A stretch of DNA of 42,892 nucleotides, taken from contig JAFYXL010000032.1 in assembly GCA_017546165.1 (NCBI GenBank), positions 1 to 42,892 on the forward strand, read 5' to 3'. Every line of letters starts with the position of its first letter. The stretch's first letter is position 1. Position numbers and translations under genes: made by a program. The notes under the pieces were generated by a model, which saw only the letters and a list, made by a program, of their open reading frames with translations, had not been told where the DNA came from and did not search any database. This document shows positions 1 through 42,892 of the stretch, one piece after another. Source of the stretch: Clostridia bacterium. GTDB taxonomy: Bacteria > Bacillota > Clostridia > Monoglobales > Monoglobaceae.

Positions 1-17
1 ATTACTCCACAAAAATA

Positions 18-46
18 TTGACAATTTATAAAGTTCATAGTATAAT
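18..46 (+). promoter_or_regulatory. Promoter of tRNA-Pro(CGG)
   Basis: A perfect vegetative promoter: TTGACA at 18-23, a 17-base spacer and TATAAT at 41-46. It lies 56 bases upstream of the tRNA and there is no reading frame between them. Confidence 0.9.
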
Positions 47-101
47 TGGGGTTGGCTGAGAATGGCCAGAAAAACATAAATTTTTTAAATACTGAACAAT
101 T

Positions 102-178
102 CGGGATGTGGCCCAGCTTGGTAGGGCACTTCGTTCGGGACGAAGGAGCCGCAGGTTCAAATCCTGTCATCCCGACCA
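102..178 (+). tRNA. tRNA-Pro (anticodon CGG)
   Basis: Cloverleaf with acceptor CGGGATG (102-108) pairing with CATCCCG (168-174), discriminator A and encoded CCA (176-178). The anticodon stem CTTCG/CGAAG encloses loop TTCGGGA, giving anticodon CGG for codon CCG. A second proline tRNA (GGG) is at 16581-16657, and both are followed by a terminator that begins right after CCA. Confidence 0.95.
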
Positions 179-180
179 GA

Positions 181-215
181 AAAAAGCGACTATTCTGATA
201 GAATGGTCGTTTTTT
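181..215 (+). terminator. Terminator of tRNA-Pro(CGG)
   Basis: Hairpin starting two bases after the tRNA CCA: AAAAAGCGAC, TATTC/GAAT inner pairing and GTCG followed by six T. It is a standard intrinsic terminator. Confidence 0.85.
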
Positions 216-218
216 CAT

Positions 219-393
219 CGATATAAATCTCTGCCGAGATTTTCGATATGTCATAAATGACTCGATATGTGCTAACGCACTCGATATGTTGCCTTGCGGC
301 AACGAGATTTATATCATATCGAGTTTTGAGTGAAACGAAAAACATATCGATTTTACTAAGTAAAAATATCGAGCAAACGAGATTTGCATATCG
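219..393. repeat. Symmetric multi-arm ('fishbone') palindromic element with CGATAT core
   Basis: Four copies of CGATAT on the left (219-224, 244-249, 263-268, 282-287) are mirrored by four copies of ATATCG on the right (316-321, 344-349, 366-371, 388-393). Each interval between copies contains its own small hairpin, for example AAATCTC/GAGATTT (225-242), TCAT/ATGA, TGC/GCA, TTGCC/GGCAA (289-302), TTTTAC/GTAAAA and CAAA/TTTG. The whole can fold as a central ladder with side arms. It has no coding capacity of its own; the 94-codon frame across it is incidental. Similar multi-hairpin repeats are, as far as I recall, common between genes in Clostridia. Confidence 0.75.
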
Positions 394-452
394 ACTTTTT
401 AGGATAAGTGCTTATTATGACTGTCTAAAAACATTGATTTTACTACATTTAG

Positions 453-481
453 AAGTAAATCCTATAATAACTTCCGCGCCA
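453..481 (+). pseudogene. Possible tRNA 3'-end fossil
   Basis: AAATCC followed by CTTCCGC (471-477), one base and CCA (479-481) resembles the T-arm/acceptor 3' half of a tRNA with a GCGGAAG acceptor. No matching 5' half is visible upstream. The context CCAGAAAAAAGCGAC is identical to the sequence just after the intact tRNA-Pro (176-190). It could be a decayed tRNA or duplicated tRNA tail; support is limited. Confidence 0.35.
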
Positions 482-483
482 GA

Positions 484-516
484 AAAAAGCGACAAGTTTC
501 AACTTGTCGCTTTTTC
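484..516 (+). terminator. Intrinsic terminator behind the tRNA fossil
   Basis: Strong hairpin GCGACAAGT/ACTTGTCGC (489-497 with 502-510) flanked by A5 and T5. No intact gene lies between this and the previous terminator, so it probably served the lost tRNA. It may also act on the converging minus-strand gene that ends at 570. Confidence 0.8.
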
Positions 517-569
517 ATTTATATCATTTACTTTCTTATAAAATTTCCCGGAATATGAGGAATATTTAA

Positions 570-2282
570 TTATTTTATAGGCTGATTTAGTCTTCCGTAG
601 CCTGCGTTTTCAACACACACCTGACCTGCTTCTGTGAGCATAAACTCAGCCATCTTTCTTGCCGGAGCGTCTTTGGGGGTATCTTTTCGGAGCACTACAT
701 AGGTGTTGTTAGAAAGCGGATACGAACCGTCTGCGATGGTTTCATTAGTTGGCATAACTCCGTCGATAGCAAGGAGTTTTAATTCATCTTCAATAGGATA
801 GAAATAAAACATATTGTGATAGTAATAATAAATGCTGTATCCAAGACCATAGCCTACGGGATTTTCGGTTTTTGCTTTCATAACATCTGTCAGCACATTT
901 GACATTGTGTATGATGTTTCTTTCTGCACTTCGGGATGGATTTCATTTCTATTAAGGAAGTGCTTTTCCATTTGTGCGTGGCTTCCGCTGTCATTATTTC
1001 TGCAATAAGGGTACATCAGTGCATTGCTTCCGCCAACCTCAGACCAATTCATATATGCGTTATTCACGTAGATGTTTGTAATCTGCTCTTTGGTAAGTCC
1101 TGCTGTGGGATTATCTTTATTTGTAAAGAATATCATGGCATCATATGCAATAGGGATAAGCTCAAGTTCTACGCCCTTTTCTTCTGCCATTTTCAAAATA
1201 TCACTTGCAGGATAAACAGATGCAAAGAGCATATCCACCTCGCCGTTTATAAGACGTTGATAGGATGCGTGGCTTTTTGAGTGGCTTTGCGGGAACTGCG
1301 GATGTGTTTCACCATTACAGAATAGTGCATTATATACCGCCTGAGTGAACGGATATGTAGAGGTAGAACCATCAATAACAGGCATTTGTTTGTCAAAGCC
1401 AAACATCTCTGCAAGGTCTGATGCATATATCTGACAATCATCCTGGGCGTTGTTTAAAATATATGCCACATCTGCTCTTGTTGCTGCCTTTTGCGGATTA
1501 AGAATACGAACAGGACTTTCGGAATTAGTATCATCATAATCCGATACGATATTTCGACCTATATATTCATAGGCTGTCTTTGCCCAATCGGAAATCTTAT
1601 CTTCATCGGCATTGTTTGTGACTTGTGACTTTGAACACCTTAAATCTGCATATTGCAAAGCTCTTGCTGTCATAACAGTAATTTCTTCTCTTGTTACATC
1701 TCTGTTTGGTGAGAATGTTCTCTCGGAATCACCTTTAACGATACCGCAATTAAATGCGTTCATAACCACAGAGTAAAACCAATCGTCCGATTTCACATCA
1801 TCAAACCGTAATTTCAGATCCATTTTCTGTGTCTTTTCAAGACCTATAAAGCGCATAACCATAGCAACTGCTTCTGCACGGGTTACGTTGTCATAGAGAT
1901 TCGCTTCGCCTTTTTCATTACCTTTGATAACACCAACTCTTGAAAGCATTTTAAAATTGTGAAAGTCCGATATTGAAGCATCGTAATCGCTGAATTCTAT
2001 TTCTTCGGGAACAAAAGCTTCAATCTCACGGTCCTTGTTTTCAACAGGGACCGTGGCATACACATTATCGTGATATGCCATTGACAAAGGAATAGCCTCA
2101 CCGGTATCCTTGTATCTTGCGCGTGTAAGCCATGAATTTCGGTCTTCAATTGCATCGGGAAACGGAATCTTCACTTTTACAAAGTTTGCCGCCTGAATCT
2201 CATCTACATTGTCTGCAAAGGCACAACCTGTAAACGGTATCATCATACAAAAAACTAGAATAATGGATATAAATTTTTTCAT
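570..2282 (-). CDS. Exported SLH-domain protein fused to a PstS-like phosphate-binding domain
   Basis: 570 residues. The N-terminus is a signal peptide: basic MKK, hydrophobic core, then FTGC at 17-20, which is a lipobox-like site; AFA/D at 21-24 could instead be cut by signal peptidase I. Three S-layer-homology repeats follow at about 97-150, 160-212 and 230-279, with typical FDDV..DWFY and TRAE/TREE signatures. The C-terminal part from about 300 resembles periplasmic phosphate-binding proteins of the PstS type (GSTSTYP at 305-311, NDSGSH at 430-435). SLH domains normally hold proteins to secondary cell-wall polymer, so this is probably a wall-anchored binding protein. No pst ABC transporter genes are adjacent. 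It lies 87 bases downstream of the lipoprotein gene on the same strand and may be co-transcribed with it. The true ligand is unknown. Confidence 0.8.
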   Translation of the reverse strand: MKKFISIILVFCMMIPFTGCAFADNVDEIQAANFVKVKIPFPDAIEDRNSWLTRARYKDTGEAIPLSMAYHDNVYATVPVENKDREIEAFVPEEIEFSDYDASISDFHNFKMLSRVGVIKGNEKGEANLYDNVTRAEAVAMVMRFIGLEKTQKMDLKLRFDDVKSDDWFYSVVMNAFNCGIVKGDSERTFSPNRDVTREEITVMTARALQYADLRCSKSQVTNNADEDKISDWAKTAYEYIGRNIVSDYDDTNSESPVRILNPQKAATRADVAYILNNAQDDCQIYASDLAEMFGFDKQMPVIDGSTSTYPFTQAVYNALFCNGETHPQFPQSHSKSHASYQRLINGEVDMLFASVYPASDILKMAEEKGVELELIPIAYDAMIFFTNKDNPTAGLTKEQITNIYVNNAYMNWSEVGGSNALMYPYCRNNDSGSHAQMEKHFLNRNEIHPEVQKETSYTMSNVLTDVMKAKTENPVGYGLGYSIYYYYHNMFYFYPIEDELKLLAIDGVMPTNETIADGSYPLSNNTYVVLRKDTPKDAPARKMAEFMLTEAGQVCVENAGYGRLNQPIK

Positions 2283-2369
2283 AAAAGTTTCAACCCCTTT
2301 AATTTACTTTGTTGCTTAATAATATTTTACCTTTCCTCCAAATTATTTGATAATCAATGGAAAAGCCAC

Positions 2370-3332
2370 TCATTCAATACTAAAATACACATGATAGGTT
2401 TCTTTATCATAGTCTCCGGCTGCTCTGAAATCCATTATTTCTTTACTGAGACGATAGAAACCGGGTTTTAATTCTCCGTAAGCGTATTGCCAGTCTATTT
2501 TCATTTCAGTAATATTGTTCTTTTTAATTCCATAAGCAATACTGTTCCATACCAGAGGCTTGCCGCTTTTTGTCTTTACAGGTTGCCATTCATCATTGAC
2601 AGTTGTTTCAAGAAGGTATGCTACACCTGTCTGAAGCTCGCCTGAAGGGTGACCGCCGAACTGTTCTATTTTCAATATAATACCCTTGGGAGTTACATCA
2701 TCGGCCCGGAAAGTAATGCCCCATTTGTCATTGGGTATTCGATTGTGAATCAGGCGGCCGTTATCAGCTCCGGCTGTTGATTGTGAACTGAGCAAAGGTT
2801 CATAAACATCATTAAATGTAACATTTTCATCTTGGCTTAGCACGATAATCTCGCTGTCAACGGCAGCATTGTTAAGATGTCCCTTTATGTAATAACAGTA
2901 TTTTAACCCGTCAAGAGTGTGTCCCAATGTATCATATTTTTTAAAAATTAACCATTTGCCATCAATGCTGACTTCCTTTGTTATGCTTGTTGCGTGCTGA
3001 TAGCCATCTGCCTCAAAATTTGCTTCGCCTGATTTAAGGGGGATTTCATTTTCGTTTACGGTCTTTGTAAAATGTCCGTCCATTGTTCCGCAACGAGGAG
3101 TCATAGCACTTACAAGTCCCAGCTCATAATACAAGTCACCGTCAACGTTGAACATTCTGACAGGTTTCTTTTCATATTGCTCGCCGAACTGACCTTTGAT
3201 ATTTCCGTTGTTTTTGCCGATATATATCGCTGTTGGACCGTCTGCACCGCCTATTAATCCAATGCTTGCGCTTTTACAAGCGGTGAGTAGCAGACTGCAC
3301 ATTATAAGAGATAAGGTTAAAGTTCGTTTCAT
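2370..3332 (-). CDS. Lipoprotein with GGADGPT motif, function unknown
   Basis: 320 residues. A lipoprotein signal (hydrophobic core, LTAC at 16-19) is followed almost directly by IGLIGGADGPTAIYI (24-38). That motif matches what I know from the beta subunit of Na+-translocating decarboxylases (OadB/GcdB), but nothing else here looks like that polytopic membrane protein. The rest is polar and probably beta-rich (residues about 90-320) with no family I recognise. The same motif recurs behind the lipobox of the rhodanese lipoprotein at 40880-41329. Start chosen from AAAGGAGG nine bases upstream. Automated annotation may mislabel it as a decarboxylase beta subunit. Confidence 0.75.
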   Translation of the reverse strand: MKRTLTLSLIMCSLLLTACKSASIGLIGGADGPTAIYIGKNNGNIKGQFGEQYEKKPVRMFNVDGDLYYELGLVSAMTPRCGTMDGHFTKTVNENEIPLKSGEANFEADGYQHATSITKEVSIDGKWLIFKKYDTLGHTLDGLKYCYYIKGHLNNAAVDSEIIVLSQDENVTFNDVYEPLLSSQSTAGADNGRLIHNRIPNDKWGITFRADDVTPKGIILKIEQFGGHPSGELQTGVAYLLETTVNDEWQPVKTKSGKPLVWNSIAYGIKKNNITEMKIDWQYAYGELKPGFYRLSKEIMDFRAAGDYDKETYHVYFSIE

Positions 3333-3436
3333 AGGCGCAAGCCTCCTTTAAAATATTTAAACAAAAGCGAAGGGAGAAGTTTCCTCTATCTGTAATACAA
3401 TTTAGTCGCCCAAAAAGTTGCATTGGATTTAGCTTA

Positions 3437-3465
3437 ATTATAACATAACAGGATGAAATTTTCAA
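3437..3465 (-). promoter_or_regulatory. Promoter of the GGADGPT lipoprotein gene
   Basis: On the minus strand TTGAAA (3465-3460), 17-base spacer, TATAAT (3442-3437). The leader to the start codon is about 100 bases; I see no riboswitch in it. The promoter may also serve the downstream SLH gene. Confidence 0.8.
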
Positions 3466-3647
3466 TAATCAGCACCTAAAATCTATTGGAACACAGGAAC
3501 AAGGGAACTCTTATAATGCGAAAAGCAATCTAAACCCTATCTGGTAAAATTCATATCCGGTGGGGAATACAGAATAAAAATCGTTATGTATAAGATACTT
3601 AATATTAGAAATAATAACTAAAAAACCAAAGAAAGGTAGTTGTTATT
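3466..3647. other. Intergenic region upstream of the Mn-catalase gene
   Basis: Together with the 104-base leader before it (3333-3436), this makes a 315-base stretch without a gene. It holds a run of spaced GGAAC words (about 3488-3512) but no convincing vegetative -35/-10 pair for the gene at 3648. No RNA gene or repeat recognised. Confidence 0.5.
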
Positions 3648-4316
3648 ATGTTTAAACACGAGAAACTATTATTTCAACCGGTTTCGGTAGAAAAACCAAA
3701 CCCTCAGTATGCTGCTCTTTTGCAGGAACAGTTGGGAGGGGCAAATGGGGAACTTAAGGCAGCCATGCAATATATGTCACAGAGCTTTAGAATAAAGGAT
3801 CCTGAAATTAAGGATTTGTTTTTGGATATTGCGGCAGAGGAGCTTGGACATATGGAAATGATTGCACAAACCATAAATCTGCTAAATGGGCACGATGTTG
3901 ATGCAAAGTCTGTTCCTGCGGGGGAGGTGCAAACTCACGTTCTTTTGGGTCTTAATCCGGGATTGATAAATGCATCGGGTTACTCCTGGACAGGTGACTA
4001 TGTTAGTGTGACAGGAGATTTGTGTGCAGATTTACTTTCCAATATTGCATCGGAACAGCGTGCGAAAGTTGTTTATGAGTATTTGTACCGACAGATTGAT
4101 GATAAAAATGTTAAAGAGACAATAGATTTTCTGCTCAATCGAGAAGAAGCTCATAACGCAATGTTCAGAGAAGCATTTAATAAGGTTCAAAACACCGGTT
4201 CCAACCGTGACTTTGGTACCACGAAGGCGGCAAAGATGTATTTCAGTATGTCCGAGCCCTCACCAAATGGCAATAGTTTTGCAGATACCGAGGTTTCAAA
4301 ACCGTCATTTGATTAA
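3648..4316 (+). CDS. Manganese catalase family protein (CotJC-like)
   Basis: 222 residues of the dimanganese ferritin-like catalase family, which disproportionates hydrogen peroxide. Ligand-type residues are in place: E35 in GANGELKAAMQY, E65xxH68, E136 and E166xxH169. The protein is shorter than full-length Mn catalases (about 270-300 residues) and nearer in size to the spore-coat protein CotJC, but no cotJA/cotJB genes are adjacent. The C-terminal tail from about 190 is polar and low in complexity. It is a single-gene unit with its own terminator. Whether it is a vegetative peroxide-defence enzyme or a spore-coat protein cannot be decided here. Confidence 0.85.
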   Translation: MFKHEKLLFQPVSVEKPNPQYAALLQEQLGGANGELKAAMQYMSQSFRIKDPEIKDLFLDIAAEELGHMEMIAQTINLLNGHDVDAKSVPAGEVQTHVLLGLNPGLINASGYSWTGDYVSVTGDLCADLLSNIASEQRAKVVYEYLYRQIDDKNVKETIDFLLNREEAHNAMFREAFNKVQNTGSNRDFGTTKAAKMYFSMSEPSPNGNSFADTEVSKPSFD

Positions 4317-4351
4317 ATGACTTGAATAATAAGGACGATTGTTTATTTTAT

Positions 4352-4386
4352 AAAATCCGCCGTAACTCAATGGCGGATTTTTTATT
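4352..4386 (+). terminator. Terminator of the Mn-catalase gene
   Basis: AAAATCCGCC (4352-4361) pairs with GGCGGATTTT (4372-4381) around a 10-base loop and continues into T-rich sequence. Confidence 0.9.
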
Positions 4387-4426
4387 TTATTATTCCAATA
4401 AATCACCGCGGATTTAAGGTTATGTA

Positions 4427-4455
4427 TTGAATTTTATGATGCAATAAGTTATAAT
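4427..4455 (+). promoter_or_regulatory. Promoter of the ABC-F gene
   Basis: TTGAAT (4427-4432), 17-base spacer, TATAAT (4450-4455). The transcript leader is about 80 bases; I could not see an attenuator hairpin in it. Confidence 0.8.
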
Positions 4456-4538
4456 TTGATGTGGTAGAATAAATTTTTGCTTTATTTTATATAAGGCGAT
4501 TGCATTACATACAGTTGTGAAGATACAAGGAGTAAAAA

Positions 4539-6095
4539 ATGAGTATTTTAAATGTTGAACATCTTACCCACGGATTTGGTGATCGTGCAATTTTTGATGA
4601 CGTTTCCTTTCGTCTGCTTAAAGGAGAGCATATTGGACTTGTAGGGGCCAATGGTGAGGGGAAATCCACTTTTATGAACGTGGTAACGGGAAAGCTCCAA
4701 CCGGATGAAGGAAAAGTGGAGTGGTCAAAGAACGTTCGTGCGGGATACCTTGACCAGCATACGGTTTTGAATGCGGGAATGACCATTGGGGAGGTGCTGA
4801 GGTCTGCTTTTTCGTATTTATTTGAGTTAGAAGAAAAGATGAACAAAATTTGTGATGACCTTGCAACTGCAAATGAAGATGAAATGACCGAAATGCTGGA
4901 AGAGTTAGGTGATATTCAGGATATGCTGACTCTTCACGATTTTTATATTATTGATTCAAAGGTGGAGGAGGTAGCCAGAGCACTGGGACTTTTGGATTTG
5001 GGACTTGACCGTGATGTAACCGACTTAAGCGGCGGACAGCGCACAAAGGTTCTGCTTGCCAAACTTCTTCTTGAAAAACCGGATATACTTTTGCTGGACG
5101 AGCCTACAAACTATCTCGATGAGGAACATATTGTATGGTTGAAACGTTACTTAATTGAATATGAAAATGCCTTTGTTTTAATTTCTCACGATATTCCTTT
5201 TTTGAATGAAGTAATAAATATCGTTTATCATATGGAAAATCAAAAATTGAATCGTTATGTAGGGGACTATAATCATTTTGAAGAAGTATATGCGGTGCAA
5301 AAATCTCAGCTTGAAGCCGCATACAAACGCCAACAACAGGAAATCCGTGACCTTAAGGATTTTGTTGCAAGGAATAAGGCCCGTGTTGCTACAAGAAATA
5401 TGGCGATGTCGAGACAGAAGAAACTGGACAAAATGGACATTATTGAACTTGCAGCTGAAAAACCAAAGCCGGAGTTCAATTTCAAGACAGGCCGCACACC
5501 CAGCAAGTTTATATTTGAAACAAATGATTTGGTAATAGGATATGAAGAACCCCTTTCAAAACCATTGACCTTGTCAATGGAACGCGGCAAAAAGATTGCG
5601 CTTGTGGGGGCAAACGGCATAGGAAAGACCACACTCCTTAAAAGTATTTTAGGGCTAATCAAACCCATTGGCGGAAGCGTCAAGCTGGGGGACAATCTCT
5701 TGATTGGATATTTTGAGCAGGAAACTGCAAAGAACAATACAACGACTTGCATTGATGAGATATGGAACGAATTCCCCGGATTTTCGCAGTTTGAAGTCCG
5801 TGCGGCTTTGGCAAAGTGTGGACTTACCACCAAACACATTGAAAGCCAGGTAAGGGTGCTAAGCGGTGGCGAACAGGCAAAGGTAAGACTTTGCAAGTTG
5901 ATAAACAAGGAAACCAACATTCTCCTTTTGGACGAGCCTACAAATCATCTTGATATAGATGCAAAAGAGGAGCTTAAACGGGCACTTATAGAATATAAAG
6001 GCAGTGTGCTTTTGATTTGTCACGAACCTGAGTTTTATCGTGATGTGGTAACAGAAGTGTGGGATTGTACAAAATGGACAACAAAAGTTATATAA
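4539..6095 (+). CDS. ABC-F family ATPase (ribosome-associated type)
   Basis: 518 residues with two ATP-binding cassettes and no membrane segments, the ABC-F architecture. Cassette 1 has Walker A GANGEGKST (36-44), signature LSGGQRTK and Walker B LLLDEPTN; cassette 2 has GANGIGKTT, LSGGEQAK and LLLDEPTN. The linker between them is basic and probably helical. ABC-F proteins act on the ribosome, either as translation factors or as antibiotic-resistance proteins. Length and the ending, HEPEFY..VTEVWD, suggest the housekeeping YkpA/YbiT-like branch rather than a resistance determinant, but this is inference. Start is set by AAGGAG six bases upstream. It is transcribed alone. Confidence 0.9.
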   Translation: MSILNVEHLTHGFGDRAIFDDVSFRLLKGEHIGLVGANGEGKSTFMNVVTGKLQPDEGKVEWSKNVRAGYLDQHTVLNAGMTIGEVLRSAFSYLFELEEKMNKICDDLATANEDEMTEMLEELGDIQDMLTLHDFYIIDSKVEEVARALGLLDLGLDRDVTDLSGGQRTKVLLAKLLLEKPDILLLDEPTNYLDEEHIVWLKRYLIEYENAFVLISHDIPFLNEVINIVYHMENQKLNRYVGDYNHFEEVYAVQKSQLEAAYKRQQQEIRDLKDFVARNKARVATRNMAMSRQKKLDKMDIIELAAEKPKPEFNFKTGRTPSKFIFETNDLVIGYEEPLSKPLTLSMERGKKIALVGANGIGKTTLLKSILGLIKPIGGSVKLGDNLLIGYFEQETAKNNTTTCIDEIWNEFPGFSQFEVRAALAKCGLTTKHIESQVRVLSGGEQAKVRLCKLINKETNILLLDEPTNHLDIDAKEELKRALIEYKGSVLLICHEPEFYRDVVTEVWDCTKWTTKVI

Positions 6096-6100
6096 TAAGA

Positions 6101-6135
6101 AAAGACAAGTTTCAAAATGAAACTTGTCTTTTTTT
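6101..6135. terminator. Bidirectional terminator between the ABC-F gene and hppA
   Basis: A 14-base perfect stem (6101-6114 with 6118-6131) flanked by A-rich sequence on the left and T-run on the right lies between two converging genes. Confidence 0.85.
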
Positions 6136-6167
6136 GATATTAATAAGCAATTAAGAAATACGCTTAG

Positions 6168-8249
6168 TTAAAAAATTCCCAAACCGCCATAGGTAACAAC
6201 GACTGATGCAAAAACAATTGATACTATAGACAAGAGTTTGATGAGAATGTTTACTGATGGACCTGAAGTATCCTTGAATGGGTCGCCAACAGTGTCACCA
6301 ACAACGGCAGCCTTGTGGTTTTCAGAACCCTTGCCGTTTGAGTGACCTGCTTCAATGTACTTTTTGGCATTATCCCAGGCACCGCCGGAATTGGACATCA
6401 TAACAGCCAGTGCAAAGCCTGATACCAATGCACCTGCAAGCATACCGACAACACCATTACAGCCAAGAACAAGGCCTACAATAATTGGTGAGAGAACTCC
6501 CAAAGAAGCAGGAGCAATCATTTCCTTAAGTGATGACTTAGTGCAGATATCAACACATGTTTCATAGTCAGCATCGGCATTACCATCCAAAAGGCCTGCT
6601 ATTTCTCTGAACTGTCTGCGAACTTCAACTACAATCTTGTGGGCCGCACGGCCAACAGCTTGCATTGTCATTGCGGAGAAGAGGAATGGAAGCATTGCAC
6701 CAACAAACAAACCAATAAGTGTTGCAGGGTTTGTTATATTCAAATTGAGAGCAGCAGGATTTATTTTTTCAACTGCATCAGTGTATGAAACAATCAAAGC
6801 AAGAGCAGTGAGTGCTGCAGAACCGATTGCAAAACCTTTGCCTGTTGCTGCTGTAGTATTACCAAGTGAATCAAGAGCGTCGGTTCTTTCTCGCACTTCT
6901 TCAGGAAGACCGCTCATTTCAGCAATACCTCCGGCATTATCTGCCACAGGACCGTAGGCATCTGTAGCAAGCGTGATACCAAGTGTTGCCAGCATACCAA
7001 CAGCTGAAAGGCCAACACCATAAAGACCGCTCTTAAATGAGTTGATGCCATCTGCAAAGAAGAAACTTAGAATAATTGAAATACCTACAACGATAACAGG
7101 AATTGCAGTGGATTTCATACCGAGAGCAATACCGTCGATAATGATTGTCGCTGCGCCTGTTTCTGAAGATTCAGAAAGTTTCTGTGTAGGCTTGTATGAA
7201 TCAGATGTATAATACTCAGTAAAGTAACCAATCAAAACACCTGCAATCAATCCTGACATAACTGAACCGAAAAGTCCGATATTTTGAGGCATAAGTAATT
7301 TAATTGTAATAAAGCTTGCGATTGCGGAAATAACAGCTGCTGTATATGTGCCCTTTCTCAATGAGCCGAGAAGCATTTTTTGAGTTGCACCTTCTTTTGT
7401 TGAAACAAAGAATGAAGAAACGATAGATGAAATGATTCCGAGTGCGGCAATTAACATTGGCAGAAGAACACCATTAATGCCAAGTCCTGCTGCAATGGCA
7501 AGAGCACCGCAAGAGAGGATAGACCCAACATAAGATTCGTAAAGGTCAGCGCCCATACCCGCAACGTCGCCTACGTTATCACCTACATTATCGGCAATAC
7601 AAGCCGGGTTTCTTGGATCGTCTTCAGGAATTCCTGCTTCGACTTTACCTACGAGGTCAGCACCAACGTCTGCGGCTTTTGTAAAGATACCGCCGCCAAC
7701 ACGTGCAAAAAGAGCCATTGAGCTTGCGCCCATACCAAACATAATCATAGCTGACATAATTTCGTCAATAGGGAGTTTGAAAACAAATTTTAAAAGTACA
7801 AACCAAAGGCTTATATCAAAAAGTCCAAGACCAACAACAGTCATACCCATAACAGTGCCTGATGAAAATGCAATTTTGAGACCCTGATTAAGTCCTTTCA
7901 TAGCACCGTTTGCAGTGCGTGAGTTTGCGTAAGTTGCAATCTTCATACCAATAAAGCCTGAAAGACCGGAGAAAAATCCGCCTGTAAGAAATGCAACGGG
8001 TACGAAGGGTGACAAAAAGCCGAATGTAGCTAAGATAACTAACAAAACAAACATAACCGCAAAGAAAATACCTACAGTTTTGTACTGGCGTTTGAGGTAT
8101 GCCATTGCACCACTGCGGATTTTTGCAGAGATTGATGCCATTTGTTCTGTTCCTTCGGGGAGCTTGCGTACAGCAAAAAACTTATAAGTTGCAAAAAGCA
8201 AAGCAAGGATTGCGGTAAGCAACACAAAGAATGGTATAAAATTTTCCAT
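6168..8249 (-). CDS. hppA: Membrane-bound pyrophosphatase, K+-dependent type (H+ or Na+ pump)
   Basis: 693 residues, about 16 membrane segments. It couples pyrophosphate hydrolysis to cation export across the cytoplasmic membrane. The catalytic loop is classical: GGGIFTKAADVGADLVGK, then EDDPRNPACIADNVGDNVGD. In GNTTAATGKG the residue after GNTT is Ala, where K+-independent enzymes carry Lys, so this belongs to the K+-dependent group. Whether it pumps Na+ or H+ cannot be settled by eye. The start has AAAGGAGAT at a suitable distance. Single-gene unit, converging on the ABC-F gene. Confidence 0.95.
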   Translation of the reverse strand: MENFIPFFVLLTAILALLFATYKFFAVRKLPEGTEQMASISAKIRSGAMAYLKRQYKTVGIFFAVMFVLLVILATFGFLSPFVPVAFLTGGFFSGLSGFIGMKIATYANSRTANGAMKGLNQGLKIAFSSGTVMGMTVVGLGLFDISLWFVLLKFVFKLPIDEIMSAMIMFGMGASSMALFARVGGGIFTKAADVGADLVGKVEAGIPEDDPRNPACIADNVGDNVGDVAGMGADLYESYVGSILSCGALAIAAGLGINGVLLPMLIAALGIISSIVSSFFVSTKEGATQKMLLGSLRKGTYTAAVISAIASFITIKLLMPQNIGLFGSVMSGLIAGVLIGYFTEYYTSDSYKPTQKLSESSETGAATIIIDGIALGMKSTAIPVIVVGISIILSFFFADGINSFKSGLYGVGLSAVGMLATLGITLATDAYGPVADNAGGIAEMSGLPEEVRERTDALDSLGNTTAATGKGFAIGSAALTALALIVSYTDAVEKINPAALNLNITNPATLIGLFVGAMLPFLFSAMTMQAVGRAAHKIVVEVRRQFREIAGLLDGNADADYETCVDICTKSSLKEMIAPASLGVLSPIIVGLVLGCNGVVGMLAGALVSGFALAVMMSNSGGAWDNAKKYIEAGHSNGKGSENHKAAVVGDTVGDPFKDTSGPSVNILIKLLSIVSIVFASVVVTYGGLGIF

Positions 8250-8370
8250 AAAGTCATATCTCCTTTTGCTTTATTATACTAGAATTACATTCTATCAAAG
8301 TTAATATTATTTTTCAAGTGTTTTTATGTATATATTTACTGATTTTTTGTAAATTTGTTGCTTTTACCCA

Positions 8371-8407
8371 AAAAAGCACGCTGGTATTTTGTACCAATGT
8401 GCTTTTT
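8371..8407 (-). terminator. Terminator of the AGCS symporter gene
   Basis: AAAAAGCAC/GTGCTTTTT outer stem with inner TGGTA/TACCA stem; on the minus strand it ends in a T-run just after the stop codon at 8419. Confidence 0.85.
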
Positions 8408-8418
8408 AAATCTGCGTT

Positions 8419-9819
8419 TTATTGCCAATAGTCAACTTTGTGAGGGAGGGAGATATCTTTTGCGCGGAATACAGGGTCAAGACCTGCTTTTCGCTGCCTG
8501 TCATAATCATTTAAAGTTCTGATTGCATATTTGCTTAATATCAGTATAACAGGAATATTGATGACAGTCATGGCTCCCATAGTGACGTCTGCGATATTCC
8601 ACAGAAGGTCAGCGCTAAGGCCTGCACCTACAAAAATTACCAATGATGCAATTATACGATAGATAAGCATAAATCTTTTACTTGGTTCACGCTTCATTAT
8701 AAAGCAAAAGGCGTTGTCAACATAATACAGGTTGCCAAGCAGTGTTGTAAATGCAAAGAGTATCATTGCTGCAGTGATAAAAACAGGACCAAAACTGCCA
8801 AGAGTATTGCTGAGTGCTGCCTGAACATAGGGAGCACCTGATAATTCCTTGGTTGGTTCGACACCTGATGCCATACACATAAATGCTGTCGCACTGCAAA
8901 CGAGAAGGGTATCAATAAATACTGATAAAACCTGGACAAGACCTTGTTTTACAGGGTGAGTAACTTCAGCAGAAGCAGATGCATTCGGGGCAGAACCCAC
9001 ACCGGCTTCGTTTGAGAAAAGACCCCGCTTTATACCGTACATAACGCAAGAGCCGCTAAAGCCGCCGAAAATGGCAGTTGCATCAAATGCTTCTGTGAAA
9101 ACCCTGGATATAATCCCGGGGAGACTTGATATATTCATAATTACTATTCCAATTGATACAAGTATGTAAATTACGCCCATAATTGGAACAAGAAAGCTGG
9201 TGACTTTCAGTATGCGTCGGCCCCCGCCGATGAGACAGTAACCTACCAGTGCTGCAACTATAAAGCCGATAACCCAGGGTGTTGTGTTGGCACTGTAGAA
9301 GTTATAAGCCGAAAAAGTGGATTGCAGGTTATAAGATGCCAGCATATTAAAACCAATGGCATATGTGATGATTAAAAGGACAGAAAAAACAATAGCCAGG
9401 GGGCTGCTGCCAAGTGCAGCTTCGATGTAGTAAGCAGGACCGCCGTAACTTGAGGATTTGCCACGTTTTTTATAGATTTGAGAAAGAGTACTTTCGATAA
9501 AAGCGGTTGCTCCGCCAATGATAGCGATTAACCACATCCAAAAGACAGAGCCAAATCCACCAAGGCAAAGTGCGGTTGAAACACCAATGATATTACCTGT
9601 TCCAACACGGGAAGCGGTAGATACCATAAGTGCCTGGAAGGAGGATACCCCTTTGTCGTCGCTGGGTTTTTCAGTAACGGACCGTATTTGTTCACCAAGC
9701 AGTCTGAACTGTACAAACTTTGTTTTGATAGTAAAATAAATTCCGCCGATCAACAAAATAATAATGAGTATGTACCCGTAGAGGTAGTTGTTGATGTTGC
9801 TGATAAGGTTTTCAAACAT
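8419..9819 (-). CDS. Alanine/glycine:cation symporter (AGCS family)
   Basis: 466 residues, polytopic (about 10-11 membrane segments). The N-terminal pattern (FxxFRLLGEQIRSVTEKP, ASRVGTGNIIGVSTAL, GGPAYYIEAALGS) and the central RGLFSNEAGVGSAPNASA are signatures of the AGCS family, which imports alanine or glycine with Na+ or H+. Start supported by AAAGGAGA eight bases upstream and by a consensus promoter. Monocistronic. Substrate preference is inferred from the family. Confidence 0.93.
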   Translation of the reverse strand: MFENLISNINNYLYGYILIIILLIGGIYFTIKTKFVQFRLLGEQIRSVTEKPSDDKGVSSFQALMVSTASRVGTGNIIGVSTALCLGGFGSVFWMWLIAIIGGATAFIESTLSQIYKKRGKSSSYGGPAYYIEAALGSSPLAIVFSVLLIITYAIGFNMLASYNLQSTFSAYNFYSANTTPWVIGFIVAALVGYCLIGGGRRILKVTSFLVPIMGVIYILVSIGIVIMNISSLPGIISRVFTEAFDATAIFGGFSGSCVMYGIKRGLFSNEAGVGSAPNASASAEVTHPVKQGLVQVLSVFIDTLLVCSATAFMCMASGVEPTKELSGAPYVQAALSNTLGSFGPVFITAAMILFAFTTLLGNLYYVDNAFCFIMKREPSKRFMLIYRIIASLVIFVGAGLSADLLWNIADVTMGAMTVINIPVILILSKYAIRTLNDYDRQRKAGLDPVFRAKDISLPHKVDYWQ

Positions 9820-9856
9820 TAAGAAATTCTCCTTTTATATATAAATCATAGATGAT

Positions 9857-9885
9857 ATTGTATCAAATAAATGCTGTATTGTCAA
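9857..9885 (-). promoter_or_regulatory. Promoter of the AGCS gene
   Basis: Minus strand TTGACA (9885-9880), 17-base spacer, TACAAT (9862-9857). Confidence 0.85.
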
Positions 9886-9924
9886 ATTAAAAGTTATTTT
9901 GGAGATGGAAGAAGAAAGGCATAC

Positions 9925-9962
9925 AAAAAGGACAATCTGCCTTGTGGCAAATTGTCCTTTTG
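9925..9962 (-). terminator. Terminator of tRNA-Arg
   Basis: Stem AAAAGGACAAT/ATTGTCCTTTT with inner TGCC/GGCA; on the minus strand it follows the tRNA CCA within a few bases and ends in T5. Confidence 0.85.
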
Positions 9963-9965
9963 CTT

Positions 9966-10040
9966 TGGCACCCACAGTAGGAATCGAACCTACAACTAGC
10001 CCTTAGGAGGGGCTTGTTATATCCATTTAACTATGTAGGC
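9966..10040 (-). tRNA. tRNA-Arg (anticodon CCT)
   Basis: On the minus strand acceptor GCCTACA pairs with TGTGGGT (with two G-T pairs), followed by G and encoded CCA. The anticodon stem AGCCC/GGGCT encloses CTCCTAA, giving CCT for codon AGG. The T-arm GTAGG-TTCGATT-CCTAC is intact. Confidence 0.93.
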
Positions 10041-10061
10041 GGATGGATTTTCACAAGGAAG

Positions 10062-10090
10062 AGTATAGCACAAAAAAAGTGTTTGTGCAA
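10062..10090 (-). promoter_or_regulatory. Promoter of tRNA-Arg
   Basis: Minus strand TTGCAC (10090-10085), 17-base spacer, TATACT (10067-10062), 22 bases before the tRNA. It sits just after the hemW stop codon. Confidence 0.8.
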
Positions 10091-10108
10091 GTGTTTTAAG
10101 AAATGTTT

Positions 10109-11224
10109 CTACACAAAGTCGGCAAGAATAATGTTGCTGACAAAAAAGCCTTTGTCAGATAATCTGAGATGGTTATTTTTGTGAACCATAAATCCCAAAT
10201 TGTAATACTTTTTGATTTGAGGGCCAAAGACTTCGTTTATACTTTTTCCAAATCTTATTTCAAATTCGGACAAGGAAATACCTTTTGTGCATCTAAGTCC
10301 CAGAAATACAAATTCACTCATTTTTTCAAAGTCAGATATCTCTGTTGTTTCGGATATTGCAAAACCGGATTTAGACACAGAGGATATATAATCGGCTAGA
10401 GCGGAGTAGTTTGAAAATCTCTTTCCTTTTAAACAGGAATATGCTCCTGCACCTATCCCCAGGAAGTCATCACAGTGCCAATACTTGAGGTTGTGCCGGG
10501 ATTCACATCCCGGTTTTGCAAAGTTTGATATTTCATATCTGTTGTAGCCTGAATTTTCAAGTATCTCCACGGATTTTTCATACATATCCGCAAAGAGGTC
10601 ATCATCAGGCAAATTGAGACTCATATTTGAAAAAGGGGTTCCTTCCTCAATTTTCAGGGCATAGGTTGAAATATGCTCAGGGTCAAACCCCATAGCTTTT
10701 TCAAGAGAATATTCCCAGTCGTTCATTGTCATATCGGGAAGACCATACATAAGGTCAAGGGAGATGTTGTCAAAGCCTGCATCCCGTGCAGAAAAGAAAC
10801 ATTTTTTAAATTCTTCAAAGGTATGGATTCTGCCCAAACGCTTAAGCATCTTATCGTCAGCAGATTGAAGGCCCATACTAAGTCGGCTCACCCCAATGTC
10901 TTTAAGTGTTTTAAAGCCTGTGAAATCAATAGTTCCGGGGTTACACTCAACTGTTACTTCGGTATTTTTTGCAAGATCAAATATCAGGCGGAACCTTTCA
11001 ATAGTTTTTGCCAAAAGGTCAGCTTTTACATATGAAGGAGTACCGCCACCAAAGTACAAGGTATCAAAAACCATTTCGTTTTCACGCTTTGCAAAGGCTT
11101 CTGCTTCCTTAAGAAGTGCAGAAAAATACGGGGGAATATGTTCATCACAGTTTGCAAATGAATTAAAGTCGCAATAATGGCATTTACTTTTGCAAAATGG
11201 TATATGAACATAAAGCCCCGTCAT
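10109..11224 (-). CDS. hemW: HemW, radical SAM heme chaperone (coproporphyrinogen-oxidase-like)
   Basis: 371 residues. The radical SAM cluster motif is at C11-x3-C15-x2-C18 followed by DF, and GGGTPS is the SAM-binding loop. HNLKYW matches the HNxxYW motif that separates HemW from true coproporphyrinogen dehydrogenase HemN. HemW binds heme and is thought to deliver it to respiratory proteins; many databases still call it HemN. It follows lepA by 84 bases, the usual order lepA-hemW in Firmicutes. hrcA, which often comes next, is absent: a tRNA-Arg unit follows instead. Confidence 0.93.
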   Translation of the reverse strand: MTGLYVHIPFCKSKCHYCDFNSFANCDEHIPPYFSALLKEAEAFAKRENEMVFDTLYFGGGTPSYVKADLLAKTIERFRLIFDLAKNTEVTVECNPGTIDFTGFKTLKDIGVSRLSMGLQSADDKMLKRLGRIHTFEEFKKCFFSARDAGFDNISLDLMYGLPDMTMNDWEYSLEKAMGFDPEHISTYALKIEEGTPFSNMSLNLPDDDLFADMYEKSVEILENSGYNRYEISNFAKPGCESRHNLKYWHCDDFLGIGAGAYSCLKGKRFSNYSALADYISSVSKSGFAISETTEISDFEKMSEFVFLGLRCTKGISLSEFEIRFGKSINEVFGPQIKKYYNLGFMVHKNNHLRLSDKGFFVSNIILADFV

Positions 11225-11308
11225 AATTTATTCTCCCTTAAAGTTTCTTTTATATACTCTTATATATGTTTTAGGTATATTTTGAAACAGTGTGAAATTT
11301 ATATTATT

Positions 11309-13114
11309 CTAGTCAAGTTTAAGAACAGACATAAATGCTTCCTGCGGCACTTCCACAGAACCAACCTGACGCATACGTTTTTTGCCCTCTTTCTGCTTTT
11401 CAAGCAGCTTTTTCTTACGTGTAATATCACCGCCATAACACTTGGCAAGGACGTCTTTTCGCATTGCACGGACAGTTTCACGTGCAATGATTTTACTCCC
11501 GATTGCCGCCTGAATAGGAATCTCAAAAAGTTGTCTTGGAATTGATTCCTTTAACTTTTCAGCAATCTTTCTGCCACGGGTGTAGGCGTTTTCCTTGTGA
11601 ACGATGAATGACAGAGCATCCACCATCTCACCGTTCAAAAGCATATCAAGCTTTACAAGCTCGGATTTCTGATAATTCTTTAGCTCATAGTCAAAGGAAG
11701 CATAGCCACGTGTTCTTGATTTGAGAGCGTCAAAAAAGTCATAGATTATCTCGTTAAGAGGAAGCTCATAATTGAGAGTTACACGGTTTGCATCAAGATA
11801 AGTCATATCGATGTAATTGCCGCGACGTTCCTGACAAAGTTCCATAATGCTGCCCACAAATTCCTTTGGCGTCATAATGGCTGCCGCAACAACAGGCTCC
11901 AACATATGGTCGATTTCCTGCGGTTCGGGAAGGTTGGTTGGGTTTGAAATCCTCAACTCTTCGCCGTCGGTTTTGACAACGATGTATTCAACTGATGGAG
12001 CGGTGGTGACCAAATCGAGATTATACTCGCGCTCAAGTCGTTCCTGAATGATTTCCATATGAAGAAGTCCAAGAAAGCCACAACGAAAACCAAAACCAAG
12101 TGCTACGGAGTTCTCTGCCTCAAATTGGAGAGCCGCGTCATTGAGCTGAAGTTTTTCAAGTGCATCGCGCAGGTCGTTGTATCGCGCGCCGTCAGCGGGA
12201 TAAACGCCGGAGTAAACCATAGGTTTAACCTCTTTGTAACCAGGGAGAGGTGCGTCTGCACCTTTATCAACGGTAGTGATGGTATCACCCACGCGAACTT
12301 CACGGACGTTTTTGATACTGGCTGCAATAAAGCCAACTTCGCCGGCTTTGATTTCTTTTGAAGGGAGCATACCAAGAGGGTTAAGATAACCAACCTCCAC
12401 CACGTCAAAGGTACTTCCTGTTGCCATCATTTTGATTGTTTCGCCTGCGCGGATAGAACCGTCCACAACACGGACATATGCAATAACACCTTTGTAGCTG
12501 TCATAATATGAATCAAATATCAAGGCTTTAAGGGGAGCAGACTCATCTCCGGTTGGTGCGGGAACTGCTTCTACAATGCGTTCGAGAACAGCCTCGATAT
12601 TTATGCCGTTTTTTGCAGAAATCTGAGGTGCGGTATCTGCCTCAATACCAATGACATCTTCAATCTCTTGCTTTACAACATCGGGCTGTGCACTGGGAAG
12701 GTCAATCTTGTTGATTACAGGCACAAGCTCCAAATCGTGTTCCAAAGCGAGATAGGTATTTGCAAGGGTTTGGGCCTCGATACCTTGTGCTGCATCTACA
12801 ATCAGGACAGCGCCCTCACAAGCCGCCAAACTTCGCGAAACCTCGTAGTTGAAGTCCACGTGACCGGGTGTGTCGATTAAGTTAAGCACATAGTTCTGAC
12901 CATCTTTAGCTTTATAAAGCAATCTTACAGCGCGGGCTTTAATTGTGATACCACGTTCGCGTTCCAAGTCCATATTATCAAGGATTTGCGCTTGCATCTC
13001 ACGGCTGGTAAGAGCGCCTGTCTTTTCAAGCAGACGGTCTGCCAATGTGGACTTACCGTGGTCTATATGTGCAATAATTGAAAAATTGCGTATATTGTTT
13101 TGATAATCGTTCAT
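11309..13114 (-). CDS. lepA: Elongation factor 4 (LepA), ribosome-associated GTPase
   Basis: 601 residues, the normal length. GTPase motifs: [13 protein letters not shown] (G1), DTPGH (G3), NKIDLP (G4). The LepA-specific C-terminus is complete, ending [21 protein letters not shown], and [20 protein letters not shown] is present. LepA acts on the ribosome during initiation or elongation. RBS GGAAGGAA lies seven bases before the ATG. Probably co-transcribed from the galE promoter, with a 35-base gap to galE. Confidence 0.97.
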
Positions 13115-13149
13115 TAAAAAATTCCTTCCAAATCGAATAACCTTTATGT

Positions 13150-14160
13150 TTATTTATAACCGTTGGGATTTTGTTGTTGCCATCTCCAACCATCGGCACA
13201 CATATCATCAAGAGTCTTCTTTGCAACAAAGCCGATTTCTTCCTTTGCCTTTTGGGGGTCTGCATAGCAAGTGTCAATATCTCCAGGACGTCTGTCCTCA
13301 AGTTTGTAAGGCAAATCTTTTCCGCAAGCTTTGCTGAATGCTTTGATCATATCAAGTACGCTGTAGCCTGTGCCTGTTCCCAGATTATAGGTAACAACAC
13401 CTGATTTTTGAAAAACTTTTTCAAGGGCGCAAAGGTGACCATCTGCAAGGTCCACTACGTGGATATAATCACGCACGCCTGTGCCGTCGGGCGTATCATA
13501 GTCACTTCCAAAAACGTGAATATAATCACGTTTGCCTACAGCAACCTGTGCAATATATGGCATAAGATTGTTGGGGATACCCTGAGGATCTTCGCCGATA
13601 AGGCCGCTTTCGTGTGCGCCTACAGGATTAAAGTATCTGAGCAGGGCAATGTCCCAATCAGGATCTGCTACGGCAAGGTCTCTCAAAATTTCTTCAATCA
13701 TAAGCTTGGTCCTGCCATATGGGTTTGTGCAAGAAAGGGGGAAGTCTTCGCTGATAGGGACTGAATGTGGTTTTCCGTAAACGGTTGCAGAAGAACTGAA
13801 TACAAGCCTTTTGCAATTAAATTCAGACATAAGTTCGCATAAGTTTATTGTGCTGTATAGGTTGTTGTGGTAGTATGAAAGTGGCATACTTACCGATTCA
13901 CCAACGGCCTTAAGCCCTGCGAAGTGTATAGCTGCATCAAATTTATTCTCCTCAAAAACAGTGCGCAAAGCGCTTTTGTCAACCATATCTATTTTGTAAA
14001 ACTTAATAGTTTTTTCTGTGATTTTTTCAACTCTTTTTAAAGCTTCTGCCGAGCTGTTGCAAAGGTTATCAACTACTACTACGTCATAGCCTGCGTCAAG
14101 AAGCTGAACACAAGTGTGACTGCCGATATAACCTGCGCCACCTGTAACTAAAATATTCAT
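13150..14160 (-). CDS. galE: UDP-glucose 4-epimerase
   Basis: 336 residues, a short-chain dehydrogenase-type epimerase that interconverts UDP-glucose and UDP-galactose in the cytoplasm using NAD. The NAD loop [10 protein letters not shown] is at the N-terminus; SSSATVYG and YGRTK carry the catalytic Ser/Tyr/Lys. [16 protein letters not shown] and [14 protein letters not shown] are typical of GalE. First gene of a likely galE-lepA-hemW transcript; the association looks positional rather than functional. Its RBS (TTGGAG) is weak. Confidence 0.95.
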
Positions 14161-14198
14161 AAATGTTACAACTCCAATCTAAATTTGAATTAATCTTT

Positions 14199-14227
14199 AT
14201 TTTACCATAAATTCGCCATATTTTCAA
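14199..14227 (-). promoter_or_regulatory. Promoter of galE(-lepA-hemW)
   Basis: Minus strand TTGAAA (14227-14222), 17-base spacer, TAAAAT (14204-14199). Confidence 0.75.
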
Positions 14228-14297
14228 GTAGTTTTATTTCTTTTAATAGGGTTCTCAAATATTTTAAAAGGAAATCTTAAAAATTTTGGAATTTCTA

Positions 14298-14326
14298 TTG
14301 ACAAGCATTAAAAATTGTGATATTAT
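14298..14326 (+). promoter_or_regulatory. Promoter of the tRNA-Met/tRNA-Glu pair
   Basis: TTGACA (14298-14303), 17-base spacer, TATTAT (14321-14326), 11 bases upstream of the first tRNA. Confidence 0.88.
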
Positions 14327-14337
14327 AGACGAGCTGT

Positions 14338-14414
14338 GGCGGTATAGCTCAGTTGGCTAGAGCATACGGTTCATACCCGTAGTGTCACTAGTTCGAATCT
14401 AGTTACCGCTACCA
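14338..14414 (+). tRNA. tRNA-Met, elongator (anticodon CAT)
   Basis: Acceptor GGCGGTA/TACCGCT, A, CCA (14412-14414). The anticodon stem TACGG/CCGTA encloses TTCATAC. G1-T72 and the loop context fit elongator Met rather than the initiator (no GGGCTCATAACCC stem-loop). A lysidine-modified Ile tRNA is the alternative for any CAT anticodon but fits less well. Confidence 0.88.
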
Positions 14415-14419
14415 AACGA

Positions 14420-14443
14420 AACCCGCGAAGAAATTCGCGGGTT
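14420..14443 (+). other. GC-rich hairpin between tRNA-Met and tRNA-Glu
   Basis: AAACCCGCGAA pairs with TTCGCGGGTTT but is followed by ATAT rather than a T-run, then by the next tRNA. It is probably a partial terminator or processing signal in a two-tRNA transcript. Confidence 0.6.
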
Positions 14444-14448
14444 TATAT

Positions 14449-14523
14449 GGCTCCTTGGTCAAGTGGTTAAGACTCCGCCCTCTCACGGCGGCTACAGGGG
14501 TTCGAATCCCCTAGGAGTCACCA
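14449..14523 (+). tRNA. tRNA-Glu (anticodon CTC)
   Basis: Acceptor GGCTCCT/AGGAGTC, discriminator A, CCA (14521-14523). Anticodon stem CCGCC/GGCGG with loop CTCTCAC gives CTC for codon GAG. No promoter of its own in the 34-base spacer. Confidence 0.93.
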
Positions 14524-14564
14524 AAAAAGAACCGTAATTTTGATACAAAATTACGGTTCTTTTT
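14524..14564 (+). terminator. Terminator of the tRNA-Met/Glu unit
   Basis: Perfect 14-base stem (14528-14541 with 14547-14560), loop of five, A-run before and T-run after. Confidence 0.9.
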
Positions 14565-14605
14565 CTTTATCTAAAACCTTAGTAATAAAGGGATTTATAA
14601 AAAAA

Positions 14606-14692
14606 GAAAAGGTTTTTAGTGGACTATAATAATAGGTTAAAACACAGATTTCTAATCTGTGTTCTGTCGCACAATTCACTAAAAAGCTTTTC
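14606..14692. repeat. Nested inverted repeat, possible small mobile or RNA element
   Basis: Outer arms 14606-14621 and 14677-14692 pair at 15 of 16 positions (GAAAAG, one mismatch, TTTTTAGTG). Inside lies a perfect 10-base hairpin (14641-14650 with 14654-14663). No ORF. Only one copy seen in this window. Confidence 0.6.
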
Positions 14693-14698
14693 TAAACA

Positions 14699-14745
14699 AA
14701 AATGCACCGAGAAAAGTTTCGTAGTGAAACGAGCGGTGCATTTTG
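14699..14745 (-). terminator. Terminator of the AbrB/glycosyltransferase operon
   Basis: AAAATGCACCG/CGGTGCATTTT (14699-14709 with 14734-14744) with inner GTTTC/GAAAC; T-run on the minus strand, 33 bases after the stop. Confidence 0.85.
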
Positions 14746-14777
14746 TTCGCTGTTAAGATAAATTGGAATTCAATGGG

Positions 14778-15956
14778 CTAATTACTTTCACAAACCTGTA
14801 TAATTTTGTCTGCAGCGCCTTTTGCACCTGAACTGTTCTTAAAGCCCTCAGCAATTTTCTTGGCATTTTGCTTATAGGTGTCAACACTTAATATTTTATT
14901 TATTGCACTCAAAACGGATGCCCCGTCCGATTTATCAAGTTTTATTCCTGCACCAAGCTGCGAAACTCGCTCGGCAACACCTTTTTGCTCTGATGTTTGT
15001 GGTAGCATAACGAGTGGAACTTCAAAATATAAACTTTCATTGACACTGTTCATTCCGCAGTGTGATACAAACACATCAGCTTTTTCCAAAACGGAAATTT
15101 GGTCAACATGTGAATAAATTGATATGTTTTCCGGTAGCTCTCCAAAATCCTCGATAGCTACCAAATTACCAACTGACATAATTACCTGATAATCTGTATT
15201 TGCTAAAGCAGATATACAAGCTTTGTAAAAAGTCATCATATCATTATTTACAGTTCCCATAGAGATATAAATCAGTTTATCTTTTCTTTTCTCAACCTTT
15301 TCGCTTGCAGGGCGAATTGAAGGTCCTACAAATGCGTACTTTACCGAAAATGTCTCTGAACAAGGTTGAAACTCAGGAGATGTATAGACAATAGTATGTG
15401 TGTTATCGTCATTGCCGATAATATCAAGAATACTATTTACGGGATATCCCTTATCCTTTAGTCTTTTGACTTGTTTGGATGTCTTTGGCATAGCGAAAAG
15501 CATCTTTAACAAATCTCCAAGACCTTGTTTCATAATCTTTGCTGAATGCTGATTAAATGCAAAAGTTGTTGTTGATGAAACAAAAGGAATACCAAGCTTT
15601 AGTGCAACTGCTTTTCCCCATAATGCCATAGAATCTGCCACAACACAATCAGGCTTAAGCTCTGCCATATCCCTGCAAACCTTGTCATCAAGAGCCAGTG
15701 TGGTATCTACCAATATCTTTGTAGAGAATGCTAAGTCTTTTCCTACACGAGTAGAGTCTTTGGAACTCAAGTTTTGCTGTGTATCATAATCGTCACAGGA
15801 TATAAAGGTTGCACCTGCCGACTCAATTTTTTCACGCATAATGTTATATGAATAATACCAAACCTTGTGCCCACGAGAAACGAGTTCCTTGACAACACCC
15901 AAGGTTGGGTTAGTGTGTCCGTGTGCAGGAATACAAAAGAAAACTATTTTGCTCAT
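14778..15956 (-). CDS. GT1-family glycosyltransferase (macrolide/YjiC-type)
   Basis: 392 residues, GT-B fold of the UDP-glycosyltransferase/MGT family that glycosylates small hydrophobic acceptors. N-terminal acceptor half starts FFCIPAHGHTNP with the usual catalytic-position His; the C-terminal half has the nucleotide-sugar motif SHCGMNSVNESLYFEVPLVMLPQTSEQ split around HCGMNS and PQTSEQ. It is the second gene behind a small AbrB-like regulator: the stop of that gene and this ATG are four bases apart, and the RBS (AGAGGAA) lies in the regulator's last codons, so translation is probably coupled. The acceptor is unknown; macrolide inactivation, flavonoid/toxin modification or glycolipid synthesis are all possible. 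Confidence 0.85.
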   Translation of the reverse strand: MSKIVFFCIPAHGHTNPTLGVVKELVSRGHKVWYYSYNIMREKIESAGATFISCDDYDTQQNLSSKDSTRVGKDLAFSTKILVDTTLALDDKVCRDMAELKPDCVVADSMALWGKAVALKLGIPFVSSTTTFAFNQHSAKIMKQGLGDLLKMLFAMPKTSKQVKRLKDKGYPVNSILDIIGNDDNTHTIVYTSPEFQPCSETFSVKYAFVGPSIRPASEKVEKRKDKLIYISMGTVNNDMMTFYKACISALANTDYQVIMSVGNLVAIEDFGELPENISIYSHVDQISVLEKADVFVSHCGMNSVNESLYFEVPLVMLPQTSEQKGVAERVSQLGAGIKLDKSDGASVLSAINKILSVDTYKQNAKKIAEGFKNSSGAKGAADKIIQVCESN

Positions 15957-15960
15957 ATTT

Positions 15961-16170
15961 TTATTCCTCTATTACAGAAAAAACTTGTTTGATAGTATCT
16001 TGTTGTTTTGCTTTGGGAAGAATTGCAATTCCTCGCTGGGTGTCACCGAGAACCAAAATCTCATCTCCCGGCTGAAAATCGAACATTTCTCTTGCTTCTT
16101 TCGGAATAACAAACTGTCCCTTTTCACCGATTTTTACCATCCATGCATATTTACCTTCGTGTATATTCAT
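15961..16170 (-). CDS. AbrB/SpoVT-type DNA-binding protein
   Basis: 69 residues; residues about 12-58 form a swapped-hairpin AbrB domain (KIGEKGQFVIPKEAREMF, then PGDEILVLGD). Such proteins dimerise and act as transition-state regulators or antitoxins. No toxin gene is adjacent; its partner gene is a glycosyltransferase. A perfect 8+8 inverted repeat over the -10 box of its own promoter (16193-16212) suggests autorepression. RBS GAGGAGATG is close to the ATG. Confidence 0.85.
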   Translation of the reverse strand: MNIHEGKYAWMVKIGEKGQFVIPKEAREMFDFQPGDEILVLGDTQRGIAILPKAKQQDTIKQVFSVIEE

Positions 16171-16192
16171 ATCTACATCTCCTCTGTACGAT

Positions 16193-16232
16193 TAGTATGA
16201 ATAATCATACTATATTTTTATAAAAATGTCAA
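16193..16232 (-). promoter_or_regulatory. Promoter with palindromic operator, AbrB/glycosyltransferase operon
   Basis: Minus strand TTGACA (16232-16227), 17-base spacer, TATGAT (16209-16204). TAGTATGA (16193-16200) and TCATACTA (16205-16212) form a perfect inverted repeat with a four-base centre, covering the -10 box. Confidence 0.85.
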
Positions 16233-16302
16233 TAGGATAAGAAAAGTTCACTGTGAAATAATCTATTGCAATTTGCACCGCAGATTTACTCGTATGAAAA
16301 AT

Positions 16303-16316
16303 GTCCGTTAGTGCCA
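16303..16316 (+). pseudogene. Possible tRNA tail remnant
   Basis: A short stretch ending in GCCA stands directly before a tRNA-type terminator, as after the real tRNA genes here. No cloverleaf can be drawn upstream. Weak on its own. Confidence 0.2.
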
Positions 16317-16352
16317 AAAAAAATACACACTCAGTAGAGTGTGTATTTTTTT
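16316..16352 (+). terminator. Orphan intrinsic terminator
   Basis: Perfect stem ATACACACTC/GAGTGTGTAT (16323-16332 with 16337-16346), A8 before and T6-7 after. No gene ends upstream on the plus strand; it lies behind the divergent operon promoter. Confidence 0.85.
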
Positions 16353-16464
16353 GTGTTTGTGCCGTAGGGACAACACTATTACGAGCAAAGCGGGTACATT
16401 ATTTCAAGTATAGATTAAACATCATTCTGCCTTGGCGGACACGAAATGATGTTGCCTTGCGGCA
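16353..16464. repeat. Multi-hairpin repeat element with CATCATT/AATGATG core
   Basis: CATCATT (16420-16426) pairs with AATGATG (16445-16451) around a GCC/GGC arm, followed by TTGCC/GGCA. The 16-base word ATGTTGCCTTGCGGCA (16449-16464) is identical to 286-301 in the fishbone element. The left end (TTTGTGCC..GGGACAACACTATTA) resembles 30640-30665 and 16774-16800. Confidence 0.6.
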
Positions 16465-16538
16465 CATGAAAAGCATATCTCATATTTTGCAGATGTTTTT
16501 TTGTTGAAAAATTGGGATTAAAATAAAAGCAAAAGGTA

Positions 16539-16567
16539 TTGACAATATTTTTTTATTAGTGTATAAT
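16539..16567 (+). promoter_or_regulatory. Promoter of tRNA-Pro(GGG)
   Basis: TTGACA (16539-16544), 17-base spacer, TATAAT (16562-16567). Confidence 0.9.
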
Positions 16568-16580
16568 GTCATAGTAATTT

Positions 16581-16657
16581 CGGGGTGTGGCTCAGTTTGG
16601 TAGAGTACTTGAATGGGGTTCAAGTGGCCGCTGGTTCGAATCCAGTCACTCCGACCA
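16581..16657 (+). tRNA. tRNA-Pro (anticodon GGG)
   Basis: Acceptor CGGGGTG/CACTCCG (one G-T pair), A, CCA (16655-16657). Anticodon stem CTTGA/TCAAG encloses ATGGGGT, giving GGG for codons CCC/CCT. Same overall layout as the tRNA-Pro at 102-178. Confidence 0.94.
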
Positions 16658-16658
16658 G

Positions 16659-16697
16659 AAAAAAGACATTTTTCATTTTTGAAAAATGTCTTTTTTT
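16659..16697 (+). terminator. Terminator of tRNA-Pro(GGG)
   Basis: Perfect 16-base A/T-rich stem (16659-16674 with 16681-16696), ending in T7; starts immediately after CCA. Confidence 0.88.
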
Positions 16698-16734
16698 AGC
16701 TAAAATTAAAATATCTTGATAGTTCTGATGCCCA

Positions 16735-16770
16735 AAAAACAAAAGCACCCTTATGGGTGCTTTTGTTTTT
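16735..16770 (-). terminator. Terminator of the OFA-type MFS gene
   Basis: Perfect 16-base stem, AAAAACAAAAGCACCC with its complement (16735-16750 with 16755-16770), loop TTAT. Lies 31 bases after the minus-strand stop at 16802. Confidence 0.88.
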
Positions 16771-16773
16771 TGC

Positions 16774-16800
16774 TTGTGTCTTTGCGGACACAACAACATT
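16774..16800. repeat. Short copy of the TTGTGTC..GACACAA repeat
   Basis: TTGTGTC (16774-16780) and GACACAA (16787-16793) form a hairpin followed by CAACATTATTA. The same arrangement behind a terminator is seen near 16353 and 30640. Confidence 0.5.
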
Positions 16801-16801
16801 A

Positions 16802-18091
16802 TTATTTTGTTTTTGTAGGCTTTACAAAAATTACACTAAGAAGAAGTGAAACAATGTAAAGAGCAACAGTTACATAAAGTACATTTTGGTATCCTACTGT
16901 TGCATTTGCTGAGCTGTTAACAATCCAGGAGGCAAGCTGGTTGCCTGTAAGACCGGCAAAACCCCAGGCTGACAATGTGATGCCGTGAATTGCACTGATG
17001 TTGCTCATACCATAATGGTCGGAAAGCAATGTAGGAACGTTTGAAAAACCGCCGCCATAACCTGCATTTACAATCATAATGAGGACTATTACAAGGCCTG
17101 TAAGGAGAATGTTGCCTGCACCGTTTTCAATACCGCGTGTAAATATTACAAGTGCTGTAAATACAATTGAAAGTATAAAAATCAATTTATATATAGTGTT
17201 TCTGTCCTTCATCTTGTCTGCCCAGGCAGAAAAACCTAAACGACCACCGGCATTGAAGATTGCTGAAATTGTAGAAATAATACCTACGGATGCTGCAAGT
17301 CCCAGACACTTGATGATAGCCTTTTCTTGTGAAATAAGAGCAAGACCGCAAGTGATGTTGAGGTAAAACATAAGCCATATTGCAATGTAGTTCATAATAG
17401 GTTTTGTTTTGATAACAGACACAATGCTGTTTGTCTTTTCACCGCTTTGTGGCTCATGCCAAGTATCAGGCTTTTTAAGGAGCAAATGGCCCACAAACAT
17501 CATTACAAAGTAAACGCAAGCCAAAATCAAAAACATTTTGTAGATGCCGCCATCACCAAGGCCTTCAAGCATCCACTGCATAATAGGACTTGCAATTGCC
17601 TTGGCTGCACCAAACCCTGCAACAGCAAGACCGGTAGCAAGGCCCTTTTGGTCATTAAACCAAAGCATCAGGGTTTTTACCGGTGAGAGGTAACCTGTAC
17701 CAAGACCAATACCCATAATAAGACCATAACAAATATAAATACCAATCAGTGCAACTATGCTGCCATTATGTAATCCGCCATAGTAAATGAAGGCACCTGT
17801 GCCTGCCATACCAAGAGCAAAGCAAATGCTTGCGATAAGTGAGGATTTGTGAATGTCTTTTTCAACTACGTTACCTAAAAATGCGGCAGATATTCCCAAA
17901 AAGAATATTGCAAAGCTGAATGCCCATTCTGTTGCGCCTTTTGAAAAACCGATATAATCTGCAATTTCCTGACTGAAGATTGACCAACAATAGACAGTAC
18001 CGATACTGCAATGGAGCAGTAGTGCAGGGATAGCCGCCCTGAACCATCTGTTGTTACGCCAACCGCAGCTTACTTTTTCCTTAGCTTCCAC
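16802..18091 (-). CDS. MFS transporter, oxalate/formate antiporter (OFA) family-like
   Basis: 429 residues from a GTG start at 18091, with about 12 membrane segments. WRAAIPALLLHCSIGTVYCWSIF-like opening and GYLSPVKTLMLWFNDQKGLATGLAVAGFG are characteristic of OFA-type major facilitators, which exchange small carboxylates; the substrate here is unknown. The GTG start is preferred because AGAGGAAG lies about 12 bases upstream. A longer frame reaching 18184 would begin at the TTG of the -35 box and cannot be translated from this promoter. The hydrophobic domain begins about 18 residues after the GTG. Transcribed on its own. Confidence 0.85.
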   Translation of the reverse strand: MEAKEKVSCGWRNNRWFRAAIPALLLHCSIGTVYCWSIFSQEIADYIGFSKGATEWAFSFAIFFLGISAAFLGNVVEKDIHKSSLIASICFALGMAGTGAFIYYGGLHNGSIVALIGIYICYGLIMGIGLGTGYLSPVKTLMLWFNDQKGLATGLAVAGFGAAKAIASPIMQWMLEGLGDGGIYKMFLILACVYFVMMFVGHLLLKKPDTWHEPQSGEKTNSIVSVIKTKPIMNYIAIWLMFYLNITCGLALISQEKAIIKCLGLAASVGIISTISAIFNAGGRLGFSAWADKMKDRNTIYKLIFILSIVFTALVIFTRGIENGAGNILLTGLVIVLIMIVNAGYGGGFSNVPTLLSDHYGMSNISAIHGITLSAWGFAGLTGNQLASWIVNSSANATVGYQNVLYVTVALYIVSLLLSVIFVKPTKTK

Positions 18092-18155
18092 GATTAAATA
18101 ACACTTCCTCTTTGAAAATTTGTTTATTGATATATTGTTTTGCAACAACCTTTTA

Positions 18156-18184
18156 ATTCTAGCACAAATATTTGGTAAAATCAA
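18156..18184 (-). promoter_or_regulatory. Promoter of the OFA-type MFS gene
   Basis: Minus strand TTGATT (18184-18179), 17-base spacer, TAGAAT (18161-18156). Confidence 0.78.
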
Positions 18185-18210
18185 GACAAAAATAAAATAA
18201 TTTTTCAGTC

Positions 18211-18242
18211 AAATAACCGTGGCATTGCCACGGTTATTTTTG
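18211..18242 (-). terminator. Terminator of the MarR/acyl-CoA synthetase operon
   Basis: AAATAACCGTGGCA with its complement, T-run on the minus strand directly after the stop at 18243. Confidence 0.88.
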
Positions 18243-19913
18243 TTAAGCTTCAATTTTATTTCTTTTAATTTTGTTAGATGTAGTTTTAACAAATTCTTCC
18301 TGACGGAGCTTTATTTTTGCCACTTGTTTGTAAATTGGCAATGGCTTACATACCATATCAACATCCTTGCGCAAAATTTCCTCAAGGTTTGGAAGTGATG
18401 CTTCTTCGGAGTTTGGGTCAACATAAATGTGAGCACACAGACCAACCTCGCTGCCGTCTTCGTCTTTTATAGAGGTAACTGCAGTTTCGGCTACATATGG
18501 TATTGACTGAATATATTTTTCAATTTCTTCAGGGAATACATTCTTACCGTTCTTAAGAACAATAAGATTTTTTGCACGGCCTGTAACGTGGATTCTGCCC
18601 TGATTGTCAATGAAACCCAAATCTTCTGTATTGAACCAACCATCAACAATAACACGATTGGTTTCTTCTTGGTTTTTATAGTAGCCAAGCATTACATGAG
18701 GACCTTTTACACAAATCTCACCAATGCCATTTTGGTCAGGATTTTGTATTTTAACAGATGTGTTGGGAATAGGAACACCCGCAGTATCACAAGCCTCGTA
18801 GTGCTCACGGGTTATGCTGATAAGAGGCGAACACTCAGATATGCCATAGCCATTAACAACATCAATTCCGATTGCATCAAAAAAGTCTGCAATTTCAGGT
18901 CTTATGGGAGCGCCACCACTGATAAGTTTTTTAAGTTCACCGCCAAATGGTTCTAAAATCATACCGAACATTTTGCGTCTTACGTCAATTCCACATTTGC
19001 GAAGTCCGTTGCTGAGTGAAATCATCGCTTTGATAAGAGGCTTTTTGTCACCTATCTTCTTCCATATTTGTTTATAAAATGCCTCCATAAATGCGGGAAC
19101 AAGATATGCACTCTGCGGTTTGTATGCGGCAAAGTTTTTAAGTATGTTTTTTACATTGTCATTGATGCCGATAGTAACGTGACAAAAAATTTCTGCCAAA
19201 ATTCCGGCTGCCTCATATACGTGGTTGTAAGGAAGAATTGAGATTGCACTGTCATAAAGACGGGTGAGTTTGAGACCATTATAAACATCCTTCAAAATAC
19301 TGTTTTCAGACAGCATAACACCTTTTGCCATACCTGTTGTGCCGGATGTGTAAACCAAAACACGCAAAGCATCACGGTCACGGTCACATTTTTCGTATTC
19401 CACATAGCCACTGTCTTTCAACTCTTTGCCGCGTGCAATTAAATCATCAAATGAATCATACTCTTCACAGGCAACATCATCAATACAGATGAACTTTTTT
19501 ACACCGCCGATTTTATCCTTAATACCAAAGATTGTATCTTTGAATTTTTTTGTAAAAAAGATAACTTCTGCATCGCTGTGATTAAGAACTGTTGCAACGT
19601 CTTCGGCAGGAAGAAGTCTGTCAATGGGAACAAAAACACCATTTGAGTGAAGCATTGTGAAGAACACAACAACCCAGCGATAACAGTTGTCGCCAATGCA
19701 GGCAACGTGCTTATTTAAAAAACCCATTTCTGAAATAGCATTTCCTAGGCATATTGTATCGTTGTAAAATTCGGTGTATTTGACACTATGAATTTTTCCC
19801 TTTTCACGATACAAAAAGGCGGGTTTGTCACCTTTTTCAAAAATATTATGTCTTACAGCCTGACGGAAGCTTGAAACTTCCGGTACTTCATAACCTTTAA
19901 ATTTTTTTTTCAT
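18243..19913 (-). CDS. AMP-dependent (long-chain) fatty acid CoA ligase
   Basis: 556 residues of the ANL superfamily, which adenylates a carboxylic acid with ATP and then forms a thioester. Motifs in order: VYTSGTTGMAKGV (phosphate loop), NGYGISECSP, WFNTEDLGF and the hinge GRAKNLIVLKNGKNVFPEEIE with the late catalytic Lys region near the C-terminus (TTSNKIKR). It follows a MarR-family regulator by 11 bases, so the two form an operon. The context suggests uptake or activation of fatty acids under acyl-responsive control. A role in activating an acyl carrier protein instead of CoA is possible; no carrier protein gene is adjacent. Confidence 0.9.
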   Translation of the reverse strand: MKKKFKGYEVPEVSSFRQAVRHNIFEKGDKPAFLYREKGKIHSVKYTEFYNDTICLGNAISEMGFLNKHVACIGDNCYRWVVVFFTMLHSNGVFVPIDRLLPAEDVATVLNHSDAEVIFFTKKFKDTIFGIKDKIGGVKKFICIDDVACEEYDSFDDLIARGKELKDSGYVEYEKCDRDRDALRVLVYTSGTTGMAKGVMLSENSILKDVYNGLKLTRLYDSAISILPYNHVYEAAGILAEIFCHVTIGINDNVKNILKNFAAYKPQSAYLVPAFMEAFYKQIWKKIGDKKPLIKAMISLSNGLRKCGIDVRRKMFGMILEPFGGELKKLISGGAPIRPEIADFFDAIGIDVVNGYGISECSPLISITREHYEACDTAGVPIPNTSVKIQNPDQNGIGEICVKGPHVMLGYYKNQEETNRVIVDGWFNTEDLGFIDNQGRIHVTGRAKNLIVLKNGKNVFPEEIEKYIQSIPYVAETAVTSIKDEDGSEVGLCAHIYVDPNSEEASLPNLEEILRKDVDMVCKPLPIYKQVAKIKLRQEEFVKTTSNKIKRNKIEA

Positions 19914-19924
19914 TTTATTTCCCT

Positions 19925-20389
19925 CTATTTTCTTGAAATTTTGTTGTTATTAAAAAACTTGTTTAAGTTGCTTAGAATTTTTATTACTGTATTTATGTCA
20001 TCTTCGGCAACGTCAACGGTGATTGTTTCAATCATTTGTTTGTGAAATTGCTCGTGAAGAGCATTGACCTCATGGGCACGATGTGTAGGAACTATTTTTA
20101 CAACCCGGCGGTCATTTGCTGAAGTTTCTCGTTCGAGAAAGCCTTTCTTAACCAGGCAATTTACAGCGGTTGTAAGCGAACCGGGTGTAATAGCAAGGTA
20201 TTTTGCAATTTCTGACATACGATTGTTGCCACTTTCAAGAAGCGAATATACTGCTTCAATTACGTGGAGTTCACGCAAAGTTATTTCAGAAATTCCCATA
20301 TCCTTGAAACTTTGTTCTTCCCAGGACAATATCTGGTTAAATACACGCACAAAGAGGTAATTAAGCTTGTATTTTTTATCATCCGACAA
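19925..20389 (-). CDS. MarR-family transcriptional regulator (FabT-like context)
   Basis: 154 residues from a TTG start at 20389. The winged helix is at about 35-100: MSEIAKYLAITPGSLTTAVNCLVKKGFLERE, then NDRRVVKI for the wing. A GTG at 20398 is too close to the AGGAGG to be used; the TTG is eight bases from it. The next gene is an acyl-CoA ligase, and the promoter carries two direct repeats TTTTAAC[A/T]TCAAA, so I infer autoregulation and control of fatty-acid metabolism, as with FabT. Confidence 0.88.
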   Translation of the reverse strand: MSDDKKYKLNYLFVRVFNQILSWEEQSFKDMGISEITLRELHVIEAVYSLLESGNNRMSEIAKYLAITPGSLTTAVNCLVKKGFLERETSANDRRVVKIVPTHRAHEVNALHEQFHKQMIETITVDVAEDDINTVIKILSNLNKFFNNNKISRK

Positions 20390-20410
20390 AGAATACACCT
20401 CCTAAAATAT

Positions 20411-20454
20411 TTTTAACTTCAAACTATTTTAACATCAAAATATATTTTTGTCAA
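20411..20454 (-). promoter_or_regulatory. Promoter of the marR-type operon with tandem operator repeats
   Basis: Minus strand TTGACA (20454-20449), 17-base spacer, TAAAAT (20431-20426). Plus-strand words TTTTAACTTCAAA (20411-20423) and TTTTAACATCAAA (20427-20439) are direct repeats 16 bases apart that cover the -10 region. Confidence 0.8.
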
Positions 20455-20472
20455 TAGTATTGGAAGATTTTG

Positions 20473-20501
20473 TTGACACAGGTATTTATTTTAAATATAA
20501 T
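20473..20501 (+). promoter_or_regulatory. Promoter of the PflA-like radical SAM gene
   Basis: TTGACA (20473-20478), 17-base spacer, TATAAT (20496-20501), divergent from the marR promoter. A partial match to the operator word lies just downstream (TTTAGGTATCAAA, 20501-20513). Confidence 0.88.
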
Positions 20502-20565
20502 TTAGGTATCAAATGATTATTAGTTTTGCCCTGAAGAGGTTAGAGGGTAGAGGAGGGATTCTGGC

Positions 20566-21462
20566 ATGGATATATTAGCAAGATGTAATTTGTGCCCAAG
20601 GGGTTGCCTGGTTGACCGCCAATTGAAAACTGGTTTTTGCAAAGCCCCAAAGAATCCCAAAGTCGCAAGGGCTGCCCTTCATTATTGGGAGGAGCCCTGT
20701 ATAAGCGGAAACAGAGGAAGTGGCACTGTTTTTTTCAGTGGATGTAATCTAAAATGTGTTTATTGTCAGAATTATGATATTAGCGAAAAAGGGTTTGGCA
20801 AGGAAATAACCGTCAGTCGGTTGTCGGAGATTTTTCTTGAATTACAGCAAAAAGGGGCACACAACATCAATCTGGTGTCTCCAACGCCTTATGTCCCGCA
20901 AATAATTGAAGCCGTTGACATGGTCAGGGGAGAAATAAAAATACCTTTTGTGTATAATACAGGTGGATATGAGAGCCTGAAAACGCTGGATATGATGAAA
21001 GACTATATTGATATATTTTTGACAGATATAAAGTATAAGGAAGGCAAGTTGGCAGCCAAGTACAGCCACGCTGAAGATTACTTTGAAGTTGCCCTGTCTG
21101 CTGCGCAAAAGATGATAGATATGAAAGGCCTGCCCCGGTTTGATAAGGATGGGATTATGAAATCCGGAGTTATTGTCCGGCATCTCGTTTTGCCTGGATA
21201 TAGGAAAGACTCCATTGATGTTTTAAATGCTATTTCCCAAAAGCTTCCTGAGGGTGGCTTTTTGATTAGTCTTATGAGCCAATACACGCCCGACCCACAA
21301 CTCCTTAAAAATTATCCCAAGCTTTGCCGCAAAGTTACTACGTTTGAATATAAATCGGTGGTGGATGAGGCAATCAGGTTGGAGATTACAAAGGGGTATA
21401 TGCAGCAAAAATCAAGCGCAGAACAAAAATATACTCCGCCCTTTGATTTGAGCGGAGTATAG
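20566..21462 (+). CDS. Radical SAM protein, PflA-like (COG1313/PflX group)
   Basis: 298 residues. An N-terminal Cys cluster (CNLCPRGC at 7-14, then GFCKAP) precedes the radical SAM motif GCNLKCVYCQNYDIS. Conserved NLVSPTPYVPQI and the IFLTDIKY strand fit the group annotated as pyruvate-formate-lyase-activating-like, whose real substrate is not established. No glycyl-radical enzyme gene is adjacent. Start by ATG with AGAGGAGGG seven bases upstream. Its last ten codons overlap the hairpin that terminates the opposite gene; stop codons of the two genes are three bases apart. Confidence 0.88.
   Translation: MDILARCNLCPRGCLVDRQLKTGFCKAPKNPKVARAALHYWEEPCISGNRGSGTVFFSGCNLKCVYCQNYDISEKGFGKEITVSRLSEIFLELQQKGAHNINLVSPTPYVPQIIEAVDMVRGEIKIPFVYNTGGYESLKTLDMMKDYIDIFLTDIKYKEGKLAAKYSHAEDYFEVALSAAQKMIDMKGLPRFDKDGIMKSGVIVRHLVLPGYRKDSIDVLNAISQKLPEGGFLISLMSQYTPDPQLLKNYPKLCRKVTTFEYKSVVDEAIRLEITKGYMQQKSSAEQKYTPPFDLSGV
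21424..21461 (-). terminator. Terminator of the Ca-ATPase gene inside the opposing CDS
   Basis: TATACTCCGC (21430-21439) pairs with GCGGAGTATA (21452-21461); read on the minus strand it is followed by ATTTTTG. It sits within the 3' end of the radical SAM gene and starts five bases after the minus-strand stop. Confidence 0.8.
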
Positions 21463-21465
21463 AAT

Positions 21466-24102
21466 TCATTTATTGCGTATTATTAATTTTCTAAAGATAT
21501 CCACAGGGATAATAAGAAGAGCCATTGAAATCACCAAAGACCATTCCTTTGGGTCAAGACCTGAGGTGCCTAAAACTGCACCGCCGAAGTATGTCATCAA
21601 GACCTGCACAATACAGATAAGGAGAATTATAAAAATAAATGGTTTGTTAAGAGAAATATGCTCTGTTAAATCAATCTCCTCTGTGCGCGCGTTAAAGGCA
21701 TTGAATATGCAGGAGAATACAAAGTAACTAAAGTAGCCTGTGTAAAAAACGGCATCATTTGCGGATGCGCGGAAGGCATAGTACATATCCTGTGATATAA
21801 ACATAAACAGGCTTACGGCGGAAATAAAAAGTCCTCCAACAGCAATAGCGCTCCACATTTTTTTGTCAATAATGTTTTCATCACGTCGTTTTGGTTTTTC
21901 AAGCATATATCGACCCAGTGCAGCCTCGCCGCCAAAAGCAATTGCGGCAAGGGTGTCCATAACAAGGTTTATCCAAAGCATCTGAGTAATGCCTAAAGGC
22001 TTGTCAATACCGACGATTGGCCCAAGGATTGATACCGACACAGCTGCAATATTTATTGTCATCTGAAAAGTAATGAATTTTTTGATACTTTTGTAGATTG
22101 TCCGTCCGTATAGGACGGCTTTTTTTATTGATGAAAAATTGTCATCAAGAATTACAATATCACCTGATTCTTTGGCAATATCCGTACCACTGCCCATAGC
22201 AAAGCCAACGTCTGACAGCTTTAATGCAGACAAATCATTAACGCCGTCCCCTGTCATTCCTGCCACCATTCCTTCGCTTTGTGCAATACGAACCAAACGA
22301 CTTTTGTCGCTTGGAAGAGCCCTTGCCACAACCCTTAAATCTTTGATTATTTTTGCAAGGGCATCATCGGACATATCCCTTAATTCATCGGAGGTCAGTA
22401 TAATATCGGATGAACTTTCTAAGATTCCCGCCTCTTTTGCAATGGCGGCGGCGGTTTCTTTTTTGTCGCCTGTTATCATTACAGTTTGTATTCCGGCACG
22501 CTTCATTTCTGCGACAGAGGTGCGGACATCAGGACGCAAATCATCTCGAATTCCCACTAGTCCCAGAAGGGTCATATTTTGGGGAATTTGACCATCATTA
22601 AAAGTGTTGCTTGTGGCGATTGCCAAAACTCGTATAGCCCTGTTTGCCATACCCTCGATGGCTTGATTTAATTGATGAATGTTGATTGGCTGTATTACTT
22701 TGCCTTGGTTGTTATAATAAGAAGTACAATTTTTAAGGATTTTTTCAGGGGCACCTTTTATAAGAACACCGCTAAAGTCCCCACAAACTTGAGCTTGTGA
22801 AAATTTTAAATCACTTGAAAATAGGTTCTCACGCAAAACGGTCAGGGACATATTTTTACCTTTAAAGGGTTTTACAAAATCCATAAGTGCTTTTTCAGTG
22901 GCATTTCCGCCCAGAATTTTGTCACCTGAGTATTTAGACGAGGAATTTCCGATTACTGATATGTAGAGAAGCTCTTTTAGCGGGTCACTTAAATCTCTGA
23001 AACTTTGCGCCTCGTTTCCGCCGCCGCCGATAAAGCTGATAGCCTTAAGTTTTCCACAGGTTATAGTTCCTGTCTTGTCCGAAAAAAGAATATTTATACT
23101 TCCTGCGGTTTCGATGCCTATCAGTTTTCGGACGAGAACATTATTTCTCATCATTTTTTTCATATTAAGGGAACACACAATAGCAATCATAAGAGGCAAA
23201 CCTTCAGGAACGGCAACTACAATTACAGTAATTCCCACAATGACAGAGCTGATAAGGTCAGAAATTAAGCTCATTGTATCTGCAAAATATGTACCCAACA
23301 GACTTAAATCACCGCCAAGCTTATCGCTTATTCGCTCCACCATACATAAGATGGTAACTATAACGGAACCGCCGTATCCAAAGTAGCTGATTTTTTTTGC
23401 CAGATTCGAGAGCTTTACCTGAAGAGGGCTTTTGCGGTCCTGCGTTTGAGTTTCACGGTTTAGTCTGCCATAGACGGTTTTGTCGCCCACTTGGGTTACC
23501 CTCATTATACACTGGCCAAAGCAGACAACCGTGCCACGGAATAAGCTTTCAAAGTCCCAAAAATCAAGCTCTGTTGATTTTAGAGAATAAGTAGAGACGG
23601 CATTTATAGCATACTTTTTCACCTCTTTGCTTTCACCGTTAAGGGCAGACTGGTCAACCGAGATTTTGCCACGATAAATTTCACCGTCAGCAGGCACCAG
23701 ATCCCCTGCTTCCAAAAGTACATAGTCACCTAAAACAAGTTCGTCACCTGAAATTTCCTGCAAAATTCCGTCACGATAGACCTTGCAACGTATCTTTGAC
23801 GCTTCCACCTGGATTTTTTGAAAAGTTTCTTCGTTTTTATATTCTGAAACCGTGCCTACAAGAGTAGAAATCAAAACTGATAAGAATATACCAAAGCACT
23901 CAAACCAGTCCACTTTGCCGAAAAAAGTGAAGAAAACATTTATACCCAAGGCTATAAGCAGAATTACAATAATGGGGTCATTGAACTTTTCCATATATTT
24001 TGTCCAAAAACCGGGAGGCTCCTTTTGTGACAGAGCATTGTTTCCGTATTTCTGTCTGGAAATTTTGACTTCATCTCTACTAAGACCTTTTATACTTTCC
24101 AT
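21466..24102 (-). CDS. Calcium-type P-type ATPase (P2 family, PMCA-like)
   Basis: 878 residues. Order of domains: N-terminal cation-ATPase segment, M1-M2 (about 43-88), actuator domain with the TGE-like NGES (155-158), M3-M4 with VPEGLPLM (298-305), phosphorylation site DKTGT (342-346), nucleotide domain with KGAPE, hinge TGDGVND and a C-terminal bundle of six membrane segments with NLVMDTLAAIAFG. PEGLP in M4 and the C-terminal layout point to Ca2+ export. Start has CAGGAGG nine bases upstream. Monocistronic; no clear promoter seen in the 117-base gap, only possible AT-rich -10 boxes. Confidence 0.92.
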   Translation of the reverse strand: MESIKGLSRDEVKISRQKYGNNALSQKEPPGFWTKYMEKFNDPIIVILLIALGINVFFTFFGKVDWFECFGIFLSVLISTLVGTVSEYKNEETFQKIQVEASKIRCKVYRDGILQEISGDELVLGDYVLLEAGDLVPADGEIYRGKISVDQSALNGESKEVKKYAINAVSTYSLKSTELDFWDFESLFRGTVVCFGQCIMRVTQVGDKTVYGRLNRETQTQDRKSPLQVKLSNLAKKISYFGYGGSVIVTILCMVERISDKLGGDLSLLGTYFADTMSLISDLISSVIVGITVIVVAVPEGLPLMIAIVCSLNMKKMMRNNVLVRKLIGIETAGSINILFSDKTGTITCGKLKAISFIGGGGNEAQSFRDLSDPLKELLYISVIGNSSSKYSGDKILGGNATEKALMDFVKPFKGKNMSLTVLRENLFSSDLKFSQAQVCGDFSGVLIKGAPEKILKNCTSYYNNQGKVIQPINIHQLNQAIEGMANRAIRVLAIATSNTFNDGQIPQNMTLLGLVGIRDDLRPDVRTSVAEMKRAGIQTVMITGDKKETAAAIAKEAGILESSSDIILTSDELRDMSDDALAKIIKDLRVVARALPSDKSRLVRIAQSEGMVAGMTGDGVNDLSALKLSDVGFAMGSGTDIAKESGDIVILDDNFSSIKKAVLYGRTIYKSIKKFITFQMTINIAAVSVSILGPIVGIDKPLGITQMLWINLVMDTLAAIAFGGEAALGRYMLEKPKRRDENIIDKKMWSAIAVGGLFISAVSLFMFISQDMYYAFRASANDAVFYTGYFSYFVFSCIFNAFNARTEEIDLTEHISLNKPFIFIILLICIVQVLMTYFGGAVLGTSGLDPKEWSLVISMALLIIPVDIFRKLIIRNK

Positions 24103-24177
24103 AGACTGTTCCTCCTGGGTTCCTCAAATGATTTTATCTTTAAACCATACTTATGCGGACAAACAGTGGTTTATTAC

Positions 24178-24215
24178 AAAAGATGGGGCCGCATATATAA
24201 TGCGGCCCTATCTTT
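24178..24215 (-). terminator. Terminator of the M16 peptidase gene
   Basis: GGGCCGCAT/ATGCGGCCC stem extended by AAAGAT/ATCTTT, four T after it on the minus strand; five bases from the stop at 24220. Confidence 0.88.
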
Positions 24216-24219
24216 TATT

Positions 24220-25482
24220 TTATATATCAAGTGCATCAATAATTTCATTTTCACTTGCCGAGACTTTACCGCAAAGTGCAATATTCAGCTTGTCCCGTAC
24301 AAAAATTCTGTCTATAATTTCTGCAACGGAGTCGCGGCTTACACCTTCAATCAAATTTATTGTTTCCTCCATATTGCGGATTTTATTTTCAAAAAGAATA
24401 CCTTTCCCAAAACTGCTCATACGTGCAGACATTCCCTCAAGGCCCATAATAACCGAGGCTTTAAACTGCTCCTTGGCGGTTTTTATTTCATCTTCTGACA
24501 GTTTTTGGGATTTCAAGAGTTTAACTTCATTTCCTATTATATTAAGTGCCTTACAGAGGCTTTCTGCATTTAATCCGGCATAGATAACCATAGAGCCGTT
24601 TTTGCGGTAAGTATTTGCATATGAGTAGATTGAGTAGGCAAGGCCTTGTTCTTCACGCACCTTTTGGAATAGCCTTGAACTCATATTGCCACCTAAAATT
24701 GCATTCACTACAAGCAGGTCATAAAAATGGTCATCGGATCGTGAAAGTCCCTCAAGACCAAGACAGATATGGCATTGTTCAATGTCTTTTTTTACAATAT
24801 CTATATTAGGTTTGATATCAATTTTTTTTTGATGATAAATATTTTTATATGCTTGTGGAATTGAGCCAAACCGCTTCTCAAGAGTATCAAGGACCTGTTG
24901 TTCATCAAAATTACCCACCACCGAAATAGCCATATTCTCTCCGCAGTAGAAGTTATCTTTATAATCAAGCATAACTTTTTTGTCAATCCCTGCAAGTGTC
25001 TTTTCACTGCCGGCAATGGGAAAACCCAGGGCATCGCCCTGCCACATAATATTACTTAGCAGATCGTGAATCAGGTCTTCGGGAGTGTCATCACACATAT
25101 TTATTTCTTCGCAGATTACACGACGTTCGGTTTCGATATTTTCCTCTGTAAAGGTGGAGTTTATAATCATATCAGACAGTATATCAAAAGCCATATCCAT
25201 ATGTTCTGTCAGTGTTTTGGCATAATAACAAGTGTACTCTTTTGAGGTTACCGCATTAAGCTGACCGCCAACACTGTCCATAGCCTCTGCAATTTCTTTT
25301 GCAGACCTTGAGGAGGTACCTTTAAAAAGCATATGCTCGATGTAATGTGAAACACCGTTGCTTTTAACAGTCTCCATGGCCGAACCTGCACCTATCCATA
25401 CCCCTACCGAAACTGATTTTACATAATTTATATATTCTGTCACAACGCGAATACCGTTGCTGAGTGTTGAAATTTTGTACAT
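24220..25482 (-). CDS. M16-family zinc peptidase (processing-peptidase-like)
   Basis: 420 residues. The inverted zinc motif HYIEH is at 46-50 (HxxEH), followed at about 80 residues by the third ligand region ETERRVICEEI; the second half carries the R/Y-type motif GLAYSIYS. Single-domain members of this size, such as B. subtilis YmxG/MlpA, form dimers and degrade or process peptides. Cytoplasmic, no signal peptide. Own promoter and terminator; in some relatives the gene follows polynucleotide phosphorylase, which is not here. Confidence 0.9.
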   Translation of the reverse strand: MYKISTLSNGIRVVTEYINYVKSVSVGVWIGAGSAMETVKSNGVSHYIEHMLFKGTSSRSAKEIAEAMDSVGGQLNAVTSKEYTCYYAKTLTEHMDMAFDILSDMIINSTFTEENIETERRVICEEINMCDDTPEDLIHDLLSNIMWQGDALGFPIAGSEKTLAGIDKKVMLDYKDNFYCGENMAISVVGNFDEQQVLDTLEKRFGSIPQAYKNIYHQKKIDIKPNIDIVKKDIEQCHICLGLEGLSRSDDHFYDLLVVNAILGGNMSSRLFQKVREEQGLAYSIYSYANTYRKNGSMVIYAGLNAESLCKALNIIGNEVKLLKSQKLSEDEIKTAKEQFKASVIMGLEGMSARMSSFGKGILFENKIRNMEETINLIEGVSRDSVAEIIDRIFVRDKLNIALCGKVSASENEIIDALDI

Positions 25483-25508
25483 TCGATTTCCTCCGTTCGT
25501 TATATGTA

Positions 25509-25537
25509 AGGATAACCTTTTCTGAGGGATTTGTCAA
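25509..25537 (-). promoter_or_regulatory. Promoter of the M16 peptidase gene
   Basis: Minus strand TTGACA (25537-25532), 17-base spacer, TATCCT (25514-25509). Confidence 0.8.
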
Positions 25538-25555
25538 CAGCTGACGGATTTTGTA

Positions 25556-25584
25556 TTGAAAATACCATTTTTATGTGATATACT
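25556..25584 (+). promoter_or_regulatory. Promoter of the DMT transporter gene
   Basis: TTGAAA (25556-25561), 17-base spacer, TATACT (25579-25584). Confidence 0.8.
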
Positions 25585-25621
25585 CTTAGATGTTAATTTT
25601 TTTGAAATGGTGGACTGTATA

Positions 25622-26494
25622 ATGCAAAAATACGCAGATGTTTTTGTCCTGCTTGCCGGGGTTTTGTGGGGATTGGTTGGTCCTGTTGTGAAAAGTTTAA
25701 GGGATTTGGGACTTACCTCAATTCAGATTTCGGCACTTAGATGGATTTTTGCCGGAATTTTGATGATTGCGATTGTCTTTATTCTTGACAAAAAACTTCT
25801 TAAAATACATATTAGAGATATATGGTGGTTTTTTTGCACCGGGGTGATTTGCATCCTGCTTAGTTCCACTTTGTATTTTGTAACAATGCCCTTAGCTTCG
25901 GTGGCAGTTGCAAATGTACTGATGTACACATCTCCTGTATGGATAATGATTTTTGCGGTAATACTGTTTGGCGAAAAAATAACAAGAAATAAAGTGCTGG
26001 CTCTTTTGCTTGCTTTTTTTGGATGTATTCTGATTACGGGAATCTTAAATCCTGGCGGGTTTGCAGTTACTCTCCTTGGCCTTTTTACAGGTCTTGGTTC
26101 AGGACTTTTGTATGGACTTTACAGCATTTTTGGCAAGTTTGTGTTAAAGAAGTATGATTCGATAACCGTAACTCTATATACGGCAGCATTTGCAGGCTTT
26201 GGGGCGTTGTTTATAATTGATATCCCCCAGACGTTCAATTTGATTTCGGGGAATATTAATATTGTAACAAATCTTGCTTTAATTGTTTTTGTTATGACCA
26301 TTGCACCATATACGCTTTATACCCTTGGCCTTAAAAACACCCTTGCAACACGGGCGTCTATTTTTTCCTGTATCGAGCCTATGACATCTGCCCTCGTGGG
26401 AACAATTTTTATGCAGGAGCCCTTTTCTATTTTTCAATTTGCGGGGATTGTTATGATACTTGCAGCAGGATTGATTACTCAGTTAAAAAAATAA
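25622..26494 (+). CDS. DMT-superfamily transporter (EamA repeats)
   Basis: 290 residues, about ten membrane segments in two EamA halves: the first starts LLAGVLWGLVGP, the second GLGSGLLYGLYSIFGK. FGEKITRNK and MQEPFSIFQ..GIVMILAAG mark the end of each half. Such carriers export or import metabolites; the substrate is not predictable. Start at ATG 25622 with GGTGG eight bases upstream. The longer frame from 25556 would begin at the -35 TTG and is rejected. Confidence 0.88.
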   Translation: MQKYADVFVLLAGVLWGLVGPVVKSLRDLGLTSIQISALRWIFAGILMIAIVFILDKKLLKIHIRDIWWFFCTGVICILLSSTLYFVTMPLASVAVANVLMYTSPVWIMIFAVILFGEKITRNKVLALLLAFFGCILITGILNPGGFAVTLLGLFTGLGSGLLYGLYSIFGKFVLKKYDSITVTLYTAAFAGFGALFIIDIPQTFNLISGNINIVTNLALIVFVMTIAPYTLYTLGLKNTLATRASIFSCIEPMTSALVGTIFMQEPFSIFQFAGIVMILAAGLITQLKK

Positions 26495-26512
26495 ATTTGA
26501 AAATCAATTTTT

Positions 26513-26554
26513 AAAAGCATAATCATACATTTTGTGTATGTTTATGCTTTTTTT
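26513..26554 (+). terminator. Terminator of the DMT transporter gene
   Basis: AAAAGCATAA/TTATGCTTTT with inner CATACA/TGTATG stem, ending in T7. Confidence 0.85.
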
Positions 26555-26602
26555 GTTTATACTAATCTAAAGAAAAGGGTGTTTTGAAAGAGAGAGAAGA
26601 TA

Positions 26603-28222
26603 ATGATTGAAATCAATGGAAAAAGTGTTTATAACTCATTGGCAATGGGAAAGCTTTATTTTCTGAACAAGGAAAAAGACCCTGTCAAAAGAGTAAAGAT
26701 TTCGGATATAAGAAAAGAAGTTCTAAGGGTTGAGGAAGCACGACGAATTGCAAAAAATGAATTGCGGGAACTTTATGAAAAAGCACTTGTAAGTGTGGGC
26801 GAGGCCAATGCCCAGGTTTTTCAAATCCATATAATGATGCTGGAGGATGAAGATTTTTTTGGGGCAATAACAAGTATGATTGGTATGCAGAATATAAATG
26901 CAGAATTTGCGGTAATCCATACATCGGAAGTTTTTGCCAGGACATTTGGCAATATGGCAGATGAATATATGAGGGCTCGTGCTGCAGATGTTCAGGACAT
27001 TGCCGACAGACTTTTGAATATACTTTTGGGGAAAGATAAAGATGATGATAAAATTTCACAGAACTCAATTATTGTGGCGTCCGATTTGACTCCAAGTGAG
27101 ACGGTGCGGCTTGACAAGGACAAAATTGCAGGATTTGTAACCTTTCGTGGTTCACAGACATCCCACACATCAATCCTTGCAAGAACTATGAATCTTCCTG
27201 CGATAATTAACACCGGTGTAATTTCTGCAGAATATCATGGCCGCACAGCTATATTGGATGGCTACAGCGGTACACTTTACATTGATCCTGATAATGATAA
27301 AATTGAGGATTTTAAGCATCGCAAGAAGTTAGAGGATGAACGGGCCGAACTTTTACGTACACTTCACGGAAAAACCACTGAAACAAAGTCGGGAAGGCGG
27401 ATTAAACTTTATGCAAACATTTCGTATCCACAGGATTTGAGGGAGGTGCTTGCCAACGATGCAGAAGGTATAGGACTTTTTCGGAGTGAGTTTTTGTACT
27501 TGGAAAATCAGGACTTCCCTACGGAGGACCAACAATTTGTAAAGTATAAGGAGGTTGCCGAGGCATTGGGAGGTAAAACCGTTATTATCCGAACACTTGA
27601 TATAGGTGCTGACAAGAAAATAGGCTATTTCAACCTTCCGCAAGAAGAAAATCCCGCCCTTGGATACAGGGCAATAAGAATTTGTTTGTCGGACATAAAG
27701 CTTTTTAAGACCCAACTAAGAGCAATTTTAAGAGCATCTGCTTTTGGCAATATTTCAGTTATGTTTCCTATGATTGTGTCCCAAAGTGAGGTTAGGCGTG
27801 CAAAGTCCTGTCTTAAAGAATGCATGCAGGAACTAAAGTCTGAGGGTATTCCCTTTAATCCCAAGATAGAGGTGGGAATAATGATTGAAACCCCTGCTGC
27901 GGCAATTATATCAGACCTTCTTGCCGAAGAAGTGGATTTTTTCAGTATTGGGACCAACGATTTGACACAATATACTCTTGCTGCAGACCGACAAAACAGC
28001 CGTCTTGAAGACTTTGTTGATGCTCGGCACGAGTCAATTATAAGGCTTATTGAACTGACGGTTAAAAACGCTCATAGGAAAGGAAAATGGGTAGGAATCT
28101 GTGGCGAACTTGCAACAGACGAACAACTTTGCAAGAGATTTGTGGATATGGGAGTGGATGAACTTTCGGTTGCACCGTCACAAGTGCTGAAAGTCCGCGA
28201 GAAAATACGAAATCTTGATTAA
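26603..28222 (+). CDS. ptsI: PTS enzyme I (phosphoenolpyruvate-protein phosphotransferase)
   Basis: 539 residues, slightly short for the family (about 570). It transfers phosphate from PEP to HPr, the first step of PTS sugar uptake. Phospho-accepting H188 lies in GSQTSHTSILAR; the PEP-binding C-terminal domain has EGIGLFRSEFLYL, SVMFPMI, SIGTNDLTQYTLA and GICGELA with the catalytic Cys. First gene of ptsI-EIIA-EIICB. No ptsH (HPr) gene is in the operon. The RBS is purine-rich (GAGAGAGAAG). Confidence 0.95.
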   Translation: MIEINGKSVYNSLAMGKLYFLNKEKDPVKRVKISDIRKEVLRVEEARRIAKNELRELYEKALVSVGEANAQVFQIHIMMLEDEDFFGAITSMIGMQNINAEFAVIHTSEVFARTFGNMADEYMRARAADVQDIADRLLNILLGKDKDDDKISQNSIIVASDLTPSETVRLDKDKIAGFVTFRGSQTSHTSILARTMNLPAIINTGVISAEYHGRTAILDGYSGTLYIDPDNDKIEDFKHRKKLEDERAELLRTLHGKTTETKSGRRIKLYANISYPQDLREVLANDAEGIGLFRSEFLYLENQDFPTEDQQFVKYKEVAEALGGKTVIIRTLDIGADKKIGYFNLPQEENPALGYRAIRICLSDIKLFKTQLRAILRASAFGNISVMFPMIVSQSEVRRAKSCLKECMQELKSEGIPFNPKIEVGIMIETPAAAIISDLLAEEVDFFSIGTNDLTQYTLAADRQNSRLEDFVDARHESIIRLIELTVKNAHRKGKWVGICGELATDEQLCKRFVDMGVDELSVAPSQVLKVREKIRNLD

Positions 28223-28236
28223 GGATGGAGAAATAT

Positions 28237-28710
28237 ATGCTTGATTTATTTAAAAAGGAAAAATGTATGACAGCCATCGCAAATGGGAGCATATTGGATA
28301 TTTCACTTGTGCCGGACCAGGTATTCTCAAAAAAAATTCTGGGTGATGGTTTTGCAATTATACCGTCAGACGGCAACTTTGTAAGTCCGGTAGCGGGGAC
28401 TATAGCCGATGTGACCGAAACCCGCCATGCGTATTGCATTACCTCGGATGATGGACTTGATGTACTTGTCCATATTGGCATAGATACAGTTGAATTAAGG
28501 GGCAATGGTTTTAAGTCCCTTGTAAACGTTGGTGACAAGGTGGAAAAAGGCACGCCGATTGCTAAAGTGGACTTGGCTTTGGTTGAAAAAGAGGGCTACA
28601 ACACTACATCAATGGTGGTTGTTACAAACCCGGACAAATTACGCAGCTTAAAGGTTTTTGAAAATCCCACTGTGAAAATCGGGGATAAAGCTATGATATA
28701 CAAACTTTAA
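28237..28710 (+). CDS. crr: PTS glucose-type EIIA component
   Basis: 157 residues. Phosphorylated His is H79 in VLVHIGIDTVEL and its partner H64 in ETRHAYC; VEKGTPIAKVDL completes the EIIA-Glc pattern. It relays phosphate from HPr to the EIIB domain encoded next, and in Gram-positive bacteria usually has no regulatory role like that of enteric Crr. Start chosen at ATG 28237: the upstream ATG at 28225 sits inside the ribosome binding site (AAGGATGGAG) and cannot be used efficiently. Begins 14 bases after ptsI. Confidence 0.9.
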   Translation: MLDLFKKEKCMTAIANGSILDISLVPDQVFSKKILGDGFAIIPSDGNFVSPVAGTIADVTETRHAYCITSDDGLDVLVHIGIDTVELRGNGFKSLVNVGDKVEKGTPIAKVDLALVEKEGYNTTSMVVVTNPDKLRSLKVFENPTVKIGDKAMIYKL

Positions 28711-28728
28711 GAAAGGATTTGAAACACA

Positions 28729-30312
28729 ATGAAAAGAAAAGAAAATTCATTTTTCAGCATACTTCAGCGTGTTGGACGTTCGTTTATGTTGCCGATTGCA
28801 CTTCTGCCAATTGCAGGATTGCTTCTTGGCATAGGTTCCTCGCTGACCAATGCTACCACAATTGAGGCTTACAACCTGGGGGCAATCTTAGGCCCCGGAA
28901 CATTCCTCAACTCAGTTATGCAAATTCTTGCACAGACTGGTAGTATAGTATTTGCAAACCTGCCCATAATATTTGCAATGGGGGTTGCCCTTGGTATGGC
29001 GGAAAAGGAGCACGGCACAGCTGTGCTTTCGGCAGCAATTGCATTTTTTATTATGCACCAGACAATTTCGACACTACTCAAAATCAATGGACAGCTTGAA
29101 GAGGGCGCTATGCTATCGGGTACTATTTCAAATGTAGTAGGGATACAGTCACTTGAAATGGGTGTGTTTGGCGGTATAATTGTAGGCCTTGGTGTAGCAG
29201 CACTTCATAATCGCTTTTACAAAATTGAATTGCCAACTGTAATTTCGTTTTTTGGCGGTGTTAGATTTGTACCAATCATTTCGACATTTGTATATATCCT
29301 GGTGGGTATAGTTATGTACTTTATATGGCCATATATCCAGCGCGGTATTTACTCCCTCGGGGGACTTGTTTTAAACTCGGGATATTTCGGCACATTTATC
29401 TACGGAACAATTGAACGTGCTCTCATACCATTTGGATTGCATCACGTGTTCTATATGCCTTTCTGGCAGACAGGTCTTGGCGGCAGTATGGTCATTGACG
29501 GACAGACTGTTATGGGTGCACAGAATATCTTTTTTGCACAGCTTGCATCACCCAACACCACACAGTTCTCTGTTGAGGCAACTCGTTTTATGAGCGGCAA
29601 ATTCCCACTTATGATTTTTGGTTTGCCGGGCGCAGCACTTGCGATGTATAGTGTGGCCAAACCGTCAAAGAGAAAGGTTGTAGGAGGACTTTTGCTTTCG
29701 GCAGCGCTAACATCAATCATCACCGGTATAACCGAACCCCTTGAGTTTACATTTTTGTTTGTTGCACCTGTGCTTTACGTAATACACAGTATTTTTGCAG
29801 GGCTTGCCTATATGATTATGCATATACTCAATGTGGGTATAGGAATGACTTTCTCTGGAGGTATAATTGACCTGTTTTTATTTGGTATTCTTCAGGGTAA
29901 CGCCAAAACAAATTGGATAAATGTAATATGGGTTGGTGCTATATATTTTGCGGTTTATTATTTGCTGTTCAGAATACTCATCAAAAAGTTCAATTTTGTC
30001 ACTCCGGGTCGGGAAGATGATGAGGCGGAAACCAGACTATATACACGCAAAGATGTAAATGCTTCAAAGGAAGATAAGTCGGCTATGATTGTTGAAGGCC
30101 TTGGGGGCAAGGAGAATCTTGCCAACGTAGATTGCTGTGCAACCAGATTGCGTGTGACGGTAAAGGACAGTTCCCTTGTAAAAGACGAGCTGTTGAAACA
30201 AAGTGGGGCATCGGGAATTATTAAAAGCGGTTCAGGAGTGCAAGTGATTTACGGACCCAGAGTTACTGTAATTAAGAGCAACCTTGAAGATTATTTAGAT
30301 TCAATTTCCTAA
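28729..30312 (+). CDS. PTS EIICB permease, glucose/maltose/GlcNAc superfamily
   Basis: 527 residues: an EIIC membrane domain (about 1-430, roughly ten segments) and a C-terminal EIIB domain with phospho-Cys C470 in DCCATRLRV. GLHHVFYMPFWQTGLGGS and ITGITEPLEFTFLFVAPVLY are hallmarks of the family. The sequence around GLHHVFY looks to me nearer to alpha-glucoside/MalX-type members than to classical PtsG, so glucose is only one candidate. With the preceding EIIA it makes a complete EII. A GC-rich hairpin follows (30318-30334) but lacks a T-run, so termination may be leaky into the tRNA-Leu unit. Confidence 0.88.
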   Translation: MKRKENSFFSILQRVGRSFMLPIALLPIAGLLLGIGSSLTNATTIEAYNLGAILGPGTFLNSVMQILAQTGSIVFANLPIIFAMGVALGMAEKEHGTAVLSAAIAFFIMHQTISTLLKINGQLEEGAMLSGTISNVVGIQSLEMGVFGGIIVGLGVAALHNRFYKIELPTVISFFGGVRFVPIISTFVYILVGIVMYFIWPYIQRGIYSLGGLVLNSGYFGTFIYGTIERALIPFGLHHVFYMPFWQTGLGGSMVIDGQTVMGAQNIFFAQLASPNTTQFSVEATRFMSGKFPLMIFGLPGAALAMYSVAKPSKRKVVGGLLLSAALTSIITGITEPLEFTFLFVAPVLYVIHSIFAGLAYMIMHILNVGIGMTFSGGIIDLFLFGILQGNAKTNWINVIWVGAIYFAVYYLLFRILIKKFNFVTPGREDDEAETRLYTRKDVNASKEDKSAMIVEGLGGKENLANVDCCATRLRVTVKDSSLVKDELLKQSGASGIIKSGSGVQVIYGPRVTVIKSNLEDYLDSIS

Positions 30313-30379
30313 AAAAAGCGGTCGGAACTTTCCGGCCAGTACATATTTCAAAAAAAATAAAAAAATTTGAAAATAGGTA

Positions 30380-30408
30380 TTGACAAATGTCCTAAATGGT
30401 ATTATAAT
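30380..30408 (+). promoter_or_regulatory. Promoter of the tRNA-Leu/tRNA-Gln pair
   Basis: TTGACA (30380-30385), 17-base spacer, TATAAT (30403-30408), 19 bases upstream of the tRNA-Leu. Confidence 0.92.
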
Positions 30409-30427
30409 GTAAAAGCTGTTTGGAAAT

Positions 30428-30512
30428 GCGAGCATGCTGGAATAGGCAGACAGGCACGTTTGAGGGGCGTGTGTCAACCGACGTGTGGGTTCAAGTCCCA
30501 CTGCTCGCACCA
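30428..30512 (+). tRNA. tRNA-Leu (anticodon GAG)
   Basis: 85 bases with the long variable arm of class II tRNAs. Acceptor GCGAGCA/TGCTCGC, A, CCA (30510-30512). Anticodon stem CACGT/GCGTG encloses TTGAGGG, giving GAG for CTC/CTT. Confidence 0.94.
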
Positions 30513-30523
30513 AATTTTTTTAT

Positions 30524-30597
30524 TGCCGGATTGTGTAAAGGTAGCACAGCAGACTCTGACTCTGTTTGTCTGGGTTCGAATCCTAGTCCGGCAGCCA
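30524..30597 (+). tRNA. tRNA-Gln (anticodon CTG)
   Basis: Acceptor TGCCGGA/TCCGGCA, G, CCA (30595-30597). Anticodon stem GCAGA/TCTGT with loop CTCTGAC gives CTG for codon CAG. Eleven bases after tRNA-Leu, sharing its promoter. Confidence 0.92.
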
Positions 30598-30602
30598 AAG
30601 AC

Positions 30603-30632
30603 AAAAGCACTCGTAAGAGTGCTTTTTATTTT
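30603..30632 (+). terminator. Terminator of the tRNA-Leu/Gln unit
   Basis: AAAAGCACTC/GAGTGCTTTT with loop GTAA and a T-rich tail. Confidence 0.85.
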
Positions 30633-30639
30633 TGTGTTT

Positions 30640-30731
30640 GTGTCCGAGGGGAGGCAACATCATTACCAACGGAGTGATTACATCACTTGTTTGATTGCAG
30701 CAGACATTATTGTGCTGAAAGTGGGGACAAA
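30640..30731. repeat. Multi-hairpin repeat element of the TTGTGTC/CATCATTA type
   Basis: Starts TTTGTGTCC..GGGG.GGCAACATCATTAC, similar to 16353 and 16774. Inner words ACATCATTAC / GTGATTACATCA and CAGCA/TGCTG (around 30700) form arms, and GGGGACAAAAC at the right end can pair with GTTTGTGTCC at the left. No ORF; partly decayed. Confidence 0.5.
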
Positions 30732-30735
30732 ACGA

Positions 30736-30759
30736 GGTTATGTGATGTATCACATAACC
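30736..30759. repeat. Perfect inverted repeat, 10 bp arms
   Basis: GGTTATGTGA (30736-30745) and TCACATAACC (30750-30759) with spacer TGTA. It lies between the tRNA repeat element and the terminator of the acetyltransferase gene, without T-run or promoter. It may be the last arm of the repeat element or a protein-binding site. Confidence 0.6.
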
Positions 30760-30771
30760 AATTTCTAAATC

Positions 30772-30804
30772 AAAAACCTATCGGTATATGCCGATAGGTT
30801 TTTT
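30772..30804 (-). terminator. Terminator of the glmS-glmM-acetyltransferase operon
   Basis: AAAAACCTATCGG with its complement around TATATG, T-run on both strands; five bases from the minus-strand stop at 30809. Confidence 0.88.
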
Positions 30805-30808
30805 AATA

Positions 30809-31459
30809 TTATTTATTATTCATATGCTTTGTTGCCCATTCGTGTTTTATGGTTTGACGTTCCCTTGCAATAGCAAGACTGTTTTCAGGAACATCTTCTG
30901 TAATAGTTGAACCTGCTGCGGTGTATGCACCTTTGCCAACTTTAACAGGAGAAACAAGATTGGTATTACAACCGATAAAAGCATTATCCTCAATAACAGT
31001 ACGATGTTTTGCTTTGCCGTCATAGTTAACAACAACAGTTCCGCAACCAAAGTTTATATTTTTGCCAACATCTGCATCCCCCACATAAGTAAGATGTGAG
31101 ATTTTTGTTCCGTCATCAATGTTTGAGTTTTTAATTTCAACAAAGTCACCAACCCGGACGCATTTGCCAATATTGCAGTTTGGTCTGATATAAGCAAAAG
31201 GACCAACTGTGGTATTATCATCAATAAAACTGTCCATTATCACAGAATGTTTTATTGATACGCCGTTTCCAATGGTGGAGTTTGAAATATCGGAGCAAAA
31301 ACCGATTCTTGCATTTTCTCCAATAACTGTGCCGTCTTTGAGATAGACATTTGGCTCAATAACAGTGCCTTTGCCAATAGAAACATTACCTTCAATATAA
31401 ACCGTTTTTTCATCCATGAAGATAACACCGTTATCTTTGTATTTGTTTAAGTCTGTCAT
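30809..31459 (-). CDS. Stand-alone GlmU-type acetyltransferase domain (left-handed beta-helix)
   Basis: 216 residues of hexapeptide repeats matching only the C-terminal half of bifunctional GlmU; the uridyltransferase half is missing. Acetyltransferase residues known from E. coli GlmU are kept at the same spacing: R92 (R333), K110 (K351), H122 (H363), Y125 (Y366), N136 (N377), N145 (N386) and K151 (K392). It should therefore make GlcNAc-1-phosphate from GlcN-1-phosphate and acetyl-CoA. Last gene of glmS-glmM-this, exactly the preceding two pathway steps, 20 bases after glmM. The frame starts cleanly with AAAGGA upstream and no 5' remnant of the lost domain is present, so this is a functional short gene rather than a broken glmU. 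The uridyltransferase must be encoded elsewhere. Confidence 0.88.
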
Positions 31460-31479
31460 TATTTAAAAAATCCTTTCCA

Positions 31480-32829
31480 TTAACCAAGTCTTGCTTCAAT
31501 GAGTTTTGCAAGATATTTGGCCTTTTGCTCAATAAGAGTTTGCTCAGGACCTTCAATCATGACACGAACAAATGGTTCTGTTCCGGATGGTCTGATAAGC
31601 ACACGACCGTTTTCTGCAAATTCTTTTTCCAGATTTTTAATTTCAGAAACAATTACTTCGTCATTGAGATAATCGTTCTTTCGTGAATTTTGAACCCTTG
31701 CATTAATCATAGTTTGAGGAAGAGCCTGGAAAACTTCTGCAAGTTCTGAAAGTTTTTTGCCGGTCTTCTTCATTATACTAAGAAGTTGAAGAGCCGAAAT
31801 TAAACCATCACCGGTTGTGTTGTGGTCAAGGAAGATAATATGTCCTGACTGCTCGCCGCCCAAAGAATATCCGCTCTGGAGCATTTCTTCAAGGACGTAT
31901 CTGTCACCAACTTTTGTCTGTACTATTTTGATTCCCTTTTCCTTTGCGGCAAGAATAAGACCCAGGTTTGTCATAACTGTAGTAACAAGGGTATCTTTGT
32001 TGAGTCTGCCACTTTCTTTAAGGTATTCCGCACAGATTAACATAATTTTGTCGCCGTCGATAAGATTACCATTTTCGTCTATTGCAAGCATACGGTCAGC
32101 GTCTCCGTCAAAGGCAAGACCAATATCAACATTTATGTTTTTTACATATTCGCTGAAAGATTCAGTATGAGTTGAACCGCAATTAAGATTGATGTTTGTG
32201 CCATTGGGGTGGTTTGAGACAGCATATGGTTCCGCACCTAACCCTACAATTACCTTAACTGCTGTTTTGCAGGAAGCACCATTTGCACAATCAATGGCGA
32301 TTTTAAGGCCGGAGAGGTCGCAGTCAATGGTTTCTTTAGCAAATTTGATATAGTCTGCAACTGCAGTATCGCATTTTGTGATGCTACCCACATCATCACC
32401 GGTAGGTAATTTGATTTCGCTCGAATCGTCAAGGATCAAAGATTCTATACGTTCCTCAATAGCATCGTTTAACTTGTAGCCGTTTGCATTGAAGATTTTT
32501 ATGCCGTTATATTCGGCAGAGTTATGCGATGCAGAGATAACGATACCTGCGTCAGCGTTGTATTTACGAGTGAGATATGCAACAGCAGGGGTTGGAATAA
32601 CGCCCAAAGACACAACCTGAGCACCAACAGAGCAAAGCCCTGCGCTGAGCGCGGCTTCCAACATATCGCCTGAAATACGGGTGTCCTTTCCAATAAGAAT
32701 TTTTGGTTTATGCTTAATTTCTGATGTAAGGACATAGGCTGCACATCTTCCAATATTAAATGCCAGTTCGCAGGTGAGCTCCTCATTAGCAACGCCGCGA
32801 ACGCCGTCTGTTTCAAATAATCTTCCCAT
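31480..32829 (-). CDS. glmM: Phosphoglucosamine mutase
   Basis: 449 residues, normal length. Converts glucosamine-6-phosphate to glucosamine-1-phosphate. The N-terminus [11 protein letters not shown], the phospho-Ser loop GIVISASHN, the Mg2+ loop DGDADR and the C-terminal phosphate loop [15 protein letters not shown] are all intact. 43 bases after glmS, with a weak RBS, so it probably depends on the glmS transcript and on its ribozyme. Confidence 0.97.
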
Positions 32830-32872
32830 AATGATCTATATAACCTTTCTGAAATTACGTAAGAGTTTTAAA

Positions 32873-34702
32873 TTATTCAACTGTAACTGATTTTGCAAGA
32901 TTACGAGGTTTGTCAATATCGTAGCCACGTTCCTTTGCAACATAGTATGCAAACAACTGAAGCGGAACAATTGAGGCAAGCGGAGCAATAAGCGGAAGAA
33001 GTGTAGGAACAACAATCTGTTCGTTGCAATCTTCGTGTGTTGCCTTGGTTGCATCATTTACAAAAGCGATTACAAATGCACCACGGCTAAGAACTTCTTT
33101 AATATTGCTTGCCATTTTAGCACACAAGTCCCCGTCTGAACTTATAGCTACAACTACAGTATTGTTTTCAATAAGGGCGATGGGTCCGTGCTTTAATTCG
33201 CCTCCGGCAAAAGCTTCGGAGTGGATATAGGAAATTTCCTTAAGTTTGAGTGAGCCTTCCATTGCTGTTGAAAAGTCCAGGCCACGACCCAAATAGTACA
33301 TATTTTGTTCTTTAAATACTTTTTTACTTAATTCCTTGATTGCATCTTCGGTAGCAAGCGTTTGAGACAACTTTTCGGGAATGTTGAGAAGCTCTGTCTT
33401 TACCTTGTCGATTTCTGCCTGAGGTACAACCTTCTTTGATTCTGCTGCAAAAATAGCAAAAAGGAAAAGTGCAACCAGCTGGGTTGTATATGCCTTAGTA
33501 GATGCAACTGAAATTTCAGGACCCGCATATGTATAGAATACAAAGTCAGCTTCTCTTGAAACTGTACTTCCAACAACGTTGGTAATAGCAAGAACAGGCA
33601 CATTCAAAGATTTAGCCATACGCATACTTGCAAGCGTGTCAGCTGTTTCGCCTGACTGGCTGATTACAATAACCAAAGTTTCTTCATCAATAAGTGGACA
33701 GTTGTATCTGAATTCAGATGCAAGCTCTACAGAAACAGGAATTTTTGCAAGTTGTTCAATAGCTCGTTTTCCGACTAATCCTGCGTGGTATGCAGTGCCG
33801 CAAGCTACGATATGAATCTTCTTTATTTTGCCCATAACCGCACTATCCATCTCTGCAAAGTGAAGCTTAAGAGAAGAATCCAATCTACCGCGAAGGGTAT
33901 TTGCTGCAGCTTCAGGTTGTTCATGTATTTCTTTAAGCATAAAATGCTCAAAACCGCCTTTTTGCGCTGCATTTTCAGAGAATGTAACCTTAAATACTTC
34001 CTTGCTCACAGGGTTTCCTTCAAGGTCAAAAAGTTTTACACTGTCCTTGGTGATAACAGCGATTTCCAAATCTGAAAGAAGATATACATCACGGGTTTCG
34101 GAAAGTATTGCAGGGATATCTGAGGCAATATAGTTTTCCCCTTCTCCAAGCCCTACGATAAGAGGACTGTCCTTGCGTACAGCGATGATTTTGTCTTCTT
34201 CGTCCTGACACAAAATACCAAGGGCAAAACTGCCTTCAAGCTGAACAATTGCCTGGCTGACTGCCTTAAAAAAGTCACCGCCGTTGTCTTTGTAGCAAGA
34301 GTCTATTAAATGAGGGATAACCTCGGTGTCAGTTTCTGAAGCAAATACATATCCTTTGTTTTTAAGATTAGTACGAAGTTCCTCAAAGTTCTCAATAATT
34401 CCGTTGTGAACAACGGCAAACTTCCCGGTCATTGAACAATGAGGATGTGAATTTTTTACACTTGGCGCACCGTGTGTCGCCCATCTTGTGTGGCCAATGC
34501 CTGTATTTCCGTCAAGGGGATTTTCTTTGAGGGCGTCAACAAGATTTACAAGACGACCCTTTTCCTTTTTTACATTGATTTCTGATCCGGTGAAAACTGC
34601 AATACCGGCTGAGTCATATCCTCTGTATTCCAATTTTTCAAGACCGTTTAATAATATTTCGGCAGCACTTCTTTTGCCGACGTAACCAACTATTCCGCAC
34701 AT
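32873..34702 (-). CDS. glmS: Glutamine-fructose-6-phosphate aminotransferase (isomerizing)
   Basis: 609 residues. N-terminal glutaminase with the catalytic Cys2 exposed after Met removal (MCGIVGYVG); two SIS isomerase domains (ISQSGETADT, STKAYTTQLVALF) and the C-terminus DKPRNLAKSVTVE, which closes the active site. Makes glucosamine-6-phosphate for cell-wall synthesis. Preceded by a glmS ribozyme (34815-34963), so expression falls when glucosamine-6-phosphate rises. RBS AAAGGAA nine bases upstream. Confidence 0.98.
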   Translation of the reverse strand: MCGIVGYVGKRSAAEILLNGLEKLEYRGYDSAGIAVFTGSEINVKKEKGRLVNLVDALKENPLDGNTGIGHTRWATHGAPSVKNSHPHCSMTGKFAVVHNGIIENFEELRTNLKNKGYVFASETDTEVIPHLIDSCYKDNGGDFFKAVSQAIVQLEGSFALGILCQDEEDKIIAVRKDSPLIVGLGEGENYIASDIPAILSETRDVYLLSDLEIAVITKDSVKLFDLEGNPVSKEVFKVTFSENAAQKGGFEHFMLKEIHEQPEAAANTLRGRLDSSLKLHFAEMDSAVMGKIKKIHIVACGTAYHAGLVGKRAIEQLAKIPVSVELASEFRYNCPLIDEETLVIVISQSGETADTLASMRMAKSLNVPVLAITNVVGSTVSREADFVFYTYAGPEISVASTKAYTTQLVALFLFAIFAAESKKVVPQAEIDKVKTELLNIPEKLSQTLATEDAIKELSKKVFKEQNMYYLGRGLDFSTAMEGSLKLKEISYIHSEAFAGGELKHGPIALIENNTVVVAISSDGDLCAKMASNIKEVLSRGAFVIAFVNDATKATHEDCNEQIVVPTLLPLIAPLASIVPLQLFAYYVAKERGYDIDKPRNLAKSVTVE

Positions 34703-34743
34703 TATTTATCAATTCCTTTCGATAATATTAAGTATTGTGAGAA

Positions 34744-34790
34744 TTTATCAGCGACAACATTTAAAGACCCAGCTTTGCTGATAAAGGTCT
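34744..34790 (-). promoter_or_regulatory. Alternative hairpins in the glmS leader, between ribozyme and RBS
   Basis: GCTGATAAA (34777-34785) can pair perfectly with TTTATCAGC (34744-34752). Part of it (34777-34780) is needed instead for another hairpin, AGACC..CAGC with GCTG..GGTCT (34765-34773 with 34777-34790). The two folds exclude each other. Neither is followed by a T-run, and the site is about 40 bases before the start codon. Function is inferred only from the pairing. Confidence 0.5.
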
Positions 34791-34814
34791 CATGATGTTA
34801 CCGTATGTTTTGAA

Positions 34815-34963
34815 TCTAGCATACAGAAGACTTTGTTCACAAATCACTTTGTGTTTTTTGTTTTCTGCAAGCGGTGGTGCTTTCCACCGTGGGGCATCCG
34901 CCGAATATTTCGATACTCCCCAACCTCGTCAACTGCATATGCCTAAAATACAGTCCTGGCGCT
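34815..34963 (-). ncRNA. glmS self-cleaving ribozyme (riboswitch)
   Basis: On the minus strand the cleavage site lies between A 34963 and G 34962, at the start of GCGCCAGGACTG. The conserved core follows in order: GTTGACGAGG, TATCGA, TTCGGCGG and TGCCCC; then the P3 hairpin GGTGG..CCACC and the P4 region CACAAA/TTTGTG. Glucosamine-6-phosphate acts as cofactor for cleavage, which destabilises the glmS mRNA. The 3' limit is approximate. Confidence 0.93.
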
Positions 34964-35034
34964 TTTACATTTGTCAGATTTAAAAAAATGACCTCCTTTA
35001 CATTATATTCAAGGCACAAAACTCCGACATTAGC

Positions 35035-35063
35035 ATTATAACACGTAATTAAGATAATTGCAA
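35035..35063 (-). promoter_or_regulatory. Promoter of the glmS operon
   Basis: Minus strand TTGCAA (35063-35058), 17-base spacer, TATAAT (35040-35035). About 70 bases upstream of the ribozyme cleavage site. A strong AAAGGAGGT at 34992-35000 in this stretch has no useful reading frame behind it. Confidence 0.75.
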
Positions 35064-35114
35064 CAATAAAAATAAATTTACACGATATTACAACACATTA
35101 AGATGTTTTTTGTG

Positions 35115-35153
35115 CAAAAATGCCCTTTTGCCAGGGGAAATGGCAAAAGGGCA
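35115..35153 (-). terminator. Terminator of the Na/Pi cotransporter gene
   Basis: Perfect 13-base stem TGCCCTTTTGCCA with its complement (35121-35133 and 35141-35153), then T5 on the minus strand. Confidence 0.9.
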
Positions 35154-35161
35154 AGTGGGTT

Positions 35162-36937
35162 TTAAAGCGCGTATTTGGCTTTATATTCTTCATAGAGAAC
35201 CTCAAATGAGTTGTCATTGTTGTTCTTAAGATTTTTGAGATATTCGTGAGTTTCAAACGAGTCATTTGAAATCTCGATAAGGCAAACTGCAATGTTAGAA
35301 CAATGGTCTGAAATTCTTTCGTAATTTGTAACAAGGTCCGAGAGAATAAATCCAAGTTCCATTGTGCATTCGCCACTCCTGAGACGTGCAATATGACCAT
35401 TTTTGATTTTACGTTTCAAACGGTCAATAACCTGTTCAAGGGGTTCTACGTTCTTAGCTATCTCAATATCACCGTTTATAAGTGCGGACACTGCAAGGTT
35501 AAGAACTTCGAGGGTAGCAGCGGTAATAACCTTTATGTCATTCTGGGCCTGAGGCGAGAATGACACACCCTTTTCGTGGATTTCCTGTGCAGCCTCTGCG
35601 ATATTTACCGCGTGGTCGGAGATCCTTTCAATATCACCTATGCAGTGAAGGAGCTCGGTTACTGCTTTACTGTCTTTAGATGACATTTGGTTTGCAGCAA
35701 CTTTGACCAAATAAGTACTTGTTTTATCTTCGTATTTATCTACGGTTTTCTCGGATTCCATAATACTTGTAAACTTCTTTTGATCAAAATTATTTAAAAT
35801 TTCAGTTGAGCTAACAAAGGCTTCCTGGGCAATTTTTGCCATATCACAAACCAGTTCGCGACATTTTTCAACCGCAAAGGTGGGAATTGAAAGGAATCTG
35901 TCATCGAGAGCGGCAAAGTCGTCGGCTTTTTCGGCTAAGCGTTTGCCTTTTACTGACTTCACAGCAAGCTTTTCGATTGGGCCACAGAATGGCATAAGAA
36001 TAATTGTTGAAATTATGTTAAATACTGTATGGGCAATAGCAATTGAAACAAAGGAAGCATAACCTGCCATAAATTCTACAATAGGTGCAAAGCCCACATA
36101 ATACAGGAGATAAAAGACAACAGATACAACCACAACACCTATCATCTTAATATAAAGACAGGACAAAGCAACCCTTTTGGATTCAGCATTTCCGCTGATT
36201 GCAGAAATTATTGGTGTAATTGTTGTTCCAATATTCATACCCAAAAGAACAGGAAGGGCAGTAGCGTGGGTAATCATACCCGCACCTGCAAGAACCTGCA
36301 AAATACCAACAGATGCAGACGAACTTTGGATAATGGCAGTAAAGATTGTACCAACTACAATACCCATAACGGGGTTGTTTGAGAACATTGTAAGGATACC
36401 CTGAAAGCTTTCGTTTTCCTTAAACGAGCTTACGGAATCACTCATTGCTTCCATACCAAAAATAAGGACTGAAAAGCCTAAAAGAATGGTAGCAATGTTC
36501 TTTTTAGCATCACTTTTGCTGGTCATGGTTATTACCACCCCAATTGCAGCAAGAACAGGGGTAAAGTTCTCGGGTTTGAGCAGGTCAAGGAATTCTGCAC
36601 CGTCAATATCCTTAAGACTGAGCAACCATGCGGTAACAGTTGTACCAATGTTTGCGCCCATTATTATACTTATGGTCTGACCCAGTTTCATAATGCCGGA
36701 GTTAACAAAACCAACAAGCATAACCGTGGTAGCGGAAGAGCTTTGTATAACAGCTGTAACTATAAAACCAAGCAAGAGTCCCATCCATTTATTTGATGTA
36801 AGTCTTGCGAGGATGGATTCAAGTTTGCCACCTGCCAATTTTTTGAGGCCGTCGCCCATAAGGTCCATACCAAAAAGGAACAGAGAAAGGCCGCCTACCA
36901 GCTGAAGTATTACAATAAGCATAGTTAAAAAATCCAT
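35162..36937 (-). CDS. Na/Pi-cotransporter family protein with PhoU-like C-terminus
   Basis: 591 residues from ATG 36937, which has AAGGAGA nine bases upstream; an upstream extension to 37108 is not supported. The membrane half carries two copies of the family repeat with QSSSA (IQSSSATTVM and IQSSSASVGI), as in NptA/YjbB-type phosphate carriers. The cytoplasmic C-terminal part (about 360-591) is helical and PhoU-like (DKYEDKTSTYLVKVA, DIERISDHAVNIAE, YERISDHCSNIA). Transports inorganic phosphate with Na+, probably regulated by the PhoU-like tail. Monocistronic. Confidence 0.92.
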   Translation of the reverse strand: MDFLTMLIVILQLVGGLSLFLFGMDLMGDGLKKLAGGKLESILARLTSNKWMGLLLGFIVTAVIQSSSATTVMLVGFVNSGIMKLGQTISIIMGANIGTTVTAWLLSLKDIDGAEFLDLLKPENFTPVLAAIGVVITMTSKSDAKKNIATILLGFSVLIFGMEAMSDSVSSFKENESFQGILTMFSNNPVMGIVVGTIFTAIIQSSSASVGILQVLAGAGMITHATALPVLLGMNIGTTITPIISAISGNAESKRVALSCLYIKMIGVVVVSVVFYLLYYVGFAPIVEFMAGYASFVSIAIAHTVFNIISTIILMPFCGPIEKLAVKSVKGKRLAEKADDFAALDDRFLSIPTFAVEKCRELVCDMAKIAQEAFVSSTEILNNFDQKKFTSIMESEKTVDKYEDKTSTYLVKVAANQMSSKDSKAVTELLHCIGDIERISDHAVNIAEAAQEIHEKGVSFSPQAQNDIKVITAATLEVLNLAVSALINGDIEIAKNVEPLEQVIDRLKRKIKNGHIARLRSGECTMELGFILSDLVTNYERISDHCSNIAVCLIEISNDSFETHEYLKNLKNNNDNSFEVLYEEYKAKYAL

Positions 36938-37120
36938 AACTGTTTGTCTCCTTTTTCTTTTGCGTAGTGAGATAAATTTTTTAAATATGTACAAGAAAAT
37001 CAAAAAAATGAAATTCCTACAAATATTATAATAACACAAACATTGTAAAATTGGAAGAGGAATTTTGAGAAAATGACATAAAATTTGTTTTTTGTGGGCA
37101 AAAGTCAAATAGTTTTGGTC

Positions 37121-37149
37121 TTGACTGGCAAAAATCCTTGGAGTATAAT
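37121..37149 (+). promoter_or_regulatory. Promoter of the seven-gene M42 operon
   Basis: TTGACT (37121-37126), 17-base spacer, TATAAT (37144-37149). No other clear promoter is seen before 41664. Confidence 0.85.
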
Positions 37150-37228
37150 AAAAATTGATTACGATAAGTATTTTAGACAGAAATTTGCAAACTATAAATT
37201 ATTATAGTTTTATTTTAGAGGTATTGAT

Positions 37229-38248
37229 ATGGAGATATTAAAGAAGCTTGCAGACAACAGCGGTATTTCGGGATATGAGAATGAATTCGCCAAATCACTT
37301 CAAAAGATGCTTGAAAGTTACTGCAGCCAAGTGGAGATAAACAAAACAGGCAGCGTTGTTGCAAATTTTAGAAATTACGATGATAATAAAAAAACCATTC
37401 TTCTTGAGGCACATCTTGATCGCATAGGTCTTGTGGTTTCTGAAATATTGGAGAATGGATTTTTAAAATTTAAAGCTCTTGGCGGAGTAGATGACAGAAC
37501 ACTTCCTGCATCAGAGATTTATGTTTTGGGCAAGGAGAGTATTTTTGGCGTAATTGGTGCACTTCCCCCACACCTTAAAAGCGGTAGTTCGGATGACGGG
37601 TTTGTGAAAATTCAGGATATGATGATTGACACCGGATTTTCGAAAGAAGAACTGAAAGACAAAATTTCTGTAGGGGATCCTGTGTTGCTTAAGTGTGAGT
37701 TTTGTGAACTTTTGGGAAGCCGGGTTTCTTCTGCTGCACTTGACAATCGTGCAGGTATAGCTGCTATATTGTGTGCACTTGATATGCTAAAAACGGAGGA
37801 CCTTAAATATAATATCAAGATAGCTTTTACTGTTGGTGAGGAGCTTGGCCTTTTGGGGGCAAGAACCATCGATTGTGAGGATGTTGACCTTGCTATTGTT
37901 GTGGATGTGACCCACGGCAAAACGCCTGATGCCAAACCTGAGGGGACATTTGTTCTTGGCTCAGGTGCCATAATCTGTCGCGGACCCAACCTTGACTTTG
38001 GCATTACAAAAAAAGTGATTGAAACTGCAGAAAAACAAGGCATTTTACATGACATTGAGGTGTCGGCAGGGAACACAGGCACAAATGCTTGGGTAATACA
38101 GACATTGGAACAAGGTATCAGGTGCGTTTTGCTGTCAATTCCGTTGCGATATATGCACACAGCGGTTGAGACTATTGATACTGATGATGTAAAAAGCGTG
38201 GCAAAACTGATCGCCGAATGTGTTAAGGGAGGTGACCTTCTTGCTTAA
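37229..38248 (+). CDS. M42-family metallo-aminopeptidase, paralogue 1
   Basis: 339 residues. All metal and catalytic positions are present: H62/D64 (AHLDRIG), D172 (LDNRAG), E204/E205 (GEELGLLGA), D226 and H310 (RYMH). M42 enzymes form hollow tetrahedral dodecamers (TET) that trim peptides. The glycine loop is GNTGTNAW rather than the usual GGTDAG-like form, so this copy is divergent but should be active. First gene of the operon, with AGAGGT before the ATG. It overlaps the next gene by eight bases. Confidence 0.9.
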   Translation: MEILKKLADNSGISGYENEFAKSLQKMLESYCSQVEINKTGSVVANFRNYDDNKKTILLEAHLDRIGLVVSEILENGFLKFKALGGVDDRTLPASEIYVLGKESIFGVIGALPPHLKSGSSDDGFVKIQDMMIDTGFSKEELKDKISVGDPVLLKCEFCELLGSRVSSAALDNRAGIAAILCALDMLKTEDLKYNIKIAFTVGEELGLLGARTIDCEDVDLAIVVDVTHGKTPDAKPEGTFVLGSGAIICRGPNLDFGITKKVIETAEKQGILHDIEVSAGNTGTNAWVIQTLEQGIRCVLLSIPLRYMHTAVETIDTDDVKSVAKLIAECVKGGDLLA

Positions 38249-39260
38249 AAAACTAACCGAGAGCTTTGGGGTATCGGGATATGAGATGCCTGTGGCTGAT
38301 ATTATATATGAGGAAGTAAAAAAATTTTGCACTGATATTAAGTTTGACAATATGGGCAATTTGAAGGTGTTTAAAAGGTCAAAGACCGAGCTTCCCCCAA
38401 AAGTGTTACTTTCCGCACATATGGACGAGGTTGGGTTGATTATTACCGATGTGACAGAAGAAGGTTATTTCAAATTTGCTTCAGTAGGGGGCATTGATCC
38501 CAAGGTCCTGATCGCACAGCGAGTGAATGTTAACGGACTAAAGGGCGTTATTTCTACCAAAGCTGTGCACCTTACTACGGCGGAAGAACGAAAACAAAAT
38601 CTGTCCGAGGACAAGCTTTATATTGATATTGGCGCAAAAGATAAAAACGAGGCACAAAAAGTAGCAAAGCCCGGGGATTATTGCGTATTTGACAGCAAGT
38701 ACACAGAGTTTGGAAATCAGATAAAAGCAAAGGCACTTGATGACCGTATAGGCTGTGCTATTATGATTGAAATACTCAAAAAGGATTGGCCGGTTGACCT
38801 TTACTGCAACTTTACCGTTCAGGAAGAAGTGGGACTCCGCGGTGCAAGGGTTGCAAGTCGCGGAATAAATCCGGACTATGCAGTTGTTATTGAAGGAACT
38901 ACCTGCAATGATTTGCCGGGAGTTGAGGCGAATCTGAGAGTTACCAAAATCGGTGCAGGACCGGCTATTTCAATTTTAGATTCTGCAAGCAAAGGCAACG
39001 AAGAACTTATAGCTCTGCTTGAAAAGTCTGCAACAAGGCACAATATCCCTTACCAATTCAAAGCATCAACTGCCGGGGGAAACGACGCAGGGACAATTTG
39101 TATCACAGACGGCGGAATTAAAACCGCATCTTTGTCGGTGCCATGCAGATATATACATTCGCCTGTATGTGTAATGAATAAATCAGACTTTGAAAATTGC
39201 AGAAGATTGATTGAAGTATTTTTGGAAGATATGGGAAAGGATGGCAAAATCAATGATTAG
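38241..39260 (+). CDS. M42-family metallo-aminopeptidase, paralogue 2 (canonical)
   Basis: 339 residues from a TTG start at 38241 with GGGAGGTG six bases upstream; this start aligns the N-terminus (LKKLTESFGVSGYE) with that of paralogue 1 (LKKLADNSGISGYE). Canonical motifs: H60/D62 (AHMDEVG), D167 (ALDDRIG), E195/E196 (QEEVGLRGA), E218, GGNDAG and H306 (CRYIHSP). Expected active. Overlaps both neighbours by eight bases (38241-38248 and 39253-39260), which implies coupled translation and fixed ratios. Confidence 0.92.
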   Translation: MLKKLTESFGVSGYEMPVADIIYEEVKKFCTDIKFDNMGNLKVFKRSKTELPPKVLLSAHMDEVGLIITDVTEEGYFKFASVGGIDPKVLIAQRVNVNGLKGVISTKAVHLTTAEERKQNLSEDKLYIDIGAKDKNEAQKVAKPGDYCVFDSKYTEFGNQIKAKALDDRIGCAIMIEILKKDWPVDLYCNFTVQEEVGLRGARVASRGINPDYAVVIEGTTCNDLPGVEANLRVTKIGAGPAISILDSASKGNEELIALLEKSATRHNIPYQFKASTAGGNDAGTICITDGGIKTASLSVPCRYIHSPVCVMNKSDFENCRRLIEVFLEDMGKDGKIND

Positions 39261-40146
39261 TGAAATTTATAGCGTGTTTTCACCCTCAGGAAGAGAAGAG
39301 AAAATGCGTGAGTATATAGCAGATAAAATCAGCGGAATTTTTGATAAGGTTGAAAGCGATAATTTTGGTAATCTGGTGGCAAGATCAGGGAACGGTGATT
39401 TTTGTATCGAATGCAGTATGGACAGCTGTGGTATTATGATTGTGCATATTGAGGACGGCAAGGCATACTTTGCCGGAGTTGGAGGTATAAATGCAGAATA
39501 TTTAATAGGTAAAAAGATTTTATTCTGTGATAACAGCATAGGGATTGTCAGATATGACGGCAAAACCCCAAACGAGGCAAAAGTATCAGATCTTTATCTT
39601 GAATGTGATTCAAGCAATTTGAAAATTGGTGATTTTGGAGTGGTAAAGTCTGGTTATTGCGAGACAGGTGACAAAATGTTTGCCAATGGTCTGGGGAGCA
39701 AAATAGGACTTGCTGCTGTTCTCGAAACTTTGACAAAGTTTGAAAAAATAGATAACTTGTGTGTATTATTCTCTTCGCAAAAACGATTGGGCGCAAGGGG
39801 AATACAGGCATTTTTGGGAGCAAATGAGTTTGATAAGATTATAACTGTTGAAGGTGTAGCGGATAAAAGTATTAAAGCGTGTGCCTTGGTAGTTGCAGAC
39901 CGGAATGGTGTTTGCAATACAGACTTCAAAGATGAATTAGAAAAAGTAATAGACAACATAGCAGTTACAGACGATGATTTATGTATGGGCAATATTACCG
40001 CATCGGGCAAAGGTGCAAAATGTGCAGCACTAGGGATACCTGTTTCTCACAAGGACAAAAATTTTGAATGTGTAAAAAAGACAGACTTTTTCAGCGGAGC
40101 GGATTATTTGAAAGAGGTAATTGAAAATTTACAAAACAAAAGATAA
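39253..40146 (+). CDS. M42-like protein lacking catalytic residues (pseudo-peptidase), paralogue 3
   Basis: 297 residues from ATG 39253. It aligns to the other two along its length (PSGREEKMREY, AGVGGINAEYLIG, KANGLGSKIGLAAVLE-like core, TVEG), but key positions differ: His of AHMD is S55, bridging Asp of LDDR is G148, and the Glu pair of QEEVG is K177-R178. Only E200 and perhaps a C-terminal His remain. The frame is intact and the gene is coupled to paralogue 2, so it is not a decaying pseudogene. I infer a non-catalytic subunit of a mixed M42 shell or a peptide-binding regulator. ATG 39241 is an alternative start but has no spacing to the RBS. Confidence 0.85.
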   Translation: MISEIYSVFSPSGREEKMREYIADKISGIFDKVESDNFGNLVARSGNGDFCIECSMDSCGIMIVHIEDGKAYFAGVGGINAEYLIGKKILFCDNSIGIVRYDGKTPNEAKVSDLYLECDSSNLKIGDFGVVKSGYCETGDKMFANGLGSKIGLAAVLETLTKFEKIDNLCVLFSSQKRLGARGIQAFLGANEFDKIITVEGVADKSIKACALVVADRNGVCNTDFKDELEKVIDNIAVTDDDLCMGNITASGKGAKCAALGIPVSHKDKNFECVKKTDFFSGADYLKEVIENLQNKR

Positions 40147-40159
40147 AGGAGTAAGTATT

Positions 40160-40582
40160 ATGTTTGTAAAACAAGTTTCGGTGTTTATGGAAAACAAAGC
40201 GGGTAAGCTTGGCAATATCACAGGTCTGCTCCGGAAAGGAAATATAGATATCAGAGCGTTCAGTATTGCGGATACTACAGAGTTTGGTATTTTCAGAATT
40301 ATTGTTAAGGACCCTATGCGTGCGGTTGAAATTTTAAGGGAGAATAATATGACCGCTCAGGTAAATGACGTTATTGTTGCTGTAATGGCAGACAAGGTCG
40401 GAGCCTTTGATGAGGTTGTTCAGCCAATTTGTGATGCAGGTATTGATATAAAGTATCTCTATTCGTTTATTGGCGAGAAGGAAGCTACCGGCAGAGTTGC
40501 TATATGTGTTGATGATATGAAAAAGGCAATTGCCATACTAAGAGAACGTGGCGTCGAACTTTCGACCCAGGATACCATTTAG
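40160..40582 (+). CDS. Tandem ACT-domain protein
   Basis: 140 residues from ATG 40160 with AAAGGAG at good distance. Two ACT domains: about 1-68 (VSVFMENKAGKLGNITGLLRKGNIDIRAFSIADT split at GNIT) and 70-140 (DKVGAFDEVVQPICDAGIDIKYLYSF). No catalytic domain. ACT pairs bind amino acids and usually regulate; in many Clostridia similar proteins lie beside phenylacetate-CoA ligase genes, absent here. Within this operon it could sense amino acids released by the peptidases. Thirteen bases after paralogue 3. Confidence 0.88.
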   Translation: MFVKQVSVFMENKAGKLGNITGLLRKGNIDIRAFSIADTTEFGIFRIIVKDPMRAVEILRENNMTAQVNDVIVAVMADKVGAFDEVVQPICDAGIDIKYLYSFIGEKEATGRVAICVDDMKKAIAILRERGVELSTQDTI

Positions 40583-40593
40583 AGGAGCAGACT

Positions 40594-40908
40594 ATGAAAA
40601 AAGAATGTGTTTTGTATGATCGTGAATGTATGAACTGTGGTGAATGTAATATATGCGACCTGGACCCCAAAAAAGTCTGCGACAACTGTGGCATATGCCT
40701 TGAAATGGATGATGATTACAAGATTATCGATGTTGATTTGACCCTTGAAGAAGCTGACGGGCCTGAACTTTTAAGTTACGAAGAAACGTTCCCCGAAAAA
40801 GCTTTCATTGGAGAAAAGCCTTGGGACGAGGACGACGATTTTGATGATGACTTTTATGAAGACGAGGAATTTGATGACTATGACGAAGAAGATTCTTTGG
40901 ATTTTTAA
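40594..40908 (+). CDS. Cys-cluster protein with acidic tail, unknown function
   Basis: 104 residues. Eight Cys in the first 35 residues: C5, C12-xx-C15-xx-C18-xx-C21 and C29-xx-C32-xx-C35, a pattern that could hold zinc or an Fe-S cluster. From about residue 76 nearly all residues are Asp or Glu with aromatic residues between. No known family recognised. GAGGAGC lies before the ATG, 11 bases after the ACT gene; the 3' end overlaps the rhodanese gene by 29 bases in another frame. Confidence 0.75.
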   Translation: MKKECVLYDRECMNCGECNICDLDPKKVCDNCGICLEMDDDYKIIDVDLTLEEADGPELLSYEETFPEKAFIGEKPWDEDDDFDDDFYEDEEFDDYDEEDSLDF

Positions 40909-41329
40909 AGTTTTACTTTGCATACTGCTCACAGCTTGCGGAAACGATAGCGGTACAGGAATTATCGGCGGTGCAGACGGACCGACGGCAATATTAGTTT
41001 CCGAAAAAGGAGAAAAAGCAATGTATGAACAAATCACGGCAGAGGATGCCAAAAAGATAATGGATTCAGACGAGAAATATATCATACTCGACGTAAGAGA
41101 ACAGGATGAATATGATAGTGGTCATATATCTGGAGCAATCCTGATTCCATATACCGAAATTGAGAATAAAGCAGAAGAAATGCTACCGGATAAGGATAAT
41201 CTTATTCTTGTATATTGCAGGTCAGGCAGACGAAGCAAAATTGCAGCCGAGACTCTCACCAAACTCGGTTATACCAATATAAAAGAGTTCGGAGGTATTA
41301 TCGACTGGCCGTATGAGGTGGAGAAATGA
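40880..41329 (+). CDS. Rhodanese-domain lipoprotein with GGADGPT motif
   Basis: 149 residues from ATG 40880. Lipoprotein signal with LTAC (17-20), then GIIGGADGPTAILV (27-40), then one rhodanese domain (about 48-149) with active-site C113 in YCRSGRRSK, a six-residue loop typical of sulfurtransferases, and DVREQDEY. So a sulfur carrier is probably tethered to the outer face of the membrane. The motif is shared with the lipoprotein at 2370-3332. The start lies inside the preceding gene; GAGGA is 11 bases upstream. ATG 40874 is an alternative start. A GGADGPT hit may cause misnaming as decarboxylase beta subunit. Confidence 0.85.
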   Translation: MTKKILWIFKVLLCILLTACGNDSGTGIIGGADGPTAILVSEKGEKAMYEQITAEDAKKIMDSDEKYIILDVREQDEYDSGHISGAILIPYTEIENKAEEMLPDKDNLILVYCRSGRRSKIAAETLTKLGYTNIKEFGGIIDWPYEVEK

Positions 41330-41664
41330 GTAATAAATGTAAAACGGCAATATCTGTTATAGGAATAGTTTTAAGTATCGCATTATTGGCCATAAGCGCG
41401 GTGCTGGCAGAAGAGGCGATTATAAGACCTGCCTTAGCAGTTACATTTACCGTGATTTCTGCAATTTTAGTCTTTGTTGCAATCTTCTATGCCGCAAAAA
41501 TTGACTATGAGACAGGTGTATATGAATGCAGAAAATGCGGACATACCTTTAAACCGACTTTTAAGGCATATACCTTAGGTGCCCATACTCTAAGCACGCG
41601 ACATCTTAAATGCTCTGGATGCGGAGAAAAATCTTGGTGTAAAAGAAAGAACAGAAGAGTTTGA
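41326..41664 (+). CDS. Membrane protein with C-terminal zinc ribbon, unknown function
   Basis: 112 residues: two membrane segments (about 8-28 and 36-56) and a cytoplasmic zinc ribbon with CRKCG (about 68-72) and CSGCG (about 95-99), followed by a basic tail KRKNRRV. Overlaps the rhodanese gene by ATGA. Last gene of the operon. I recognise the ribbon as a pattern found in small membrane proteins of Clostridia but know no function. Confidence 0.78.
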   Translation: MSNKCKTAISVIGIVLSIALLAISAVLAEEAIIRPALAVTFTVISAILVFVAIFYAAKIDYETGVYECRKCGHTFKPTFKAYTLGAHTLSTRHLKCSGCGEKSWCKRKNRRV

Positions 41665-41726
41665 TAAAGCTTTTCCAAAAAGAACAGAAAGTCACAAATT
41701 AACTTTTCTAAAACAAATAAAAACAT

Positions 41727-41762
41727 GGAAACAGCCGATGCCATTTCGCATCGGCTGTTTCC
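41727..41762. terminator. Strong hairpin between the M42 operon and birA
   Basis: Perfect 15-base stem (41727-41741 with 41748-41762), loop CATTTC. On the minus strand it is followed after two bases by GTTTTTATTTG, so it mainly serves birA. On the plus strand the T-run is poor. Confidence 0.8.
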
Positions 41763-41884
41763 GTATCTAAAAATTTTCTTTAGCTGCACTTTTTTGCAGT
41801 TTGGATGCAATCGAAAAAAGGGGATTAACGCTTAATTTTGCACACACACTATGGTATCCTATAAATGAATATTCATAGCCAAAA

Positions 41885-42679
41885 CTAGTTTGTGAAATTT
41901 TCACTGCCAAGAGAAATCTCGCCTGATTTCAAAACGACCTTTTCTCCGTTTTCAAGTCGTGCAATCAAATTCCCTTCCATATTTATATCAATTGCTGTTC
42001 CTGTAAACGTTTCACCGTTTTTAGTAAAGTTTATTCTCTTATTCAAAACAAGAGAGTAGGCTTTGTACTCATCAATTAATTTTTGAATATTATTTTCTAT
42101 ATATATTGTACGAAGTTCGTTTATAATATAAGCAATAATTTCGTTTCTGCTGATATTTTCAGGGAAGACAGAACCTGCAACATTGCCTAATTTCCCGGGA
42201 AATACTTGGTCGGGGGTGGTGACATTCAAGCCAATTCCTACAATAATATTATCTATTGTTCCTTTGATGGAGTCGTTCGTGATCTCGGCAAGGATGCCGC
42301 AAACCTTTTTTTGGCACATAAAAATATCATTTACCCATTTTATTTCGGCTGGAGTTTTTGAAATGTTGTTCAAAACACGGCAAACGGCAACGCCTGCGGC
42401 CACGGTCAAAAACGACATAGGAATTGCGATTTTTTCAGGCTTCAAAAGGATGCTCATATAAATCCCAGTACCTTCCGGCGAAAAAAATTCTCTGCCAAGA
42501 CGACCACGACCTTCTGTCTGACTGTCGGCTATGACGACGGTTTCGTGAGGAGAACCGGATTTTGCCAGGTATTTTGCGTAGGAATTTGTCGAATTTATTG
42601 TTTTTAAGACGATTATATTAAATGAAGATTTTTTATTGACCAGGGAAGTAATTTCTTCCTTTATAATATTGTCGGTCAA
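41885..42679 (-). CDS. birA: Biotin-protein ligase, class I (no DNA-binding domain)
   Basis: 264 residues from a TTG start at 42679, which follows GGGAGGTG; ATG 42694 and 42718 lack an RBS. Attaches biotin to carboxylase carrier proteins. The biotinyl-AMP loop GRGRLGREFFSPEGTG, KWVNDI and KVCGILAE are present, and the C-terminal SH3-like domain is complete. The N-terminal helix-turn-helix of repressor-type BirA is missing, so it cannot regulate biotin genes itself. Confidence 0.93.
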   Translation of the reverse strand: MTDNIIKEEITSLVNKKSSFNIIVLKTINSTNSYAKYLAKSGSPHETVVIADSQTEGRGRLGREFFSPEGTGIYMSILLKPEKIAIPMSFLTVAAGVAVCRVLNNISKTPAEIKWVNDIFMCQKKVCGILAEITNDSIKGTIDNIIVGIGLNVTTPDQVFPGKLGNVAGSVFPENISRNEIIAYIINELRTIYIENNIQKLIDEYKAYSLVLNKRINFTKNGETFTGTAIDINMEGNLIARLENGEKVVLKSGEISLGSENFTN

Positions 42680-42708
42680 ATTCTCACCTCCCATAAGTGT
42701 ATAAAAAC

Positions 42709-42737
42709 AGTATATCACAGCACTAAATTTGCGTCAA
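42709..42737 (-). promoter_or_regulatory. Promoter of birA
   Basis: Minus strand TTGACG (42737-42732), 17-base spacer, TATACT (42714-42709). Confidence 0.82.
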
Positions 42738-42781
42738 GAAAAGGCCGAGGAAAAAAACTTGAAAAAAATCGAAAAAAAGTA

Positions 42782-42810
42782 TTGACAATTGAGAAACGAT
42801 GTGGTAATAT
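42782..42810 (+). promoter_or_regulatory. Outward promoter at the right edge
   Basis: TTGACA (42782-42787), 17-base spacer, TAATAT (42805-42810). No reading frame follows within the window. Confidence 0.82.
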
Positions 42811-42875
42811 AAACGAGTTGCGCCGTTAAAAGGGTGTGAGCTCAAAAAAGAATTTAAAAAAATTCAAAAAAAGGG

Positions 42876-42892
42876 TTGACAAAAGCTTGACG
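42876..42892 (+). promoter_or_regulatory. Further -35 boxes at the right edge, truncated
   Basis: TTGACA (42876-42881) and TTGACG (42887-42892) lie 11 bases apart after an A-rich tract. The matching -10 box would be outside the window. With the promoter at 42782 this looks like the tandem-promoter region of a stable-RNA operon. Confidence 0.5.

Follow-up and report, generated by a model that had tools for sequence, protein, structure and literature searches.

A putative non-catalytic subunit encoded beside two live paralogues in an M42 peptidase operon of Clostridia

Three consecutive M42 genes and the active site of the third

The window, a 42,892-nucleotide stretch of clostridial DNA, contains three consecutive genes of the M42 peptidase family, here called A, B and C, all on the forward strand. 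Gene A (P0003, positions 37229-38248) and gene B (P0002, 38241-39260, TTG start) match PF05343 with scores of 244.9 and 287.1 bits, respectively, and are predicted to encode live M42 peptidases. Gene C (P0001, 39253-40146, ATG start) encodes a 297-residue protein that appears to be a pseudo-M42 protein devoid of a metal-binding catalytic site. Its PF05343 score (41.2 bits against a cut-off of 23.2) is the weakest of the three, and the cut-off is exceeded by all 54 proteins of the set made up of P0001 and its relatives P0004-P0056. By descent C belongs to M42 (Pfam PF05343, MEROPS M42), and the M42 fold is well predicted for it by modelling. Neighbouring genes overlap by 8 bp, at 38241-38248 for A/B (holding the TTG start of B) and at 39253-39260 for B/C (holding the ATG start of C). 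Gene order and overlaps confirm the original prediction, which had described three M42 paralogues in a row, each sharing eight bases with the next.

A, B and C are the sole M42 genes found in the window genome (1.34 Mb, 88% complete). According to script-predicted starts, the 8-bp A/B overlap with its TTG start is present in nine of nine genomes of the genus, while the B/C overlap measures 8 bp in five and 1 bp in four. The genus is an uncultured one, and its named records are of gut origin (buffalo, goat, sheep and deer). The family also holds Monoglobus, whose named records sit among, or group with, the family's rows.

The gene downstream of C (40160-40582, forward strand) encodes a protein with a pair of ACT domains (PF19571). 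It is probably on the same transcript as C, and is regarded here as a neighbour rather than as a component of the particle discussed below. It was found in the fetched loci of eight of the nine genus genomes, being missing in L036 (a 4.4 kb contig), and also at the C loci of genus g3 (L043, L050), where C lies apart from A and B. The small open reading frame at 40594-40908 has a cysteine-rich, very acidic product with no Pfam match; relatives occur in 26 other fetched loci, some from the same genomes. The product of 40883-41329 is probably a lipoprotein and has a rhodanese domain scoring 68.9 bits. The stretch GIIGGADGPTAI ahead of this domain matches the beta subunit of Na+-pumping decarboxylases below the cut-off (21.5 vs 31.6 bits).

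In PhTET2, the metal ligands are His68, Asp182, Glu213, Asp235 and His323, and the base is Glu212 (PMC8993905), the residue also named as general base in PMC3511314. Alignments with PhTET2 and among the three genes revealed that A and B retain every metal ligand and the catalytic Glu. A also has the PPH loop motif, and B carries the loop His110 and, at the position of Asp235, Glu218 (38892-38894) instead of the usual Asp.

Four of the five metal ligands are replaced in C. Ser55 (39415-39417) stands in the place of the first metal His (His68 of PhTET2), Gly148 (39694-39696) in that of the bridging Asp (Asp182), and the pair Lys177-Arg178 (39781-39786) in that of the catalytic Glu and the adjacent metal Glu (Glu212-Glu213). 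These substitutions are as originally described; to them we add the loss of the second metal His (His323), replaced by Asp268 (40054-40056), and the presence of Cys54 (39412-39414) in the position preceding the first His, which is occupied by Ala in live M42 proteins of the sample. The only ligand kept is Glu200 (39850-39852), still acidic at the position of Asp235. Asp57 (39421-39423), which belongs to the HxD motif and is not a ligand, is conserved as well. His266, two residues before Asp268, was considered as a rescue of the second His and ruled out, since it is not conserved among orthologues. In both its ligands and its catalytic base, where Glu is replaced by Lys177, C is thus predicted not to function as an M42 aminopeptidase.

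Conservation of C and selection on inactive genes

Losses of like kind are found in the C genes of all nine fetched genus genomes, the window included. In the eight other genus genomes searched, C likewise follows A and B. Searching proteins with 15 dead C sequences as queries gave 68 proteins among the 7993 candidates sharing most words. All 52 full-length orthologues (P0004-P0055) among the matches from those candidates are dead; two of them exactly match genes fetched from genus g3. P0056, a 162-residue fragment, has the same replacements where readable, P0057-P0069 are live M42 enzymes, and P0070 is a fragment of one.

Replacement residues hardly vary among the 52 orthologues. The catalytic position is Lys in 50 (Arg and His in one each) and the next position Arg in 48 (Gly in three, Asn in one). 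Gly (41) or Ser (11) occupies the first-His position. The equivalent of Asp57 is Asp in 51 and Asn in one, and residue 200 is acidic in 47 (Asp in 40, Glu in seven). Cys54 is invariant in the 52 orthologues, whereas 205 of the 208 live rows (A, B and C) have Ala there. Among the rows of the tree described below, 17 of 23 dead C and 6 of 33 dead B have Cys in the same position; L071 and L072, whose dead C genes represent two other families, also carry it. Conserved losses in nine of nine genus genomes and 52 of 52 orthologues indicate that the substitutions are not due to chance. A plasmid origin of C was rejected on a tblastn search of a plasmid collection with P0001, whose 14 records all belong to one genus and fall short of 80% query coverage.

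The C frame is open at all nine genus loci. A single TAG counted in one of them (G002) is the end of a 306-residue frame, the match continuing two codons beyond. Ratios of dN to dS were obtained from NG86 counts after dropping the first 15 aligned codons. The three dead C pairs of dS below 0.7 gave 0.092, 0.207 and 0.282, and four dead B pairs (dS under 0.25) gave 0.085-0.106; the live genes in those pairs of loci gave 0.06-0.13. In deeper pairs dead genes gave 0.09-0.24, ratios which are less reliable because dS is near saturation. It is therefore well supported that purifying selection keeps the catalytically dead C intact.

Frameshifts or random decay, which had been named as refuting a functional role, did not come out. 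The notion that C is a decaying gene with a frameshift still to come could draw on the path between the window and G005, along which the change in C (1.18) is about 1.5 to 2 times that in A (0.79) and B (0.58). However, open frames, dN/dS values of 0.09-0.28, near-constant replacement residues and a fold that is well predicted refute it in the main, and we regard it as very improbable.

Live and inactive genes of the operon across Clostridia

The A-B-C operon occurs across Clostridia and is thus more widespread than originally thought. A joint quick tree was built from 265 M42 proteins (332 less 64 identical and 3 shorter than 200 residues). A and B form clades with supports of 100 and 99, and C is the remainder (91). 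All 92 motif-complete A rows are live. In contrast, 31 of the 89 B rows have lost two or more residues and one has lost a single residue (57 have no loss), and 23 of the 77 C rows have lost four or more (54 have no loss). Dead B is therefore about as common as dead C in this sample.

Part of the first sample was drawn with patterns holding the active-site residues of A, which favours live A. The A loci free of this bias are 37 of the first loci, all live, and 54 of a second survey, in which the B protein was compared with genomes of the class that reach 80% completeness or more. A match was found in 80 of 128 genomes, the window's included. From the 79 others, 63 new loci were fetched; 10 genomes were already in the earlier sample, and 6 were left out. 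The 63 loci comprise 52 with A-B-C, three with B-C at a contig start, two with A-B, five with a lone C-like gene and one with a lone B-like gene. The 54 A genes have an exact motif in 52 cases, a Glu-to-Asp change in one and a cut by the contig end in another. Taking the loss of two or more residues as death, B is dead in 3 of 58 and C in 8 of 59 judged genes, the latter including the five lone C-like genes, all live. L184, with a gap at the bridging Asp and Lys at the catalytic place, stands outside these counts. With all samples pooled and mapped onto a quickly built tree of 142 A genes, the dead number 34 among 140 B genes and 26 among 121 C genes. Both are dead beside a live A in L045.

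Predicted starts overlap the preceding gene at 71 of 90 A/B and 50 of 71 B/C junctions; an additional B/C value is an artefact. The subunits are thus co-encoded and co-conserved, which supports a mixed particle and is not sufficient for it. The arrangement can nevertheless break, as in genus g3, where C (L043, L050) is on a different contig from A-B (L053, L051). Cultured-strain records are available for both states: Agathobaculum desmolans (L087) and A. butyriciproducens (L108) have three live genes, and Ructibacterium gallinarum DSM 107454 (L092) has a dead B.

Dead B and dead C genes have features in common. Arg or Lys occupies the catalytic position of 23 dead B rows (out of 33) and 15 dead C rows (out of 23). 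All 33 dead B rows keep the Asp57 equivalent, as do 19 of the 23 dead C rows. The chamber loop is retained in dead B. The PPH motif is not universal in A (58 of 92), and the chamber-loop His was discarded as a mark of dead C, because live C mostly goes without it too (present in 2 of 57).

A second type of dead subunit is a B protein with Asn for His and Arg for the catalytic Glu, the other ligands being kept, encoded between a live A and a live C (L119, L128, L136, L139, L140, L143, L153 and kin). Some third genes that follow a dead B can hardly be recognised as M42 (L092:8016-8924, 24.4 bits; L121:7816-8793, 20.3 bits; L133:7971-8858, no Pfam match), and perhaps represent a terminal stage of this drift. 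The extreme third genes were taken as C by profile score and position (L121, at 20.3 bits; L133 and L172, with no M42 match). Live B proteins have Glu at the position of PhTET2 Asp235 in 58 of 59 cases, against Asp in 92 of 92 A and in 56 of 56 readable live C; this Glu may mark a different substrate preference.

How often catalysis was lost depends on the tree. In the joint quick tree the dead C rows all fall together, as do the dead B rows, with one change each; the B grouping turned up again in the constraint analysis given below. In contrast, a careful A-gene tree of 92 rows calls for at least three changes for B and four for C. The quick one of 142 rows calls for at least four and six, one of the four B changes being L149, which lost one residue only and is hence counted as live. 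Family f4 holds both live (L064, L067) and dead (L068) C genes, which argues for separate losses, and the dead C of other families form a poorly supported ladder in a careful tree of 103 rows. Constraining the live and dead B of a family to join raised the likelihood by 15.9 (AU p 0.72), and the joining of dead rows is therefore read as long-branch attraction. A single ancestral loss is disfavoured by the change counts on A-gene trees and the mixture in f4, although the joint tree alone suggests fewer losses. Catalytic loss seems to have arisen several separate times across the class, and this recurrent, gene-specific loss is the real find of the analysis.

A proposed mixed particle and its alternatives

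We propose, with a probability of roughly 0.55, that C is a non-catalytic subunit that co-assembles with the products of A and B into one mixed peptidase particle: a member of M42 without metal active site, kept by purifying selection and linked to its partners in an operon. Mixing of M42 paralogues has precedents. Dimers of PhTET2 and PhTET3 form heterododecamers with a defined arrangement (PMC4220976), and the Bacillus subtilis paralogues YtoP and YsdC, also from a Firmicute, have been crosslinked in cells (PMC10090944); a model of the latter pair (PDB 9a5r) is among the fold matches. Both PhTET2 and PhTET3 are active, whereas C is predicted not to be, and the part of PMC10090944 drawn on here describes no inactive member. 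The absence of metal site and catalytic Glu likewise separates C from the other TET aminopeptidases considered (PhTET1, TmPep1050 and CelM). It is by analogy that we infer a similar mixing for the A-B-C operon.

Self-compartmentalised proteases with non-catalytic paralogous subunits beside active ones include the eukaryotic proteasome. Active and inactive metallopeptidase paralogues are paired in M16 peptidases, namely mitochondrial processing peptidase and bacterial M16B, which have the M16 fold and are two-subunit enzymes, not hollow particles. The review PMC11266112 names both M16 examples, and the proteasome-like arrangement is also found in ClpP/ClpR (PMC6508832). Fold and chemistry of ClpP/ClpR and the proteasome are unrelated to those of M42, and mixed assembly is established there and proposed for A-B-C. 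The operon displays a ClpR-like pattern to judge from its sequences, in which A is always catalytic while B and C lose their sites under purifying selection. Among the open-licence PMC matches listed, none dealt with an M42 pseudo-subunit or with the trio as a complex, and M42 does not occur in the main text of a review on inactive metallopeptidases from 2024. MEROPS is said to outline non-peptidase M42 homologues, in connection with CelM relatives annotated as cellulases (PMC3511314).

The set may predate Clostridia. A best matches 1vho among three solved M42 structures (160.7 bits; 2fvg 122.5, TmPep1050 104), and B best matches 2fvg, which is TM1049 (231 bits, against 223 for TmPep1050 and 148 for 1vho). 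The C profile scores highest with TmPep1050 (137.5 bits vs 96 and 74 for the other two). TM1049 of Thermotoga shares the Glu of B at the position of PhTET2 Asp235. We take 1vho to be TM1048 of Thermotoga maritima, in which case the trio would correspond to three consecutive genes there. Such matches suggest that the A-B-C set may be older than Clostridia, with C as the counterpart of TmPep1050, a protein that has been studied well.

In a mixed particle, one kind of subunit would have to cut, leaving the others free to become architecture. Wherever C sits, a cutting site would be missing and the chamber loop would be short; active sites would then be sparser in the particle, and the choice of peptides arriving at those of A and B would be skewed. 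The difficulty is that TET assembly is metal-dependent, with dimers as building blocks (PMC4220976), and C has no metal site. The Lys-Arg pair, located where metal-binding residues were, may stand in for the metal ions, its positive side chains holding C in an assembly-ready shape without metal. This may be so and is put forward as a suggestion, Glu to Lys being also an easy single mutation. The PDB lists H60A and H307A mutant structures of TmPep1050 beside a dimeric form; together with metal dependence, these entries indicate that a C subunit may stop at dimers.

An alternative is that C joins A or B solely in a heterodimer or a capping dimer and thereby hampers formation of the dodecamer, acting as a dose control of the peptidase and not as a regular subunit. 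Metal-dependent assembly from dimers would favour this; C has neither metal His, and dodecameric CelM is about 45 times more active than the dimer (291.7 vs 6.4; PMC3511314). However, coupled genes suggest a near-equal supply of C, by which the enzyme would be permanently held down, and we consider this role improbable. An independent sensor of peptides or amino acids, or a chaperone, working outside the particle is somewhat less improbable, though still unlikely. The emptied pocket would bind its ligand through the Lys-Arg pair, whose near-constancy (Lys in 50 and Arg in 48 of 52 orthologues) points to non-random change. ACT domains often bind amino acids, and in g3, C lies apart from A-B yet in the same stretch as the ACT-domain-pair and acidic genes. 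CspC of Clostridioides difficile belongs to the subtilase family. This clostridial pseudoprotease serves as a sensor (PMC6636752), acts in spore germination and supports the sensor role, not that of a subunit. A sensor role for C does not explain why B is lost as well, beside a live A, mostly in the same operon and with the chamber loop kept in the dead protein, nor does it predict that A alone is protected.

Least probable of these three is a new chemistry based on Cys54 in the pocket, to which Asp57, the acid at position 200 or the Lys-Arg pair might contribute. The retention of Cys54, Asp57 and an acid at position 200 in 52, 51 and 47 of the 52 orthologues, and of Cys in most dead C rows, would suit such an enzyme. 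Yet no conserved His is available for a classical Cys-His pair, His266 being variable. Elsewhere, invariance in the dead C alignment is limited to D36, G39, F91 and G126, and dead B seldom has the Cys. Taken together, the shared operon and the repeated losses in B and C, with none in A, favour a structural subunit over a sensor. A is never freed from catalysis while its partners are lost yet intact, the pattern predicted by mixed assembly; protection of A alone speaks against independent enzymes, and purifying selection against useless genes. Of the original prediction, which had offered a structural or regulatory subunit or a sensor, catalytic death under selection is thus well supported at the sequence level. 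The structural role fits the wider pattern better, and hetero-assembly stays inferred.

A more far-reaching and tentative proposal, which we consider possible and rather less likely than co-assembly as such, is that A-B-C forms a three-subunit M42 machine. A would be the obligate cutter and B and C would repeatedly become architecture, making the machine a metallopeptidase equivalent, in prokaryotes, of ClpP/ClpR. In the lineage of the window, the Lys-Arg pair would replace two metals and lock the assembly-ready state. If so, a common and little-studied operon that reads as three redundant aminopeptidases would be one machine with divided labour. Clostridia would then offer a natural series, in which the same genes are all live, B is dead, C is dead or both are dead, for understanding why inactive subunits persist, and a subunit that assembles without metal would reveal what the metals do beyond catalysis.
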